Part shown: positions 1 through 64,000 of the stretch, in pieces
Numbering within the stretch: the stretch's first letter is position 1
Layout of the letters: every line of letters begins with the position of its first letter
Origin: Pseudobutyrivibrio sp.
GTDB taxonomy: Bacteria > Bacillota > Clostridia > Lachnospirales > Lachnospiraceae
NCBI RefSeq assembly: GCF_015057185.1
Contig: NZ_SVEV01000019.1
Span: 1 to 64,000 of the forward strand
Length of the DNA: 64,000 nt
Direction: 5' to 3'
The notes under the pieces: model-generated
What the model was told of the DNA's origin: nothing
Seen by the model: only the letters and a program-made list of their open reading frames with translations
Databases searched by the model: none
Translations under genes and position numbers: made by a program

Positions 1-74
1 GTCTTTAGACTCCAGTGCCGGTAACAAGCCCTTATAGGGCTAGAACAAACCACCGGCTAAGCCGGTGGTTTTGA
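1..74 (+). other. Two tandem hairpins, possible IS200/IS605-type right end or omega-RNA 3' scaffold
   Basis: The first 74 bases hold two tight hairpins: AGCCCT/AGGGCT (27-32 with 36-41) and a perfect 10-bp stem AACCACCGGC/GCCGGTGGTT (48-57 with 61-70) followed by TTTTGATTA. The second could simply be the terminator of the gene to the left. Tandem hairpins of this kind also resemble the right end of IS200/IS605 elements and the 3' scaffold of TnpB-associated RNA, but no transposase sequence is visible because the element would lie outside the window. The assignment to a mobile element is inference. Confidence 0.35.
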
Positions 75-75
75 T
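48..75 (+). terminator. Intrinsic terminator-like hairpin
   Basis: Perfect 10-bp GC-rich stem with a 3-nt loop (TAA) and TTTT directly after it. It would end transcription entering from the left of the window. A similar stem (CCACCGG/CCGGTGG) recurs at 28013-28038. Confidence 0.55.
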
Positions 76-206
76 TAGCCAGCCCCCTCTGGCCAGGCTA
101 CTTAGTAATACAGGAACTGTGAATGGGGGTACTGTGTAATGTAGTAGACAAAAAGTCGTATATTGTGGTACAGTTTGTTAATAAAGGGCACAAAGGGGGA
201 GCGACT

Positions 207-1091
207 ATGAAAGTTTTAAATTTTGGGTCTTTAAACTTGGATTACACTTATAGTGTTGAGCATATTGTTAGAGAAGGTGAAACTATTTCTTCTAATGGTA
301 TGGCTATGAACCTTGGTGGCAAGGGCTTTAATCAATCTGTTGCTATGTCTAGGGCTGGGATTCCAGTTTATCATGCAGGATTAGTAGGCGAGGAAGGCTT
401 GGTATTCTTTGATGCATGTGAGACTTATGGAATTAAAACAGATTATATTAAGACTGTGACTGGTAGATGTGGTCATACGATTATTCAGGTGGATTCTAGC
501 GGACAGAATTGTATTGTCCTTTTTGGAGGAGCAAACCAAAAGAATTCTAAAGAGTATGTAGATGAAGTACTTTCTCATTTTGAAGCAGGGGATATTATTG
601 TTCTTCAAAATGAGATTAATGAGTTGCCATATATTATAGACAGAGCTTTTTCGATTGGAATGACAATTGTGCTAAATCCTTCACCTCTGGATGATAAAAT
701 CGATGAATGTGATTTGGGAAAAGTATCTGTATTTATTTTGAATGAAACAGAAGGGGAGCAGCTTACTGGTGAGAATACCCCTAGTGGTATTATACAAAGT
801 ATGCAGGCAAATTATTCTAATGCCAAAATAGTTCTTACCCTTGGAAAGAGTGGTTCAATATATCATCATGGTGATGAGGAGCTGTATCAGCCAGCATTCG
901 AGGTAAAGGCAGTGGATACCACAGCGGCTGGTGACACATTTACAGGATTTTTCATTGCTGGACTTCTTAAGAAAATGCCTATGAGGGATGTTCTTCTTAT
1001 GGCCACTAAGGCGTCTGCACTTGCTGTGCAAAAAAATGGCGCAGCACAGTCAGTTCCTTTTATGTCTGAAGTTGAATTATTTGAGGGCTAA
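207..1091 (+). CDS. rbsK: Ribokinase (PfkB family)
   Basis: Phosphorylates D-ribose to ribose 5-phosphate with ATP in the cytoplasm. The 294-aa protein has the N-terminal substrate-binding GGKGFNQ motif (GGKGANQ in E. coli RbsK) and the C-terminal anion-hole signature DTTAAGDTF, whose Asp is the family catalytic base; length matches the family. The start at 207 is chosen because AAGGGGGAG lies just upstream and the protein then begins with the usual beta-strand MKVLNFGSLNLD; an in-frame ATG at 123 would add 28 residues that do not look like ribokinase. It heads a ribose gene set but is separated from rbsR by a terminator. Other PfkB sugar kinases are possible, but rbsD and an RbsABC-type transporter nearby favour ribose. 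Confidence 0.88.
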   Translation: MKVLNFGSLNLDYTYSVEHIVREGETISSNGMAMNLGGKGFNQSVAMSRAGIPVYHAGLVGEEGLVFFDACETYGIKTDYIKTVTGRCGHTIIQVDSSGQNCIVLFGGANQKNSKEYVDEVLSHFEAGDIIVLQNEINELPYIIDRAFSIGMTIVLNPSPLDDKIDECDLGKVSVFILNETEGEQLTGENTPSGIIQSMQANYSNAKIVLTLGKSGSIYHHGDEELYQPAFEVKAVDTTAAGDTFTGFFIAGLLKKMPMRDVLLMATKASALAVQKNGAAQSVPFMSEVELFEG

Positions 1092-1110
1092 TGAATTTAA
1101 TCACTATAGA

Positions 1111-1147
1111 AGTACCAACCTTAGAAATAGGGTTGGTACTTTTTTAA
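1111..1147 (+). terminator. Intrinsic terminator after rbsK
   Basis: Perfect 10-bp inverted repeat AGTACCAACC/GGTTGGTACT (1111-1120 with 1131-1140) with a 10-nt loop, followed by TTTTT. It separates rbsK from rbsR. Confidence 0.9.
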
Positions 1148-1185
1148 GTTATTTTGTATTAAAATTGGCAATAAATTTATCTAAA

Positions 1186-1201
1186 ATGTAAATATTTACG
1201 T
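1186..1201. promoter_or_regulatory. Palindromic operator upstream of rbsR
   Basis: ATGTAAATATTTACGT contains the perfect 12-bp palindrome GTAAATATTTAC (1188-1199). The identical 12-mer occurs in the rbsB promoter region at 2381-2392. Its position upstream of a LacI-type gene and of that gene's neighbour operon suggests it is the RbsR binding site, giving autoregulation. It lacks the central CG of CcpA cre sites. The assignment is inferred from repetition and symmetry. Confidence 0.65.
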
Positions 1202-1218
1202 AAAGATTTATTAAAGAT

Positions 1219-1247
1219 TTGATAACTGTCAGACTAATGTCTATAAT
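1219..1247 (+). promoter_or_regulatory. Promoter of rbsR
   Basis: TTGATA (1219-1224), a 17-bp spacer and a perfect TATAAT (1242-1247) lie 19 bp before the rbsR start codon. The palindromic operator sits 17 bp upstream of the -35 box. Confidence 0.75.
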
Positions 1248-1265
1248 AAAAACGAGAGGTGTATT

Positions 1266-2285
1266 ATGGCTAAAAATAAACTAAGTGTAAAAAAAATAAG
1301 TGAATTAACGGGATTATCACCAGCTACAGTGTCTAACGCCCTAAGTGGCAGACGAGCTGTAAGCAAGGAGGCTTCTGAAAAGATTGCAGAAGTAATAAAG
1401 AATTTAGGTTACACAACTAATAGTAGAAAAACACTAAAAAACATTAAATTTGTTGTGTTCCGCAAAAGTGGATTGATTATCGATGAAAGTGTCTTTCATA
1501 CAGCTGTTATCGAAGGCGTTGAGGCGGAAGCGAAGGAGCATGGTCTGAGCACTATTTTTGTAAAGCTACAAGGGGATGATGTAGATTATGCTGATCAGGT
1601 AAGAAAGCTAGTTACCGACCCAGAGGCTGCAATTGTTTTATTGGCAACAGAGATGAGCAGTGAGGACTTTGAGCCATTCAGAAACTGCCCATGTCCAATT
1701 ATATTGCTTGATGGATGGGATGAGCAGGGGTGCTTTTCTAGCGTGTTGATAGACAATTTTCATTCTGCTTTCAATGCGGTAGAGCATTTGATTGCAAATG
1801 GTCATACGGAGATAGGATATCTTTCAGGAAGCTTTAGAATTGATGCTTTTAAATCTAGAGAAATAGGATATTTGGCAGGCCTGAGCAGTCATAACCTAAA
1901 GGCAAAGAGTGATTACAAATTTGTTCTCACTCCCAAATTAGAGGCTGCCTACCAGGATATGAAGGAGTATTTGGCGAAAAAGCCTAAGCTTCCTACAGCA
2001 TTTTTTGCAGACAATGATTTGATAGCATTAGGCTGTCTAAAAGCCTTGGTGGAAAGTGGCTATAGAGTTCCTGAGGATGTATCTATAGTGGGATTTGATG
2101 ACTTGAATTTTTGTGTTCTGTCAAATCCTGCTCTTAGTACCATACATGTTAATAAACCAGAAATGGGACGCGAAGCAGTTAGAAGGCTTATAGATTTTGT
2201 AGAAAACGGCAATTCAACACCATTTAAGATAGCAAGTACCACTACTTTTGTGGAACGCGATAGTGTGAAAAAAATTAAAAAGTAA
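1266..2285 (+). CDS. rbsR: LacI-family transcriptional regulator, probable ribose repressor
   Basis: 339 aa: N-terminal LacI helix-turn-helix (residues about 6-50, recognition helix around SPATVSNALSGR) and a periplasmic-binding-protein-like effector domain (about 60-330) with the late motif VSIVGFDDL typical of the family. Located between rbsK and rbsBAC-D, so the likely effector is ribose or a ribose phosphate. The same GTAAATATTTAC palindrome precedes this gene and rbsB, which supports autoregulation plus control of the transporter operon. RBS GAGAGG lies just before the ATG. The effector is inferred from context only. Confidence 0.85.
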   Translation: MAKNKLSVKKISELTGLSPATVSNALSGRRAVSKEASEKIAEVIKNLGYTTNSRKTLKNIKFVVFRKSGLIIDESVFHTAVIEGVEAEAKEHGLSTIFVKLQGDDVDYADQVRKLVTDPEAAIVLLATEMSSEDFEPFRNCPCPIILLDGWDEQGCFSSVLIDNFHSAFNAVEHLIANGHTEIGYLSGSFRIDAFKSREIGYLAGLSSHNLKAKSDYKFVLTPKLEAAYQDMKEYLAKKPKLPTAFFADNDLIALGCLKALVESGYRVPEDVSIVGFDDLNFCVLSNPALSTIHVNKPEMGREAVRRLIDFVENGNSTPFKIASTTTFVERDSVKKIKK

Positions 2286-2357
2286 CAAAGATGTCAGATA
2301 AATAATGTCTAAAAAGACGAAAATACAAAAAACATCTTGAAATCGAAACCCAAGAGT

Positions 2358-2387
2358 TTTACATTTAGACCATGAGCTATGTAAATA
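2358..2387 (+). promoter_or_regulatory. Candidate promoter of the rbsB operon
   Basis: TTTACA (2358-2363) and TAAATA (2382-2387) with an 18-bp spacer. The -10 hexamer lies inside the inverted repeat of the presumed RbsR operator, which would fit simple repression. Both boxes are imperfect, so the exact promoter is uncertain. Confidence 0.4.
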
Positions 2388-2408
2388 TTTACATAAATAT
2401 TTACATAG
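2377..2408. promoter_or_regulatory. Double palindromic operator before rbsB
   Basis: A 15-bp perfect inverted repeat (2377-2391 and 2394-2408) flanks a CA dinucleotide. It can be read as two abutting copies of the 12-mer GTAAATATTTAC, at 2381-2392 (perfect) and 2393-2404 (one mismatch). The perfect copy equals the site upstream of rbsR. Presumed RbsR operator controlling the transporter operon; binding is inferred. Confidence 0.7.
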
Positions 2409-2451
2409 CCTGTAGGAGAAGAAGAAAATGGAAAAAATGGGAGGTTTCTGG

Positions 2452-3498
2452 ATGAAGAAAAAAATTCTCAGCGCTATTCTTGGCGCGGCAATGGTAGGTT
2501 GTCTATTTGTTGGATGTGGCGAAGAAGCTACAGACACAGCTGAAAGCTCAGCTGAATCAACACAGGCAGAGGCTGATGATACAGCAGGGGAAGCATCAGC
2601 TGAAACTAGTACAGCAGAATTACTACCAGGTGGAGGCTCAAACATTATCTACTGTATCACTCCATCTACATCTAATGTTTATTTCAAAACTGTTCAGGAC
2701 ATCTGTACATCAGAAGGTGAGTCACTTGGATATGAAGTAAAGTGCTTCTCACATGATGATGACGCAGCAGCTCAGTCAGATTTATTCGATCAAGCCATAG
2801 CAGATGGTGCAGCATTTATTGTTTGTGATAATGCAGGTGCAGATGCTTCTATCGAGGCAATTCAGAGAGCAGCTGATGCAGGTATTCCAACATTCCTAGT
2901 TGATAGAGAAATTAATACTACTGGCGTTGCAGTAGCTCAGCTTGTTGCAGATAATGCCCAAGGCGCAGCAGCAATTGCAGAATCATGGGTAGACGCAATG
3001 GGTTACGAAGGAAAGTATGCAGAGTTATTAGGACTTGAGTCAGATACAAACTGCCAGGTTCGTTCTGAAAACTTCCACTCAGTAATCGATCAGTATGAGG
3101 ACCTAGAGATGGTTGCTCAGCAGTCAGCTAACTGGGATCAGACAGAGGCATATGAGAAGACCGAGGCTATTCTTCAGGCAAATCCTGATATTAAGGGTAT
3201 CATTTGTGGTAATGATACAATGGCATGTGGCGCAGCAGCAGCTTGCAAGGATGCAGGTAGAGAAGACATGTTAATTATCGGTGTTGACGGTTCTGATGAC
3301 GCAGCAGCACTTATTAAGGAAGGCCGCATGGTTGGTACAGCACTTCAGCAAATCGCATATATTACACAGCTTGCAGTACAGCAAGGTGATGCTTATCTTA
3401 ACGGAACAGCTCCAGAAGAAGAGAAACAGTTAGTTCCATGTATCGCTATTACATCTGATAACGTAGATAATCTTTCATCTTTCGTTTACACAGAATAA
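2452..3498 (+). CDS. rbsB: Ribose-type ABC transporter substrate-binding lipoprotein
   Basis: 348-aa sugar-binding protein of the RbsB type (type I periplasmic-binding fold, two lobes). The N-terminus is a lipoprotein signal peptide with lipobox LFVGC, so the mature protein is anchored by Cys22 on the outer face of the membrane; an Ala/Glu/Thr-rich linker (about residues 25-65) follows. The start at 2452 has GGGAGG seven bases upstream and gives a compact signal peptide; an upstream ATG at 2428 with its own AGGAG would add eight residues. Works with RbsA and RbsC encoded downstream. Ribose specificity comes from the rbsD/rbsK neighbours; related sugars cannot be excluded. Confidence 0.85.
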   Translation: MKKKILSAILGAAMVGCLFVGCGEEATDTAESSAESTQAEADDTAGEASAETSTAELLPGGGSNIIYCITPSTSNVYFKTVQDICTSEGESLGYEVKCFSHDDDAAAQSDLFDQAIADGAAFIVCDNAGADASIEAIQRAADAGIPTFLVDREINTTGVAVAQLVADNAQGAAAIAESWVDAMGYEGKYAELLGLESDTNCQVRSENFHSVIDQYEDLEMVAQQSANWDQTEAYEKTEAILQANPDIKGIICGNDTMACGAAAACKDAGREDMLIIGVDGSDDAAALIKEGRMVGTALQQIAYITQLAVQQGDAYLNGTAPEEEKQLVPCIAITSDNVDNLSSFVYTE

Positions 3499-3516
3499 TA
3501 ATCTAATGCAGAGGCT

Positions 3517-3540
3517 TGCCCGCATAGAAGTATGCGGGCA
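3517..3540 (+). other. Strong intergenic hairpin without U-tract after rbsB
   Basis: Perfect 10-bp stem TGCCCGCATA/TATGCGGGCA with a GAAG tetraloop and no T-run, placed 18 bases after the rbsB stop. Such hairpins behind binding-protein genes are known to protect the 3' end of the upstream message and raise binding protein over membrane components. That role is inferred here. Confidence 0.6.
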
Positions 3541-3568
3541 TGTCTTGCATATAAAGGAGAATAAGCAA

Positions 3569-4150
3569 ATGAAAAGTAAACTAATTATGTTATCACTTCT
3601 TGCATCTATGGTAATTGTGTCAATGGGTTGTGGAATTGTTAAGGTCGTTCCGATAGGACAGGAGGCTAACTATACTGGTTCAACTACCTTTGATGCAAGC
3701 GCTGAAGCTGCTGATTCCTGGGATTATGTAGTTGAAGAAATCACTGGAAATGCGCAGCCGCTTAAAGACACAATTTCCGGCATGGAAAAGGGAACCGTAT
3801 ATACGGTTTCATTTTCTGGTAAAGTAAATGAACATAATACAGATACTCCAAAGGGTTATTTGGATGTGACAGTTGATGGCTTAAGCAATGCTGTTCATGT
3901 TCAAGTTGGAAAGGTTTATAGTGGCACTACCGTTAGAGATGCACAAACATACAAGAGCTATCAGGATTTTACTAACCAAACAGAATGGTCTGAATATGCA
4001 AAAACTTTGAATTCTAATGTAAATGATAATGTTGTTGCAAACATTGATGTTGAAGGCTCTGTTGGAAAAACAATAGAAGTAATCGGTACATTTGAATATG
4101 ACGGAACTGACACACTTGTGGTTACACCTGTGGTAATAACAGTAGAGTAA
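3569..4150 (+). CDS. DUF2291-family lipoprotein of a ribose-type ABC operon
   Basis: 193-aa protein of the DUF2291 family, which is found in operons for ribose/rhizopine-like sugar ABC transporters; its molecular role is not established. A lipoprotein signal (lipobox SMGC, Cys21) is followed by a roughly 170-residue, beta-rich soluble domain, so it should sit on the outer membrane face beside RbsB. The start at 3569 follows AAAGGAG; a longer frame to 3506 would pass through the intergenic hairpin and is unlikely. It lies between rbsB and rbsA, implying co-expression. Family assignment is from recall of sequence character and context. Confidence 0.6.
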   Translation: MKSKLIMLSLLASMVIVSMGCGIVKVVPIGQEANYTGSTTFDASAEAADSWDYVVEEITGNAQPLKDTISGMEKGTVYTVSFSGKVNEHNTDTPKGYLDVTVDGLSNAVHVQVGKVYSGTTVRDAQTYKSYQDFTNQTEWSEYAKTLNSNVNDNVVANIDVEGSVGKTIEVIGTFEYDGTDTLVVTPVVITVE

Positions 4151-4163
4151 AGGGAGATAAATT

Positions 4164-5717
4164 ATGGCGGAAAATCCAAATGTTGTGCTCCACTGTGAAA
4201 AAATGGAAAAGATTTATCCAGGTACAAAAGCCCTTGACGAAGTGTCTTTTGATGTTCTAGAGGGCAAGGTAAACGTATTAATTGGAGAAAATGGAGCAGG
4301 AAAATCTACATTGATGAAGCTGATTGCTGGTATAGAACAGCCATCAGGTGGAACAATGTATATGGATGGAAAAGAAGTTTATTTCAAGGATACTAATGAT
4401 GCAAGAAATCATGGTATAGGAATTATCCATCAGGAACTTAGCCTTTTCCCTAATTTAAATATCTATCAAAATATTTTCATGTGTCATGAACAGAAAAAAG
4501 GGTTATTCCTAGATGACAAGGCACATGCAAAGGGAGCTGAGGTTGTTCTAAAAAGGTTGGAGCACGAGATGAATCCAAATACTCTTGTTGGAGAACTTAG
4601 AGTTGGACAGCAACAAATGATAGAAATTGCTCGAAACCTTATTCAAAATGATTTAAAAATCCTCATTATGGACGAGCCTACGTCTTCGCTTTCTGCAGCT
4701 GAGGTAAAGGTTTTATTTAAAATAATGAGGGAGCTAAATGAAGCAGGTATTTCCATTGTTTATATTTCACATCGTTTGGAAGAAATTATGGAAATAGGTG
4801 ATCATGTGACAATCCTTAGGGATGGAAAATATGTTGCTGATGCAGATGTAAAGGATATTGAGCTTCCATGGATTGTTAAAAATATGGTGGGAAGTGAAAA
4901 ATCCTATCATCGTATTAGCAGAGACATTGATTTAGATAGCCAGCCAGAAATACTAAGAATAGAAAATCTATGTTTACCTAAAAAGGGCGGCGGATGGCTA
5001 TTAAATAATGTATCCTTTAATTTGCGAGAGGGAGAAATCCTTGGAATTTATGGCCTGCTTGGAGCCGGTAGAACAGAGGTCTTTGAGTGTATCATGGGTA
5101 TGCATCCTGAACACACCGGTAAGATGTATCTTAGAGGAGAAGAGTTTAGCCCTAAGAATATAGCAGAGCAAATTGACAGAGGTTTTGCAATTGTTCCAGA
5201 GGATAGACAAAGAGAAGGATTAGTACAATCTCTTGATATTGGACGAAATATCTCTCTTTCAGTTTTGAAACGATTAAAGAAGGCTTTTTTTGTGGATGAG
5301 AAAACAGAAAATGAGCAGGTTGAATCGACCATAAAGGATATTCACATTAAAGTAGCAGATAAGAGACTTCCTATTTTATCTCTTTCCGGAGGTAATCAGC
5401 AAAAAGTAGTTATTGGAAAAGGATTGTTAACAGATCCATCTATTCTGTTGCTGGATGAACCATCTAGAGGAATTGATATTGGTGCAAAAACTGAAGTATT
5501 CGATATCATTCATGAGTATGCTCAAAAGGGACTATCAATTATTGTAATCTCATCAGAGCTAAAGGAGATAATGGCCATTGCAGATAGAATAGTAGTCCTT
5601 TCAAACGGTATTGTTACAGGGGTTTTGGATGAAAATGACATTACCGAAGACAACTTAGTTTTAGCATCATATGCAGGTCATCATACGGATGGAACAATGG
5701 ATGAAAAAGGAGAGTAA
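4164..5717 (+). CDS. rbsA: Ribose-type ABC transporter ATP-binding protein
   Basis: 517-aa tandem ATPase of the RbsA/MglA class. First half: Walker A GENGAGKST, signature region VGQQQ, Walker B ILIMDEPTSS. Second half: degenerate Walker A GLLGAGRTE, signature LSGGNQQK, Walker B LLLDEPSRGID. The weakened P-loop in the second domain is normal for this family. It energises import through RbsC on the cytoplasmic membrane face. Spacing to the DUF2291 gene (13 nt) and to rbsC (5 nt) indicates one operon. Confidence 0.93.
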   Translation: MAENPNVVLHCEKMEKIYPGTKALDEVSFDVLEGKVNVLIGENGAGKSTLMKLIAGIEQPSGGTMYMDGKEVYFKDTNDARNHGIGIIHQELSLFPNLNIYQNIFMCHEQKKGLFLDDKAHAKGAEVVLKRLEHEMNPNTLVGELRVGQQQMIEIARNLIQNDLKILIMDEPTSSLSAAEVKVLFKIMRELNEAGISIVYISHRLEEIMEIGDHVTILRDGKYVADADVKDIELPWIVKNMVGSEKSYHRISRDIDLDSQPEILRIENLCLPKKGGGWLLNNVSFNLREGEILGIYGLLGAGRTEVFECIMGMHPEHTGKMYLRGEEFSPKNIAEQIDRGFAIVPEDRQREGLVQSLDIGRNISLSVLKRLKKAFFVDEKTENEQVESTIKDIHIKVADKRLPILSLSGGNQQKVVIGKGLLTDPSILLLDEPSRGIDIGAKTEVFDIIHEYAQKGLSIIVISSELKEIMAIADRIVVLSNGIVTGVLDENDITEDNLVLASYAGHHTDGTMDEKGE

Positions 5718-5722
5718 ATGTA

Positions 5723-6781
5723 ATGGGAGCTGATGTTAAAAGTGGGGCAAAAAAAGATAACTCTAAATTTATTATGACACTCTTAAAGGGCAGAACCTTT
5801 ATTGTGCTAATAGTTCTTTTAGTGTTTTTTAGTATAGTTAATGACAAGTTTTTGGCAGTGACTACGCTTACAATGCTTGCAAAGCACGTTGCTTTATACG
5901 GAATTCTTGCAATAGGTATGACCTTCGTTATCATTACATCAGGTATTGATTTATCTGTAGGTTCGGTTGTTGGCCTAGTAGGTATGCTGGTTGGTGGAAT
6001 GATTCAAGAAGGCGTTACCATTAATTCATTAGGTGTAACTCTTTACTTTAGTGTTCCTGTAATTGTAGTTATTGGATTGCTCGTAGGTTGTTTTGTTGGA
6101 TGGGTCAACGGTTTAATAATTACAAAGCTAAATGTTGCACCATTTATTACGACTTTAGGTACTATGTATATTTGTCGAGGTCTTGCAAACCTTCGCTCAG
6201 GCGGTGCAACCTTCTCAAGCATTCAAGGCTATGAGGGACTTGGAAATACTGGCTTTAAAGTAATGGGATCCAGCGTTGGTATTATTCCAGTTGGTGCGAT
6301 TTTCCTATTAGTACTTGCAGTGATTGGAGCTGTGCTTTTGAGAAAGACTGCATTCGGTTGGCATGTACTTGCTGTAGGTGGTAATGAAAAGTCATCTAGA
6401 TTATCTGGAATCAAGACTGACAGAATTAAGATTTACGCATATGTAATATCTGGTTTCTGCGCTGCCTTAGTAGGCATGATTAATACTGCACAGCTTGCAG
6501 CTGCACACCCAGCTTCAGGTGATTCTTGGGAAATGAATGCCATTGCTGCCGCTGTACTTGGCGGTACATCAATGAGTGGTGGTTCTGGCTCAATTATTGG
6601 AACAATCGTTGGTGCTTTTGTTATTGGCGTTATCAACGATGGTATGACAATGTGTGGTGTATCAGAGTTTTGGCAAAAGGTTATTAGAGGTGTTGTTATT
6701 ATTCTTGCTGTTGTTGTTGATCAGATGCAACGTAATATGCAGGAAAAAATGGCACTTCAAAGCAGAAATGAGAATAAATAA
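5723..6781 (+). CDS. rbsC: Ribose-type ABC transporter permease
   Basis: 352-aa integral membrane protein of the RbsC/AraH family with about ten hydrophobic segments and the family motifs GIDLSVGS near residue 75 and GGTSMSGGSGSIIG around residue 280, the latter contacting the ATPase. Homodimerises as the translocation pore and works with RbsA and RbsB. The start follows GGAGAG immediately after rbsA. Confidence 0.92.
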   Translation: MGADVKSGAKKDNSKFIMTLLKGRTFIVLIVLLVFFSIVNDKFLAVTTLTMLAKHVALYGILAIGMTFVIITSGIDLSVGSVVGLVGMLVGGMIQEGVTINSLGVTLYFSVPVIVVIGLLVGCFVGWVNGLIITKLNVAPFITTLGTMYICRGLANLRSGGATFSSIQGYEGLGNTGFKVMGSSVGIIPVGAIFLLVLAVIGAVLLRKTAFGWHVLAVGGNEKSSRLSGIKTDRIKIYAYVISGFCAALVGMINTAQLAAAHPASGDSWEMNAIAAAVLGGTSMSGGSGSIIGTIVGAFVIGVINDGMTMCGVSEFWQKVIRGVVIILAVVVDQMQRNMQEKMALQSRNENK

Positions 6782-6801
6782 TCAGAAGGGGACTAGTATT
6801 T

Positions 6802-7203
6802 ATGAAAAGAAAAGGGATAATAAACAAGCAGTTAGCTGGTTGTATCGCATCACTAGGCCACAAGGATTTATTTATGATTTGTGACGGTGGCATGCCACTT
6901 CCAAAGGATGTGGAGGTTGTAGATCTTGCCTTGGTAGGTGGGGTACCTACTTTTAAGCAAGCTATGGAGGCAATTTTAGATGAGGCAGGAGTAGAGGAAT
7001 ACTATTTGGCCGAGGAAATAAAAGCTAATAATCCAAAGCTCCTAGAATATATTCAAAGGAAACTAAAAGATGTTCCATGCACTTATGTTCCACATGAGCC
7101 TGAATTTAAAGAACTGTCAAAAAAATGTAAGTTTATAGTGAGAACTGGAGAATTTTCAGTTTACCCTAATATAATTTTAAAAGCCTTTTGTAGTTTTCAG
7201 TAA
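6802..7203 (+). CDS. rbsD: D-ribose pyranase
   Basis: 133-aa RbsD/FucU-family mutarotase that speeds interconversion of beta-pyranose and beta-furanose ribose so that RbsK can use the imported sugar. Matches E. coli RbsD along its length: LGHKDLFMICDGGMPLP near the N-terminus contains the conserved His and Asp, and the C-terminal segment VRTGEFSVYPNIIL matches VIRSGECSPYANVIL. Last gene of the transporter operon; a terminator follows. This gene is the best evidence that the sugar is ribose. Confidence 0.92.
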   Translation: MKRKGIINKQLAGCIASLGHKDLFMICDGGMPLPKDVEVVDLALVGGVPTFKQAMEAILDEAGVEEYYLAEEIKANNPKLLEYIQRKLKDVPCTYVPHEPEFKELSKKCKFIVRTGEFSVYPNIILKAFCSFQ

Positions 7204-7210
7204 ATGAGAT

Positions 7211-7247
7211 AATAGACGCCCTGCGCATTGTGGGGCGTCTAATTATT
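7211..7247 (+). terminator. Terminator after rbsD
   Basis: AGACGCCC/GGGCGTCT stem (7214-7221 with 7233-7240) with an 11-nt loop, followed by an AT-rich AATTATT rather than a pure T-run. Likely, though imperfect, end of the ribose operon. Confidence 0.65.
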
Positions 7248-7352
7248 GTAAATACGTTAATGTCTTCTTGCATTTTATTTTTTATGTGAGGGGAGTGAAC
7301 ATCATTTTTTGTAAATCAAGATTATATTTTAAAAATTTTCTGAAATAATGCA

Positions 7353-7381
7353 TTGACACTTGTGAATTGTAATGATATATT
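7353..7381 (+). promoter_or_regulatory. Promoter of the trp operon
   Basis: Perfect TTGACA (7353-7358), 17-bp spacer, TATATT (7376-7381) with an extended -10 TG one base upstream (7373-7374). Transcription would start near 7388, at the 5' edge of the T-box leader. Confidence 0.8.
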
Positions 7382-7394
7382 TACTTCAACTTAA

Positions 7395-7680
7395 TAAAGC
7401 ACTAAACCGATGAGGGAGAAGAGTACCTCTTCATGATTCTTTAGAGAGAGCTGTGATGGTGGGATACAGTAAGATAGTGATTTGGGAATGGACTCCTGAG
7501 GGCGTGAGGAAATAGCTGATATTTAGCTAGAGTATTGCACGACGTAGGGCATACGTTAGTTGCCATGGATATGTTGGTATCCTGTAAGAGCATGATTATT
7601 CATGAATTCAAGGTGGCACCGCGGAAAAGATTTTTCGTCCTTGGTAAAAGTATACTGCTTTTATCAAGGACTTTTTTTGT
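7395..7680 (+). promoter_or_regulatory. tRNA-Trp T-box leader with terminator
   Basis: Leader of about 290 nt with a T-box bulge AAGGTGGCACCGCGG (7610-7624). The specifier codon read in the stem I loop is TGG (Trp) at 7489-7491. The TGGC in the T-box would pair with a GCCA tRNA end, which fits the G discriminator of bacterial tRNA-Trp. Downstream, a terminator stem GTCCTTGGTAAAAG/CTTTTATCAAGGAC (7637-7650 with 7658-7671) is followed by seven Ts. Uncharged tRNA-Trp should stabilise the antiterminator and let RNA polymerase read into trpD. This fills most of the 7204-7741 gap; nothing else is seen there. Confidence 0.93.
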
Positions 7681-7741
7681 TTCTATTCAGAGCAAAGTAA
7701 AACTTAAGATTGAAACAATGCATCAAGAAAGGAGAAAAAAC

Positions 7742-8809
7742 ATGATTAAAGAAGCAATTGTAAAAATCGTTAACAAAGAGGATTTAACATATGATGAAGC
7801 CTACACCGTTATGAATGAAATAATGGCAGGTGAAACAAGTCAAACTCAGAATGCAGCCTTCCTAGCAGCTCTATCAACAAAGAGTGCAAAGGCAGAGACA
7901 ATAGAGGAAATATCAGGATGTGCTACTGCAATGAGAGAGCATGCTTTAAAGGTTGAAACAGGCATGGAGGTTTTTGAAATAGTTGGAACAGGTGGAGACG
8001 GAGCACATAGCTTTAATATTTCTACTACATCAGCACTAGTGGCGGCAGCTGCAGGAATGAAGGTGGCAAAGCATGGAAATAGAGCAGCTTCATCATTATG
8101 CGGAACAGCTGATTGCTTAGAAGCTTTGGGAGTAAATATCCAGCAGGATCAAGATAAATGTAGAGAGCTTCTTGAAAAGGTAGGAATGTGCTTCTTCTTT
8201 GCTCAGAAATACCATACATCCATGAAATATGTTGGAGCCATTAGAAAAGAGCTTGGATTCAGAACAGTATTTAATATTTTGGGACCACTTACAAATCCAG
8301 CAACTCCATCAATGCAGCTTCTTGGGGTTTATGATGATTATTTGGTAGAGCCTCTTGCACATGTACTTTCAAACTTAGGTGTAAAACGAGGAATGGTTGT
8401 TTATGGTATGGATAAACTAGATGAAATTTCAATGAGTGCACCAACAATAGTTTGTGAGATAAACAATGGAGAGTTCAAAACTTACACAATCGAGCCTGAG
8501 GATTTTGGATTTAACAAGTGCACAAAAGAGGAATTAAAAGGTGGCACACCAGAGGAAAATGCAAAAATTACAAGAGATATTTTAAATGGTGCCAAAGGAC
8601 CAAAGACAGATGCGGTTTTAATGAATGCGGGAGCAGCTCTTTATATTGGTGGCAAGGCAGAAAGCTTTGCAGATGGTATCAAGCGTGCTAGAGAAATAAT
8701 TGAATCAGGAAAAGCACTTGAAACTTTAGAAAAACTAATACTAATCAGCAATGAGATTAAGTCAGGAGACGAGGATGGATATTCTACAGCAGCTAGCGGA
8801 GCATGCTAA
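7742..8809 (+). CDS. trpD: Anthranilate phosphoribosyltransferase
   Basis: 355-aa enzyme transferring phosphoribosyl from PRPP to anthranilate, second step of tryptophan synthesis. Shows the PRPP-binding [14 protein letters not shown] motif and the anthranilate-site segment [21 protein letters not shown]. The start at 7742 follows AGGAGAAAAAAC; upstream in-frame codons fall inside the T-box leader. First gene of the trp operon here, unlike the common trpE-first order. It overlaps trpC by 35 nt, implying translational coupling. Confidence 0.95.
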
Positions 8810-9554
8810 ACAAAGAGTTGAAATTGCTAAAAGAGAAAAATCCTTAGAAGCCATTAGGTCACAAGCTTTAGAACTTGGCAAGGGCTCCTTTGAATTTGAA
8901 ACGGCATTGAAAAAGGAAGGAATGAATTTCATTTGCGAGTGTAAAAAAGCTTCTCCATCAAAAGGAATCATAGCTGAGGATTTTAATTATCTACAGATAG
9001 CAAAGGATTACGAGGTAGCAGGAGCAGATTGCATTTCAGTTCTTACAGAACCTAAATGGTTTTTAGGAAGCAATGAATATTTAAAGGAAATAGCAGCAAA
9101 CGTTAATGTGCCATGTATCAGAAAAGATTTCACTGTTGATGAGTACATGATATATGAAGCTAAAGTATTAGGCGCAAAAGCAGTACTTCTTATTTGTTCA
9201 ATCTTAAGCGAGAGACAGATTAGAGAGTATATTCAAATTTGTGATGAGCTTGGTATCAGCGCTCTTGTTGAAGCTCATGATGAGGCAGAAATAAAAACTG
9301 CCTTGTCAGCGAAGGCAAGACTTATTGGAGTAAACAACAGGAATTTAAAGGATTTTTCAGTAGATACAAACAACAGCAGAAGATTAAGAGAACTAATTCC
9401 AAAGGATGTAATTTTTGTTTCGGAAAGTGGAGTAAAGGATGCTTCAGATATACAACAGCTAAAGGCTGCAAAAATAAATGCAGTTCTGATAGGTGAAACA
9501 TTAATGAAGTCTGTGGATAAAGTAAAAAAGCTTAGAGAATTGCGAGGATATTGA
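8775..9554 (+). CDS. trpC: Indole-3-glycerol phosphate synthase
   Basis: 259-aa TIM-barrel enzyme converting carboxyphenylaminodeoxyribulose phosphate to indole-3-glycerol phosphate. Conserved segments include [10 protein letters not shown] (catalytic Lys), [22 protein letters not shown] and the late [11 protein letters not shown]. The start at 8775 has AGGAG just upstream, inside the end of trpD; a codon at 8751 would add eight residues. Confidence 0.95.
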
Positions 9555-9555
9555 T

Positions 9556-11349
9556 ATGACAGCGATTAAATTGTGCGGTTTAACAAGAGAAGAAGATATT
9601 AAGAAAGCAAATGAGATTAAACCAGAATATGTTGGGTTTGTTTTCTATGAAAAAAGTAAAAGAAGGGTTTCTAGAGATAAGGCAAAAAAGCTTAGAAGTC
9701 TTCTAAATCCAGAAATCAAGACGGTAGGCGTGTTTGTCAATGCAAATCCTGTGGAGATTGAGGATTTATTCCAGGAAAGAATAATAGATGTGGCTCAGCT
9801 TCACGGAAATGAAAATGATGACTACATAAAAGAGCTTCAGGATAAGAACATCCCTGTTATTAAAACCTTTAAGGCTGACGCCCCTGAGGAAATTATAAAG
9901 GCAGAAAAATCCAGCGCAGATATGATTATGTTTGATGCTGGAAATGGAGAGGGCAAGACACTAAGAGATTGGAATCTTCTTACTTATATAGAAAGACCAT
10001 TTATTTTAGCAGGTGGCCTTAATCAAGAAAATGTAGCAGAGGCAATACATGTAACAAATCCCTATGGTGTCGACGTTAGCTCAGGTATTGAAACTGATAA
10101 TCTTAAGGATGGAAATAAAATGAAGGAATTTGTTAATGCCGTCAGAACAGATAAGGCAGCTGCAAAAAGTAAAGGCAGATTTGGCGTTCACGGGGGACAG
10201 TACATTCCTGAAACATTGATGAATGCAGTAAATGAGCTAGAAGAAGCCTACAATCACTATAAAGATGATTCAGATTTTAACAGAGAATTAAAGGAACTGC
10301 TAGATGAATATGCAGGCAGACCAAGTCTTCTATATTATGCAAAGAAAATGACAGAGGACCTTGGTGGCGCAAAAATCTACTTAAAAAGAGAGGATTTAAA
10401 TCATACTGGTTCCCACAAGATTAACAATGTTCTTGGACAGGCGCTACTTGCAAAGAAAATGGGCAAAACAAGACTTATAGCTGAGACAGGTGCAGGACAG
10501 CATGGTGTAGCTACAGCAACAGCAGCGGCTCTCCTTGATATGGAATGTGTGATTTTCATGGGCGAGGAGGACACTAAAAGACAGGCGCTCAATGTTTATA
10601 GAATGAAGCTTCTTGGTGCAGATGTTGTACCTGTTACAAGTGGAACAGCTACATTAAAGGATGCAGTTTCTGAGTGCATGAGAGAATGGACCACAAGAAT
10701 TGATGATACACATTATTGCTTAGGCTCAGTAATGGGACCACATCCATTCCCTACAATTGTAAGAGATTTTCAGGCTGTTATTTCTAGAGAGTCGCGTCAG
10801 CAGATACTTGAAAAGGAAGGAAGATTGCCAGATGCAGTAATTGCTTGTGTAGGTGGTGGCAGCAATGCAATGGGTTCTTTCTACCATTACATAGGTGATG
10901 AGAAAGTCAGACTGATTGGATGCGAAGCAGCAGGAAGAGGAATTGATACCTTTGAGACGGCAGCAACCGTGAATACAGGAAAGGTTGGTATATTCCATGG
11001 TATGAAATCGTATTTCTGCCAGGATGAATATGGACAGATTGCACCAGTGTATTCAATTTCTGCTGGTCTTGACTATCCGGGAGTTGGCCCAGAGCATGCT
11101 TATCTTCATGATATCGGAAGAGCAGAATATGTACCTGTTACAGATGAGGAAGCAGTTGAGGCATTTGAGTATATTGCAAAAACAGAGGGTATCATAGCGG
11201 CTATAGAAAGTTCACATGCTATTGCCTACGCAAAGAAATTGGCTCCAACTATGAAAAAGGACCAAATCATAATGGTTACTGTTTCAGGACGTGGTGACAA
11301 GGACTGTGCAGCAATTGCACGATATAGAGGAGAAAATATTTATGAGTAA
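9556..11349 (+). CDS. trpFB: Fused phosphoribosylanthranilate isomerase / tryptophan synthase beta chain
   Basis: 597 aa in one uninterrupted frame. Residues about 1-198 are Trp[12 protein letters not shown] with the catalytic Cys, [10 protein letters not shown], the LHGNE motif and GVDVSSGIE. After a short Ala/Lys-rich linker, residues about 205-597 are Trp[14 protein letters not shown], the PLP lysine in [15 protein letters not shown], and the phosphate-binding GGGSNAMG. Usual lengths are about 200 and 390-400 aa, so both domains are complete. It would catalyse PRA isomerisation and, with TrpA, indole plus serine to tryptophan. Seven stop-overlapping bases join it to trpA. Confidence 0.95.
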
Positions 11350-12118
11350 AATAGCAGAAGCATTTAACAATAAAAAGGCATTTATTCCTTTCATTACCTG
11401 TGGTGACCCTGACCTTGAAACCACAAAAAAGATAATAAAGGAAATGGCAGAAAATGGAGCAGATTTAATAGAGCTTGGAATTCCATTTTCTGATCCAACA
11501 GCGGAAGGTCCGGTAATCATGGAGGCAAATATTAGAGCCCTTAAAAATCATATCACTACAGATGATGTATTTGAAATGGTTATGTCGGTAAAAAAAGAGG
11601 TTGATATTCCACTTGTATTTATGACCTATGCAAATGTTGTTTATTCTTATGGTATAGAAAGATTTTTCAAGCGCTGTAAAGAAACAGGCATTTGCGGAAT
11701 TATTCTTCCGGACGTTCCATTTGAGGAAAAGGCAGAGTTTGAGGATACAGCATTAGAATATGATGTGGAATTTGTATCCATGATTGCACCAACCTCAGAG
11801 GATAGAATAGATACCATTTCAAGAGATGCCAAGGGATTCATATATATCGTATCTAGCCTGGGAGTTACTGGAACAAGAACTGAGTTTAATAGCAACATTA
11901 GGGGACTTGTTGATAGAGTTAGAAACAATACAAATGTACCTTGTGCCGTAGGCTTTGGAATTTCCACACCTGAGCAGGCCGCAGAGATGGCGGGTATTGC
12001 TGACGGTGCCATTGTAGGCTCTGCAATCGTTCGTGTTATTGCACAGTACGGCAAAGAGGCACCAAAGCATGTAGGAGAATTCGTTAGAAATATGAAAGAG
12101 GCGTATTATGTTTCCTAG
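11342..12118 (+). CDS. trpA: Tryptophan synthase alpha chain
   Basis: 258-aa TIM barrel cleaving indole-3-glycerol phosphate to indole and glyceraldehyde 3-phosphate; pairs with the TrpB half of the upstream fusion. [10 protein letters not shown] near the N-terminus and ELGIPFSDP (catalytic Glu) are intact. The loop that in E. coli reads DPLADGP reads DPTAEGP here, so Glu replaces the residue equivalent to Asp60. Start 11342 follows AGGAGAAAATATTT; a longer frame from 11291 would only duplicate the end of trpFB in another frame. Confidence 0.94.
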
Positions 12119-13604
12119 TATCGAGCAGGTAATTAATTTAGCAACAACAGGCAATTTTAAAAGGATACCAGTAGCTATAGAGATGCTATCTGATAGTTTG
12201 ACTACCATTGATGCAGTGAGAATTCTCAAGAATCAAAGTCACCAGTGCTATTTACTTGAAAGTGCTAGCCAAAAGGAAACCTGGGGTAGATATTCATTTC
12301 TTGGCTTCAATCCTAAAATAGAAATTACCTGTCAGGATGGGCATGTTTTAATAAAGGAAAATAAAGGCGATAAAAAAATACTTGTTGAAGAAAAACAGGT
12401 GGACCATCCAGGTGAGATATTAAGAGAATATATTTCAAAATATAAAACACCTAAAGTTGAAGGAATGCCAACCTTCACCGGAGGTTTAGTTGGGTATTTT
12501 TCTTATGATTACATTAAGTATAGTGAGCCAAAGCTTGTACTTAATAATCATGGCGAGGATGACTTTAAGGATATGGATTTAATGCTGTTTGATGATGTAA
12601 TTGCTTTTGACAATTACAAGCAGAAAATCTATCTGATTACAGGAATTTTGCTAGAAGAAAATAAGGGGATTTTGGAGCTTTATGATGAAGCAAAAGAGAA
12701 GCTTGAGAAAATAAAAGAATTGTTGATTGGTGGAGAAAAAAAGCAGTTTGAGCCCCTTGAATTAAAATCAAAAATCACCCCAAAGTTTACTAACGAAGAA
12801 TATGGCCAGATGGTTGAAAAAGCACGAGAGTATATCAAAGAGGGAGATATATTTCAGGTTGTGCTATCAAATCCTTTGACAGCAAAGGCCAGTGGAAGCT
12901 TATTTGATACCTATAGATATCTTAGATCTACAAATCCTTCACCATATATGTTCTATTTTACAAGTGATGATATTGAAATAGCTGGTGCATCACCAGAAAC
13001 ACTTGTAAAGGTTGAACAGAAAAAGGTCAGTACATTTCCACTGGCAGGAACAAGACCTAGGGGTGAGAGTAGTGAGCTAGACTTAGCTTTGGAGAAAGAG
13101 CTTCTTGCTGATGAGAAAGAATGTGCTGAGCACAATATGCTTGTGGATTTAGGCAGAAACGATATTGGAAAAATAAGTGAGCTTGGTTCTGTAAATGTGG
13201 AAAAATATATGGGAGTAGAGCGTTATTCCCATGTTATGCATATAGGTTCCACGGTGGTAGGCACATTAGCAGATGACAAAGATATTATAGACGCGGTTGA
13301 TGCTATCCTTCCAGCAGGCACACTTTCTGGCGCTCCAAAATTTAGAGCTTGTCAGATTATAGAGGAATTGGAACAGAGCAAGCGCGGTATTTATGGTGGG
13401 GCATTAGGATATATTGATTTTACAGGAAATTTGGATGTGTGTATCGCTATTCGTCTCGTATATAAAAAGGGCGATACTATTTGTATTCGCTCTGGTGCAG
13501 GAATTGTGTATGATTCCGTTCCATTAAATGAAGCAAAAGAATGTATAAACAAAGCAAAAGCTGTAGTAAATGCAGTTAAAGCAGCAGAGGGAGGTTTGGC
13601 ATGA
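12108..13604 (+). CDS. trpE: Anthranilate synthase component I
   Basis: 498-aa chorismate-utilising enzyme making anthranilate with ammonia from TrpG. The N-terminal [16 protein letters not shown] carries the tryptophan feedback-site LLES motif, so allosteric inhibition is likely. Catalytic C-terminal half includes [34 protein letters not shown] and IYGGALGY. Overlaps trpA by 11 nt and trpG by 4 nt. Placed near the operon end rather than at the start. Confidence 0.94.
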
Positions 13605-14167
13605 TTATATTAATAGATAATTATGACAGCTTTTCTTATAATTTATATCAATTAATTGGCGAGATAAATCCAGACATTAAGGTTGTTCGAAATGATGAAC
13701 TACGTATATGCGATATTGAGCGACTAAATCCTAGTCATATTATTATTTCGCCTGGACCTGGCAGACCGATAGATGCAGGTATATGTGAGGATGTGATCGC
13801 ACATTTTGCAGGTAAAGTGCCTATTTTGGGAGTTTGCCTTGGACATCAGGCTATATGCGAAACCTTTGGTGGAGATATTACCTATGCAAAGGAATTGATG
13901 CATGGTAAACAGTCTACCGTGTTTTTAGACAGAGAAAATAAAATATTTAATGGTTTGCCTGAAAAAATCAAGGTTGCACGATACCATTCCCTGGCAGCAA
14001 ATAAAATGAAATTGCCAAGTAATCTATCAGTTATTGCAACTTCAGAGGATGGGGAAATAATGGCAGTTAAACATAAGGATTATGAGGTTTATGGCCTACA
14101 ATTTCATCCAGAATCTATTTTGACCGCAGAGGGTAAAGAAATAATAGGAAACTTTATTTGTGCTTAA
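13601..14167 (+). CDS. trpG: Anthranilate synthase component II (glutamine amidotransferase)
   Basis: 188-aa class I glutamine amidotransferase supplying ammonia to TrpE. Catalytic triad motifs are GVCLGHQAI (nucleophile Cys) and LQFHPESI (His, Glu); oxyanion region SPGPGRPIDAG. ATGA overlap with trpE indicates coupled translation. It could also serve 4-amino-4-deoxychorismate synthase, but the operon context says anthranilate. No clear terminator follows in the 141-bp gap before the chemotaxis gene. Confidence 0.93.
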   Translation: MIILIDNYDSFSYNLYQLIGEINPDIKVVRNDELRICDIERLNPSHIIISPGPGRPIDAGICEDVIAHFAGKVPILGVCLGHQAICETFGGDITYAKELMHGKQSTVFLDRENKIFNGLPEKIKVARYHSLAANKMKLPSNLSVIATSEDGEIMAVKHKDYEVYGLQFHPESILTAEGKEIIGNFICA

Positions 14168-14308
14168 TAGTGTTATATATTAATACTAAATGACAAATAA
14201 TATCAATAAAATAACTTTTGTGCACTTTTACTATATTAATTTGTGAAAAAATTGTGTATATTTTCCGAGTCACTTTTGGAATTTTGATTATTTAGTAAAG
14301 GGAAAAGC

Positions 14309-15964
14309 ATGAAAGTTAAATTTTCGATTACGGTAGCACTAATTGGTATGGTTATATTATGCCTTGGCTCAATTGGAACTATCAGTTTAGTGTACAGCAT
14401 TTACAATTTGAGAAATGGTATGGAACATGAGGCCATGAGAGGTCTTGAAGCTACTTGTCAGACATATGCCACTATCTTGGAAAATACTTCCTTTGATACT
14501 GACAAAATTAACGATAGTTTAGAGTTCCAGCTTCATAAGGATACTGGATATGATTACACATTTTTCATAGGAGATACTAGAGAACGTTCTTCTATTGATG
14601 GAGTAGTTGGCACACAAGCTGCAGATGAAATCGTTGAAGCGGTAATTAATCAGGGACAAAACTATAGTGATAGTGATGTAGATATTAATGGTGAATTGTA
14701 TTACGTTGCTTATGAGCCACTTGTTTATAACACAGAAATCGTAGGAATGGCTTTTGTTGGTTTGAAAAAGGCTGACATTTGGTCATATGTTGGAGAGCGT
14801 ACAAGAAGCATGGTTGTGGTTTCTTTAGGTGTTATGGCGCTTCTTTTGGGATTTGCAATTTTTGCGGCTCTTAGAGTTTCTAAGGCAATAAAGCTAAATG
14901 TAGCTGCTGTTAACAAGCTTTCTACTGGTAACCTTGATATTAGTATACCAAAGTTTATTTTGAAGCGTCCTGATGAGTTGGGATTAATGGCAGCTTCTGT
15001 CCTTAATCTTTCGCAGAAATTACAGTCAGTTATTGGTAATGCCCTTAATTCTTCTAGCGAATTAGACGTTTCTGCAGAGTATCTTTCACAGACAGCAGAG
15101 ACAATTTCAATTACAGCAGATAACGTATCATCAGCTGTAGATCATGTGGCTTACGGTGCAACTAACCAGGCAGAATCACTTCAGGATGCTGTTGCAAGTG
15201 TTGAGGAGATTAATGATGCTATTCAGTTAATAACAGACAATACAAATCACATGAATGAACTTGCAGAGTATATGCAGAATCATTCTCAGTCAAGCTCAGC
15301 TGCCCTACAGGAACTTCAGGCATCAACTGAAGAGACAATCACTGCAATTGAAGGAATTGTAAGCATGATTGACCAGACTAACACAGCTGTTAATTCAATT
15401 AGCGAGGCAATTGAAATAATTAATTCTATTGCAGACCAGACAAATCTTCTTTCATTAAATGCAAGCATTGAGGCTGCAAGAGCAGGAGAGTCAGGAAGAG
15501 GATTCGCTGTAGTTGCTAATGAGATTCGTGAGCTTGCAGACCAGTCGTCAGCAGCAGCTAAAAATATTCAAGAAATCATGAGAGAGCTTTCTAATGATTC
15601 TGAAGAAACTATGGCAAACGCAGGAGAAGTTCAGGGCACTGTTCAGCGTCAGAATGAGGTTATCAGTAAAACTATTGACCTTGTAAATTCAATGATTAGC
15701 AATATTGATGAATCACTTGTAGTTACAAACGAAATAGCTGATAGTGTTATGAAGTCAGACAAAGCTACAAAGGTATTTTCCGATACAATCAGTTCACTTT
15801 CTGCTATTTCACAGGAAAATGCAGCAAGCACAGAGGAAACAAGAGCTTCTATGCTTGAGCTTTCTGATACAGTAAGTAAGCTTTCTGAGAAAGCAAATAA
15901 TCTTAACGATATTTCTAAGATTCTCGAGAAAGAAATGTCATTCTTTAATCAGGAAATTGCTTAG
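14309..15964 (+). CDS. Methyl-accepting chemotaxis protein
   Basis: 551-aa receptor: membrane anchor (about 7-30), extracytoplasmic sensor of about 130 residues, probably a single Cache-type domain, second membrane segment (about 167-188), HAMP linker (190-240), and a long coiled-coil signalling domain. The highly conserved hairpin tip [16 protein letters not shown] is near residue 378, which marks interaction with CheA/CheW. Ligand cannot be told from sequence. The gene stands alone between the trp and glutamate synthase operons; AAAGGG precedes the ATG. Confidence 0.9.
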
Positions 15965-16026
15965 GAATTATAATTAAGTAACCCTACTAGTTATAAATAA
16001 TTATTAAAAAATGAAAAAAATAATTT

Positions 16027-16050
16027 AGTACTTTAACGTGAAAAAGTGCT
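16027..16050 (+). other. Hairpin upstream of the gltB promoter
   Basis: AGTACTTT/AAAGTGCT (16027-16034 with 16043-16050, one G-T pair) around an 8-nt loop AACGTGAA. It abuts the -35 box of the gltB promoter and has no T-run. It might weakly end the chemotaxis transcript or be part of a longer leader if transcription starts upstream. Confidence 0.3.
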
Positions 16051-16078
16051 TGCATTTATGATTAAATAATTGTATATT
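16050..16078 (+). promoter_or_regulatory. Promoter of gltBD
   Basis: TTGCAT (16050-16055), 17-bp spacer, TATATT (16073-16078). It places the transcript start near 16085, right at the antitermination hairpin described below. Confidence 0.6.
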
Positions 16079-16085
16079 ATTTCAA

Positions 16086-16140
16086 AGACAAAGGCGTCTA
16101 AACAAAACCCATAGTGGGTTTTTGTTTAGGCGCTTTTTTG
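16086..16140 (+). promoter_or_regulatory. gltB leader: ANTAR-type hexaloop hairpin overlapping a terminator
   Basis: A small hairpin AGAC-AAAGGC-GTCT (16086-16099) has a six-base loop with A at position 1 and G at position 4, the pattern recognised by ANTAR-domain antiterminators. Its loop and 3' arm form the 5' arm of a strong terminator (about 16090-16110 with 16116-16133, one bulged T, one G-T pair) followed by six Ts. The two structures exclude each other, so a protein holding the small hairpin would allow transcription into gltB. The asnB leader has the same design. Canonical ANTAR targets have two hairpins; only one is clear here, and no ANTAR protein is in the window. Confidence 0.7.
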
Positions 16141-16158
16141 ATGGAAGGAGTTTCTAAT

Positions 16159-19100
16159 ATGGATAATGACAATCAGCAGTTAGGACTTTATAGTCCTGAG
16201 TTTGAACATGACAATTGCGGTATCGGTGCTGTTGTTTCTATTAAAGGAATCAAGACTCACCAGACTGTTTCAGATGCACTTAAGATTGTTGAAAATCTTG
16301 AGCATAGAGCAGGTAAGGATGCATCTGGTGAAACTGGAGACGGTGTTGGTATTTTACTTCAGATTTCCCACAAATTCTTTAAAAAGGCTTGTAAGGAAAT
16401 AGGCATTAATATCGGTGGAGAGAGAGATTATGGTATTGGAATGTTTTTCTTTCCACAGGATGAGCTAAAAAGAAAGCAAGCAATGAAAATGTTTGAAATC
16501 ATTGTTGAGAAGGAAGGCTTAGAATTATTAGGTTGGAGAGAGGTTCCTACAAAGCCAGAGATTCTCGGCAAACTTGCTGTAGATTGCATGCCTCATATTA
16601 TGCAGGGCTTCATTAAGAAACCAGAGGATTGTAATAAAGGATTAGATTTTGATAGAAAGCTGTATGTAGCTCGCCGTGTATTTGAGCAGACAGCAGAAGA
16701 TACATATGTTGCATCTCTTTCAAGCAGAACCATTGTATACAAGGGTATGTTTTTGGTAGACCAGCTTAGATTGTTCTTTGAGGATCTTCATGATGAGGAT
16801 TATGAATCAGCAATCGCTACAGTTCACTCTAGATTCTCTACTAATACAAATCCTTCTTGGGAAAGAGCACATCCAAACAGATTTATTGTTCATAATGGTG
16901 AAATTAATACCATTAAGGGTAATGCAGATAAAATGCTTTCTCGTGAAGAGACAATGGTTTCTAGAGTACTTGAATCTGAAATGACTAAAATTACTCCAGT
17001 ATGCAATCAGGCCGGTTCAGATTCTGCAATGCTAGATAACGCACTTGAATTCCTTGTTATGAATGGAATGCCACTCCCACTTGCGGTTATGATTACCATC
17101 CCAGAACCATGGGTGAAAAATAAAGCTATGGATCAGGCCCGTAGAGATTTCTACCAGTATTATTCCACAATGATGGAGCCATGGGATGGCCCTGCTTCAA
17201 TTCTGTTTTCAGATGGAGATATTATGGGGGCTGTCCTTGATAGAAATGGACTTCGCCCATCTAGATACTATATTACAGATGATGATTATTTAATTCTTTC
17301 ATCAGAGGTTGGTGTTCTTCCTATTGAGGAGAGCAGAATAACAAAGAAGGACAGACTTCGTCCAGGAAAGATGCTTCTTGTAGATACTGTTGAGGAAAGA
17401 CTTATTGATGATGATGAGTTAAAGGAAAAATTTGCTAGCCGCAAGCCTTATGGTCAGTGGCTTGATGCAAATCTTGCTCGTCTTTCTGAAATCAAGATTC
17501 CTAATGAGCCAGTACCAAAGTATTCTCAAGAGGAAAGAGATAAGCTTCAAAAGGCCTTTGGATATTCATATGAGGAGATTAAGGAATCTATTCTTCCAAT
17601 GGCTCTTAATGGTGTAGAAAATACAGGTGCGATGGGTATTGATGTACCTCTTGCAGTTTTGTCAGATCACCATCAGCCATTGTTTAATTACTTTAAGCAG
17701 TTATTTGCCCAGGTAACAAATCCACCAATCGATTCTATTCGCGAGGAGATTGTTACTGCAACAACTATATATATTGGTACAGCAGGAAATGTACTTGAGG
17801 AGAAGGAAGAGAATTGCAACATGCTAGAGATTCACAATCCTATCCTTACTGTTACTGATTTAATGAAGATTAAGTCCATGAAGGTGCCAGGACTTAAGGT
17901 TGCAACAGTTCCAATTACTTATTACAAGAATACTTCTCTGGAAAAGGCAATAGACCATCTTTTTGTAGAGGTTGATAGAGTAAATAGAGAGGGTGCCAAC
18001 ATTATCATTCTTTCTGATAGAGGTGTAGACGAGAATCATGTTGCTATTCCATCACTTCTTGCAGTGGCAGCTGTACAGCATCATTTAGTACAGACAAAGA
18101 AGCGTACAAGTCTTTCAGTAATTTTGGAGTCGGGAGAGCCTAGAGAGGTGCATCATTTTGCTACTCTTTTAGGTTATGGTGCATCTGCAATTAATCCATA
18201 CTTGGCCCAGGAAACAATTGCTGAGTTGGTAGAAAAGGGACAGCTAAAAAAGGATGTTCATGCAGCAATTGATGCTTATAACGAAGCGGTTATTTCTGGA
18301 ATTATCAAGATTGCATCAAAGATGGGTATTTCTACAGTTCAGTCATACCAGGGTGCAAAAATCTTTGAGGCAATTGGTATTAGCAAAAAGGTTATTGATA
18401 AGTACTTTACTGGCACAATTAGCCGAATTGGTGGTATCTCTATAGAGGATATTCAGGCTGATGTTGAGATGCAGCATAATAAGGCCTTTGATCCGCTTGA
18501 GCTTTCAGTTGATGAGACCCTTGACTCAAGAGGACAACACAAGATGCGTTCAGGTGCAGAGGAGCATTTATACAATCCTGCTACAATTCATTTACTTCAG
18601 CTTTCTACAAGAACAGGTGATTACAATACCTTCAAGGAGTACACAAGCCTTGTTAACAAAGAGGATTCAGTAAGAAATCTTCGTGGATTAATTGATTTCA
18701 AATATCCAAAGAAGGGCATAAGTATAGACGAAGTAGAGTCAGTAGATTCTATTGTAAAGAGATTTAAAACTGGAGCCATGAGCTATGGTTCTATTTCAAA
18801 GGAAGCACATGAGACAATGGCAATTGCCATGAATATGCTACAGGGAAAGTCTAACTCTGGTGAAGGTGGCGAAGAAGAATCACGCTACGAGGTAGGACCA
18901 GACGGACTCAATCGCTGTTCTGCAATCAAGCAGGTTGCATCTGGTAGATTTGGTGTTACAAGTAAATACTTGGTTAGTGCAAAGGAAATCCAGATTAAGA
19001 TGGCTCAGGGGGCAAAGCCAGGTGAAGGTGGACATCTTCCAGGAAAGAAGGTTTATCCATGGATTGCAAAGACAAGACTTTCAACTCCAGGTGTAGCTCT

Positions 19101-20691
19101 TATTTCACCACCACCTCATCATGACATTTATTCCATTGAGGATTTGGCTGAGCTTATTTACGATTTAAAGAATGCAAACAAGAATGCACGTATTTCTGTA
19201 AAGCTAGTTTCAGAGGCCGGAGTTGGTACAGTAGCATCAGGTGTTGCAAAGGCCGGAGCGCAGGTAATTCTCATTTCTGGATATGACGGTGGAACAGGTG
19301 CAGCTCCTAAGTCATCAATCCACAATGCAGGTCTTCCATGGGAGCTTGGTCTTGCAGAGGCACACCAGACACTTGCCATGAATGGACTTAGAAATAAGGT
19401 CGTTATTGAAACTGATGGAAAGCTTATGAGTGGCCGTGACGTAGCAATTGCATGTGCACTTGGTGCAGAGGAGTTTGGCTTTGCAACAGCTCCACTTGTA
19501 ACTATGGGTTGTGTAATGATGCGTGTATGTAATCTTGATACCTGCCCAGTTGGTGTTGCTACACAAAACCCAGAGCTTAGAAAGCGTTTCACAGGTAAGC
19601 CAGAATACGTAGTAAACTTTATGAGATTTATTGCTCAGGAGCTTCGTGAGTATATGGCTGAACTTGGCTGTAAAACTGTTGATGAGCTTTGCGGTAGATA
19701 TGACTTATTAAAGCTTAAGGATGTTGATGCCAAAAAGCGATTGTCAAAGGTTGATTTGACACCTGTGGTATCAAATCCAAATCCATATGAGAAGATTAAC
19801 TACGCAAAGAAGAATGTATATAACTTCGAATTGGAAAAAACTGTTGATGAGAAAGAACTTTTAAAGAAGTTAAAGTCTGCTATGGAATCAGGTAATAAGG
19901 GTGAGGTTACTGTTGATGTTTCAAATGTAAACCGTTCACTTGGAACATTACTTGGTGCAGAGCTTACAAGAAAATTTGGAGAATCCCTTGAGGAAGATAC
20001 ATATGTTGTTAATTGCCACGGCGCAGGTGGTCAATCATTTGGTGCATTTGTTCCAAAGGGACTTACACTTCGCCTAGAGGGTGACTCTAACGATTACTTT
20101 GGTAAAGGTCTCTCAGGTGGAAAGCTTGTGGTTTATCCTTCAGCTTCTGCCACATATAAGCAGGATGAGAATATTATCATCGGTAATGTCGCTCTTTATG
20201 GTGCAACTTCTGGTAAGGCATTTATTAATGGTGTAGCTGGTGAGAGATTTGCCGTTAGAAATTCAGGTGCTACAGCAGTAGTTGAGGGCTGTGGAGATCA
20301 TGGATGTGAGTACATGACTGGTGGTAGAGTGGTTGTTCTTGGAGAAACAGGAAAGAACTTTGCCGCTGGTATGTCAGGCGGTATTGCCTATGTATTAGAT
20401 GAGGATGCTACACTTTACAAGCGTCTCAATAAATCCATGGTTAGCTTGGAAACTGTTACTGATAAATATGATGTGCTTGAACTTAAAGAAATCATTGCAG
20501 AGCATGTTGCTGCAACTGGTTCACTAAAGGGTAAAGAAATCTATGACAACTTTAGCGAATACCTACCAAAGTTTAAGCGTATCGTACCATTTGATTATAA
20601 GAAGATGATGCAGACAATTGTTCAGATGGAAGAAAAGGGATTATCCTCTGAGCAGGCGCAGATTGAAGCATTTAATTTATTATCTAAATAG
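16159..20691 (+). CDS. gltB: Glutamate synthase large subunit
   Basis: 1510-aa GOGAT large chain: makes two glutamates from glutamine and 2-oxoglutarate. Begins with a short propeptide ending before Cys20 in EHDNCGIG, the amidotransferase nucleophile. Order: class II glutaminase (about 20-420), central linker domain, FMN/2-oxoglutarate barrel (about 780-1190) with the Fe-S cysteines in CVMMRVCNLDTCPVG, and the beta-helix GXGXG domain (about 1240-1440). Start 16159 follows GGAAGGAG; the frame to 16114 runs into the leader terminator. Nine bases plus RBS separate it from gltD. Confidence 0.96.
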   Translation: MDNDNQQLGLYSPEFEHDNCGIGAVVSIKGIKTHQTVSDALKIVENLEHRAGKDASGETGDGVGILLQISHKFFKKACKEIGINIGGERDYGIGMFFFPQDELKRKQAMKMFEIIVEKEGLELLGWREVPTKPEILGKLAVDCMPHIMQGFIKKPEDCNKGLDFDRKLYVARRVFEQTAEDTYVASLSSRTIVYKGMFLVDQLRLFFEDLHDEDYESAIATVHSRFSTNTNPSWERAHPNRFIVHNGEINTIKGNADKMLSREETMVSRVLESEMTKITPVCNQAGSDSAMLDNALEFLVMNGMPLPLAVMITIPEPWVKNKAMDQARRDFYQYYSTMMEPWDGPASILFSDGDIMGAVLDRNGLRPSRYYITDDDYLILSSEVGVLPIEESRITKKDRLRPGKMLLVDTVEERLIDDDELKEKFASRKPYGQWLDANLARLSEIKIPNEPVPKYSQEERDKLQKAFGYSYEEIKESILPMALNGVENTGAMGIDVPLAVLSDHHQPLFNYFKQLFAQVTNPPIDSIREEIVTATTIYIGTAGNVLEEKEENCNMLEIHNPILTVTDLMKIKSMKVPGLKVATVPITYYKNTSLEKAIDHLFVEVDRVNREGANIIILSDRGVDENHVAIPSLLAVAAVQHHLVQTKKRTSLSVILESGEPREVHHFATLLGYGASAINPYLAQETIAELVEKGQLKKDVHAAIDAYNEAVISGIIKIASKMGISTVQSYQGAKIFEAIGISKKVIDKYFTGTISRIGGISIEDIQADVEMQHNKAFDPLELSVDETLDSRGQHKMRSGAEEHLYNPATIHLLQLSTRTGDYNTFKEYTSLVNKEDSVRNLRGLIDFKYPKKGISIDEVESVDSIVKRFKTGAMSYGSISKEAHETMAIAMNMLQGKSNSGEGGEEESRYEVGPDGLNRCSAIKQVASGRFGVTSKYLVSAKEIQIKMAQGAKPGEGGHLPGKKVYPWIAKTRLSTPGVALISPPPHHDIYSIEDLAELIYDLKNANKNARISVKLVSEAGVGTVASGVAKAGAQVILISGYDGGTGAAPKSSIHNAGLPWELGLAEAHQTLAMNGLRNKVVIETDGKLMSGRDVAIACALGAEEFGFATAPLVTMGCVMMRVCNLDTCPVGVATQNPELRKRFTGKPEYVVNFMRFIAQELREYMAELGCKTVDELCGRYDLLKLKDVDAKKRLSKVDLTPVVSNPNPYEKINYAKKNVYNFELEKTVDEKELLKKLKSAMESGNKGEVTVDVSNVNRSLGTLLGAELTRKFGESLEEDTYVVNCHGAGGQSFGAFVPKGLTLRLEGDSNDYFGKGLSGGKLVVYPSASATYKQDENIIIGNVALYGATSGKAFINGVAGERFAVRNSGATAVVEGCGDHGCEYMTGGRVVVLGETGKNFAAGMSGGIAYVLDEDATLYKRLNKSMVSLETVTDKYDVLELKEIIAEHVAATGSLKGKEIYDNFSEYLPKFKRIVPFDYKKMMQTIVQMEEKGLSSEQAQIEAFNLLSK

Positions 20692-20703
20692 GAGGAGTTA
20701 GTG

Positions 20704-22200
20704 ATGGGAAAGCCAACTGGATTTTTGGAATATGAGAGAGTAGAGGCGCCTGCAGTAAGTCCTCTAGAGAGAATAAAGAATTTTAACGAGTTCCATGAGC
20801 CACTTTCTGAGGCAGAGCAGAAGTGTCAGGGTGGACGTTGCATGGATTGTGGCGTTCCATTCTGTCAGGCTGGAATGACAATAAAGGGTATGACTTCAGG
20901 TTGCCCACTTAACAATTTAATACCTGAATGGAATGATTTGGTATACCAGGGAAATTATGAGATGGCGTACCGTAGACTTAAAAAGACTAGCAATTTCCCT
21001 GAGTTTACTTGTCGTGTTTGTCCTGCATTATGTGAGAAGGCTTGTACTTGTGGATTAAATGGTGAGCCTGTATCTACGAAGGAAAACGAGAAAGCTATTA
21101 TTGAATATGCTTATGCAAACGGTCTTGCTGATGCAAAACCGCCAAAGGTTCGCACAGGAAAGAGTGTAGCTGTAGTTGGTTCAGGTCCTTCGGGGCTTGC
21201 AGTTGCTGATCAGCTAAATAGACGTGGACACAAGGTTACAGTTTACGAACGCAACGACAATGTAGGAGGACTTCTTCGCTACGGCATTCCTAACATGAAA
21301 CTTGAAAAGCAAGTTATTGATAGAAAAATAAAGGTAATGGAAGAAGAGGGTGTTAGCTTTATTGTAAATGCCAATGTAGGAGTGGAGGTTAAGGCTAAAG
21401 ATTTAACATCAAAGTTTGATGCTGTAGTTCTTTGCTGCGGATCTTCTAACCCTCGTGATATTGATGCTGTAGGTCGCAAGGAGGCAAAGGGGATACACTT
21501 TGCTGTAGACTTTTTAGCGTCTACTACAAAGTGTCTTTGGGCTAATAATATGCAGCTTGTAGATGGTCAGTATATATCTGCAAAGGGCAAGGATGTTATT
21601 ATCATCGGTGGTGGTGACACAGGAAATGACTGTGTTGGTACCTCTATTCGTCACGGCTGTAAATCAGTAACTCAGCTTGAGATGATGCCAAAGGCTCCAG
21701 ACGAGAGAGCAGAGTCTAATCCATGGCCACAGTGGCCACTTGTTTGCAAGACAGATTACGGTCAGGAGGAAGCTATCGCAAAATTCGGTCATGATCCACG
21801 TATCTACACAACCACTGTAAAGGAATTTAAGACAGACAAAAATGGTAGCCTAAAGTCAGTAGTACTTGTATCATTGGAATCAAAAATAGACAAGAAGAGC
21901 GGACGAAGGATGATGGTACCAGTAGAAGGTACAGAAAAGGAAATGCCATGCCAGCTTTGCTTAATAGCAGCAGGATTCTTAGGTTCAGAAAAGTATGTTA
22001 CTGATGCTTTCAAGGTAGATGTTGACGGACGTACTAATGTTGCCTCTGTAAATGCAAATTCCTTTGCTACAAATCAGCCAAAGGTATTTACTGCTGGTGA
22101 TATGCATACAGGTCAGTCTTTGGTTGTAAAGGCTATCCGTCAAGGTAGAGACTGTGCCCGCGAGGTTGATGAATATTTGATGGGTTATAGTAATTTGTAA
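20704..22200 (+). CDS. gltD: Glutamate synthase small subunit
   Basis: 498-aa flavoprotein passing electrons from NAD(P)H to GltB. N-terminal cysteine-rich Fe-S domain (CQGGRCMDCGVPFC and CRVCPALCEKAC), then FAD-binding VVGSGPSGLAVAD and NAD(P)-binding IIGGGDTGNDC, ending with TAGDMHTGQSLVVKAI. Length is typical. ATG at 20704 is eight bases from GGAGG; a GTG one codon earlier is possible. No terminator is seen before the asnB promoter, so some read-through is possible. Confidence 0.95.
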   Translation: MGKPTGFLEYERVEAPAVSPLERIKNFNEFHEPLSEAEQKCQGGRCMDCGVPFCQAGMTIKGMTSGCPLNNLIPEWNDLVYQGNYEMAYRRLKKTSNFPEFTCRVCPALCEKACTCGLNGEPVSTKENEKAIIEYAYANGLADAKPPKVRTGKSVAVVGSGPSGLAVADQLNRRGHKVTVYERNDNVGGLLRYGIPNMKLEKQVIDRKIKVMEEEGVSFIVNANVGVEVKAKDLTSKFDAVVLCCGSSNPRDIDAVGRKEAKGIHFAVDFLASTTKCLWANNMQLVDGQYISAKGKDVIIIGGGDTGNDCVGTSIRHGCKSVTQLEMMPKAPDERAESNPWPQWPLVCKTDYGQEEAIAKFGHDPRIYTTTVKEFKTDKNGSLKSVVLVSLESKIDKKSGRRMMVPVEGTEKEMPCQLCLIAAGFLGSEKYVTDAFKVDVDGRTNVASVNANSFATNQPKVFTAGDMHTGQSLVVKAIRQGRDCAREVDEYLMGYSNL

Positions 22201-22209
22201 AAAAAGTAG

Positions 22210-22238
22210 TTGACAAGCAATTAACGAAGTTTTATTAT
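22210..22238 (+). promoter_or_regulatory. Promoter of asnB
   Basis: Perfect TTGACA (22210-22215), 17-bp spacer, TATTAT (22233-22238), beginning ten bases after the gltD stop. Start of transcription near 22246. Confidence 0.75.
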
Positions 22239-22262
22239 ACAAAACAAATAAAAACAATTGAA

Positions 22263-22315
22263 ACGACAAAGGAGTCGTAAACGTAGTTTTACTACGTTTG
22301 CGACTCCTTTTTTTG
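22263..22315 (+). promoter_or_regulatory. asnB leader: ANTAR-type hexaloop hairpin overlapping a terminator
   Basis: Hairpin ACGAC-AAAGGA-GTCGT (22263-22278) has a hexaloop with A1 and G4. Its loop and 3' arm are also the 5' arm of a terminator: 22270-22286 pairs with 22292-22308 (17 bp, one G-T), extending by A-U pairs into a seven-T run. The hairpins exclude each other. Same arrangement and near-identical loop (AAAGGA versus AAAGGC) as before gltB, about 6.2 kb upstream, which argues for one shared antiterminator responding to nitrogen status. Confidence 0.7.
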
Positions 22316-22324
22316 TTTACTAAT

Positions 22325-22410
22325 AGCTGATAAGCAACAGGCTCTTTTGTTTTCGAATGAAGCGTGTTAGCTGAATGAGAAAACACTAAGGCTTGTGACT
22401 TTAATCAGCT
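22325..22410 (+). ncRNA. Structured element of unknown class in the asnB leader
   Basis: Past the terminator, an imperfect long hairpin can form: AGCTGAT (22325-22331) with ATCAGCT (22404-22410), AAGC with GCTT (22391-22394), and TGTTTTC (22348-22354) with GAAAACA (22379-22385). The apical region contains GAAGCGTGTTAGCTGA (22359-22374). The glnA leader has the same 16-mer with one change (24076-24091) in the apical loop of another long hairpin. The outer stem ends six bases before the asnB ribosome binding site, so a translational effect is conceivable. No known riboswitch class is recognised. Confidence 0.5.
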
Positions 22411-22431
22411 TAAATGGGAAGGAAAAAGTAT

Positions 22432-24018
22432 ATGTGTTCAATAATGGCTTTAAGTAAGTGCCACATTGAAATGAAGGATTTCGAGGCGGCATTTTCAAAA
22501 ACAGTTTCTAGAGGACCTGATATGCAAAAGGTGATATGCATAAACGATTCGGTCCTTGGATTCCAAAGATTATCAATTATGGGATTGACTGATGCTGGAA
22601 TGCAACCCTTTGAGTTGGATGGCAATTATGTAATCTGTAACGGTGAGCTTTACGGATTCAAGCCAGTAAGGGATGAGCTAAAGTCAGATGGTTACAAGTT
22701 TATGAGCGATAGCGACTGCGAAATCATCTTGCCGATGTATCGTAAATACGGATTAAAGATGTTTGAAAAGCTTGATGCTGAGTTTGCAATGGTTATCTAT
22801 GACAGCGGGATCGATGACTTGGTAGCAGCCAGAGATCCAATCGGAATCAGACCATTGTTTTACGGATATGACAAAGAAGGATCCATAATGTTTGCTTCAG
22901 AGGCTAAGAACTTAGTTGGACTTACAGATGAAGTTAAGCCTTTCCCACCAGGACATTATTATTACAAGGGCGTCTTCACATGCTATAGAGATTTGGCAAA
23001 GCGTCAGACCTATGTGAAGGATTCAGTGGATGAGGCTTCAGCAAAGATTAAAGAGCTTCTTGTTGCAGGAGTTGAGAAAAGACTTGATGCAGATGCGCCA
23101 GTTGGTTTTCTTCTTTCAGGCGGACTTGATTCATCCCTTGTATGCGCAATAGCTCAGAAAATGATGGACAAGCCAATTAAGACCTTCGCCATTGGAATGA
23201 ATGAAGATGCAATTGATTTAAAGTACGCAAAAGAGGTTGCAGATTACATCGGCTCAGAACATCACGAAATCATAATTAACAAAGAAATCGTTCTTGAGTC
23301 ATTAGAGGAAGTTGTAGCAGCACTTGGAACATACGACATCACAACAATAAGAGCTTCAATGGGAATGTATCTCATTTGCAAAGGAATCAAAAAACAGTTC
23401 CCTGAAATCAGAGTTCTTTTAACTGGTGAGATTTCTGATGAGATTTTCGGATATAAATACACAGATTTTGCTCCAAACTCTGAGGAGTTCCAAAGAGAGG
23501 CTGAGAAGAGACTTAGAGAATTGTACATGTATGATGTACTTCGAGCCGATAGATGTATTTCGGTTCACTCGATGGAAGCAAGAGTTCCATTTGGAGATTT
23601 AGCATTTGTTGATTATGTAATGAGCATAAATCCTGAGCTAAAGATGAATAAATATAACAAAGGAAAGTACCTGCTAAGGCATGCATTTGAGGGAGACGAT
23701 TACTTGCCTTATGACATTCTCTTTAGAGAAAAAGCAGCCTTTTCTGATGCGGTAGGACATTCAATGGTTTATTACCTGAAGGAATATGCAAATAGCATTT
23801 ATTCAGATGAGGATTTAGAGGCAGCAAAACGTAAATACGAATATAGAGCACCATTTACAAAGGAATCACTTTTATATAGAGATTTATTTGAAAAGTACTA
23901 CAAAGGACAAGCGGGCATGATTGTAGACTTCTGGATGCCAAATAAGAATTGGGAAGGCTGCGATGTAGACGACCCGTCAGCCCGTGTGCTAAGTAATTAC
24001 GGTGCATCAGGCGTATAG
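22432..24018 (+). CDS. asnB: Asparagine synthase (glutamine-hydrolysing)
   Basis: 528-aa AsnB: an N-terminal class II glutaminase with Cys2 as nucleophile (the start at 22432 gives Met-Cys; a codon at 22414 would bury it) and a C-terminal synthetase with PP-loop SGGLDSS (about residue 229). It converts aspartate, glutamine and ATP to asparagine. The protein resembles the E. coli-type short AsnB in length. RBS GGGAAGG. Sits between gltBD and glutamine synthetase, with a leader carrying both a terminator hairpin and a structured element shared with glnA. Confidence 0.92.
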   Translation: MCSIMALSKCHIEMKDFEAAFSKTVSRGPDMQKVICINDSVLGFQRLSIMGLTDAGMQPFELDGNYVICNGELYGFKPVRDELKSDGYKFMSDSDCEIILPMYRKYGLKMFEKLDAEFAMVIYDSGIDDLVAARDPIGIRPLFYGYDKEGSIMFASEAKNLVGLTDEVKPFPPGHYYYKGVFTCYRDLAKRQTYVKDSVDEASAKIKELLVAGVEKRLDADAPVGFLLSGGLDSSLVCAIAQKMMDKPIKTFAIGMNEDAIDLKYAKEVADYIGSEHHEIIINKEIVLESLEEVVAALGTYDITTIRASMGMYLICKGIKKQFPEIRVLLTGEISDEIFGYKYTDFAPNSEEFQREAEKRLRELYMYDVLRADRCISVHSMEARVPFGDLAFVDYVMSINPELKMNKYNKGKYLLRHAFEGDDYLPYDILFREKAAFSDAVGHSMVYYLKEYANSIYSDEDLEAAKRKYEYRAPFTKESLLYRDLFEKYYKGQAGMIVDFWMPNKNWEGCDVDDPSARVLSNYGASGV

Positions 24019-24048
24019 CGAACAAATAGTTATTTAATTGAGGTTGTA

Positions 24049-24117
24049 GCTAACAAGCTATTATATTTCTTTAGCGAAGCATGTTAGCTGAGCGGAGAAA
24101 TCATAATGCTTGTTAGC
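24049..24117 (+). ncRNA. Structured element of unknown class in the glnA leader
   Basis: A long hairpin: GCTAACAAGC (24049-24058) pairs perfectly with GCTTGTTAGC (24108-24117); inside, 24060-24070 pairs with 24096-24107 with one bulge on each side. The 25-nt loop holds GAAGCATGTTAGCTGA (24076-24091), 15 of 16 identical to the loop in the asnB leader. The stems differ in sequence between the two copies while the loop is kept, the pattern expected of a functional RNA. The RBS AAAGGAGG follows 15 bases later. Function unknown. Confidence 0.5.
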
Positions 24118-24147
24118 GTAACAGCCGTACCAAAGGAGGATAATTTT

Positions 24148-26241
24148 ATGAGCAAGGTAACAGAAATTTTTGGAAGCATGGTTTTTAATGATGAAACTAT
24201 GAAGGAGCGTCTTCCTAAGGATGCATACAAGGCCCTTAGGAATACAGTAGAGGAGGGAAGACCTCTAGATAGAGATTTGGCAAATGTAATTGCACATGCT
24301 ATGAAGGAATGGGCAATCGAGCTTGGCGCTACACACTTTACACATTGGTTCCAGCCAATGACTGGTGTTACAGCAGAGAAGCATGATTCATTTATCCAGC
24401 CAGAAGAGGGCGGAAGAGTTATCATGACATTCTCAGGCAAGGAGCTTATTAAGGGTGAGCCTGATGCGTCTTCATTCCCATCAGGTGGTCTTAGAGCTAC
24501 ATTCGAGGCAAGAGGCTATACAGCTTGGGACCCAACAAGCTATGTATTTATCAAGGATGACACACTTTGTATTCCAACAGCATTCTGCTCTTATTCAGGA
24601 GAGGCTCTTGATAAGAAAACACCACTTCTTAGATCAATGGAAGCTCTTGATAAATCGGCAGTTAGAGTATTAAAGCTTTTTGGTCATGATGATGTAAAGC
24701 GTGTTATCACTACAGTTGGACCAGAGCAGGAATATTTCTTAATTGATGAAAAGATGTATAACAAGCGCCCTGATTTAATTTACACAGGCAGAACACTATT
24801 TGGTGCTAAGCCACCAAAGGGACAGGAGCTTGATGATCATTACTTTGGAATCATTAAGCCAAGAGTATCTGCTTTTATGAAGGAGTTAGACGAGGAGTTG
24901 TGGAAACTGGGTGTACTTGCAAAGACAAAGCATAATGAGGTTGCACCAGCACAGCATGAGCTTGCACCAGTATTCTCAACCACTAATATAGCAACAGACC
25001 ATAATCAGCTGACCATGGAGATGATGAAGCGAGTTGCAAAGAGACATGGCATGGTATGTCTTTTACATGAGAAGCCATTTGCAGGGGTTAACGGTTCAGG
25101 TAAACACAACAACTGGTCTATTTCAACTGATACCGGAGTAAACCTGTTAGAACCGGGAGCTACTCCTTCCCAGAACCCACAGTTCTTATTATTCTTGACA
25201 GCAGTAATTAAGGCTGTTGATGAGTATCAGGAATTGCTCCGTGTTTCAGTTGCTTCTGCTGGAAATGATCACAGACTTGGAGCAAACGAGGCACCACCAG
25301 CAATCATTTCTATGTTCCTTGGCGACGAGCTTGAGGCAATCGTGGAATCAATTATTGATGGCACAGATTATGAGGATATCAAAAAGAAAAAGATGTCAAT
25401 TGGTGCTGCAGTAATTCCTAGCATTTCACAGGATACTACAGATAGAAACAGAACATCACCATTTGCATTTACAGGAAATAAATTTGAGTTCCGTTCACTT
25501 GGTTCAGCTGCATCTATTTCAGGACCAAACGTAATCTTAAATACAATCGTTGCAGAGGAGCTTGATAAGTTCTCAGAAGAACTTGAAAAGGCAGCAGATT
25601 TTGACAAGGCCCTTGCAGAGCTTTTAAAGAGAGAGCTTACAGCTCACAAGAGAATTATCTTCAATGGTAATGGATATTCAGAGGAATGGGTAGCTGAGGC
25701 TGAGAGGAGAGGTCTTAAGAACCTTAAGTCTACAGTAGATGCTCTTCCAGCATTCGTAGAGAAGAAGTCAATCGACTTATTCACAAAGCATGGAGTATTC
25801 ACAGAGCAGGAAATCCTAAGCCGATACGATATTCAGCTTGAGAATTACTATAAGGTAATTGATATTGAGGCTCTTACATTAGATCAGATGGTAAAGAAAG
25901 ATATTATGGCAGCTGCTAGTGATTATCAGTATTCACTTGCTGAGACACTTAACGCAAAAGCAGCAACTGGTCTTTCTGTAGATTCAACAGTAGAAAAGAA
26001 GAGACTTGAATGTGCTTCAAAGCTTACAACAAAGATGGATCAGAGACTTGAAAAGCTTGAAGCAGATATTGAAAAGGCAAAAGAGCTTTCAGATACATAT
26101 GATTTGGCTAAGTTCCACCACGATGTAATATTTGCAGACATGAACGAAGTTCGTGAGGTGGTTGATTTACTTGAGACAGTGGTACCAAGTGATATCTGGC
26201 CTTATCCAACATATGGAGAGATTTTATATTCTGTTAAATAA
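24148..26241 (+). CDS. glnN: Type III glutamine synthetase
   Basis: 697-aa GSIII, the large form found in Bacteroides, Clostridia and some cyanobacteria; makes glutamine from glutamate, ammonia and ATP. Length (about 700) and segments such as [32 protein letters not shown] and [10 protein letters not shown] (active-site and metal ligands) are typical. Starts after AAAGGAGGATAATTTT; the frame to 24106 enters the leader hairpin. Twenty bases before the ammonium channel gene, so co-transcribed. The symbol glnN is used for GSIII; some annotations use glnA. Confidence 0.95.
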
Positions 26242-26261
26242 GCAAATAGGAGGAAAATATT

Positions 26262-28007
26262 ATGGAAGAGTACACAAGCATTTTATTTGGAGTGTGGTTC
26301 CTTATAGGCGCTGCATTGGTATTCTGGATGCAGGCAGGCTTTGCAATGGTAGAGGCTGGTTTCACCAGAGCAAAGAACACAGGAAACATCATTATGAAAA
26401 ACTTGATGGATTTCTGTATTGGAACTGTTATGTTCGTACTTTTAGGATTTGGTTTAATGTTTGGAGAGGATTGTCTCTTCGGTTTGGTTGGTAGACCAAC
26501 ACTTGGTATTTTTACAGATTATGCAAACTTCGATTGGAGTAACTTTGTATTTAACTTAGTTTTCTGCGCTACAACAGCAACAATCGTAAGTGGTGCCATG
26601 GCTGAGCGTACAAAGTTCATCAGCTATTGTATTTACTCAGGTGTTATTTCACTTGTAATTTACCCAATCGAGGCTCACTGGATTTGGGGTGGCGGCTGGC
26701 TTTCGCAGCTTGGATTCCATGATTTTGCAGGTTCTGCAGCAATTCACATGGTTGGTGGTATTTGCGCACTTATCGGTGCAAAAATCTTAGGACCTCGTAT
26801 TGGCAAGTTTAGTCATGATAAGAATGGTAAGGTAGTAAAGGTTAATGCTTTCCCAGGTCACAATATTGCTCTTGGAGCACTTGGTGTATTTATTCTTTGG
26901 CTTGGTTGGTACGGATTCAACGGCGCAGCTGCTACATCACTTGAGCAGTTAGCATCAATCTTTGTAACAACAACAATTTCACCAGCAGTTGCTACATGTA
27001 CTACAATGGCATTCACATGGGTTAAGTATGGTAAGCCTGATGTTTCAATGTCACTTAATGCTTCACTTGCAGGCTTGGTAGCAATCACAGCCCCATGCGA
27101 CGTTACAGATGCACTTGGTGCAGCTATTATCGGTATTGTTTCAGGTTTCTTAGTAGTATTTGGTGTATGGCTTTTAGATTACAAGCTTCACGTTGATGAT
27201 CCTGTAGGTGCAGTTGCAGTTCATATGATGAATGGTATCTGGGGAACACTTGCTGTTGGTCTTTTTGCTACAACATCAGCTCCAGCTAGCGAGCTTACAG
27301 GTCTTTTCTATGGGGGCGGGTTTAAATTACTTGGAATACAGCTTTTAGGCGTAGTTACAGTTGGCGCTTGGGCAGCAGTTACAATTACTATCGCATTTTC
27401 GGTAATCAAGGCTACAATCGGTCTTCGTGCATCAGCAGAAGAGGAAATCGTAGGTCTTGATAGAACAGAGCATGGCCTTCCATCAGCATATTCAGGATTT
27501 AATATGCTAGAAGATGACTTTGATACAGATGATTATGATGAGGAGACAGCAAGTCTTATTACAGAAACTCTTGAGGCAGCAGGTCTTGCTACTCCAGAGG
27601 AAGCTATCGAAGTAGAATATGCTCCATCACAGATTACATCAGCAGGTAGACCACGTATGACAAAGGTAGAAATCCTTTGCAAGGAGCGTAACCTTGAGAA
27701 GCTTAAGAATGGACTTTTAAAGCTTGGAATTACTGGTATGACAGTTTCTCATGTAATGGGATGTGGTGTACAGAAGGGCACACCTGAGTACTATAGAGGA
27801 GTTGCTTTAGAGCCAGCACTTCTTCCTAAGATTCGTGTTGACGTAGTTGTTTGCAAGGTTCCTGTAGCACAGGTTATAGAAACAGCTAAGAGGGTTCTTT
27901 ACACAGGTCACATCGGAGATGGAAAGATTTTCGTTTATGATGTTGAGCAGGTTGTTAAGATTAGAACAGGTGAAGAGGATTTCGCAGCTCTTCAGGATGT
28001 AGAGTAA
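26262..28007 (+). CDS. amt: Ammonium channel fused to a PII signalling domain
   Basis: 581 aa. Residues about 1-405 form an Amt/Rh channel with 11 predicted membrane helices (conserved AGFAMVEAGF start, later GVVAVHMMNG-type His motif seen as AVHMMNGIWG). After an acidic linker, residues about 465-581 are a PII (GlnB/GlnK) domain: KVEILCKERNLEKL, a T-loop with KGTPEYYRG including the tyrosine, and GHIGDGKIFVYDVEQVVKIRTGE. PII normally is a separate trimer that plugs the channel; here each channel subunit carries its own. RBS AGGAGG. Last gene of the GS transcript, with a terminator after it. Confidence 0.95.
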   Translation: MEEYTSILFGVWFLIGAALVFWMQAGFAMVEAGFTRAKNTGNIIMKNLMDFCIGTVMFVLLGFGLMFGEDCLFGLVGRPTLGIFTDYANFDWSNFVFNLVFCATTATIVSGAMAERTKFISYCIYSGVISLVIYPIEAHWIWGGGWLSQLGFHDFAGSAAIHMVGGICALIGAKILGPRIGKFSHDKNGKVVKVNAFPGHNIALGALGVFILWLGWYGFNGAAATSLEQLASIFVTTTISPAVATCTTMAFTWVKYGKPDVSMSLNASLAGLVAITAPCDVTDALGAAIIGIVSGFLVVFGVWLLDYKLHVDDPVGAVAVHMMNGIWGTLAVGLFATTSAPASELTGLFYGGGFKLLGIQLLGVVTVGAWAAVTITIAFSVIKATIGLRASAEEEIVGLDRTEHGLPSAYSGFNMLEDDFDTDDYDEETASLITETLEAAGLATPEEAIEVEYAPSQITSAGRPRMTKVEILCKERNLEKLKNGLLKLGITGMTVSHVMGCGVQKGTPEYYRGVALEPALLPKIRVDVVVCKVPVAQVIETAKRVLYTGHIGDGKIFVYDVEQVVKIRTGEEDFAALQDVE

Positions 28008-28012
28008 AAATT

Positions 28013-28038
28013 AAAACCACCGGCTTTCCGGTGGTTTT
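28013..28038. terminator. Bidirectional terminator between amt and the convergent gene
   Basis: Perfect 11-bp stem AAAACCACCGG/CCGGTGGTTTT with a CTTT loop; T-run on + and, on -, the A-run reads as Ts. It lies five bases past the amt stop and five before the end of the opposing gene. Confidence 0.9.
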
Positions 28039-28043
28039 ATTAT

Positions 28044-28502
28044 TTATTGTGGTATAGGATGCTCATTAATGTACTGTTCTAGGATTTCTGCGGCATCGCC
28101 TATGATTTCTGCACAAGGTCGTTTCTTGTAGTATTCAGCTGTGCGAGCCTCAGGAACAGGAATATCGTGTTTTGTGTTTAAGCCAAGCATTTCTCTGCAA
28201 ACAATAGAGCCGTGTTGCTCCTCAAATTTATGAGCAAGTTCTTGAATTCTTGCGTAATGATCTGCTTTGACCTGGCCAGTTTCAGGTCCGTCGTATCCAT
28301 ATAATAGTCCTGTAATCATGAACATGCCGCTTACAGAGCCACATACCTCTCTAAGGCGACCCATTCCACCACCAAATGAGGATGCCATTTTAAGTAGTGT
28401 AGTCTCATCAATAGGAAGCATATCTGCAAAGGCAAGAGTAATAGCTTGTGAGCAATTATATCCATTTTTGAAATTTGCCATGGCAATTTCTCTTCGAGTC
28501 AT
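28044..28502 (-). CDS. C_GCAxxG_C_C family protein (putative redox-active)
   Basis: 152-aa small cytoplasmic protein with the cysteine pattern that names the family: NCSQA near residue 17, VCGSVSG near 54, VCREMLG near 102 and PCAEII near 129. Members are thought to bind metal or undergo redox chemistry; the true function is not established. One of only two minus-strand genes here. Minus-strand RBS AAAGGA before the ATG. Convergent with amt. Confidence 0.8.
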   Translation of the reverse strand: MTRREIAMANFKNGYNCSQAITLAFADMLPIDETTLLKMASSFGGGMGRLREVCGSVSGMFMITGLLYGYDGPETGQVKADHYARIQELAHKFEEQHGSIVCREMLGLNTKHDIPVPEARTAEYYKKRPCAEIIGDAAEILEQYINEHPIPQ

Positions 28503-28701
28503 AGTATAGAATCCTTTCGAATATAAATTGAATTAATTATAGCCCAACTAAAAATATTATTCCATTATTTAAATATGAAGAGATAGGGTGACAAACAATG
28601 GAAATCAGTAAATGTCACCCTGAAATTTATAAAAGGTTGACAATCTACATGGGCTATGATATCGTAAATGCGTTATTAATTGAATTATTTGGGAGGAAAA
28701 A

Positions 28702-29265
28702 ATGAACACAACAAAAGTAGCAACTACAAAAAGTAATTATTCAACATTAGACATTGCATATATCGCACTTGGTGCAGCATTAATTGCTATATGCTCATGG
28801 ATTAGCATTCCAACTACAGTGCCTTTCACATTGCAGACATTCGCTGTATTTATGATTTTGTCTTTATTAGGTGGAAAAAGAGGAACTCTCGCAACATTAG
28901 TCTACATTTTACTTGGTGCTGTAGGTGTACCAGTATTTGCTAATTTTACAGGCGGACTTGGAGTTTTATTAGGTAGCACTGGGGGATATATAATTGGATT
29001 TATTCTTACAGGAGTAATCTACATTGTATATGAGAAGCTTTTTAAAAAGACTTTGGTAGGTGAAATTATAGCTCTTGTTTTGGGACTTGCAGTATGTTAC
29101 GCAGTTGGAACTGTTTGGTTCATTCAGGTTTATTCAAAAGCTAATGGGGCCATTGGAGCTATGACAGCATTAGGCTGGTGTGTATTTCCATTTATTATTC
29201 CGGATTTAGTTAAGCTGGTACTTGCCATTGTACTTGCTAGAAGAGTAAGACCTGTACTTAGATAA
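28702..29265 (+). CDS. bioY: BioY, biotin ECF transporter substrate-binding component
   Basis: 187-aa membrane protein with about six hydrophobic segments and BioY motifs: TVPFTLQTFAVF after the first helix and the glycine-rich GSTGGYIIGF. Captures biotin and joins the shared EcfAAT energy module (not encoded here) or works alone. A TTGACA at 28637-28642 with a weak -10 (TATCGT, 28660-28665) may be its promoter. No BirA operator was recognised. RBS GGGAGG. Confidence 0.92.
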   Translation: MNTTKVATTKSNYSTLDIAYIALGAALIAICSWISIPTTVPFTLQTFAVFMILSLLGGKRGTLATLVYILLGAVGVPVFANFTGGLGVLLGSTGGYIIGFILTGVIYIVYEKLFKKTLVGEIIALVLGLAVCYAVGTVWFIQVYSKANGAIGAMTALGWCVFPFIIPDLVKLVLAIVLARRVRPVLR

Positions 29266-29305
29266 TAAATAAGAATATTAATAAAAGAAAGTCGTGATTC
29301 TTTGT

Positions 29306-29351
29306 AAAAAGTACCCTCTTTACTGGACAACCAGTAAAGAGGGTACTTTTT
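29306..29351. terminator. Bidirectional terminator between bioY and the thioesterase gene
   Basis: Perfect 21-bp inverted repeat (29306-29326 with 29331-29351) with an ACAA loop, flanked by A5 and T5, so it serves both convergent genes. Confidence 0.95.
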
Positions 29352-29352
29352 A

Positions 29353-29736
29353 TTAGTGACGTCCCTGAGCCTTTGCCATGAATTTTTCATTATTAATAAT
29401 GAAGCGTTCATGAGTACCCATTCCAACAACACCGTTTTCATCTGAGCAAACAACTTCAAATGTAAGCTTGCGACCATCTATTTCTGTAAGAGTGGCTTCA
29501 CACTTTACAGTCATGCCGATGGCACTAGGTGCTGTATGGCTAACATCAACTTTTGTTCCTACAGATCCTGAACCTTCTTCTAACTCTGGCTGTATCATTT
29601 TCCAACAGGTTTCTTCCATTAAAGAAATCATTGCTGGTGTAGCAAAAACATCTAAAGCACCGCTGGTAAATGCTTTTGCAGTATTATCAATCGTAACTAT
29701 TGTTTCGGCTTTTCCCTTCATTCCTATTTCTAACAT
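29353..29736 (-). CDS. Hotdog-fold thioesterase, FlK-like
   Basis: 127-aa single hotdog domain of the thioesterase group that includes fluoroacetyl-CoA thioesterase FlK. ATPAMISLMEETCW supplies the conserved Thr and Glu, and SHTAPSAIGM the His of the Thr-Glu-His set; the C-terminus has GMGTHERF. It probably hydrolyses a short acyl-CoA; the natural substrate is unknown, and general housekeeping is more likely than fluoroacetate resistance. Minus-strand RBS GGAAGGAG. Confidence 0.78.
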   Translation of the reverse strand: MLEIGMKGKAETIVTIDNTAKAFTSGALDVFATPAMISLMEETCWKMIQPELEEGSGSVGTKVDVSHTAPSAIGMTVKCEATLTEIDGRKLTFEVVCSDENGVVGMGTHERFIINNEKFMAKAQGRH

Positions 29737-29815
29737 AAAAAGCTCCTTCCCAATTTATTCTGTACATTATAGTATTATAGTGTATTTTCTTTAGAATAAA
29801 CAACGGTTTCCTTCG

Positions 29816-29844
29816 TTGTAGAAAGCTTATTTTTGTGATATAAT
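29816..29844 (+). promoter_or_regulatory. Promoter of queT
   Basis: TTGTAG (29816-29821), 17-bp spacer, perfect TATAAT (29839-29844) with an extended TG. Transcription would start around 29851, so the transcript opens directly with the preQ1 aptamer. Confidence 0.7.
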
Positions 29845-29849
29845 TTTTC

Positions 29850-29894
29850 ACCGTGAGTTCGTAACCATCCTCACGTAAATCAAAACTAAGGAGA
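29850..29894 (+). promoter_or_regulatory. preQ1-I riboswitch
   Basis: Compact aptamer: stem CGTGAG/CTCACG (29852-29857 with 29870-29875) around a C/A-rich loop TTCGTAACCATC, then an A-rich tail TCAAAACTAAGGAG. The loop CC can form the pseudoknot with the GG of AAGGAG (29888-29893), which is also the Shine-Dalgarno of queT, so preQ1 binding would block translation. Placement before a queuosine-precursor transporter matches known preQ1-I biology. Confidence 0.88.
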
Positions 29895-29902
29895 TTTTTA
29901 AA

Positions 29903-30403
29903 ATGAACAAAAAAGTATTATTTATTTGCCAGGGCGCAATGATTGCGGCCATTTATGTTGTGTTAACTATGTTTATTAACACATTCAATCTTGCAAGTGG
30001 AGCAATTCAGGTTAGAATTTCAGAGGCATTATGTATCTTGCCTATTTTTACTCCAGCAGCTGTTCCAGGATTGTTCGTTGGTTGCCTACTATCAAATATA
30101 TTTATGGGTAGCGCAATCTATGATATTATTTTTGGTAGTCTTGCAACATTAATAGGTGCTTTCGGTACATACTACCTTAGAAAGACAAAGTTCGTATTTA
30201 CATTACCACCTGTTATTGCAAATGGCATTATTATCCCATTAGTACTTAGATTTGCTTATCATATGACAGATGCTTACTGGTTCTTAGTAGCTACTGTATG
30301 TGCAGGCGAAATCATTTGTGTATGCATTTTAGGCATGATTTTAAAGGCTGCTCTTTGGCCACAGCATAAATTCATTTTTAGAAATGCAGAATTGAATGCC
30401 TAA
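29903..30403 (+). CDS. queT: QueT, queuosine precursor ECF transporter substrate component
   Basis: 166-aa membrane protein of the QueT (DUF988) family with about five to six helices. Diagnostic segments are IQVRISEALCILPIF, TPAAVPGLFVGCLLSN and YDIIFGSLATLIGA. It imports a queuine or preQ-type precursor for the tRNA wobble base queuosine with the ECF energy module. The upstream preQ1-I riboswitch independently supports this. It precedes argS by 27 nt, so the two may share a transcript. Confidence 0.93.
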   Translation: MNKKVLFICQGAMIAAIYVVLTMFINTFNLASGAIQVRISEALCILPIFTPAAVPGLFVGCLLSNIFMGSAIYDIIFGSLATLIGAFGTYYLRKTKFVFTLPPVIANGIIIPLVLRFAYHMTDAYWFLVATVCAGEIICVCILGMILKAALWPQHKFIFRNAELNA

Positions 30404-30430
30404 TATTTTTTAAATTGGACGGAGGAAGAG

Positions 30431-32191
30431 ATGAAAGAAATACTTGGACAAATCAAAGAACAAGTAATTGCTGGCTTTAAATCAGCAGGTTATGATGAAA
30501 AATATGCAATGGTTACACTATCAAACAGACCTGATTTATGCCAGTTTCAGTGCAATGGAGCTATGGCAGCAGCAAAAGAATACAAAAAGGCACCAATTGC
30601 TATCGCTAATGAGGTAGTAGAGAAGTTAGCTGATAATGCAATGTTTTCTAAGTGCGAGGCATGCCCACCAGGCTTCATTAATATGAACCTTTCTGATGAG
30701 TTTATAGCAGCTTTTGTTTCAAAAATGGCTGATGACACAGAGAGATTTGGAGTGGACAAGGTTTCTACACCTAAGAAAGTAATGATTGATTACGGCGGAC
30801 CTAATGTGGCAAAGCCACTTCACGTAGGTCACCTTCGTTCAGCTATTATTGGTGAGTCAATTAAGCGCACAGCTCGTTTTATGGGTGATGAAGTAGTAGG
30901 TGATGTTCACCTTGGCGATTGGGGTCTTCAGATGGGACTTATCATTACAGAGCTCAAACTTCGCAAGCCTGAACTTGTATACTTTGATGAAAACTATGAT
31001 GGAGAGTATCCAACAGAGGCTCCGTTTACTATTTCAGAGCTTGAAGAGATTTATCCATGTGCTTCTGGAAAGTCAAAGGAAGACCCTGCATACAAAGAAG
31101 CAGCTATGACAGCTACATATGAGCTTCAGCACGGTCGCAAGGGCTATCAGGCACTTCTTTCTCATATTCTTAATGTTTCAGTTAATGACCTTAAGAGAAA
31201 TTATGAGAAGCTTGATGTTACTTTTGACCTTTGGAAGGGAGAGAGTGATGCTCAGCCTTATATCCCAGATATGGTTCAAAAGATGAAGGATGATGGATTT
31301 GCATATATCTCTGAGGGAGCACTTGTAGTTGATGTCAAAGAAGACACAGATACAAAAGAGGTGCCACCATGTATGATTCTTAAATCTGATGGTGCTTCAC
31401 TTTACAATACAACTGATCTTGCAACAATGGTATGGAGAATGAAGGATTATAATCCAGATTCAATCATTTATGTTGTTGATAAGCGTCAGGAATTATATTT
31501 CACACAGGTATTTAGATGTGCTAAAAAGACAGGAATAGTTCCTGCTGATACTAATCTTTATTTCGTAGGCTTTGGTACTATGAATGGTAAGGATGGCAAA
31601 CCATTCAAGACACGTCAGGGTGGCGTTATGAGACTTGAGTATCTCCTTGCTGAGGTAGAGGAAAAGATGCTTGAGAAGATTAAAGAGAATGGTACAATGA
31701 ATGATGAGGATGCTGAAAAGACAGCTCAGATAGTTGGACTTTCAGCTGTTAAATATGGAGACCTTTCTAATCAGGCATCAAAGGATTATATCTTTGATAT
31801 TGATAGATTTACCTCTGCAGAGGGAAATACAGGTCCATACATTCTTTACACAATCGTTAGATGTAAGTCAATCCTTACAAAGGCAGGCGTTAGCAGCTTT
31901 GATGGCGCTATTCTTCCAGCTCATTCTGAGTCAGAGAGAGCACTTCAGCTTGAACTTACAAAGTTTATGGCAGCTCTTTCTTCTGCATATGAGGATATGG
32001 CTCCTCACAAGATTTGTGCTTATATCTATGATTTAGCTAATGCATTTAATAGATTTTATCATGATACAAAGATTTTAGCTGAGGAGGACGAGGCTGTTAA
32101 GGCAAGCTACCTTAAGCTTTTATGGCTTACTAGAGGTGTTCTTGAAAAGGCAATTGACCTTCTCGGTTTTAAAGCACCGGAGCGTATGTAA
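30431..32191 (+). CDS. argS: Arginyl-tRNA synthetase
   Basis: 586-aa class Ia synthetase charging tRNA-Arg. N-terminal Add1 domain, HIGH motif as HVGH near residue 130 in GGPNVAKPLHVGHLRS, the degenerate KMSKS region as KDGKPFKTRQGG, and the all-helical anticodon-binding domain at the end. RBS GGAGGAAG. Its TAA shares one base with the next ATG (TAATG), indicating translational coupling to the rRNA methyltransferase. Confidence 0.96.
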   Translation: MKEILGQIKEQVIAGFKSAGYDEKYAMVTLSNRPDLCQFQCNGAMAAAKEYKKAPIAIANEVVEKLADNAMFSKCEACPPGFINMNLSDEFIAAFVSKMADDTERFGVDKVSTPKKVMIDYGGPNVAKPLHVGHLRSAIIGESIKRTARFMGDEVVGDVHLGDWGLQMGLIITELKLRKPELVYFDENYDGEYPTEAPFTISELEEIYPCASGKSKEDPAYKEAAMTATYELQHGRKGYQALLSHILNVSVNDLKRNYEKLDVTFDLWKGESDAQPYIPDMVQKMKDDGFAYISEGALVVDVKEDTDTKEVPPCMILKSDGASLYNTTDLATMVWRMKDYNPDSIIYVVDKRQELYFTQVFRCAKKTGIVPADTNLYFVGFGTMNGKDGKPFKTRQGGVMRLEYLLAEVEEKMLEKIKENGTMNDEDAEKTAQIVGLSAVKYGDLSNQASKDYIFDIDRFTSAEGNTGPYILYTIVRCKSILTKAGVSSFDGAILPAHSESERALQLELTKFMAALSSAYEDMAPHKICAYIYDLANAFNRFYHDTKILAEEDEAVKASYLKLLWLTRGVLEKAIDLLGFKAPERM

Positions 32192-33516
32192 TGTCAGAAC
32201 AATCTTTTTTACCAATTGATTTTATTAACCGCATGGAGCAGGACTTAGGTCCTGACTTCCATGCGTTTTTGCGTTCTTATGATGAGAACAAGATATCTGC
32301 TCTTAGATTTAATCCAATCAAAGCCGACAAAAAGGCAATTGAAAATATGGCAGATACACTAAAAGAAAATGTTGATTGGAGCCCTAATGGCTACTACTAT
32401 GATGATGAAAACAGTAGGCCAGGAATTCATCCATATCATCATGCGGGAGTATATTATATTCAGGACGCATCAGCTCAGCTACCAGTTGAGATGCTTTCTG
32501 TGCAGCCAGGAGACTATTGCCTGGATTTGTGCGCTGCACCAGGTGGTAAATCTACTCAGATAGCAGGCTATTTAATGGGCCAGGGACTTCTTGTTTCCAA
32601 TGAGCCGATGAAAAATAGAGCAAAGATTCTATCAGAGAATGTAGAACGCCTTGGAATAAGAAATGCCATTGTCACATCAGAGTATCCAGACAAACTTGCT
32701 GAGACATTTCCATTGTACTTTGATAAAATAATGGTGGATGCGCCATGCTCTGGTGAGGGTATGTTTAGAAAAAATCATGATGCGTGTGCAGAGTGGTCTT
32801 TAGAATCAGTGGAAATGTGCGCTGAAAGACAGGCTCAGATTTTTGACTGTGCTTATGAGATGCTTATTCCGGGAGGAAGAATTTGTTATAGCACATGTAC
32901 CTTTGCCAAATTAGAGGATGAAGAGGCAGTTGCTGATTTTATTAAGAGACATCCAGATATGACCCTTATTGAGGAGCGCAGGCTATGGCCACATCAGGTA
33001 AAGGGAGAGGGACATTATGCAGCCCTTCTTGAAAAAGCTGATTTAGATAACATAGCAGAAGACTGCGCAGCCAATAGAAAACAATATCCACTTAAAAAGA
33101 TTAATAATAGAACTATTAATGACTATTTAGTTTTTGCTAAAGAAGTCATGACAGAACCAATATTAGATAATCTGCTTCTTGTAAATGACCAGTTATATAG
33201 TTTGCCGGCTAATTGCCCAGACTTTACTGGTATTCATGTTCTAAGAGGCGGATTATTCTTAGGATCATTTAAAAAGAATCGCTTTGAACCAAGCCATGCC
33301 TTGGCTCTTGCACTAAAGGATACAGAAGTAAAAAATAGTTATAATTTATCTAGAGAGGACTCTGACACTGACAACTATCTAAAGGGGCAGTCAATATATG
33401 GACAGGTAAAGGATGGTTGGACTTTGATAACAGTAGATGGATATTCTTTGGGATGGGGTAAGGCTTCAAAAGGCCAAATAAAAAATCATTATCCGAAGGG
33501 ATTGCGTAAAGTATGA
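32191..33516 (+). CDS. RsmF-like rRNA/tRNA m5C methyltransferase (NOL1/NOP2/Sun family)
   Basis: 441-aa SAM-dependent cytosine-5 methyltransferase. SAM site CAAPGGKSTQ near residue 113, the catalytic cysteines in DAPCSGEG (near 183) and YSTCTF (near 232). The C-terminal 130 residues resemble the RsmF-type PUA-like domain (GWGKASKGQIKNHYPKGLRK). Likely target is 16S rRNA, but the exact cytosine cannot be assigned. Overlaps argS by one base and the next gene by four. Confidence 0.88.
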   Translation: MSEQSFLPIDFINRMEQDLGPDFHAFLRSYDENKISALRFNPIKADKKAIENMADTLKENVDWSPNGYYYDDENSRPGIHPYHHAGVYYIQDASAQLPVEMLSVQPGDYCLDLCAAPGGKSTQIAGYLMGQGLLVSNEPMKNRAKILSENVERLGIRNAIVTSEYPDKLAETFPLYFDKIMVDAPCSGEGMFRKNHDACAEWSLESVEMCAERQAQIFDCAYEMLIPGGRICYSTCTFAKLEDEEAVADFIKRHPDMTLIEERRLWPHQVKGEGHYAALLEKADLDNIAEDCAANRKQYPLKKINNRTINDYLVFAKEVMTEPILDNLLLVNDQLYSLPANCPDFTGIHVLRGGLFLGSFKKNRFEPSHALALALKDTEVKNSYNLSREDSDTDNYLKGQSIYGQVKDGWTLITVDGYSLGWGKASKGQIKNHYPKGLRKV

Positions 33517-34379
33517 TTCACAAAATTTATATGCACAAACAAGATATATACGAGTTTATTATGTTCACTGTTGCCTCAGCAGTGATGGTTATAGGTATCT
33601 ATTTTTTTAAGTTCCCTAACCATTTTTCATTTGGTGGCGTTAGTGGTCTTTCTATTGTTTTGTCAGAATTGTTGCCTAAGACACCAGGTTCTATTAACCT
33701 GATAATTAATATTTTCCTGTTGTTATTGGGCTTTATTGTTTTTGGAAAAGAATTTGGAATTAAGACAACTTATATTACACTTTTAGTTTCATTTGGACCT
33801 AGTATTCTAGAAAAAATTAGTCCAATGGATGGTCCTCTTACAGAGCAGCCAGTTTTAGAGCTTATGTTTGCGATTGCACTGCCAGCATTTGCTTCAGCTG
33901 TTTTTTTCAACCTGGGAGCATCTTCAGGCGGAACAGATATTGTTGCCATGATTCTTAAAAAATATACAAAGGTAGATATTGGTACTGCATTATTTATGTC
34001 TGATGTAATGATAGTCATTAGTGCATGCCTAGTATTTAATGTGCAGACAGGTCTATTTTCATTGGTAGGTCTATTGGCCAAGTCTCTTGTAGTAGATGAG
34101 ACTATAGAGAACATTAACCTAGCTAAATATTTTACTATTATATGTAATGACCCAGAGCCTATAGTGAATTTCATTATGAATGATTTAGGCAAGGGCGCTA
34201 CTGTTTATAAGGCTCAGGGTGCTTACGGTCATAAAGAAAAAACTGTTATTCTTACAATTCTTAAAAGACAACAGGCTGTAGAATTGAAAAATTATATTCG
34301 TAGAAATCAACCTAGTGCCTTTATTGCTATTACAAATAGTAGTGAGATAATTGGCAAAGGCTTTAGAGGATACAATTAA
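33513..34379 (+). CDS. YitT family membrane protein (DUF161 + DUF2179)
   Basis: 288 aa: five to six membrane helices in the first 200 residues, with the family segments FGGVSGLSIVLS and NLGASSGGTDIVA, then a soluble C-terminal DUF2179 domain (YKAQGAYGHKEKTVILTIL). Physiological role unresolved in most species. ATGA overlap with the upstream methyltransferase. Confidence 0.85.
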   Translation: MIHKIYMHKQDIYEFIMFTVASAVMVIGIYFFKFPNHFSFGGVSGLSIVLSELLPKTPGSINLIINIFLLLLGFIVFGKEFGIKTTYITLLVSFGPSILEKISPMDGPLTEQPVLELMFAIALPAFASAVFFNLGASSGGTDIVAMILKKYTKVDIGTALFMSDVMIVISACLVFNVQTGLFSLVGLLAKSLVVDETIENINLAKYFTIICNDPEPIVNFIMNDLGKGATVYKAQGAYGHKEKTVILTILKRQQAVELKNYIRRNQPSAFIAITNSSEIIGKGFRGYN

Positions 34380-34397
34380 AATTACTTGGAGAATGAT

Positions 34398-36950
34398 ATG
34401 AACTTTACTTGGGGAATTCTTGCTCATGTTGATGCTGGCAAGACAACTTTGTCAGAGGCAATTTTATACAACTCAGGAATATTGGCGTCCATTGGTCGAG
34501 TAGACCATGGTGACGCCTTTTTAGATACCGACTCTCAAGAAAAAAATAGAGGAATTACTATTTTTTCTAAGCCGGCTGTTTTTTCGTTTAATGGTTCTAA
34601 TATGACCCTTCTTGATACTCCGGGCCATGTGGATTTTGCCACAGAGACAGAGAGAGCCTTATGGGCCCTTGATGGGGCCATTCTTTTGATAAGTGGAACA
34701 GATGGGGTTCAGCCTCATACCAAAACATTGTTTTCACTTCTTCAGAAATACAATATACCCACAATCATTTTCATTAATAAAATGGATATGCCTGATACGG
34801 ACGCTAACAGGCTTATTTTAGGTATCAGAAAAGAGCTAAAGGATAATTGTGCATTTATAAATGATTATGAATCTATAGCGGCAGAGAATGAGATGGCTAT
34901 GGATGAGTATTTGGAAACTGATTCTCTATCAGATGCAACAATTATGTCTATGATTTTAAATAGAGATTTCTATCCTGTTCTTACAGGCTCAGCCCTAAAA
35001 AATGAGGGAATAGGGGAACTGCTAGCCTTAATGTCAAAGGTGGTTGCAAACAGAAGGCCGGCAGGCAGCAGTGAATTTGGAGCAAGAGTTTACAAAATCG
35101 AGAGCCTTGGAAGCGATAGTAGGTTAACCTTTGCAAAAATAACTGGTGGAACAATCAATGTGAAAGATAATCTGCCCAATGGAGAAAAAATCGATCAGAT
35201 TCGTGTGTATTCCGGAAGTAAATTTGGACAGGTAAATTCTGCTGGTGAAGGGGATATTGTAGCCTTAGTTGGACCTAAAACAACCTATGCAGGTCAGGGA
35301 CTTGGAACTGAAACTGATAGAGCAGAACTAAATATTACTCCAGTATTACAATATCAATTGGTATTTTTGGATGATACTGTTCCTAGAGTTGCCTATCCAA
35401 AGCTTGCTGCTCTTAATGAGGAAGACCCATCCTTAAATCTTTCATGGGATGCTAATCTAGAGCAGATTAGAGTTAATTTGATGGGTCAGATACAAACTGA
35501 AATTTTAACTGCACGTATCAAAAATATACTTGGAATTGAAGTAAGCTTTGAAGAGTGCGGTGTTTTATATAAAGAGACTATCGCTTCACCGGTTGAAGGT
35601 GTAGGGCATTTTGAGCCACTTCGCCATTATGCAGAAGCACATATTTATATGGAACCAGCAGAACCAGGCAGTGGAATAACAGTTTCTGCAAATGTTTCTA
35701 CTGATCAACTTGCTTTAAATTGGCAGAGGCTTATTACCACACACATTCTAGAAAAAGAGCATGTTGGTATTCTCATTGGTGCACCATTGACAGATATTAA
35801 ATATACAATTGTTGGTGGCAGAGCACACATAAAGCATACTGAGGGTGGAGATTTTAGAGAGGCTACCTATAGGGCTATTAGACAGGGCTTGATGGAAACT
35901 GGCACTAAAATCTTAGAGCCTTATTTCAAATTCGAAATTTCTGTGCCATCTGGCCAGATTGGTCGCGTTATGAGTGATGTGCAAGCAATGAATGGTTCCT
36001 TTGAATCGCCTATAGAAGTAGATGGACGTTCTATTCTTAATGGAACTGCACCAGTTGCTACAATCAGAAACTATCAGGCAAAACTTGCTGCATTTACCAA
36101 GGGAGAAGGAAGAATATCCCTTGTGTTTAACGGATATAATGATTGCCACAATGAAAGTGAAGTATTAGAACAATTTGCCTACGATCCTGATATGGATGCT
36201 GATAATCCTTCTTCTTCAGTATTTTGTAGTCATGGCTCAGGAGAGCTTGTGCCTTGGGACGAAGTGAAATCTAGATGTCATGTGCCATGTATTCAGGACC
36301 GAGATAATCCTCAGGACGAAGAGGTAATTAACACAAAAAGAATGAATCATGGTGTGGATGAATGGCTAGATCCAGATGAGATTGATAGGATTTTACATAT
36401 GGCTACTCATAGTAACCACGGGAAGAATCCAAAGAAAGGCTGGCATTATGGCCAGACATCTAGGCCTAGAAGAGTAGACAGTGATTATGAATATCAAGCA
36501 CCTAAGGAAATAAAACCAAAGGAGAAATATTTGCTGGTTGATGGCTACAATTTGATATATGCATGGCCTGAATTGAAGGAGGTCCTTGAGGTCAATTTGG
36601 ATGGAGCAAGAGGTAAGCTCCTTGATATTCTAAGTAACTACAAAGCTATGACGGATTATAATGTGATTGCTGTTTTTGATGCCTATAAAGTAAAAGGGCA
36701 TGAGGTTACAGCCTCTGACTATCTTAATATCCATCAGGTATTTACAGCTGAGGCTCAGACAGCTGATGCTTATATTGAGAGATTTACTCATGAGCATGGA
36801 AAAAAATATGATATTACAGTAGTTACATCCGATGGATTAGAGCAGTTAATAATTAGAGGAGCTGGTGCAAAACTAGTATCTTCAAGGGAATTCATAAGTG
36901 AGGTGGAAAGCAGAGCAATAGAACTTAGGGAAAAATATAACATAAAATGA
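34398..36950 (+). CDS. TetM-like ribosomal GTPase fused to a Rae1/YacP-type endoribonuclease domain
   Basis: 850 aa. Residues about 1-640 are an EF-G/TetM-type translational GTPase: G1 AHVDAGKTT, G2 NRGITI, G3 DTPGHVDF, G4 NKMD, then domains II-V. The domain IV loop that in Tet(M)/Tet(O) reads SPVSTP is replaced by KHTEGGDF, so drug displacement is doubtful. After a charged linker, residues about 708-850 form a NYN/PIN nuclease domain close to B. subtilis Rae1 (YacP): YLLVDGYNLIYAWPEL, VIAVFDAYKVKG, TADAYIERF, VVTSDGLEQ, the aspartates being the expected metal ligands. Rae1 cuts mRNA in the ribosomal A site, where TetM-like factors bind. Start 34398 has GGAG six bases upstream; TTG at 34386 is an alternative. 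Downstream of argS and an rRNA methyltransferase. Confidence 0.88.
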   Translation: MNFTWGILAHVDAGKTTLSEAILYNSGILASIGRVDHGDAFLDTDSQEKNRGITIFSKPAVFSFNGSNMTLLDTPGHVDFATETERALWALDGAILLISGTDGVQPHTKTLFSLLQKYNIPTIIFINKMDMPDTDANRLILGIRKELKDNCAFINDYESIAAENEMAMDEYLETDSLSDATIMSMILNRDFYPVLTGSALKNEGIGELLALMSKVVANRRPAGSSEFGARVYKIESLGSDSRLTFAKITGGTINVKDNLPNGEKIDQIRVYSGSKFGQVNSAGEGDIVALVGPKTTYAGQGLGTETDRAELNITPVLQYQLVFLDDTVPRVAYPKLAALNEEDPSLNLSWDANLEQIRVNLMGQIQTEILTARIKNILGIEVSFEECGVLYKETIASPVEGVGHFEPLRHYAEAHIYMEPAEPGSGITVSANVSTDQLALNWQRLITTHILEKEHVGILIGAPLTDIKYTIVGGRAHIKHTEGGDFREATYRAIRQGLMETGTKILEPYFKFEISVPSGQIGRVMSDVQAMNGSFESPIEVDGRSILNGTAPVATIRNYQAKLAAFTKGEGRISLVFNGYNDCHNESEVLEQFAYDPDMDADNPSSSVFCSHGSGELVPWDEVKSRCHVPCIQDRDNPQDEEVINTKRMNHGVDEWLDPDEIDRILHMATHSNHGKNPKKGWHYGQTSRPRRVDSDYEYQAPKEIKPKEKYLLVDGYNLIYAWPELKEVLEVNLDGARGKLLDILSNYKAMTDYNVIAVFDAYKVKGHEVTASDYLNIHQVFTAEAQTADAYIERFTHEHGKKYDITVVTSDGLEQLIIRGAGAKLVSSREFISEVESRAIELREKYNIK

Positions 36951-37034
36951 TTTTAACAATAACTCCATAATTATTATATATAATTACAAAATAATGGATT
37001 GTTGGTAATTTATTTACATGTTGGAGGCAAACTG

Positions 37035-39191
37035 ATGGCTAAGTATGAATTTGATGCAAATGAGAGGAAAATTCTAGAGAAGCTTAATATTCCAATGACA
37101 ATCTATCAGTTTATCGACAAGCGTGTAGTAACCCTATTAGTTACCGATGGAATGTGTAATTTAATGGGACAATCCCGCGAAGAAATAATTGAATTATTTG
37201 ACACAGATATGTATCGTGATACCCACCCAGATGACAAGGCTAGAGTAGCAGATGCTGCTTTGAAATTTGCTTCTGGAGGGGATATCTTTGATGTTGTGTA
37301 TAGAACTATGTCCCATTTGATAAATGATTATGTAATCATCCATTCACGTGGGACTCATTTTTTTACAGACGATGGAACAATGCTATCTACCACATTGTAC
37401 ATAATTGAAGGTGTGGGGGAAGATTCTTCCAATCCTTTGACGGAAGAATTAGCTAGCAATTTTAACAGTATGATGACAAAGGAGAGCTTAATTAGAGATA
37501 ATTTCTATGATACTCTTACGGGGCTTCCTAATATGTCATATTTTATTGCGTTGGCCAATGCTGCCAAAAGGTCTTTAGTAGCAGATGGAAAAGATGCAGC
37601 CCTTTTGTATTTCGATTTGGCAGGAATGAAATTCTATAATCAAAAGTATGGGCTCCAAGAAGGAGACATTCTTTTGGTTGAATTGGCTAATATTTTAAAA
37701 AGGAAATTTTCAAATGAAAATTGTGGACGATTAGGTCAGGACCATTTTGCTGCATTCGTTGATGCAGAGGGACTAAAAGACACACTAGATGATATTTTGG
37801 CCCAGATGAAAAATGCCAATGATTGCAGAAGCTTGCCATTGCATGTAGGTATTTATCTATCTAGTTTTGAAGATGTTCCAGCAGCTACTGCTTTGGACAG
37901 GGCAAAGATTGTATGTGACATGCAAAAGGGAATATATAATTCTGTATATGCATTTTATAATACTGAGGTTCATAATCAATCAAAACAATACAATTATGTA
38001 TTAAATACATTCGAAACTGCCATGGCTGAAAGGTGGATTAGGCCATATTATCAACCGATTATCAGATCGATTAATGGCATGGTTTGTGATGAAGAAGCGC
38101 TGGCTAGGTGGGAGGATCCTAATAAAGGAACTATTCCGCCAGATATATTTATCCCTATTTTAGAGGATGCTAATTTGATACATAGATTTGATTTGTATAT
38201 GGTAGATAGAATCTTGGAAGATATGAACACCACAAAAAGCAAAGGAATGCCGCTAGTGCCAGTTTCTATAAATCTTTCCAAATACGATTTTAGATTATGT
38301 GATGTTGTTGGAAAAATTGAAAAGAAGGTTAAGGCAGCAGGCATTGATACATCCTTGATTTCTCTTGAGGTTACAGAAAGTGTTTCTATTTTTGAAGAAA
38401 GTTTTGTAAAGGCACAAATTGACAAAATTCATAAGGCTGGTTTTGAAATATGGATGGATGATTTTGGAAGCGGATATTCTACATTAAACATGCTTCAGAC
38501 CTTTGATTTTGACACCATTAAATTCGACATGAAATTTATGCGGGAATTTTCTGTTAACAAAAAATGCCACATTATTTTAAAAGAGCTGATGCTTATGGCC
38601 GACAAGCTTGATGTAGATACAGTGGTTGAGGGTGTGGAGACTTTTGAACAGGTAAGGTTTTTAAGAGAAATTGGTGCTGATAAAATGCAGGGCTTCTATT
38701 GGGGAAAGCCTAATGATTTATTGGCTAAGCACAGCGTTTTTGAAAATAATACTGGAAATCTTCCGGAATCCACTGTGGAGACAGATTATTTTGATGCCAT
38801 AAGTAAAGCAAATTTAATAGAGCCAGATATAGACGAGGATTATGAAATTGACTCTGATGATTACTTTGGACCGTTGCCAATGGGCATTATCGAATTTGCT
38901 GATGATTCTATCAAAATCCTTAGATATAATAAAACCTATGCCTTGTTTTTGATTAAAACAGGTTTTATTAATGAATCTGACTTGGGAACCGGTGTGTTGT
39001 CTGCTAGTAGAAGACCAGAGCCTGGGTTTATGAAGACTGTGGAAAAATGTATAGAGAGTAAAAAATGGGAAAGCTTATCCGGTAGTGTTGAAAACGGATT
39101 TATGTCAGATGTATTTTTAAAATTTGTTGCATTGAATCCGTTAACAAATGCAGTCGCTATAGAAATAGTTATTCCATCAGTTACCAGTTAA
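37035..39191 (+). CDS. EAL-domain phosphodiesterase with degenerate GGDEF
   Basis: 718 aa: N-terminal PAS-like region (about 10-130), GGDEF-like domain (about 155-300) in which the signature reads RLGQDHF, so cyclase activity is unlikely, and an EAL domain (about 335-560) with the catalytic set intact: DEEALARW, SINLSKYDF, EVTES, DDFGSGYS, IKFD, EGVET and QGFYWGKP. It should hydrolyse c-di-GMP, with the dead GGDEF perhaps sensing GTP. A further PAS-like segment (about 610-718) ends the protein. No membrane segments. Start follows TTGGAGGCAAACTG. Confidence 0.85.
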   Translation: MAKYEFDANERKILEKLNIPMTIYQFIDKRVVTLLVTDGMCNLMGQSREEIIELFDTDMYRDTHPDDKARVADAALKFASGGDIFDVVYRTMSHLINDYVIIHSRGTHFFTDDGTMLSTTLYIIEGVGEDSSNPLTEELASNFNSMMTKESLIRDNFYDTLTGLPNMSYFIALANAAKRSLVADGKDAALLYFDLAGMKFYNQKYGLQEGDILLVELANILKRKFSNENCGRLGQDHFAAFVDAEGLKDTLDDILAQMKNANDCRSLPLHVGIYLSSFEDVPAATALDRAKIVCDMQKGIYNSVYAFYNTEVHNQSKQYNYVLNTFETAMAERWIRPYYQPIIRSINGMVCDEEALARWEDPNKGTIPPDIFIPILEDANLIHRFDLYMVDRILEDMNTTKSKGMPLVPVSINLSKYDFRLCDVVGKIEKKVKAAGIDTSLISLEVTESVSIFEESFVKAQIDKIHKAGFEIWMDDFGSGYSTLNMLQTFDFDTIKFDMKFMREFSVNKKCHIILKELMLMADKLDVDTVVEGVETFEQVRFLREIGADKMQGFYWGKPNDLLAKHSVFENNTGNLPESTVETDYFDAISKANLIEPDIDEDYEIDSDDYFGPLPMGIIEFADDSIKILRYNKTYALFLIKTGFINESDLGTGVLSASRRPEPGFMKTVEKCIESKKWESLSGSVENGFMSDVFLKFVALNPLTNAVAIEIVIPSVTS

Positions 39192-39248
39192 TTGACAGTG
39201 CTAAATAAATATGATAACGTGGTTGCTGAATTTAATATTAGTCTTCGG

Positions 39249-39410
39249 AATAGGTGCCTATAGTATTGTATATACGGTATAGGTGAAAAGGGAATCTGGT
39301 GAGAATCCAGAACGAAGCCGTCACTGTGTTAGGGAGTTTGTTTTCATATCACTGAGTACACTTGGGAAGAGAGAACAAATGTTGATCGTAGTCAGGAGAC
39401 CTGCCTATTC
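39249..39410 (+). promoter_or_regulatory. Cobalamin (B12) riboswitch aptamer
   Basis: Contains the conserved stretches of the class: AGGTGCC at the 5' end, AAGGGAAtctGGTGAGAATCC, GCCGTCACTGT and the B12 box TAGTCAGGAGACCTGCCT (39389-39406). It precedes a 20-kb cobalamin operon, which fits feedback by adenosylcobalamin. A TTGACA at 39192-39197 may be the -35 of its promoter. With the platform below it fills the 39192-39524 gap. Confidence 0.95.
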
Positions 39411-39464
39411 TTAAAATTAAAGATTTGCGGACTTTCGAATCTTAATTCATGACAGAGTGAATTA

Positions 39465-39494
39465 GGGTCGCATTATGCGATCCTTTTGATTTGT
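39465..39494 (+). terminator. Expression-platform terminator of the B12 riboswitch
   Basis: Stem GGGTCGCA/TGCGATCC (39465-39472 with 39476-39483, one G-T pair) with a TTA loop and a TTTTGATTT tail. Its place between aptamer and first gene suggests transcriptional control. An AAGATT/AATCTT hairpin just upstream (39420-39442) could be the antiterminator side. Confidence 0.7.
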
Positions 39495-39524
39495 TATCCG
39501 CAATTATAGAAATGGAGGATAACA

Positions 39525-40736
39525 ATGAGAAGAAGATTAGTTAGTTCATTGGCAGTTTTAATGAGTTCAGTTGTTTTATTTTCTGCTTGCGGAAATACCA
39601 ATGACACAGAAGAAAAGCAGGATGAAAGTCAGGCAGTAGAACAGACAGAGGAAGTAGCTCAGGAGGATACAGATCAGTTGGCAGCAGACAATTGTGCAGC
39701 GTTAATAGATGCGATTTATGTTCAGGAGAGAACAGACGAAACAGACGCTCAGTGTGCAGCTGCAAAAGAGGCATGGGATGGCCTTACAGATGCACAAAAG
39801 GAGTTAGTAGAAGGCGAGAATGCAGATCCAGATTACTTCGGTAGAGATACAGGTGATGCAAGCAAGGATGACCCACTTAACCAGGACGAGATTGGTGAGA
39901 ATGAAATTCTTGTAGTAAGCTTTGGTACATCATTTAATGATAGCCGTGCAACTGATATCGGTGGCGTTGAAAAGGCTATTGCAGAGGCTTACCCTGATTG
40001 GTCAGTTCGCAGAGCATTTACATCACAGATTATCATCAATCATATTCAGGCTCGCGACAATGAAAAGATTGATAACGTGGAGCAGGCATTAGATAGAGCA
40101 GTAGCAAACGGAGTAAAAAATCTTGTAGTTCAGCCTACTCACCTTATGCATGGCGCTGAGTATGATGATTTGGTTGCTACAGTAGAGGAATATGCAGATA
40201 ACTTTGAGTCAGTTTCTATTTCTGAGCCATTGTTAGGTCAGGTAGGAGCTGATGAGACAGAAGTAAACTCTGACAAGGAAAAGGTTGCAAAGGCTGTAAC
40301 AGCTGAAGCGGTAGCAACAGCAGGTTATGATGACCTTACAGCAGCTGCAGAAGATGGTGTTGCATTTGTATTCATGGGACATGGCACAAGCCACAATGCA
40401 AAGGTTACATATTCTCAGATGCAGACACAGATGAATGAGTTGGGCTATGAGAATGTTTTTGTTGGTACTGTTGAAGGTGAGCCAGAAGAGACATCTTGCG
40501 AAAACATCATTGAAAATGTAAAGGCAGCTGGATACACAAAGGTTGTTCTTAGACCACTTATGGTTGTTGCCGGTGATCACGCAAACAATGATATGGCTGG
40601 TGATGATGAGGATTCATGGAAGTCAATGTTCTTGGCAGATGGCTCATTTGAATCTGTAGATTGTCAGGTTGCTGGTTTAGGTTCAATCGCTGACATTGAA
40701 GCAATTTATGTTGAACATTTAAAGGAAGTTTTATAA
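39525..40736 (+). CDS. cbiK: CbiK-like sirohydrochlorin cobaltochelatase with lipoprotein signal
   Basis: 403 aa. N-terminal lipoprotein signal with lipobox LFSAC (Cys22), an acidic linker, a short helical module (about 55-100) with the surface-protein motif AWDGLTDAQKELV, then the chelatase domain (about 125-403). Active-site segments match CbiK: VQPTHLMHGAEYDD and FMGHGTSH hold the two metal-binding histidines. CbiK inserts Co into sirohydrochlorin, normally in the cytoplasm; here the enzyme should be outside the membrane. A periplasmic CbiK is known in Desulfovibrio. It may therefore capture or load tetrapyrroles at the surface rather than serve biosynthesis directly. First gene after the B12 riboswitch. 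Confidence 0.85.
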   Translation: MRRRLVSSLAVLMSSVVLFSACGNTNDTEEKQDESQAVEQTEEVAQEDTDQLAADNCAALIDAIYVQERTDETDAQCAAAKEAWDGLTDAQKELVEGENADPDYFGRDTGDASKDDPLNQDEIGENEILVVSFGTSFNDSRATDIGGVEKAIAEAYPDWSVRRAFTSQIIINHIQARDNEKIDNVEQALDRAVANGVKNLVVQPTHLMHGAEYDDLVATVEEYADNFESVSISEPLLGQVGADETEVNSDKEKVAKAVTAEAVATAGYDDLTAAAEDGVAFVFMGHGTSHNAKVTYSQMQTQMNELGYENVFVGTVEGEPEETSCENIIENVKAAGYTKVVLRPLMVVAGDHANNDMAGDDEDSWKSMFLADGSFESVDCQVAGLGSIADIEAIYVEHLKEVL

Positions 40737-40739
40737 TTT

Positions 40740-41270
40740 ATGAAAAAGAAATTACTATCATTAGTTGCCGTTATGGTAATGGCATTTACTGTTGTAGCAT
40801 GTGGGAATAAAACAGAAGAAGCTAAAGAAGTAGCTGAGGTTGCAGAAACAACAGAAGTTACTGAAGAAACATCTGCTACAGAAGCAAAAGAGGTTTCTAA
40901 GCTTGATATTCCTGATGGACAGTACGAAGTAGAATTTACTACAGACAGTAATATGTTCCATATAAATGAAACACTAGATAACAAGGCTGACCTTACTGTT
41001 AAGGATGGTGTAGGAACTGTTCATATTACTTTGGCAGGCACAGGTATTATTAATTTATATTTGGGCTTAGCTGCTGATGCAGAATCTGATGAAGAAAATT
41101 GGTTAAACTACACAGAGGATTCTGTTACATATGATGACGGTATGACAGAAACTGTTTACGGTTTTGATGTGCCGGTTCCAGTGTTAAATGAAGAGTTTGA
41201 TTTGGCACTTTTTGGAACAAAGGGTACTTGGTACGATCATAAAGTAAAGGTTACATATGAAGCAAACTAA
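40740..41270 (+). CDS. NEAT-like surface lipoprotein
   Basis: 176 aa: lipoprotein signal with lipobox VVAC (Cys21), a Glu/Thr/Ala-rich tether (about 22-55), then one roughly 120-residue beta-rich domain beginning DGQYEVEF and ending GTWYDHKVKVTYE. The opening and closing strands recall iron-transport-associated NEAT domains, which bind heme; the match is by pattern only. Three bases after cbiK and overlapping the next gene, so part of the same uptake module. Probable tetrapyrrole or cobalt ligand. Confidence 0.55.
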   Translation: MKKKLLSLVAVMVMAFTVVACGNKTEEAKEVAEVAETTEVTEETSATEAKEVSKLDIPDGQYEVEFTTDSNMFHINETLDNKADLTVKDGVGTVHITLAGTGIINLYLGLAADAESDEENWLNYTEDSVTYDDGMTETVYGFDVPVPVLNEEFDLALFGTKGTWYDHKVKVTYEAN

Positions 41271-42783
41271 GATTTTTAAGGCTGCGGTGCTGCTAGCTTG
41301 TATAGCAGCCTGCGGCTTTTTTATTAGACATTTTTTAAAATTAAATACAGCTATTGAGGATGGAGAGTACTACTGCCAGGTATCCCTAGAGGGTGGTAGC
41401 GGCAAAGCATCAGTTGAGTCTCCAGCCAAGGTCTGGGTTTCGGGAGAAACCTATACAGTTAAACTAGTTTGGTCAAGCATATATTACGATTATATGCTTG
41501 TGGATGGAGCTAGATATGATAATGAGGCAGCACCTGGAGATAATTCCGTATTTACGATACCATTTAGTCGTTTTAACACTTCATTTTCGGTGATAGGTGA
41601 TACAACTGCTATGAGTACACCTCATGAAATTGAATATGAGCTAACAGTGTATGCCCCAGAATATGATGGTGTAGAGGAAAATACCACTGCCACATCAGAA
41701 GCTACAGTTGATAACACCTATGATTTAGGTGGATTAGAGCTAGTAGATTCTCTTGAACTACAATATGCTACACAGTTTTCTGTGGATTTCTATGAGGACG
41801 TTCACGCTAATAGCTATAAATTTATTAAAATCGGAAACAATGAAAGCCCACAGTTCATTTTAGTAGGAGATACTAAAAATAAGCCGGAAGGGATTTCTGA
41901 AAATATAACTTATATAAATGATGTTGATAAAACATATCTTGTATCAACATCGGTAATGGATTTGCTAGTTACTATAGATGCACTTGATAGCGTGAAGTTT
42001 TCTGGCACAGATAGCAAGGATTGGTACATACCTGAAGCCAAAGAAAAAATAAGCTCAGGTAATATATTGTATGCAGGCAAATATTCGGCTCCAGATTACG
42101 AGCTTTTAATATCTAAAGAGTGTAACTTGGCCATAGAAAATACAATGATTTATCATAACCCTGACGTAAAGGAAAAATTAGAATCTCTTGGTATTCCTGT
42201 GATAGTAGAAAGATCAAGCTATGAAGAAAATCCTTTGGGTAAGCTAGAATGGATAAAGCTATACGGTATTTTATATGGAAAATTAGAAGAGGCAAATCAG
42301 TTCTTTGAACAGCAGGTTTCTGAAATAAGTGAGATAGCAAACCTAGAAGAAACAAGAAAAAAAGTTGCTATTTTTTCCATCGATTCCAGTGGTATGGTTA
42401 CAGTAAGAAAGCCAGGAGATTATCTTAGCAAAATGGTGGATATGGCTGGGGGAGTATACATTCCGTCTCAGCTTCAGGGAGTAGATGAGAATAGCTTGTC
42501 TACAATCAAAATTACAATGGAAGATTTCTATGTAGAGGCTGTTGATGCTGATATTTTAATCTACAACAGCACCATAGAAGGTGAGGTTTCTTCTATTGAT
42601 GAATTAGTGAAAAAAGCAGAAATCTTAGCAGACTTTAATGCGGTTCAGTCAGGTGAGGTTTATTGTTTGGAAAAAGCCTATTTCCAACAGAGCTCAGATG
42701 TGGCAGAATTTATAGAAGATGTACACAATATATTATGTGGGGAAGAAAATATATTAAAGCATATTTATAAGCTAGAGGAGTAA
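41257..42783 (+). CDS. Membrane-anchored NEAT-like / BtuF-type binding protein
   Basis: 508 aa. An N-terminal hydrophobic segment (possible lipobox IAAC at Cys19) is followed by a NEAT-like beta domain (about 28-130, beginning EDGEYYCQV) and a class III periplasmic-binding domain (about 165-508) of the BtuF/FepB type, with a long linking helix (KLEEANQFFEQQVSEISEIA) and the late DADILIYNSTI segment. It should deliver a corrinoid, heme or metal chelate to the permease and ATPase that follow. The fusion of a capture domain to the binding protein is unusual. Overlaps the lipoprotein gene by 14 nt. Confidence 0.65.
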   Translation: MKQTKIFKAAVLLACIAACGFFIRHFLKLNTAIEDGEYYCQVSLEGGSGKASVESPAKVWVSGETYTVKLVWSSIYYDYMLVDGARYDNEAAPGDNSVFTIPFSRFNTSFSVIGDTTAMSTPHEIEYELTVYAPEYDGVEENTTATSEATVDNTYDLGGLELVDSLELQYATQFSVDFYEDVHANSYKFIKIGNNESPQFILVGDTKNKPEGISENITYINDVDKTYLVSTSVMDLLVTIDALDSVKFSGTDSKDWYIPEAKEKISSGNILYAGKYSAPDYELLISKECNLAIENTMIYHNPDVKEKLESLGIPVIVERSSYEENPLGKLEWIKLYGILYGKLEEANQFFEQQVSEISEIANLEETRKKVAIFSIDSSGMVTVRKPGDYLSKMVDMAGGVYIPSQLQGVDENSLSTIKITMEDFYVEAVDADILIYNSTIEGEVSSIDELVKKAEILADFNAVQSGEVYCLEKAYFQQSSDVAEFIEDVHNILCGEENILKHIYKLEE

Positions 42784-42786
42784 AAA

Positions 42787-43803
42787 GTGGAGAATAATAG
42801 AAAACGGTATGGATTGTTACTAATCATCATGTTAGCCCTTCTTTTAGCATTTTTCATCTTTAGTTTAGGTTTCGGAAGCGCTGATATTAGTCTAAAAACC
42901 ATCATGAAGTCCCTATTTGATCCAGGGGATGTTCATATGGGTAAAATCGTAATTTCTATAAGATTGCCAAGAATTCTTGGGGCAATATGCCTTGGTGGAG
43001 CACTGGCTGTTTCTGGATTTTTGCTACAAATTTTCTTTGGAAATCCTATTGCAGGCCCTTACGTATTAGGAATTTCTTCAGGAGCCAAGCTTGTTGTGGC
43101 ATTGGTAATGGTGTTCATGCTTAGCAATGGCAAATACATAAGTGCAATAGGAATGGTTATAGCTGCATTTATTGGCTCCCTTGTAGCCATGGGACTTGTA
43201 ATGGTAATGGCAAACAAGGTAAGGAATATGTCATTACTAGTAGTATGTGGTGTCATGATTGGATATATTTGCTCAGCTATTACAGAGTTCATAATTACCT
43301 TTGCAGATGATACAAATATTGTAAATCTCCACAATTGGTCTCTAGGCAGCTTTTCTGGAATTAGTTGGAATGATGTTTTGATTTCCTTTGTTATAGTGCT
43401 TGTTACAATGATTATTACATTTATGCTTTCAAAGCCAATTGGAGCATATCAATTGGGAGAGGCATATGCTAGGAATATGGGAGTTAACATTAAGAGACTT
43501 CGCATTGTATTAATTCTCTTATCTAGCATTTTGTCAGCTACAGTAACAGCCTTTGCAGGTCCTATTTCATTTGTAGGAATAGCAGTTCCTCATATTATGA
43601 GAACAATAATGAAAACGTCAAAGCCAATCGTAATGATTCCTTCATGCTATTTGGGAGGAGCTATAATTACATTGCTTTGTGATAGTATTGCACGCACTGC
43701 CTTTGCCCCTAGGGAATTAAGCATCAGTGCCGTTACAGCTATTGGCTTAGCACCAGTAGTTATATATTTGCTGATAAAGCGAAAAGAGGTTTATCATGGT
43801 TAA
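42787..43803 (+). CDS. FecCD/BtuC-family ABC transporter permease
   Basis: 338-aa integral membrane protein with about nine to ten helices; family segments RLPRILGAICLGGALAVSG near residue 58 and GPISFVGIAVPHIMR near residue 258 are clear. Imports siderophores, heme or cobalamin; B12 operon membership suggests a corrinoid or cobalt chelate. GTG start at 42787 after GAGGAG. Overlaps the ATPase gene by eight bases. Confidence 0.9.
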   Translation: MENNRKRYGLLLIIMLALLLAFFIFSLGFGSADISLKTIMKSLFDPGDVHMGKIVISIRLPRILGAICLGGALAVSGFLLQIFFGNPIAGPYVLGISSGAKLVVALVMVFMLSNGKYISAIGMVIAAFIGSLVAMGLVMVMANKVRNMSLLVVCGVMIGYICSAITEFIITFADDTNIVNLHNWSLGSFSGISWNDVLISFVIVLVTMIITFMLSKPIGAYQLGEAYARNMGVNIKRLRIVLILLSSILSATVTAFAGPISFVGIAVPHIMRTIMKTSKPIVMIPSCYLGGAIITLLCDSIARTAFAPRELSISAVTAIGLAPVVIYLLIKRKEVYHG

Positions 43804-44596
43804 TGGCATAGAATTAGATGCTTTAACAGTAGGTTATTCTAGTAAAGTAATAGAAAATGTTTCCCTTAATATTGAGGCGGGAGATATTGTTGCCTTAATT
43901 GGCCCTAATGGAGCAGGTAAGTCTACCCTTCTTAAAACAATTACTCGTCAGCTAAAAAAATTAGATGGATGCATTTATATTTGTGGAACTGATGAGAATG
44001 AATTAACAGAGCAGAAGCTTTCAGAGAAGCTTTCAATGGTTATGACAGAAAGAATTCATCCAGAATTAATGAGCTGCTTTGAGGTGGTTGCCACAGGTAG
44101 ATATCCATATACAGGAAGGATGGGAATATTATCAAAATCCGATATGGAAAAGATAAATCAGTCCATAGAATTAGTTGGAGCTCAAGAGGTAGCAGACAAG
44201 GATTTTATGAAGGTCAGTGATGGCCAAAGGCAAAGAGTTATGCTTGCAAGAGCTATTTGTCAGGAGCCTCAGATTATGATTCTTGATGAGCCAACATCAT
44301 TTCTTGATATTAGTTTTAAAATAGATATTTTATCTGTAATAAAAAGACTTGCTAAGGAAAGAAATATTGCAGTTCTTATGTCTATACATGAACTTGAATT
44401 TGTTCCTGCTATAGCTGACAAGGTGGTGGCTGTAGGAGATAAAAGGGTGGTAGCCTGTGGCACTGCCGGAGAGATATTTACAGGTGATATTATTCATGAA
44501 ATATATGGAATGAATAAGGAAGCTGGAGAGATTATTGTTGATGGTATTTTAAAATACGCTGATGCTTTGAAAAGGATTATGTTATGTCAAAAGTAA
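43796..44596 (+). CDS. FecE/BtuD-family ABC transporter ATPase
   Basis: 266 aa with Walker A GPNGAGKST, signature VSDGQRQRVMLARA (SDGQR in place of LSGGQ), Walker B IMILDEPTSFLD and the switch histidine in MSIHE. Partner of the upstream permease and binding protein. Overlaps cobQ by 13 nt, which ties the transporter to the biosynthetic genes. Confidence 0.92.
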   Translation: MVNGIELDALTVGYSSKVIENVSLNIEAGDIVALIGPNGAGKSTLLKTITRQLKKLDGCIYICGTDENELTEQKLSEKLSMVMTERIHPELMSCFEVVATGRYPYTGRMGILSKSDMEKINQSIELVGAQEVADKDFMKVSDGQRQRVMLARAICQEPQIMILDEPTSFLDISFKIDILSVIKRLAKERNIAVLMSIHELEFVPAIADKVVAVGDKRVVACGTAGEIFTGDIIHEIYGMNKEAGEIIVDGILKYADALKRIMLCQK

Positions 44597-46083
44597 TAAT
44601 GGTTCAGGGCACCATGTCTAATGTTGGCAAAAGCTTGTTAGTGGGGGCCTTGTGCAGAATTTTTAAGCAGGATGGATATAAGGTAGCCCCATTTAAATCA
44701 CAGAATATGGCTCTTAATTCCTTTGTTACTAAGGATGGGCTAGAGCTTGGAAGAGCTCAGGCCATGCAGGCAGAATGTGCTGGGGTGGAGCCATCGGTAT
44801 ATATGAATCCAATTTTGCTTAAGCCTACAAATGATGTGGGCTCACAGGTAATTGTTAATGGTGAGGTTGTAGGTAATATGTCGGCTAGGGATTATTTTGC
44901 TTACAAAAAATCACTTGTAAACGACATTTTGAAGGCCTATAAAAAGCTAGAAGAATGGGCTGATATTATAGTTATAGAAGGAGCAGGCTCTCCTGCTGAA
45001 ATAAATCTTAAAAAAGATGACATTGTAAATATGGGTATGGCAGAGCTGGTGGATGCTCCTGTACTTTTAGTGGGAGATATTGACCGAGGTGGAGTATTTG
45101 CTCAGCTGCTTGGTACCATAGAGTTGTTAGAGCCTTCTGAAAGAGAACGAGTAAAGGGGCTTATCATCAATAAGTTTAGAGGGGACAAAACCCTTTTGGA
45201 TTCTGGAATTGAGATGCTAGAAAGCATGGGAAAGGTTCCAGTGGTTGGAACCATACCATACACTCAATTAATGATTGATGATGAGGATAGCCTTAGTGAG
45301 AGATTAGGAAATCATATAAAGGACGAAGCAAAATGCATAGTTAATATTGCTGTCATTCGACTTCCAAGAATCTCTAATTTTACTGATGTGGCACCATTTG
45401 AGAGTATTAAGGGTGTCAAGGTTAATTTCATAACTAATCCTAGAGAAATTGAAGATGCAGATCTTGTAATTATTCCCGGTAGCAAAAATACATTATCGGA
45501 TTTACGTTATTTGAGAGAGTCGGGCTTTGAAGCTGCCATAAAGAAATTTTATGCTACAAAACCAGTTATTGGTATATGCGGTGGCTTTCAAATGATGGGA
45601 AATTTAGTTTCTGATCCACTTGGAGTGGAAGAAGGGGGAAGCTTAAGAGGGATGGAGCTCATTCCTATGACTACCACCTTAAGTGGACAAAAATATCGCA
45701 GCCAGACAGAGGATTGCTTTGAAGATTTATTTGGAGTGTTTGAAGTTCTCTCAGGGGAAGAATTTATAGGCTATGAAATCCACAATGGGATTAGTAGCAT
45801 TGATGCTTCGGCTAATATTCCTGAGGTTATCGAGCGAGACGACGAGGGCAATATTATATTGGTACAACAAGGAAATTGTCTGGGTACTTATGTTCACGGC
45901 ATATTTGATAATGAGGATTTGGCCTTTAGGCTTGTTAGTGAGCTTGCAAATAGAAAGGGACTTAGTCTTGATAATCAGTCAGCCCTGAACTATCAGGAAT
46001 TCAAAGAAGGTGAGTATGACAAGCTTGCAAAGGTTGTACGAACAAATTTGGACATGGATTATATTTATGGATTATTAAAATGA
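44584..46083 (+). CDS. cbiP: Adenosylcobyric acid synthase
   Basis: 499-aa CbiP/CobQ: amidates the b, d, e and g carboxylates of adenosylcobyrinate a,c-diamide using glutamine and ATP. P-loop MVQGTMSNVGKS at the N-terminus, substrate segment FKSQNMALNS, class I amidotransferase Cys in GICGGFQMMG near residue 335 and a late His in YVHGIFDNE. Length is typical. Confidence 0.95.
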   Translation: MSKVIMVQGTMSNVGKSLLVGALCRIFKQDGYKVAPFKSQNMALNSFVTKDGLELGRAQAMQAECAGVEPSVYMNPILLKPTNDVGSQVIVNGEVVGNMSARDYFAYKKSLVNDILKAYKKLEEWADIIVIEGAGSPAEINLKKDDIVNMGMAELVDAPVLLVGDIDRGGVFAQLLGTIELLEPSERERVKGLIINKFRGDKTLLDSGIEMLESMGKVPVVGTIPYTQLMIDDEDSLSERLGNHIKDEAKCIVNIAVIRLPRISNFTDVAPFESIKGVKVNFITNPREIEDADLVIIPGSKNTLSDLRYLRESGFEAAIKKFYATKPVIGICGGFQMMGNLVSDPLGVEEGGSLRGMELIPMTTTLSGQKYRSQTEDCFEDLFGVFEVLSGEEFIGYEIHNGISSIDASANIPEVIERDDEGNIILVQQGNCLGTYVHGIFDNEDLAFRLVSELANRKGLSLDNQSALNYQEFKEGEYDKLAKVVRTNLDMDYIYGLLK

Positions 46084-46709
46084 AAAACATAGAGTACGTT
46101 TTACCAAATGAAATAGAAAAAAGAAGCTTTGAAATAATAGGACAGGAATTGGCTGAAATGGGTATTGTCATCCCAGAGGAGGAGGCTCCTATTACAAAGC
46201 GAGTGATACATACTAGTGCTGATTTTGATTATGCTAAAACTATGTGTTATTCCCCTGGGGCAATAGCAATAGCAAAGGAGTTAATCACATCAGGAGCTGA
46301 TATTGTAACAGATACTAATATGGCAATGTCTGGAATAAATAAAAAACGATTAGCAGAGTACGGAGGCCAAGTGCATTGTTTTATGGCAGATGAAGATGTA
46401 GCAGCTGAGGCCAAGAAACGTCAGGTTACAAGAGCAACTGTTTCCATGGAAAGAGCAGCTTTGCTTAAAAAGCCTGTTATATTTGCACTGGGAAATGCCC
46501 CAACTGCCCTTATAAGCCTTTATGAAATGATGGAAAAGAAAGTGTTTACTCCAGAATTTGTTATCGGAGTTCCGGTGGGCTTTGTTAATGTGGTGGCTGC
46601 TAAGGAATTGTTTTTGGATTCAGATGTACCATATATTATCAATAGAGGACGCAAAGGCGGTAGCAATATAGCAGCTGCTATCGTAAATGCGTTATTATAT
46701 AGTTTATGA
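46080..46709 (+). CDS. cbiC: Cobalt-precorrin-8 methylmutase
   Basis: 209 aa; moves the C11 methyl to C12 to give cobyrinate. The catalytic His lies in RVIHTSADFDYA, and GNAPTALI is the family's conserved loop. ATGA overlaps link it to cbiP upstream and cbiD downstream. Confidence 0.93.
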   Translation: MKNIEYVLPNEIEKRSFEIIGQELAEMGIVIPEEEAPITKRVIHTSADFDYAKTMCYSPGAIAIAKELITSGADIVTDTNMAMSGINKKRLAEYGGQVHCFMADEDVAAEAKKRQVTRATVSMERAALLKKPVIFALGNAPTALISLYEMMEKKVFTPEFVIGVPVGFVNVVAAKELFLDSDVPYIINRGRKGGSNIAAAIVNALLYSL

Positions 46710-47812
46710 GAAAAGGATTCACAACAGGAAGCTGTGCGGCGGCAGCCGCAAAGGCAGCCACATATATGCTGCTGTTTGGACAAGAAAAACATAATATAGA
46801 AATCACCACCCCTGCAGGAGTTATTTTTAATGCAACAATAGTTGATATTAAAAGAGATGAAAAGCAGGTTTCTTGTGCTGTAATAAAGGATGGTGGGGAT
46901 GATCCTGATGTGACAACAGGAGCCCATGTAGTTGCCACTGTTTCCTTGAATGAGCAAGCATGCGAATTTAAGGTCTCAATCGATGGTGGCGAAGGCGTAG
47001 GAAGAGTTAATTTGCCAGGTCTAGACCAACCGGTAGGAAATGCAGCAATCAATCATGTTCCAAGGGAGATGATTGAAAAGGAGGTTACTGAGGTTTGTAA
47101 GCTCCTAGATTTTAATGGTGAAGTGAAGGTTGTTATATCTGTCCCAGAGGGGCGTACACTGGCAGGGAAAACCTTTAATCCTAGACTTGGAATAACAGAT
47201 GGAATATCAATCCTTGGCACCACCGGCATTGTGGAACCAATGAGCAATAAAGCTTTAATTGATACAATTAAAGTTGAGCTTAGCCAAAAGAAAGCCTTAG
47301 GACAAAAATATGTTGCAGTGTCCCCAGGTAATTACGGCTTACAATTTATGAAGGACAATTTTGGGTATGACTTGGATGCAAGTGTAAAATGCTCTAATTT
47401 CATTGGTCAAACAGTGGATGAGGTTTGTGTTTTAGGCTTTGAAGGCATGATTATTACAGGCCACATTGGAAAGCTGGTGAAGGTGGCTGGTGGTATTATG
47501 AATACCCATTCCCATGAGGCAGATGCCAGAGCAGAACTGCTTTCGGCGGCAGCTATTAAGGCAGGCTGTGATTTGGAGGTGGCAAAGAAAATACTTGATT
47601 GCTTAAATACAGAAGAGGCATTACAAATCTTAGATAAAGCAGGATTGATAAAAGAGACAATGGAATTAATCCTAGAGAAAATACTGTTTTATCTTAACTT
47701 TAGAAGCCAAGGTAAAATCCAAATCGAATGTATTTTATATTCAAACGAATTTGGACTGCTGGCAGAGTCTTCTGATGCTAGAAATATGATAGAATATATA
47801 AAGAATAACTAG
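46706..47812 (+). CDS. cbiD: Cobalt-precorrin-5B C1-methyltransferase
   Basis: 368-aa CbiD, the anaerobic-pathway enzyme methylating C1. N-terminal RKGFTTGSCAAAAAKAA is diagnostic; further TTGIVEPMSNKA and GHIGKLVKVAGGIMNTHS are typical. Presence of CbiD together with CbiG and CbiK marks the oxygen-independent route. Confidence 0.95.
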   Translation: MRKGFTTGSCAAAAAKAATYMLLFGQEKHNIEITTPAGVIFNATIVDIKRDEKQVSCAVIKDGGDDPDVTTGAHVVATVSLNEQACEFKVSIDGGEGVGRVNLPGLDQPVGNAAINHVPREMIEKEVTEVCKLLDFNGEVKVVISVPEGRTLAGKTFNPRLGITDGISILGTTGIVEPMSNKALIDTIKVELSQKKALGQKYVAVSPGNYGLQFMKDNFGYDLDASVKCSNFIGQTVDEVCVLGFEGMIITGHIGKLVKVAGGIMNTHSHEADARAELLSAAAIKAGCDLEVAKKILDCLNTEEALQILDKAGLIKETMELILEKILFYLNFRSQGKIQIECILYSNEFGLLAESSDARNMIEYIKNN

Positions 47813-47841
47813 AGAATTATTTGTATAAAAAGGGCAAAAAA

Positions 47842-48600
47842 ATGGTTTATTTTGTTGGTGCTGGATGCGGAGCGGCAGATTTAATCACAGTTCGTGGCAT
47901 GAATTTAATAAAGCAGGCTGATGTGGTTATTTATGCTGGTTCACTTGTTAATCCACAGCTTTTAGAATACGCAAAGTCGGATTGCGAAATATATAATAGT
48001 GCAGTTTTAACCTTGGATGAAGTGATGGATATAACACTAAAGGCTTCAAAAGAAGGTAAAAATGTCGTACGACTTCATACTGGTGAACCTAGTATTTATG
48101 GAGCTGTTCAGGAGCAAATGCATATTTTGGATGAAAACAAAATTGCCTACGAGAGCTGCCCAGGGGTTAGCGCATGCTTTGGTGCCGCAGCCAGCCTTAA
48201 TTTAGAGTATACATTGCCAGAAATCAGCCAATCCTTGATTATTACTAGAATGGCAGGACGTACATCTGTACCACCAAAAGAATCAATAGAAAGCTTTGCT
48301 GCTCATGGAGCATCTATGGCTATTTATCTCAGCGCTGGTATGCTTGAAGAATTACAAAACAGACTTATTGATGGTGGATACTCAGGAAATACTCCAGCGG
48401 CAATTGTTTATAAGGCTACATGGCCAGAAGAAGAAAAATACATTTGTACGGTTGATACACTTGCTTCAACAGGTGAAAAACATGGTATTAAAAATTTGGC
48501 AGTTGTTTTAGTTGGAAATGTGATTTCAAAATCTGGTTATGCATTATCCAAATTATACGATCCTGATTTTGAGACAGCATTTAGGAAGAAAAATGATTGA
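47842..48600 (+). CDS. cbiF: Cobalt-precorrin-4 C11-methyltransferase
   Basis: 252-aa tetrapyrrole methylase with the N-terminal SAM loop VGAGCGAADLITVRG and later HTGEPSIYGAVQEQM, characteristic of CbiF/CobM. ATG at 47842 follows AAAGGG; a TTG at 47821 would add seven residues. Overlaps cbiG. Confidence 0.93.
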   Translation: MVYFVGAGCGAADLITVRGMNLIKQADVVIYAGSLVNPQLLEYAKSDCEIYNSAVLTLDEVMDITLKASKEGKNVVRLHTGEPSIYGAVQEQMHILDENKIAYESCPGVSACFGAAASLNLEYTLPEISQSLIITRMAGRTSVPPKESIESFAAHGASMAIYLSAGMLEELQNRLIDGGYSGNTPAAIVYKATWPEEEKYICTVDTLASTGEKHGIKNLAVVLVGNVISKSGYALSKLYDPDFETAFRKKND

Positions 48601-49519
48601 AAAAAAGATACTTAGAGTAGTTGCATTTACTACAAATGGTAAAAACTTGATAGACAAAATCGCAGGAGATGATAGGTTCATTATTGAATCAAAATCAGAT
48701 GAAGCCTCGCTATCAGAGTGGACAGGTGATTGTTTTAAAATGCATTTACCTATTCTATTTGTAAGCTCTGTTGGAATAGCAGTCAGGACAATTGCACCAT
48801 TTGTTTCTGATAAATTAAAGGATTCTCCAGTAATAGTGGTGGATGAATTAGGACGTAATATTGTTCCGATTTTGTCAGGACATTTTGGAGGTGCTAATGC
48901 ACTTGCATGGGAAATAGCAGAAGTCCTTGGAGCGAATCCTATTATTACGACAGCCACAGATATTAATAACGTATTTGCGGTAGATGTTTTTGCTAAAGAA
49001 AATGGTCTTTTAATCACAGATAAATCCCTTATTAAAAAGGTGTCAACCTTGGCACTTGCTGGGGAAAAATTACATGTTATTGAAAAGGATGGACAAATAG
49101 ATATTGAAGGTCTAAAGCTTATTCCCAAAAGGGTGGTACTGGGAATTGGCTGTAAAAGAGGAAAAACCTTTCAGGAGCTTCATGAATTTATAAATAGATT
49201 TTATGAGGATGACTATCTTTTTAATAATCTATATGCGATATGTTCCATCGATGTAAAAGCTGACGAGGTGGGATTGATAAAGCTAGCTCAGTTTTATGGA
49301 GTAAAATTCCTTACTTTTTCTTCTGAGGAGCTTGATAGCCTTCAGGGAGATTTCTCTAATTCTCAGTTTGTCAAAGAAAAAGTTGGAACGGGAAATGTTT
49401 GCGAGCGCTCAGCTATACTGGGGGCTGGTGAGAAATCATACTTAGTTATGAACAAATACGCTTCAGATGGAATCACCTTGGCTGAAGCAAAAAGAGAAAA
49501 AATTGAATTAAAATGGTAA
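48593..49519 (+). CDS. cbiG: Cobalt-precorrin-5A hydrolase
   Basis: 308-aa CbiG; opens the delta-lactone and releases acetaldehyde in the anaerobic route. Central part FVSSVGIAVRTIAPFV and LSGHFGGANALA are hallmarks; the C-terminal CbiG_C domain has VLGIGCKRGKTFQEL and late NVCERSAILGAG. Start 48593 after AGGAAG. Confidence 0.93.
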   Translation: MIEKKILRVVAFTTNGKNLIDKIAGDDRFIIESKSDEASLSEWTGDCFKMHLPILFVSSVGIAVRTIAPFVSDKLKDSPVIVVDELGRNIVPILSGHFGGANALAWEIAEVLGANPIITTATDINNVFAVDVFAKENGLLITDKSLIKKVSTLALAGEKLHVIEKDGQIDIEGLKLIPKRVVLGIGCKRGKTFQELHEFINRFYEDDYLFNNLYAICSIDVKADEVGLIKLAQFYGVKFLTFSSEELDSLQGDFSNSQFVKEKVGTGNVCERSAILGAGEKSYLVMNKYASDGITLAEAKREKIELKW

Positions 49520-50277
49520 ATAATATGGCAGGACAAATATACATTATTGGAATGGGACCGGGATTTAAATCGATGATGACTGAAGCAGCTTTTTCGGCTA
49601 TGGAAAAGTCTGATGTTATCGTTGGTTATACTGTTTATATAGATTTAGTTAAGGAACATTTTCCTGAAAAGGAATTCTTTACAACTCCTATGAAAAAGGA
49701 GATTGAAAGATGTAGAGCATGCTTTGATTACGCTATTTCAGGAAAGGATGTAGCCTTTATTTGTAGTGGTGATGCAGGGGTTTATGGAATGGCTGCACCA
49801 ATGTTTGAGCTGCTGCCTGAATATACAACAGATAACTTTGGTGAAGAAAATATCACAGTTATTCCTGGTGTCACAGCTGCGATTTCAGGAGCAGCAGTTT
49901 TAGGGGCTCCAATTAATCATGATTTTTGTGTAATCAGTCTTAGCGATTTGCTTACTCCATGGGACAGAATCGAAAAGAGATTACAAGCAGCTATAATGGG
50001 AGATTTTGCCATTGCAATATACAACCCTTCTAGTCACAAAAGACATGACTATTTAAAAAAGGCATGCAGCATTATGCTTGCGGCTGGTGCAGATAAAAAT
50101 AGAGCCTGTGGGTATGTAGAAAACATTGGACGAGAAGGCCAAAGCTATAACACATGCACACTTAAGGAGCTGATGGATACTGAAGTAAACATGTTTACAA
50201 CAGTTTTCATTGGCAATTCTAATAGCAAAATTATTGGTGATAAAATAGTTACACCAAGGGGATATAAGTATGAATAA
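49513..50277 (+). CDS. cbiH: Cobalt-precorrin-3 C17-methyltransferase
   Basis: 254-aa methylase of the CbiH/CobJ type: IGMGPGFKSMMTEAA at the N-terminus, FICSGDAGVYGMA and YNPSSHKR later. Methylates C17 with ring contraction. Two start codons (49513, 49525) are possible and neither has a strong RBS; the first overlaps cbiG. Confidence 0.92.
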   Translation: MVNNMAGQIYIIGMGPGFKSMMTEAAFSAMEKSDVIVGYTVYIDLVKEHFPEKEFFTTPMKKEIERCRACFDYAISGKDVAFICSGDAGVYGMAAPMFELLPEYTTDNFGEENITVIPGVTAAISGAAVLGAPINHDFCVISLSDLLTPWDRIEKRLQAAIMGDFAIAIYNPSSHKRHDYLKKACSIMLAAGADKNRACGYVENIGREGQSYNTCTLKELMDTEVNMFTTVFIGNSNSKIIGDKIVTPRGYKYE

Positions 50278-52348
50278 GGTTATTATTTTTGGCGGTACAA
50301 CTGAAGGCAGAAGATTGGCTCAGGATTTAGCTGAACATGATGTGGTTAGCATTTATTGTGTTGCTACAGAATATGGCAAGGAACCAATTGAGGAATCCAG
50401 CTGTATTCACATCCATTCTGGTAGAATGGATTCAAATGAGATGTTAAAGCTTTACCAGTGCGAGCGACCTGATGCCATTATTGATGCTACTCACCCCTTT
50501 GCAGAGGTTGTTAAGGGAGAGATAACAAATAGCTTAAGGAATTACGAAACTGTTCCATTTTACAGGCTTTCTAGGGAAGAAGATACGGTAGATGTTAGTA
50601 ACTGTGTTTTTTTTGATTCGGCTGTGGATTGTGCTAGAGCACTTTTAAATACAGAGGGTAAAGTTTTTTTAACTACAGGAAGCAAGGAATTGCCTACTTT
50701 TTGTCAGGAGGAGTCCTTAAGAGATAGAATCATCGCTCGAATTCTTCCTAATGATGAGAGTCTAGAAATTTGCAAATCCTGTGGCTTGAAGGGAAATCAA
50801 ATTGTTGCCCTTCAGGGACCATTTTCTAAAATGATGAATATTGCTTTTATGCGCGAGTACGAAGCCAATATTATGGTTCTTAAGGAAAGCGGCAAAGCTG
50901 GTGGAGAGGCAGCAAGGATAGAGGCTGCTAATGCCTGCGGTGCAAAATGCTTTGTAATCAGGCGTCCAAAGGAAGCGCCTGGCACTTATTCTTTTGCTGA
51001 GGTTGAGGATAGGCTTTTTTCTCAGTTTGATATAAAAGAGCGCTTCACAAAGGTTGATGATTTACATTCGGCAGCAGACAAAATCAAAGAAAAAATAACA
51101 CCGGATATTAAATTTAATGTTTCACTAGCAGGCTTTGGCATGGGACATGCCACCTTAACAAAAGAGGTTCAAGAGCTAATAGATGATGCGGACTATATTT
51201 TCGGAGCACCGAGAATGGTAGTTGGTATAGATACTAATGCCAAAAAGTATCCATATTATCTTGCAGAGGATATTATTCCTACAATTCAAAGCCTGTCAGC
51301 AGAAATATCATATGGAATCAAAAATATAGTTGTTCTTTTCTCTGGTGATACAGGATTTTATAGTGGCGCCAGCAAACTAAAAGCTGCATTAATGGAATTG
51401 GAGTATTGCAAGGTTAAAATATTACCTGGCATCAGTACTGTCAGCGCCCTGGCAGCTAGAGCAAATGAGACCTGGCAGGAGGGCTCATTAGTTAGTACTC
51501 ATGGTGTAGAAGAAGCTATATGGATGCCGGAATTGATTCAGTCGGTTTTGCATAATGAAAAAACATTTGCATTGACATCAGGCTCCAAGGACGTCAGAAA
51601 AATTGGCCAAATTCTAATTGGCTTACAGGAGAATAACACTTGTGATTTCAGAATTTTTGTGGGAACAAATCTTTATTCTGCAGAAAAGCTAGAGTGGCTT
51701 ACACCAGAAAAATGCTGGAATTTTGAAAGAGATGGTTTATGTTCTTTGCTAATTAAGAATACTAAATTCACTCCAAAACAATTGTCGCCTGGAATGAAGG
51801 ATGAAGAGTTTATTAGAGATAAGGTACCTATGTCTAAGGAGGAGATAAGGGCTCTTTCAATATGCAAGCTTCTACCTACAAAAGATAGTATTATTTATGA
51901 CATTGGTAGTGGTAGCGGCTCAGTTGCTGTGGAGCTTGCAAGCCTTGATTCATCTGTAAAGGTTTTTGCAGTTGAACTTAAAAATGAAGCATGCAATCTC
52001 ATACAAAAAAATCTTGATAGATTCATGCTGAAAAATGTAGCTGTTATAGAGGGAACAGCTCCTGATTGTCTAGAAGGACTGCCAGTTCCTACCCATGTAT
52101 TTATTGGGGGGAGTGCTGGTCGTTTAGAAGACATTCTTTTAAAACTAAAAGCATATAATTCGCAAATGCGAATTGTTATTAATGCAGTCACTTTGGAGAC
52201 TATAGCTGAGATAAATGCAGTCATCAAAAAGCTTGGAATTGAAAATGAAGACATAATTCAAGTTGCAGTGTCAAAGGCGAAAAAAGCTGGGGATTATTCG
52301 CTTATGCAAGGACAGAATCCAGTATACATAGTGACAATTAATATTTAA
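50270..52348 (+). CDS. cbiJET: Triple fusion: cobalt-precorrin-6A reductase / C5- and C15-methyltransferase
   Basis: 692 aa. Residues about 1-255: CbiJ/CobK reductase (IIFGGTTEGRRLA, DATHPFAEVV, TTGSKELP). Residues about 281-495: CbiE methylase (GFGMGHATLT, FSGDTGFYSGA, PGISTVSALA). Residues about 507-692: CbiT with Rossmann motif YDIGSGSGSVAVELA. Together these reduce precorrin-6A, methylate C5 and C15, and decarboxylate the C12 acetate. CbiE-CbiT fusion is common (CobL); CbiJ added in front is less so. All motifs look intact. Confidence 0.93.
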   Translation: MNKVIIFGGTTEGRRLAQDLAEHDVVSIYCVATEYGKEPIEESSCIHIHSGRMDSNEMLKLYQCERPDAIIDATHPFAEVVKGEITNSLRNYETVPFYRLSREEDTVDVSNCVFFDSAVDCARALLNTEGKVFLTTGSKELPTFCQEESLRDRIIARILPNDESLEICKSCGLKGNQIVALQGPFSKMMNIAFMREYEANIMVLKESGKAGGEAARIEAANACGAKCFVIRRPKEAPGTYSFAEVEDRLFSQFDIKERFTKVDDLHSAADKIKEKITPDIKFNVSLAGFGMGHATLTKEVQELIDDADYIFGAPRMVVGIDTNAKKYPYYLAEDIIPTIQSLSAEISYGIKNIVVLFSGDTGFYSGASKLKAALMELEYCKVKILPGISTVSALAARANETWQEGSLVSTHGVEEAIWMPELIQSVLHNEKTFALTSGSKDVRKIGQILIGLQENNTCDFRIFVGTNLYSAEKLEWLTPEKCWNFERDGLCSLLIKNTKFTPKQLSPGMKDEEFIRDKVPMSKEEIRALSICKLLPTKDSIIYDIGSGSGSVAVELASLDSSVKVFAVELKNEACNLIQKNLDRFMLKNVAVIEGTAPDCLEGLPVPTHVFIGGSAGRLEDILLKLKAYNSQMRIVINAVTLETIAEINAVIKKLGIENEDIIQVAVSKAKKAGDYSLMQGQNPVYIVTINI

Positions 52349-52385
52349 CCTGAAAAGGAACAAAAACAACATATGGGGGCACATT

Positions 52386-53717
52386 ATGGATTATTCAAGA
52401 TTTATGGTAGCCGCAACTAAAAGTGGCAGCGGAAAGACAACAATAACTTGCGGCATACTAGCTGCTTTAAAAGAGAAGGGACTGAATCCATGTAGTTTCA
52501 AGTGTGGGCCAGATTACATTGATCCAATGTTTCATAGAAATGTAATTGGCGTTCCAGCAGGAAATTTAGATACTTTTTTTACAGATGATAATATTACGAA
52601 GTCACTATTTGAAAAGGAATATGAAGGTGATGTTGCAGTAATAGAAGGTGTTATGGGACTCTATGATGGCCTTGGTGGTATAGAGCTTTCAGGCTCTTCT
52701 TACGATTTGGCTAGGGTTTTATCGACACCAATTATTCTAGTAATTAATGCTAAGGGAGCAGGTAGATCAGTGCTTGCTGAAATCAAGGGCTTTTTAGACT
52801 ATGATGAAGAACACTTAATTAAAGGTGTTATTCTAAATAAAACCTCTTTAGCCTTTGGCAAAACCTTGGGAGAATTAATTGAAAAAGAATTTGGCATTAA
52901 ATGCTTTGGTGTTGTTCCAGAAAATAAAGATATTGAATTGTCTAGTAGACATCTAGGATTAGTATTACCGGAGGAAATAAACGAACTAAAGGAAATACTA
53001 GACCAAGAAACAAAAATGATATCTGAGGGAATTGATTTGGAGGCCATTATTGCTTTGGCAAAAGGAGCAGAACACTTAGATATAAATATTGAAAATAATA
53101 ATATCGTAAATACGAATAATGTAAGACTTGCAGTAGCAAGAGACAAAGCATTTTGCTTCTACTATAGAGAGAACCTACAGATGCTAAAAGAAAGAGGAGT
53201 TGAGCTAGTAGAATTCTCCCCTATGGTGGACCATCATCTTCCTGATAATATTTCTGGAATACTTCTTGGTGGCGGTTACCCAGAAAATTATTTAGTGGAT
53301 TTGCAGGGTAATACATTTATTAAACAAGAAATTAAAAAGGCAATGGATCATGGAATGCCTGTTTTAGCTGAGTGCGGCGGATTCATGTATCTATTGGATT
53401 CAATAAAAAACGAAAAAGATAAAAGCTACAATATGGTTGGCGCCATTAATGGAAAAGCAGAGTGGACCGGCAAACTAGTTAGATTTGGATATGTGACAAT
53501 CGAGGCCGATGGATTTGATATTAAGGGCCATGAATTCCACTATTATGATACCGATAATAATGGTTCATCATTTGTTGCTAAAAAGCCAACAGGAAACAGA
53601 AGCTGGCCATGTATGCACAAATCAGGAAGCTCATATATTGGATTCCCACATTTGTATTATCCATCAGCACCTGTTTTTGTAGATAAATTCGTGGAGGCTA
53701 TGAAAAACTATGGATGA
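52386..53717 (+). CDS. cbiA: Cobyrinate a,c-diamide synthase
   Basis: 443-aa ATP-dependent glutamine amidotransferase acting on the a and c carboxylates. P-loop ATKSGSGKTT, FKCGPDYIDPMFH, GGGYPENY and amidotransferase Cys in AECGGFMYL. Thirty-seven bases after cbiJET, overlapping cobT by eight. Confidence 0.95.
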   Translation: MDYSRFMVAATKSGSGKTTITCGILAALKEKGLNPCSFKCGPDYIDPMFHRNVIGVPAGNLDTFFTDDNITKSLFEKEYEGDVAVIEGVMGLYDGLGGIELSGSSYDLARVLSTPIILVINAKGAGRSVLAEIKGFLDYDEEHLIKGVILNKTSLAFGKTLGELIEKEFGIKCFGVVPENKDIELSSRHLGLVLPEEINELKEILDQETKMISEGIDLEAIIALAKGAEHLDINIENNNIVNTNNVRLAVARDKAFCFYYRENLQMLKERGVELVEFSPMVDHHLPDNISGILLGGGYPENYLVDLQGNTFIKQEIKKAMDHGMPVLAECGGFMYLLDSIKNEKDKSYNMVGAINGKAEWTGKLVRFGYVTIEADGFDIKGHEFHYYDTDNNGSSFVAKKPTGNRSWPCMHKSGSSYIGFPHLYYPSAPVFVDKFVEAMKNYG

Positions 53718-54801
53718 AACTAGATACCTATTTGAAGATGTTCTAGAGAATAAATTGTCTATACAGCCATTGGATAAAAAGGCATATACCGAAATGAAAG
53801 AGGCTTGGAATAAAGTATCTAAGCCAATAAATAGCTTTGGCAGCCTAGAAGATTTGCATTCTAAAATTGCTGCTATTCAGGGATTTAAAGCTCCTGATTT
53901 ATCCCACATGCGATTAATTGTTTGCTGTGGCGATCATGGAATTGTTGAGGAAGGTGTTACCCAGACAAGCCAGGACGTTACAAGAATATGCGCCACCAAC
54001 ATTGCAAAGGGATTAACCACTGCAGGTGTTATGGCCAAAAGTCTGGGCATAGACATTGTGGCAGTTGATGTGGGGATTAATTATTCAAAGGAAGTGCCTT
54101 ACACTCTCAACAGAAGAGTAAAATATGGCACATGTAATTTCCTAAAGCAGCCAGCTATGTCAGTTGAAGAGTTTTCAAAGGCAGTTCAGGTTGGTATGGA
54201 CCTTGTAAAAGAAAGCAAGGAGCAGGGATTTACCACTTTGCTTGTAGGGGAAATGGGAATTGGAAATACTACTTCTGCAGCTGTGGTTGCAGGATATCTT
54301 TTAGATTTAAACGCAGAGGCTGTAACAGGTAGAGGTGCTGGCCTTGATGATGAGGGACTTAGTCGTAAGCGCGCAGTAGTTTCTATGGCATTATCAATGT
54401 ACAGTGGGCTTTCACCAGTTGAGATTTGCTCATATTTTGGTGGGCTTGAGCTAGCGGCTATGACTGGAGTTGTGATTGGTGGTGGCCTTTACAAGGTGCC
54501 AATTATAATAGACGGTATGCTTAGCCAGGTTTCAGCCTTGGTGGCGGAGCGTCTCATTGAAAACGCAAAAGACTATTTGATTCCTTCGCACATTAGCAAA
54601 GAGCCAGTGGCTATAAAGCTTGGTAAAAAGCTAAATCTGCCTACTGTTCTCGAAGCAAACATGGCAGTTGGAGAGGGAGCAGGAGCTGTTATGATGGCTC
54701 AACTTTTGAAGCTTACAGACGTTGTATTTCATGATGCTTTGAAATTTGGAGATTCAGGTGTTGAGCAGTATGAGGATTTCTCAAAGGATGATTCAAAATG
54801 A
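53710..54801 (+). CDS. cobT: Nicotinate-nucleotide-dimethylbenzimidazole phosphoribosyltransferase
   Basis: 363 aa; activates the lower-ligand base to its alpha-riboside phosphate. Recognised by CCGDHGIVEEGVT, GEMGIGNTTSAAV, TGRGAGLDDEG and the catalytic Glu in GEGAGAVM. No 5,6-dimethylbenzimidazole synthesis gene (bluB or bza) is in the window, so the base is imported or made elsewhere. Confidence 0.95.
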   Translation: MDETRYLFEDVLENKLSIQPLDKKAYTEMKEAWNKVSKPINSFGSLEDLHSKIAAIQGFKAPDLSHMRLIVCCGDHGIVEEGVTQTSQDVTRICATNIAKGLTTAGVMAKSLGIDIVAVDVGINYSKEVPYTLNRRVKYGTCNFLKQPAMSVEEFSKAVQVGMDLVKESKEQGFTTLLVGEMGIGNTTSAAVVAGYLLDLNAEAVTGRGAGLDDEGLSRKRAVVSMALSMYSGLSPVEICSYFGGLELAAMTGVVIGGGLYKVPIIIDGMLSQVSALVAERLIENAKDYLIPSHISKEPVAIKLGKKLNLPTVLEANMAVGEGAGAVMMAQLLKLTDVVFHDALKFGDSGVEQYEDFSKDDSK

Positions 54802-55358
54802 TTACCTTAATTTACGGTGGAAGTAGTAGTGGAAAATCAGCTTTTGCTGAAAACTATGTATGTGCTTCAAAATGCAAAAACAAATACTATATGGCTACTA
54901 TGAGTGCCAATGATAATGAATCAATAAAACGAGTTAACAATCATAGAAAAATGCGCGCTGGGAAAGGTTTTGTGACACTTGAACAACCAGTAGATATTGT
55001 TGACGCTATTTACGGCATTGATCAAATAGACCAGGGAGATTTTTCCACCGAAGGAAATGACGATATTATTTTGCTAGAGTGTCTATCGAATCTTGTGGCT
55101 AACGAAATGTTTAGAGATGGACTGGTTAACAGCTCTGATTACTGCGTTGCAAAAATAATAGACGATTTAAAAAAGCTTAGTCAGAAGGTTTCTTCAATAG
55201 TAATAGTTTCCAATAATATTTTTGAAGACGGAAGAGAATATGATGCTGGTACAAAGGATTATCTACGAGCCCTAGGCACACTTAATCAAAAACTCAGTGT
55301 TATATCTGATGAAGTTTATGAAGTAGTTGTGGGAATCGGAATTAAAATAAAGGGATGA
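54798..55358 (+). CDS. cobU: Adenosylcobinamide kinase / guanylyltransferase
   Basis: 186 aa: P-loop YGGSSSGKSAFAE and the guanylylated His in NNHRKMR near residue 50, so both activities look present. The segment that in Salmonella CobU reads SNEVGMGIVP is here SNNIFEDGREYD, a divergence in an otherwise conserved loop; a second, small CobU-like gene 770 bp downstream keeps the canonical form. ATGA overlap with cobT. Confidence 0.88.
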   Translation: MITLIYGGSSSGKSAFAENYVCASKCKNKYYMATMSANDNESIKRVNNHRKMRAGKGFVTLEQPVDIVDAIYGIDQIDQGDFSTEGNDDIILLECLSNLVANEMFRDGLVNSSDYCVAKIIDDLKKLSQKVSSIVIVSNNIFEDGREYDAGTKDYLRALGTLNQKLSVISDEVYEVVVGIGIKIKG

Positions 55359-55362
55359 ATAT

Positions 55363-56124
55363 ATGAGAATATTAAAATCAATAGCAGTTGCATTTTCTAT
55401 GTATTCAAGAATACCTATGCCGAGGTTTAATTGGGCATCAGAAGATATGAAATATCATTTGATCTTTTTCCCATGGGTAGGAGCGGTAATTGCAGTAATA
55501 GAATATTTATGGCTTTTGTTTTGTCAGCAATTTGGTTTGACACATACCGTATTTTCAATAATTGTATTAGCTATTCCTATTATAGTAACAGGCGGTTTTC
55601 ACATAGATGGGTTTATGGATACAAGTGATGCCTTATCATCTTGGGGAGACAAAGAAAAGCGACTAGAAATACTAAAGGATTCCCATGTGGGAGCCTTTGC
55701 GATAATAAGGCTTATTACATTAGGATTGATACTATTTGCTGCAATATTGACTTTAAATCTTAATGGCTTTTTGGCTTGGTGTTTTACATTGTTTGCAGTT
55801 AGAGCTGTTAGTGGCATTTGTGTTGTCCGATATAAAAAAGCTAAATCAGAAGGAATTTTAAATACTTCTGCTGAAACTGCATCAGACAAGGTTGTTATGT
55901 TTTGTCTTGCAATACAGTTTATAATTTGTGCAGTTATTGCTGGAATTTATTTTCAGTGGTATTGGACTATAGGTCTTTTGGCTATATTCATTTCGTTGAT
56001 TTATTATATTTATACTGCTTATTCAAAATTTGGCGGAATAACAGGTGATTTGGCAGGATGGTTCGTTTGTATGGCCGAGACCTTTTCGGCTGTGGCTATT
56101 GCACTATATACAGTTTTGAGGTAG
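55363..56124 (+). CDS. cobS: Cobalamin 5'-phosphate synthase
   Basis: 253-aa membrane enzyme joining GDP-cobinamide and alpha-ribazole phosphate. Five to six hydrophobic segments; signature GGFHIDGFMDTSDALSSWG and LKDSHVGAFA. Ends four bases before the small CobU-like gene. Confidence 0.94.
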   Translation: MRILKSIAVAFSMYSRIPMPRFNWASEDMKYHLIFFPWVGAVIAVIEYLWLLFCQQFGLTHTVFSIIVLAIPIIVTGGFHIDGFMDTSDALSSWGDKEKRLEILKDSHVGAFAIIRLITLGLILFAAILTLNLNGFLAWCFTLFAVRAVSGICVVRYKKAKSEGILNTSAETASDKVVMFCLAIQFIICAVIAGIYFQWYWTIGLLAIFISLIYYIYTAYSKFGGITGDLAGWFVCMAETFSAVAIALYTVLR

Positions 56125-56127
56125 AAA

Positions 56128-56460
56128 ATGATTCTTATTGTAGGCGGAAGCTATCAAGGAAAAACAAAATTTGCTAGGAACAATTTCCCGGAGTGTCGCT
56201 ATTTCAATCAATTGCATTTGTTCATTAAAAAAAGATTGCAAGAAGAGAAAAAGCCTATACAGATACTAACAGAAATCAAAGATGCTATAGGTGATGGACA
56301 GTGGGTTATCATTTCAGATGAGGTTGGGAATGGTGTTGTACCTATTGAACAAGAGGATAGAGAATACAGAGATATTACAGGCAAGATTCTCATAGAATTA
56401 GCTGATGAGGCTGAAGAGGTTTATAGAGTGGTCTGTGGTATCGGACAAAGGATAAAGTAA
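56128..56460 (+). CDS. Short CobU-like P-loop protein
   Basis: 110 aa, just over half the length of CobU. P-loop GGSYQGKT (residues 6-13) and a C-terminal segment SDEVGNGVVP...REYRDITGKILIELA...VCGIGQRIK that follows the CobU ending closely, but the central part with the guanylylation His is absent. It could be a kinase-only or regulatory paralogue, perhaps partnering the full-length CobU, whose own NEVG loop is diverged. Within the operon between cobS and cobC, so maintained rather than decaying. Confidence 0.7.
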   Translation: MILIVGGSYQGKTKFARNNFPECRYFNQLHLFIKKRLQEEKKPIQILTEIKDAIGDGQWVIISDEVGNGVVPIEQEDREYRDITGKILIELADEAEEVYRVVCGIGQRIK

Positions 56461-57044
56461 TGGATAGAAAGTTTACCTTGATTCGCCATGGCAAAACGGC
56501 AGGGAATTATGAAAAGAGATACATAGGAGTCACAGATGAGCAGATGACGCTGGATGGTGAAAATGAAATTAGACTCCGTGAGTATCCTGAAGCAGACATA
56601 GTTTATTCCAGCCCATTAAGTAGATGCATACGTACATCTAAAATTATTTATCCAACCAATGAAATAGTTATTGTAGAGGATTTGCGGGAAACTGATTTTG
56701 GACTTTTTGAGGGGAAAAACTATAAAGAGCTTTCCCATAACCCAGATTATATTGCCTGGATGGAAAGTGGCGGTGAGGATGCTTTCCCAGGTGGAGAAAG
56801 CAGAACTCAAGCGATTCAAAGAACAATGGAAGGCTTTGCAAAGGTTTTAGAGCAAAGTAAAAATTATAGGAGCATTTCAATTGTAGCTCACGGAGGAACG
56901 ATAATGGCTATACTCAGTGAGCTTTTTGGGGGAGAATATTATTCATATCATGTCGAAAACGGTGAGGGATATACTTTTGATTTATCATTTGATGGCATTT
57001 GTAGCGGGCTTTGTCCTAGATCTTTTCTTAGGGGATCCAATTAA
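56460..57044 (+). CDS. cobC: Alpha-ribazole phosphatase / histidine phosphatase
   Basis: 194-aa histidine phosphatase with LIRHGKTAGN near the N-terminus, SSPLSRC, and the second His in IVAHGGTIMAIL. Removes the phosphate from alpha-ribazole (or cobalamin) phosphate. Identification as CobC relies on operon context. Its end overlaps cbiB by about 50 nt. Confidence 0.85.
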   Translation: MDRKFTLIRHGKTAGNYEKRYIGVTDEQMTLDGENEIRLREYPEADIVYSSPLSRCIRTSKIIYPTNEIVIVEDLRETDFGLFEGKNYKELSHNPDYIAWMESGGEDAFPGGESRTQAIQRTMEGFAKVLEQSKNYRSISIVAHGGTIMAILSELFGGEYYSYHVENGEGYTFDLSFDGICSGLCPRSFLRGSN

Positions 57045-57960
57045 TTGGCCACATCCAATAAGATGGATTGGCAGTTTGATTGGATTTACCACAAGAGAAT
57101 TATTGGATAGAGCTGATAGAAGCTTAGATACTGATTCTATCCATAAACGCAAGAGGTTATATGGATTATTCTTAGTAATTATCGTAATCACGATATCAGG
57201 CGGGATTTCATTTTTACTCTTATTTAGCGCTTACACAATAAATACATTATTAGGGGTTATTATAGAAGCTATAATGACCTACTATTGCTTGGCTTCAAAG
57301 TCCTTATATTCTGAAAGCATGAAGGTTTTCCATGCCCTTAAAAATGAGGGGCTTGATTCTGGAAGAAGAGCGGTTTCTATGATTGTTGGTAGGGACACTG
57401 TAAACTTAGATCAAAATGGTGTAATTAAGGCGGCAGTTGAAACTGTGGCTGAAAACACATCTGACGGAGTTATTGCGCCTATGATTTATCTTGCTATAGG
57501 CGGTCCAGTTTTGGGATTCATTTACAAAGCGATTAATACAATGGATTCTATGGTAGGATATAAAAACGATAAGTATATGGATTTTGGCAGAATTGCAGCC
57601 AAGCTAGATGATATAGCAAACTTTATACCCGCTCGAATAAGTGCTTTATTAATGATTATTAGCTGTTTGTTTTTAGGAAGCCACTATAGTTTTTTTAGTG
57701 CAATTAGAATATATGCTAGAGACAGATATAATCATTCTAGCCCAAATTCAGCTCATACTGAAAGTGTATGTGCAGGGGCCTTAGGGCTTAGACTTGCAGG
57801 ACCAGCCAGTTATTTTGGAAAAACTATTAACAAGCCATTTATCGGAGATAATATAAGGACCATTCAGCTTGATGACATAAAAAGAGCAAATGTGCTTATG
57901 TTTGCTACAGCCTTTTTATGTCAGATTATTTGCATATTAATATTATTACTAGCTATTTAA
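56992..57960 (+). CDS. cbiB: Adenosylcobinamide-phosphate synthase
   Basis: 322-aa membrane protein attaching aminopropanol phosphate to cobyric acid. N-terminus LDLFLGDPINWPHPIRWIG is characteristic, as are GRDTVNLDQNGV, ETVAENTSDGVIAP and DRYNHSSPNSAHTES. The start is uncertain: ATG at 56992 fits the usual family N-terminus, TTG at 56977 has GAGGG eight bases upstream, and the frame stays open to 56917. Confidence 0.93.
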   Translation: MAFVAGFVLDLFLGDPINWPHPIRWIGSLIGFTTRELLDRADRSLDTDSIHKRKRLYGLFLVIIVITISGGISFLLLFSAYTINTLLGVIIEAIMTYYCLASKSLYSESMKVFHALKNEGLDSGRRAVSMIVGRDTVNLDQNGVIKAAVETVAENTSDGVIAPMIYLAIGGPVLGFIYKAINTMDSMVGYKNDKYMDFGRIAAKLDDIANFIPARISALLMIISCLFLGSHYSFFSAIRIYARDRYNHSSPNSAHTESVCAGALGLRLAGPASYFGKTINKPFIGDNIRTIQLDDIKRANVLMFATAFLCQIICILILLLAI

Positions 57961-57970
57961 GGAGTATGTC

Positions 57971-59014
57971 ATGCACGGTGGAGACATTTATAGAAACAAC
58001 ATACATTTTGACTATTCAGTAAACATCAATCCTTTAGGGGTCCCTCAAGAGGTTCAGTGGGTTCTCACAGAGGCAGCTTTACATGCTAATAAATATCCTG
58101 ATATTTTCCATGAGAGCTTAGTATCTGACACTTCAATGTTATTTGATGTGCCTGGACATCAGATTGTTTATGGAAATGGTGCTTCGGAATTGATAATGGC
58201 TATTTGCCATCACATTTTTCCTAAAAAGGTTATGCTTTTAGCACCTAGCTTCTCAGGCTATGAGTCTTGTATCAATGGTGCGGTTCCGAAATGTAATATT
58301 GTTTATCATTATTTACAGGAAGACAATGACTTTGAACTTCACCACAATATTGTTGAGCAGATAATGGTAGAAAAACCAAATCTATTATTCTTAACTAATC
58401 CTAACAATCCAAATGGAAGATTAATAGATGCCCAATTGCTTGAGGACATTATAGAGCAATGTGAAAAAGTAGGAACCACTGTGGTTGTAGATGAATGCTT
58501 TCTTCCTTTAACTGGTAGAGAAAAAGAATTATCCTTGGCATATCAATTAAATAAATATAAAGCACTTATTGTTCTTCGTGCCTTCACTAAAACATTTGCT
58601 ATTCCAGGCGTTAGACTTGGATATGCATTATGCTCTAAAAAGTCATTAGCAGATGGTCTAAGAGCTCATTTGCCTGAATGGAATTTATCTATATTTGCTC
58701 AGATGGCTGGAGCAGAATGCTTAAAGCATAGGGATTATGTTGACGAAGCTGTAAAAGTGATCGAAAAGGAAAGAGATTTCCTCACAGAATCATTACGCAA
58801 GCTGGGATTAAAAGTATTTAAATCTGATGCTAATTTTATAATGTTCAAATCTAATGATCCATTTCTTGTAGAAAAACTATTGGATTACAAAATAATGATT
58901 AGAGATTGTTCTGATTTTGTTGGGCTTAACCATGGTTACTATCGAATTGCAGTGAAACTACATAATGAAAATGAAGGCTTGCTCTCAGCCCTGGGAGACA
59001 TTGTAAATGGGTAA
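57971..59014 (+). CDS. cobD: Threonine-phosphate decarboxylase
   Basis: 347-aa fold-type I PLP enzyme giving (R)-1-amino-2-propanol phosphate for CbiB. MHGGDIYRN start, YGNGASELI, NPNNPNGR and the PLP lysine in RAFTKTFAIPGVRLGY. It resembles histidinol-phosphate aminotransferase, but operon position next to cbiB supports CobD. Last cobalamin gene of the run. Confidence 0.9.
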   Translation: MHGGDIYRNNIHFDYSVNINPLGVPQEVQWVLTEAALHANKYPDIFHESLVSDTSMLFDVPGHQIVYGNGASELIMAICHHIFPKKVMLLAPSFSGYESCINGAVPKCNIVYHYLQEDNDFELHHNIVEQIMVEKPNLLFLTNPNNPNGRLIDAQLLEDIIEQCEKVGTTVVVDECFLPLTGREKELSLAYQLNKYKALIVLRAFTKTFAIPGVRLGYALCSKKSLADGLRAHLPEWNLSIFAQMAGAECLKHRDYVDEAVKVIEKERDFLTESLRKLGLKVFKSDANFIMFKSNDPFLVEKLLDYKIMIRDCSDFVGLNHGYYRIAVKLHNENEGLLSALGDIVNG

Positions 59015-59017
59015 CTA

Positions 59018-59917
59018 ATGGAATATTTAAGCTTATCAGATTATTTAAAAAGTAAATATGGCTGCAAGGTTTACAAGCTATCTTTGACTAGTGGATGCAC
59101 TTGTCCTAATAGGGACGGCACAATTAGCACCGGAGGATGTATTTTTTGTTCTGAGGGTGGTTCAGGAGACTTTGCAGCAAAGGAATTAGACCTGGATAAC
59201 CAAATTGCATCTGCTAAAAAGCTGGTGGATGGTAAAATCTCTGCTAAGATTCCTGAAAATGAGAGAAAGTATATTGCTTATTTTCAATCCTATACAAATA
59301 CCTATGGGAATCAGGAGCGGTTGATGCAATTGTTTAGCCAGGTCCTTGCTTATCCTGAAATTGTTGGCTTGTCCATAGGCACTCGACCAGATTGCTTAAG
59401 TGATCAGATGATTTCTTTTCTTGCTGAGTTAAATCAGACAAAGGAAGTGTGGGTCGAGCTTGGACTTCAAACTATTCATGAGGATACTGCAAGACTTATA
59501 AATAGAGGATATGAGCTACCTGTATTTGAGGATTCCTACAAGAGACTTACTGATGCAGGTCTAAAGGTTGTTGTCCATGTGATACTTGGCTTACCTGGAG
59601 AAAGTGAAAAAGCTATTTTACAAACAGTTGAATATTTAGCAGGTTTAAATCCAACTCTTTTTGGAATTAAGCTTCAATTATTACATGTATTAAAAAATAC
59701 AGCTTTGGCTGAAATGTATGAAAAAGAACCATTTCATATATTTGAGCTGGAGGAATATTGCGAGTTAGTTTGCAAATGTCTTAAATTAGTTCCACCTGAA
59801 ACAGTTATACATAGATTAACTGGAGATGGACCCAAAAAACTCTTAATTGCTCCTATTTGGAGCGGTAATAAAAAGGTTGTTATTAATACAATGAGACGAT
59901 ATATTACAAAAATGTGA
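59018..59917 (+). CDS. TIGR01212-family radical SAM protein (YhcC-like)
   Basis: 299 aa with an atypically spaced radical SAM cluster: CTCPNRDGTISTGGCIFC, in the pattern of YhcC-type proteins, and GTRPDCLSD and ELGLQTIHEDTA further on. Function of the family is not settled. It starts three bases after cobD and may be co-transcribed with the B12 operon without being part of the pathway. Confidence 0.85.
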   Translation: MEYLSLSDYLKSKYGCKVYKLSLTSGCTCPNRDGTISTGGCIFCSEGGSGDFAAKELDLDNQIASAKKLVDGKISAKIPENERKYIAYFQSYTNTYGNQERLMQLFSQVLAYPEIVGLSIGTRPDCLSDQMISFLAELNQTKEVWVELGLQTIHEDTARLINRGYELPVFEDSYKRLTDAGLKVVVHVILGLPGESEKAILQTVEYLAGLNPTLFGIKLQLLHVLKNTALAEMYEKEPFHIFELEEYCELVCKCLKLVPPETVIHRLTGDGPKKLLIAPIWSGNKKVVINTMRRYITKM

Positions 59918-59927
59918 AAAAATTGTG

Positions 59928-59956
59928 TTGACATCGTGAGAACTATGTTATAAAAT
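59928..59956 (+). promoter_or_regulatory. Promoter of the orphan 140-aa gene
   Basis: Perfect TTGACA (59928-59933), 17-bp spacer, TAAAAT (59951-59956), starting ten bases after the previous stop. A strong-looking promoter for a single small gene. Confidence 0.75.
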
Positions 59957-60010
59957 TTCCATGTTTCTATAATAATATCGGTTTTGTAATTGTATTTATT
60001 AGGAGTTTTT

Positions 60011-60433
60011 ATGATTACAGTTCGCACAAAAAAGAGAATTGGAATGGGTCAGATGCAGTTAACTGGCCGTCAGGAAGAGAACTTTGTTATTAATTTAGGA
60101 CAAAGTTTATTAGATTTTGTTGAAAAATATTCTGAGGAAGAGGATTATAAATCATCAATTCTTTATGGTACAGTTGGTGAGCTTGTTCAGAATAAAGATA
60201 TTGATGGAATAAAGAAGCTATTTAAAAACATCCAGGTGTTTGGTACATATGACAAGGTTACAGGCATGACTACCAAATACAAAAACATTTCTACAGCTTG
60301 TGGTCTTACTTATAATGGTACTGTTTTTGAAGGACGTCCAGATGAAAAGACTGAGCTTGACAGAATTGTTTCACATACATGTGCTATGTGCTCTAAGCAG
60401 GGTGATGAGTTTATCGGAAAGCTTCTTGCTTAA
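60011..60433 (+). CDS. Conserved-looking hypothetical protein, 140 aa
   Basis: Not recognised. A soluble, mixed-charge protein without signal peptide or membrane segment; an N-terminal basic stretch (TVRTKKRIGMGQMQ), a central helical region (about 20-75) and a C-terminal HTCAMCSKQ with a CxxC pair that could bind metal or be redox active. Start at 60011 follows AGGAG; the frame to 59990 lacks an RBS. It has its own consensus promoter and a terminator, so it is a monocistronic and possibly well-expressed gene. Confidence 0.75.
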   Translation: MITVRTKKRIGMGQMQLTGRQEENFVINLGQSLLDFVEKYSEEEDYKSSILYGTVGELVQNKDIDGIKKLFKNIQVFGTYDKVTGMTTKYKNISTACGLTYNGTVFEGRPDEKTELDRIVSHTCAMCSKQGDEFIGKLLA

Positions 60434-60468
60434 TCCATTGCAGATTATTATATTATATATCAAAGAAT

Positions 60469-60508
60469 AAAGTTGGTTTTTGAGTTTTCTCAGGCCAACT
60501 TTTTTTAT
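60469..60508 (+). terminator. Terminator of the orphan gene
   Basis: AAGTTGG/CCAACTT (60470-60476 with 60495-60501) enclosing a smaller TGAG/CTCA stem, followed by seven Ts. Confidence 0.88.
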
Positions 60509-60537
60509 TAGATTAATGGATTCACAGGGGATATGAG

Positions 60538-61788
60538 ATGGCTGATAGATTGATTTTTCATATAGATGTAAATAGTGCTTTTGTTTCTTGGTCAGCGGTT
60601 GAACAACTGAATAATGGAGGTATTGATTTGCGCCAGGTGCCTTCTATTGTGGGCGGTGACCCAAAATCTAGAACAGGTATTGTTGCAGCTAAATCTATTC
60701 CAGCTAAAAAGTATGGGATTGTTACAGGAGAACCAGTGAGCCAAGCCCTTCGCAAATGTCCTAATTTAGTTATAGCCAAATCAAACTTTAATTGGTATGT
60801 TAAGTGCTCTAGAGCATTTAAGGTTATTTGTCAGGAATATACACCTACGATGCAATCCTTTTCAATAGATGAGGTGTTCTTAGATATGTCGGGAATGCAT
60901 TACATTTATCCTGATCCTATTGCTACGGCAAATGAGATAAAGGACAGAATCTATAATGAGCTTGGTTTTACAGTAAATGTAGGTATAGGTGAAAATAAGC
61001 TTTGCGCCAAAATGGCCAGCGATTTTGAAAAGCCAAATAAAGTACATACATTATTTCCTGATGAAATAAAAGCTAAAATGTGGCCTCTTCCTGTAGGTGA
61101 ATTATTTACCTGTGGAAAATCTTCAGCAGCTAAATTAAAATCCTTTAACATTAACACTATTGGACAGCTGGCAAATGCTTCAATGGAAGAGCTTTCTATG
61201 CTTTTTAGTCCAAAGGGAGCTTTGCATTTTCATCAATATGCTAATGGAATTGACGATTCACCAGTGGTGGATGAGCCTGAGGATGCAAAGGGCTATTCCG
61301 CCGAGACCACAGTGGAAGAGGATTTGGTGGATATAGAAAGTATTAATAGATTGCTTTTAGCTCAGGCAGATGTGGTGACAGCCAGGATGAGGGCTGATGA
61401 TGGTAAATGTAGATGTGTGGGAGTGACATATAGAACTCTAGATTTTACAAACAAATCTCACCAACGAAAAATTGAGGTTGCCACAGATGTAACAGATGAA
61501 ATTTATAAAATAGCAAAAGAGCTTATTAAAGAAAGCTGGCATGGAGAGCCTATTAGACTACTGGGGCTATCAATAACAGATATCGATAGAGATGGTTTTG
61601 AGCAACTATCATTGTTCCAAGATGAAAATAAAGAGAAGAGAAAAGCACTAGACTCGACTCTTGATTCAATCAGAGGTAGATTTGGAAATGGGGCAGTTCA
61701 AAGAGCTAGTACCCTTGATACAGCAGGTAGAATTAACAGGAAGTTCAAAGCGGAGCAAGACTTAAAAAATGAAGGAAAGAGACCTTGA
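60538..61788 (+). CDS. dinB: Y-family DNA polymerase (Pol IV type)
   Basis: 416-aa translesion polymerase. Metal ligands in HIDVNSAF and SIDEVFLD; helix-hairpin-helix and little-finger domains follow. QLSLF near residue 360 is a good beta-clamp-binding motif. The N-terminal DVNSAFVSW form is the Clostridia variant of the E. coli DMDSFYAS segment. No LexA box was recognised upstream. Confidence 0.92.
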   Translation: MADRLIFHIDVNSAFVSWSAVEQLNNGGIDLRQVPSIVGGDPKSRTGIVAAKSIPAKKYGIVTGEPVSQALRKCPNLVIAKSNFNWYVKCSRAFKVICQEYTPTMQSFSIDEVFLDMSGMHYIYPDPIATANEIKDRIYNELGFTVNVGIGENKLCAKMASDFEKPNKVHTLFPDEIKAKMWPLPVGELFTCGKSSAAKLKSFNINTIGQLANASMEELSMLFSPKGALHFHQYANGIDDSPVVDEPEDAKGYSAETTVEEDLVDIESINRLLLAQADVVTARMRADDGKCRCVGVTYRTLDFTNKSHQRKIEVATDVTDEIYKIAKELIKESWHGEPIRLLGLSITDIDRDGFEQLSLFQDENKEKRKALDSTLDSIRGRFGNGAVQRASTLDTAGRINRKFKAEQDLKNEGKRP

Positions 61789-61811
61789 GTTTATACACAG
61801 TTTTTGGGCAT

Positions 61812-61825
61812 TGGTAACGTTTTCA
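61812..61825. promoter_or_regulatory. cre-like site 1 upstream of the PTS gene
   Basis: TGGTAACGTTTTCA agrees with the CcpA consensus TGWAANCGNTNWCA at 12 of 14 positions. It lies about 40 bp upstream of the -35 box, a position seen for CcpA activation as well as repression. Confidence 0.5.
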
Positions 61826-61835
61826 ATATTTTTTA

Positions 61836-61849
61836 CTTAAACGTTTACG
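61836..61849. promoter_or_regulatory. cre-like site 2 upstream of the PTS gene
   Basis: CTTAAACGTTTACG, 11 of 14 to the cre consensus, centred on the palindrome AAACGTTT, 24 bp after site 1. Two spaced LacI/CcpA-type half-turn sites suggest control by a LacI-family factor. Confidence 0.45.
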
Positions 61850-61865
61850 AAAATTCGAAAATCTA

Positions 61866-61894
61866 TTGACAACAATTAAATTACATGGTATCTT
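61866..61894 (+). promoter_or_regulatory. Promoter of the PTS gene
   Basis: Perfect TTGACA (61866-61871), 17-bp spacer, TATCTT (61889-61894) with extended TG at 61886-61887. Confidence 0.75.
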
Positions 61895-61900
61895 CTCAAA

Positions 61901-61983
61901 CGTAGTGTGTAACTTGTAACCAATCAAGGCACGAACTATACATAATAACTTTTAGTATTTATGTGGGTTCGTGTCTTTTTTTA
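61901..61983 (+). promoter_or_regulatory. RAT-type antiterminator and terminator in the PTS leader
   Basis: Sequence GTGTAACTTGTAACCAATCA followed by AGGCACGA resembles the ribonucleic antiterminator (RAT) bound by BglG/GlcT proteins in the B. subtilis ptsG leader (GTGTTACT...ATCAGGCATGA). Its 3' part is the 5' arm of a terminator GGCACGAAC/GTTCGTGTC (61928-61936 with 61967-61975, one G-T) with seven Ts. Sugar-dependent antitermination by a GlcT/LicT-type protein is therefore likely; the gene for that protein is not in the window. Confidence 0.72.
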
Positions 61984-62070
61984 TGCTTTTTTACCCATCA
62001 CCTAGCATTAAAAAAGACGAAACAATTCACATAGGTACGACAAAATTTTTCATGTATAGGAGATAAAAAA

Positions 62071-64000
62071 ATGAAAGACAAATTATTCGGTGTATTGCAG
62101 CGTGTAGGAAGATCCTTCATGCTCCCAATCGCAATCCTTCCAGTAGCAGGTTTGCTTCTTGGAATCGGTGGTTCATTCACAAACTCAACAATGCTTGAGA
62201 CATACCACCTCACATCACTTTTAGGACCTGGAACAGTAGGTAACGCTATTCTTACTGTTATGAATGACGCAGGTAACATTGTATTTGCTAACTTACCAAT
62301 CATCTTTGCTATCGGTTGTGCAATCGGTATGGCAAAGAAGGAGAAGGAAGTAGCAGCTTTAGCAGCAGCAATTGCATTCTTAATCATGCATGCTTCAATC
62401 GGCGCTATGATCACAATCAATGGCGGAACAGAGAAGATGCTTGATGGTACAGTAGCTTCAGTTTGCGGTATCACATCATTACAGATGGGTGTATTTGGTG
62501 GTATGATCGTAGGACTTGGTGTTGCTGCGCTTCACAATCGTTTCTATAAGATTCAGCTTCCACAGGTATTATCATTCTTCGGTGGTACAAGATTCGTTCC
62601 TATCATCTCTGGTTTGGTATATACAGCTGTTGGTATGCTTATGTTCTTTGTATGGCCATTCGTTCAGCAGGGAATCTACGCATTAGGAGCACACGTTCTT
62701 GAGTCTGGATACGCTGGAACATGGTTCTACGGATTAATGGAAAGACTTCTTATTCCATTCGGTCTTCACCATGTATTCTACCTTCCATTCTGGCAGACAG
62801 CCCTTGGCGGAACATTCGTTGTTGATGGAAATGTTATCGAAGGTGCTCAGAACATCTTCTTCGCACAGCTTGGTGCACACGAGGAAATTAGTCACTTTGC
62901 AGTTTCAGCTACAAGATTCATGTCTGGTAAGTTCCCACTCATGATTTTTGGTCTTCCTGGAGCAGCACTTGCTATGTACAGAACAGCTCTTCCTGAGAAG
63001 AGAAAGGAAGTAGGAGGTCTTCTTCTTTCAGCAGCTCTTACTTCAATGCTTACTGGTATCACAGAGCCAATCGAGTTCACATTCTTATTTGTAGCTCCAG
63101 CTCTTTACGGTATCCACTGCGTATTCGCTGGTGCAGCTTACATGCTTATGCACATGCTTGGCGTAGGTGTAGGTATGACATTCTCAGGCGGTCTTATCGA
63201 CTTAACATTATTCGGTATTATGCAGGGTAATGCAAAGACTAGCTGGGTAATGGTTCCACTTGTTGGTATCGGTTACTTTGTAGTTTACTATTTCTTATTC
63301 AGCTTCCTTATCAAGAAGTTTGACCTTAAGACTCCTGGTCGTGATGCTGATGAAGAAGTTAAGCTTTACAGACGTTCTGATTACAATGCAAAGAAGGAGT
63401 CTGTTTCAGACAACACTTCTGAGAAAATTACAAATGGTCTTGGTGGAAAGGCAAACATCTCTGATGTAGATTGCTGTGCAACAAGACTTCGTATTACAGT
63501 TAAGAAGTCTGAGCTTGTAAATGATGCTATGCTCAAGGCTACAGGCGCTTCTGGTGTAGTACACAAGGGTAACGGCGTTCAGATTATTTATGGACCACAC
63601 GTTACAGTTATCAAGTCAAATCTTGAAGATTATCTTGAGACTGCTCCAAATGTTGAATATAATGGAGCAAACGAGACAGTTGCTGAGGAGGCAAAGGCAG
63701 AGGAATCTGCAGAGCCAACAGGCAAGGTTGTTAAGACAGTTGTTCTTGGTAGCCCACTTACAGGTGTAGCTGCAGATTTAGCAGAGACTCCAGATGATGT
63801 TTTCGCACAGAAGATGATGGGTGATGGTGCGGTTGTTACTCCTAATGATGGTAAGGTTGTAGCTCCTGCAGACGGAACAGTTGTATTTGTATTTGACACA
63901 AAGCATGCTATCGGATTCAAGACAGATGATGATGTAGCTATGCTTCTTCACTTCGGTATTGACACAGTTAAGCTTAAGGGTGAAGGCTTCAATGTTCACG
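62071..64000 (+). CDS. ptsG: PTS glucose-type transporter EIICBA (partial, runs off window)
   Basis: Open frame to the window end, 643 codons seen. EIIC (about 1-415): FGVLQRVGRSFMLPIAILPVAG, GLHHVFYLPFW and ITEPIEFTF, the substrate-binding glutamate motif. EIIB (about 445-530) with the phosphorylated Cys in DVDCCATRLRI. EIIA from about residue 558 (VLGSPLTGV) with active His in LLHFGIDTVKL. Phosphorylates glucose or N-acetylglucosamine during import; the two cannot be separated with certainty, though order C-B-A and GlcT-type RAT favour glucose. RBS AGGAG. Confidence 0.92.
   Translation, partial: MKDKLFGVLQRVGRSFMLPIAILPVAGLLLGIGGSFTNSTMLETYHLTSLLGPGTVGNAILTVMNDAGNIVFANLPIIFAIGCAIGMAKKEKEVAALAAAIAFLIMHASIGAMITINGGTEKMLDGTVASVCGITSLQMGVFGGMIVGLGVAALHNRFYKIQLPQVLSFFGGTRFVPIISGLVYTAVGMLMFFVWPFVQQGIYALGAHVLESGYAGTWFYGLMERLLIPFGLHHVFYLPFWQTALGGTFVVDGNVIEGAQNIFFAQLGAHEEISHFAVSATRFMSGKFPLMIFGLPGAALAMYRTALPEKRKEVGGLLLSAALTSMLTGITEPIEFTFLFVAPALYGIHCVFAGAAYMLMHMLGVGVGMTFSGGLIDLTLFGIMQGNAKTSWVMVPLVGIGYFVVYYFLFSFLIKKFDLKTPGRDADEEVKLYRRSDYNAKKESVSDNTSEKITNGLGGKANISDVDCCATRLRITVKKSELVNDAMLKATGASGVVHKGNGVQIIYGPHVTVIKSNLEDYLETAPNVEYNGANETVAEEAKAEESAEPTGKVVKTVVLGSPLTGVAADLAETPDDVFAQKMMGDGAVVTPNDGKVVAPADGTVVFVFDTKHAIGFKTDDDVAMLLHFGIDTVKLKGEGFNVH

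Follow-up and report, generated by a model that had tools for sequence, protein, structure and literature searches.

Rae1 is an endoribonuclease of the ribosomal A site (PMC6613710) that destabilises mRNAs in a translation-dependent manner (PMC6613710, PMC10100781), and its domain family, NYN_YacP, was originally proposed to act in rRNA and tRNA maturation (quoted in PMC4342817). In Bacillus subtilis, rae1 and yacO (the rlmB homologue) are adjacent and co-transcribed, and the Rae1 substitution R166P suppressed an efp mutant, as did loss of rae1 (PMC6613710). The closest described relatives of the protein examined in this study are those of Atkinson 2015 (BMC Genomics, PMC4342817), where a YacP-like NYN domain is reported on Tet proteins in ten Clostridiales species; the passages of that paper that treat these fusions file them under the Tet subfamily and suggest an RNase activity with a role in resistance. 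The fusion architecture has been known since 2015 and is not unreported. In the open-licence literature, no experimental work on the fusion was found, nor were five of the features described below found in print there: its occurrence throughout the genus, the vacancy at the usual rae1 place, the distribution of fused and standalone forms as alternatives, the separate GTPase clade and the loss of the C-terminal tail.

The window analysed here, meaning the whole stretch of 64,000 nucleotides (positions 1 to 64,000 of contig NZ_SVEV01000019.1, RefSeq assembly GCF_015057185.1, Pseudobutyrivibrio sp.), encodes a protein that fits the 2015 architecture, being of clostridial origin and combining an EF-G/Tet-type GTPase with a YacP-like NYN domain at its C-terminus, and it shares that architecture and bacterial group with the fusions treated in the cited passages of PMC4342817. 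Compared to the account given there, the GTPase described here belongs to a clade beside Tet, and the genes appear to be core genes standing in for a standalone Rae1. The gene is a single open frame on the forward strand (34398..36950, ATG at 34398, stop codon at 36948-36950) that encodes 850 amino acids with no internal stops. Pfam identified GTP_EFTU (residues 5-216, E=4.3e-49), EF-G_D2, EFG_III, EFG_IV, EFG_C and NYN_YacP (residues 712-848, E=1.4e-45; 155.7 bits against a gathering cut-off of 24.6), in that order. A preliminary description of this DNA had proposed a TetM-like GTPase and a Rae1-type nuclease in one intact frame, and both the frame and the profile search of the C-terminal region against YacP/NYN families bear this out. 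The predicted parts are as follows.

34398..36950, forward strand: whole gene, TetM-like GTPase plus NYN_YacP (Rae1-type) nuclease, stop codon included (ORF, translation, Pfam).
34388..34391, forward strand: GGAG, likely ribosome-binding site, 6 nt 5' of the ATG (read from the sequence).
34410..35045, forward strand: G domain, residues 5-216, with AHVDAGKTT, DTPGH including its histidine, and NKMD (Pfam GTP_EFTU).
35061..35561, forward strand: domains II and III, residues about 222-388, boundaries approximate (Pfam EF-G_D2 231-302, EFG_III 336-385).
35562..35909, forward strand: domain IV, residues 389-504 (Pfam EFG_IV match 389-500).
35595..35645, forward strand: domain IV motif GVGHFEPLRHYAEAH, within residues 400-416, characteristic of the subfamily and, as judged by eye, positioned where loop I lies (mean identity 0.94).
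35817..35867, forward strand: domain IV loop III GRAHIKHTEGGDFREAT, residues 474-490, which replaces the Tet loop YYSPVSTPADFR (alignment, motif counts).
35910..36155, forward strand: domain V, residues 505-586 (Pfam EFG_C).
36156..36293, forward strand: C-terminal extension of the GTPase with an SVFC..G..VPW motif, residues 587-632 (sequence comparison with unfused members).
36294..36521, forward strand: linker, residues 633-708, predicted to be mostly disordered (pLDDT below 50 at 640-658 and 670-702).
36372..36407, forward strand: short predicted helix inside the linker, residues 659-670, partly conserved (model; mean identity 0.54).
36522..36947, forward strand: NYN_YacP (Rae1-type) nuclease domain, residues 709-850, with the C-terminal tail of standalone Rae1 absent (Pfam, solved-structure match, alignment).

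Because the preceding ORF ends at 34379, co-transcription of the fusion gene is plausible as a prediction. An AlphaFold2 model, computed with the alignment of 72 fused sequences (the window's included), had a mean pLDDT of 86 and a pTM of 0.68; the GTPase is confident to about residue 635 and the nuclease mostly confident from residue 710, with a low-confidence linker between them, and given the pTM and the disordered linker the model does not fix the placement of the GTPase relative to the nuclease. For the GTPase, a Foldseek search returned EF-G entries at the top and the TetM-ribosome entry 3j9y at rank 49.

The C-terminal part matches the solved B. subtilis YacP/Rae1 chains 5mq8 and 5mq9 (E=2.3e-21) as a homologous nuclease over nearly the whole fold with the same motif residues, and the alignment spans all four motifs at which a match to Rae1/YacP had been proposed (LLVDGYNLI, VFDAYKVKG, TADAYIERF and VTSDGLEQ). 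Across the 72 rows of the fused-protein alignment (A3, which does not include 9 of 80 loci without a full-length frame inside the contig), D715, D761, D790, S811 and D812 are invariant and E794 is found in 70; we take D715, D761, D790, E794 and D812 to be the acidic residues of the active site, a role adopted from the NYN/PIN literature. B. subtilis Rae1, some 170 residues long, exists as a free protein and its gene lies behind rlmB (yacO), whereas the window's nuclease is a C-terminal domain, is encoded at another locus and is without the C-terminal tail, its NYN_YacP match stopping at position 139 of the 166 in the model. This tail (about 27 residues) is complete in 37 of 37 standalone Rae1 proteins examined. 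Among 116 fused copies it is kept in 51, partial in 15 and lost in 50, the window's among them; two of these 50, whose matches stop at model positions 68 and 83, could be truncated or strongly diverged. The tail is a trait of the free Rae1 form and does not define the NYN_YacP domain family. A quick NYN tree, weakly resolved and with many weak forks, requires at least seven changes of tail state (five fused rows with a partial tail were left out of this count), so the tail has probably been lost repeatedly. Judging by its position, R166P of B. subtilis Rae1 would fall in this tail; if the tail aids ribosome binding by Rae1, as seems possible, a fused GTPase could render it unnecessary, and we regard tail loss in the fused copies as a sign of coupling between GTPase and nuclease.

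The GTPase part resembles Tet(M)/Tet(O) in its domain order and its sister position in the tree, with 3j9y among its structural matches, but it lacks SPVSTP, falls below the Tet model cut-offs, carries an extra C-terminal extension and occurs genus-wide. The absence of SPVSTP had already been noticed in the preliminary description and holds throughout: the equivalent stretch in the window reads IKHTEGG, none of the 72 rows of A3 has SPVSTP, and 67 of the 72 have KHTEGGDFR at loop III, whereas the genuine Tet proteins L210, L211 and L212 carry SPVSTP. Loop III is equal in length to that of Tet(M) by eye, and the DFR residues past it are common to the window's GTPase subfamily and the Tet(M) types. 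On the NCBIfam model tet_protect (cut-off 775 bits), the window protein scored 393.3 bits and the six subfamily members scanned all scored 393-468, compared to 1000.8, 882.9 and 852.6 bits for L210, L211 and L212; on the EF-G model TIGR00484 the window protein reached 261.4 bits, below the cut-off of 659.4.

Statements about GTPase clades rest on a careful tree of 44 rows, for which 19 of 52 fused rows were picked by hand and the near-copies L203 and L205 were left out, as the quick trees have many weak forks; L218, a locus cut by a contig end, was excluded from the trees. Fused and unfused subfamily members form one clade (100/100), the five Tet-type references form a clade outside it (95/87; two of the five, L208 and L209, score below 775 on tet_protect and are without SPVSTP), and the two together form a joint clade (100/100) with EF-G and EF-G2 outside. 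Within the subfamily, the fused GTPases form one clade (100/98) and the unfused ones its sister (99/95), which points to a single fusion event; a quick GTPase tree had placed the unfused clade within the fused rows with weak support, an arrangement the careful tree did not recover. The fused clade contains one member without the nuclease, the GTPase of Ligilactobacillus salivarius, which, as far as its sequence indicates, has probably lost it. Among the unfused subfamily GTPases (L200-L207, L214, L217, L223-L227), those read (L200-L207) equal the GTPase of the fused form in overall length and share its SVFC..W-type C-terminal extension; the unfused proteins differ in having no nuclease, ending near the start of the fused form's linker, shortly past the SVFC..G..VPW extension. 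By sequence, the GTPase is thus assigned to a clade beside Tet and falls outside the Tet proteins proper.

The NYN_YacP domain was found in all 29 genomes of the window's genus; the frame that holds it measures 847-872 residues in 27 of them and only 391 in another, while the remaining genome has it broken up at the ends of contigs. In the window's family the domain was found in 180 of 200 genomes, and among the 150 matches listed 131 lie in frames of at least 848 residues, nine in frames of 174-185 and ten in between; the class sample contained it in 98 of 148 genomes, with 50 frames of at least 780 aa, 45 standalone (168-217 residues) and three intermediate, and a phylum-wide sample of 149 contained it in 86, with fused-length frames in ten, three of them from the window's class (the tallies of fused and standalone forms in family, class and phylum are hand counts). 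All 50 class genomes with fused-length frames also match the GTPase, and no genome among the 148 carries both a fused and a standalone Rae1 above cut-off. Of the class genomes sampled that bear Rae1, roughly half apparently have it only in the fused form. Fifty of the 148, some of them incomplete, are without any Rae1 match, so the function seems dispensable. Named carriers with a full-length fused frame, taken from the top 80 among at least 586 confirmed stretches, include Pseudobutyrivibrio, Roseburia, Fusibacter, Desulfosporosinus, Clostridium punense, Anaerovorax and a Candidatus Oscillibacter, and the nearest named relatives of the window protein are three Pseudobutyrivibrio sequences with 76, 71 and 71% identity.

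Unfused GTPases are distributed differently in the family and in the class. In the family, an unfused GTPase lies on another contig in six of the nine genomes with a standalone Rae1 (in one, G099, as a partial match with a stop) versus none of 16 Rae1-less genomes, the four least complete of 20 having been omitted; this contrast is a further sign of coupling, but its Fisher p of 0.0005 ignores ancestry, and the family's standalone NYN domains form one branch. In the class there is no link, which speaks against coupling, with an unfused GTPase in 3 of 45 standalone-Rae1 genomes versus 4 of 50 Rae1-less ones, a further Rae1-less genome (G329) having a GTPase cut by a contig end. The occurrence of the unfused GTPase in Rae1-less genomes indicates that it can also serve a function where Rae1 is absent.

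The window's assembly is 99.83% complete and contains no NYN_YacP match besides the fusion. Standalone rae1 genes lie directly behind rlmB, at -64 to +58 nt, in 35 of 37 loci (one at 192), and a SigH-like gene follows downstream in 29 of the 37, within 428 nt in 28 of these. A second locus of the window's genome has cysS, an mrnC-like gene, rlmB and, after 14 nt, a SigH-like gene, with no rae1 (rlmB is above its cut-off, SigH models match best but below their cut-offs, and the mrnC-like gene, which has no NCBIfam match, was named by reading). Twelve fused-length genomes were compared at this place, two further genomes being left unclassified: a SigH-like gene lies within 295 nt of rlmB in ten, and the nuclease occupies the place in none; one of the other two has a 583-nt gap without it and one has no SigH-like gene in the stretch read. 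In G319, which has a free Rae1 and an unfused GTPase, rae1 is present behind rlmB. This location is typical of free Rae1 without defining it, and the window's copy is not there. Taken at the level of sequence and gene order, the fusion looks like the genome's resident Rae1, shifted from its usual operon place onto a GTPase, and not like an extra drug-related gene. The quick NYN tree suggested that the family's standalone Rae1 arose when a fused gene split; this is made less likely by seven of eight such loci lying in the ordinary place behind rlmB, and we favour the view that these genomes kept the older, unfused arrangement, though the tree leaves the choice unsettled.

Both parts of the protein are conserved. 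H77, K128 and D130 of the GTPase are present in 72 of 72 fused sequences and K15 in 71, with one gap. Mean identity over the 72 rows is highest in domain IV (0.79, versus 0.62-0.67 in the other GTPase regions, with the G domain at 0.67), reaching 0.94 and 0.92 in its tip motifs (the loop I place and residues 474-498, respectively); it is 0.68 in the nuclease and 0.28 in the linker. Among 20 sequences of the genus (190 pairs), median pairwise identity peaks in the NYN domain (0.91), followed by domain IV (0.83) and the remaining regions (0.62-0.73). Median dN/dS follows the same order (0.029 for NYN, 0.070 for domain IV and 0.136-0.173 for the others), but dS is close to saturation and the usable pairs numbered just 22 to 109 out of 190 per region, so plain identity is the safer figure; L289, which has two overlapping frames, was omitted from both sets.

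In solved structures, domain IV of a TetM/EF-G-like factor occupies the ribosomal A site. A nuclease tethered to such a factor would therefore have to act after the GTPase is released, or beside it, and the earlier idea that the fusion simply brings its nuclease into the A site has to be corrected in this respect; none of the results ties the protein to drug-bound ribosomes. We consider it fairly probable that the protein is a resident endonuclease of the Rae1 type that depends on the ribosome, and that a GTPase of the sister group of TetM has taken over its docking; ribosome binding, RNA cleavage, the order of the hand-over and the biological trigger are what we infer beyond the observations above. 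In the proposed sequence of events, the GTP-bound GTPase part would dock on ribosomes with an open A site (paused or slow), and domain IV, using its own loops, would probe the decoding centre. Hydrolysis of GTP would then release the GTPase and free the A site of domain IV, while the flexible linker of about 75 residues would hold the nuclease at the ribosome. The nuclease may then cut the mRNA in or beside the A site after domain IV has left, leading to translation-dependent mRNA decay; in an alternative order, it would cut beside the still-bound GTPase. Competition between domain IV and Rae1 for the A site counts against this explanation, as does the existence of NYN-less and unfused members. 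A more specific version, possible but tentative, is a self-contained, GTP-gated A-site nuclease in which the loops of domain IV recognise a particular state of the ribosome and hydrolysis hands the A site to the tethered endonuclease, so that a single protein would cut the mRNA of paused ribosomes. If this is true, then in lineages with a free Rae1 and a separate GTPase of the subfamily, the latter would act with Rae1 as a partner so far unrecognised. The natural fusion makes it directly testable whether Rae1 depends on GTP to reach the A site.

There are several other potential explanations. The nuclease might process or degrade rRNA or tRNA, for instance on ribosomes that have stalled or are defective, with the GTPase as a ribosome anchor and mRNA not the main target; the maturation role first proposed for NYN_YacP (quoted in PMC4342817) and the position of the standalone form next to rlmB, a 23S rRNA methyltransferase gene, are in keeping with this, but the studied relative, Rae1, destabilises mRNAs in a translation-dependent manner in the cited parts of PMC6613710 and PMC10100781, and we regard it as rather doubtful. 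It is also conceivable, but quite unlikely, that one chain performs two independent jobs, with a GTPase of its own function and an ordinary Rae1-like nuclease fused for convenient co-expression. Unfused GTPases do occur in class genomes both with (three) and without (four) a standalone Rae1, and the Ligilactobacillus member sits inside the fused clade without a nuclease; however, of the 150 family matches listed, 131 lie in frames of fused length, and tail loss is confined to fused forms and has occurred more than once on a weakly resolved tree. A role of the fusion in tetracycline resistance is unlikely from its sequence, and the form suggested by Atkinson 2015, in which a ribosomal-protection protein acquired its RNase domain as an additional means of resistance, is highly improbable: the joint clade with the Tet types (100/100), the DFR after loop III, the 393 bits on tet_protect and the TetM/TetW family name of one Agathobacter copy speak for it, but 393 bits stand against a cut-off of 775 and 852.6-1000.8 for genuine Tet proteins, SPVSTP is missing in 72 of 72, the clade is separate, and the fusion is present in 29 of 29 genus genomes with no conserved neighbourhood. 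In addition, elements with tet(W) and tet(O/32/O) were transferred into Butyrivibrio fibrisolvens and Roseburia inulinivorans with tet(W) as a selectable marker, according to the cited part of PMC10696588, which implies that the recipients were susceptible; that those very strains carry the fusion is our assumption.

Several further observations concern the surroundings of the gene and its records. Ordinary EF-G is absent from the window's assembly despite its 99.83% completeness, present in five genus mates of at least 95% completeness and absent in three of 81-86%; we take its absence from the window's assembly to be an assembly gap. Horizontal spread of the fusion was considered and rejected: 1388 of 72,556 plasmid records match some part of the protein, but only two, large replicons of Monoglobus and Agathobacter, match over at least 80% of it. 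Twelve records of a phage collection match the NYN domain, and these, the ten shown being without annotation, were taken as bacterial stretches. The translation-related context proposed in the preliminary description stood in part, as 30431-32191 is argS (TIGR00456, above cut-off) and 32191-33516 is RsmF-like below cut-off, while neither 29903-30403, described there as queT, nor 33513-34379 matched an NCBIfam model at E 1e-20. Genes of the argS, RsmF and 33513-34379 types recur in only three, five and four of 113 loci, respectively, and the neighbours are not conserved; the neighbourhood was rejected as a clue, since clustering of flanking ORFs over the 113 loci gave no conserved partner, the largest recurring cluster comprising 15 loci in mixed positions and orientations. 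The expectation that annotation pipelines would call the protein tetracycline resistance applies to the Agathobacter copy, which is named TetM/TetW family, but not to the Monoglobus copy, a 'translation factor GTPase family protein'; with some copies of a widespread gene named in this way, records could inflate resistance counts.

Apart from the fusion, the window's assembly yielded a single EF-G-type gene (G000:C49:211320-213371), an EF-G2-like paralogue whose G domain is altered (GHSGAGKTSL, TPGY). The absence of an ordinary EF-G from this assembly is likely due to an assembly gap, since ordinary EF-G is also present in five genus mates of at least 95% completeness.

The two parts also occur as separate genes: in three of the five genomes sampled from family f41, standalone Rae1 was found alongside unfused GTPases of the fusion's subfamily, one or two per genome (loci L200-L203, L100 and L213). 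These genomes represent a natural two-gene version that could be used for tests. The fusion gene itself was observed in two frames at two loci. In a Lachnospiraceae MAG (L164, 288-3085), a GTPase frame of 597 aa and a linker-plus-nuclease frame of 335 aa overlap by 4 nt, an arrangement that may be a natural split or else an assembly error. In the one-contig genome G503, from the window's genus, the gene (L289) is divided between a 510-residue and a 390-residue frame, which overlap. Among the matches listed in the family genome search, some NYN matches in three genomes (G031, G094 and G187) appeared with several internal stops.

One GTPase lacking the nuclease, annotated as tetracycline resistance, falls inside the fused GTPase clade; it is carried by the megaplasmid pMP118 of Ligilactobacillus salivarius UCC118 (L214, 5968-7902), where its gene adjoins a divergently oriented rpsN (S14) gene.
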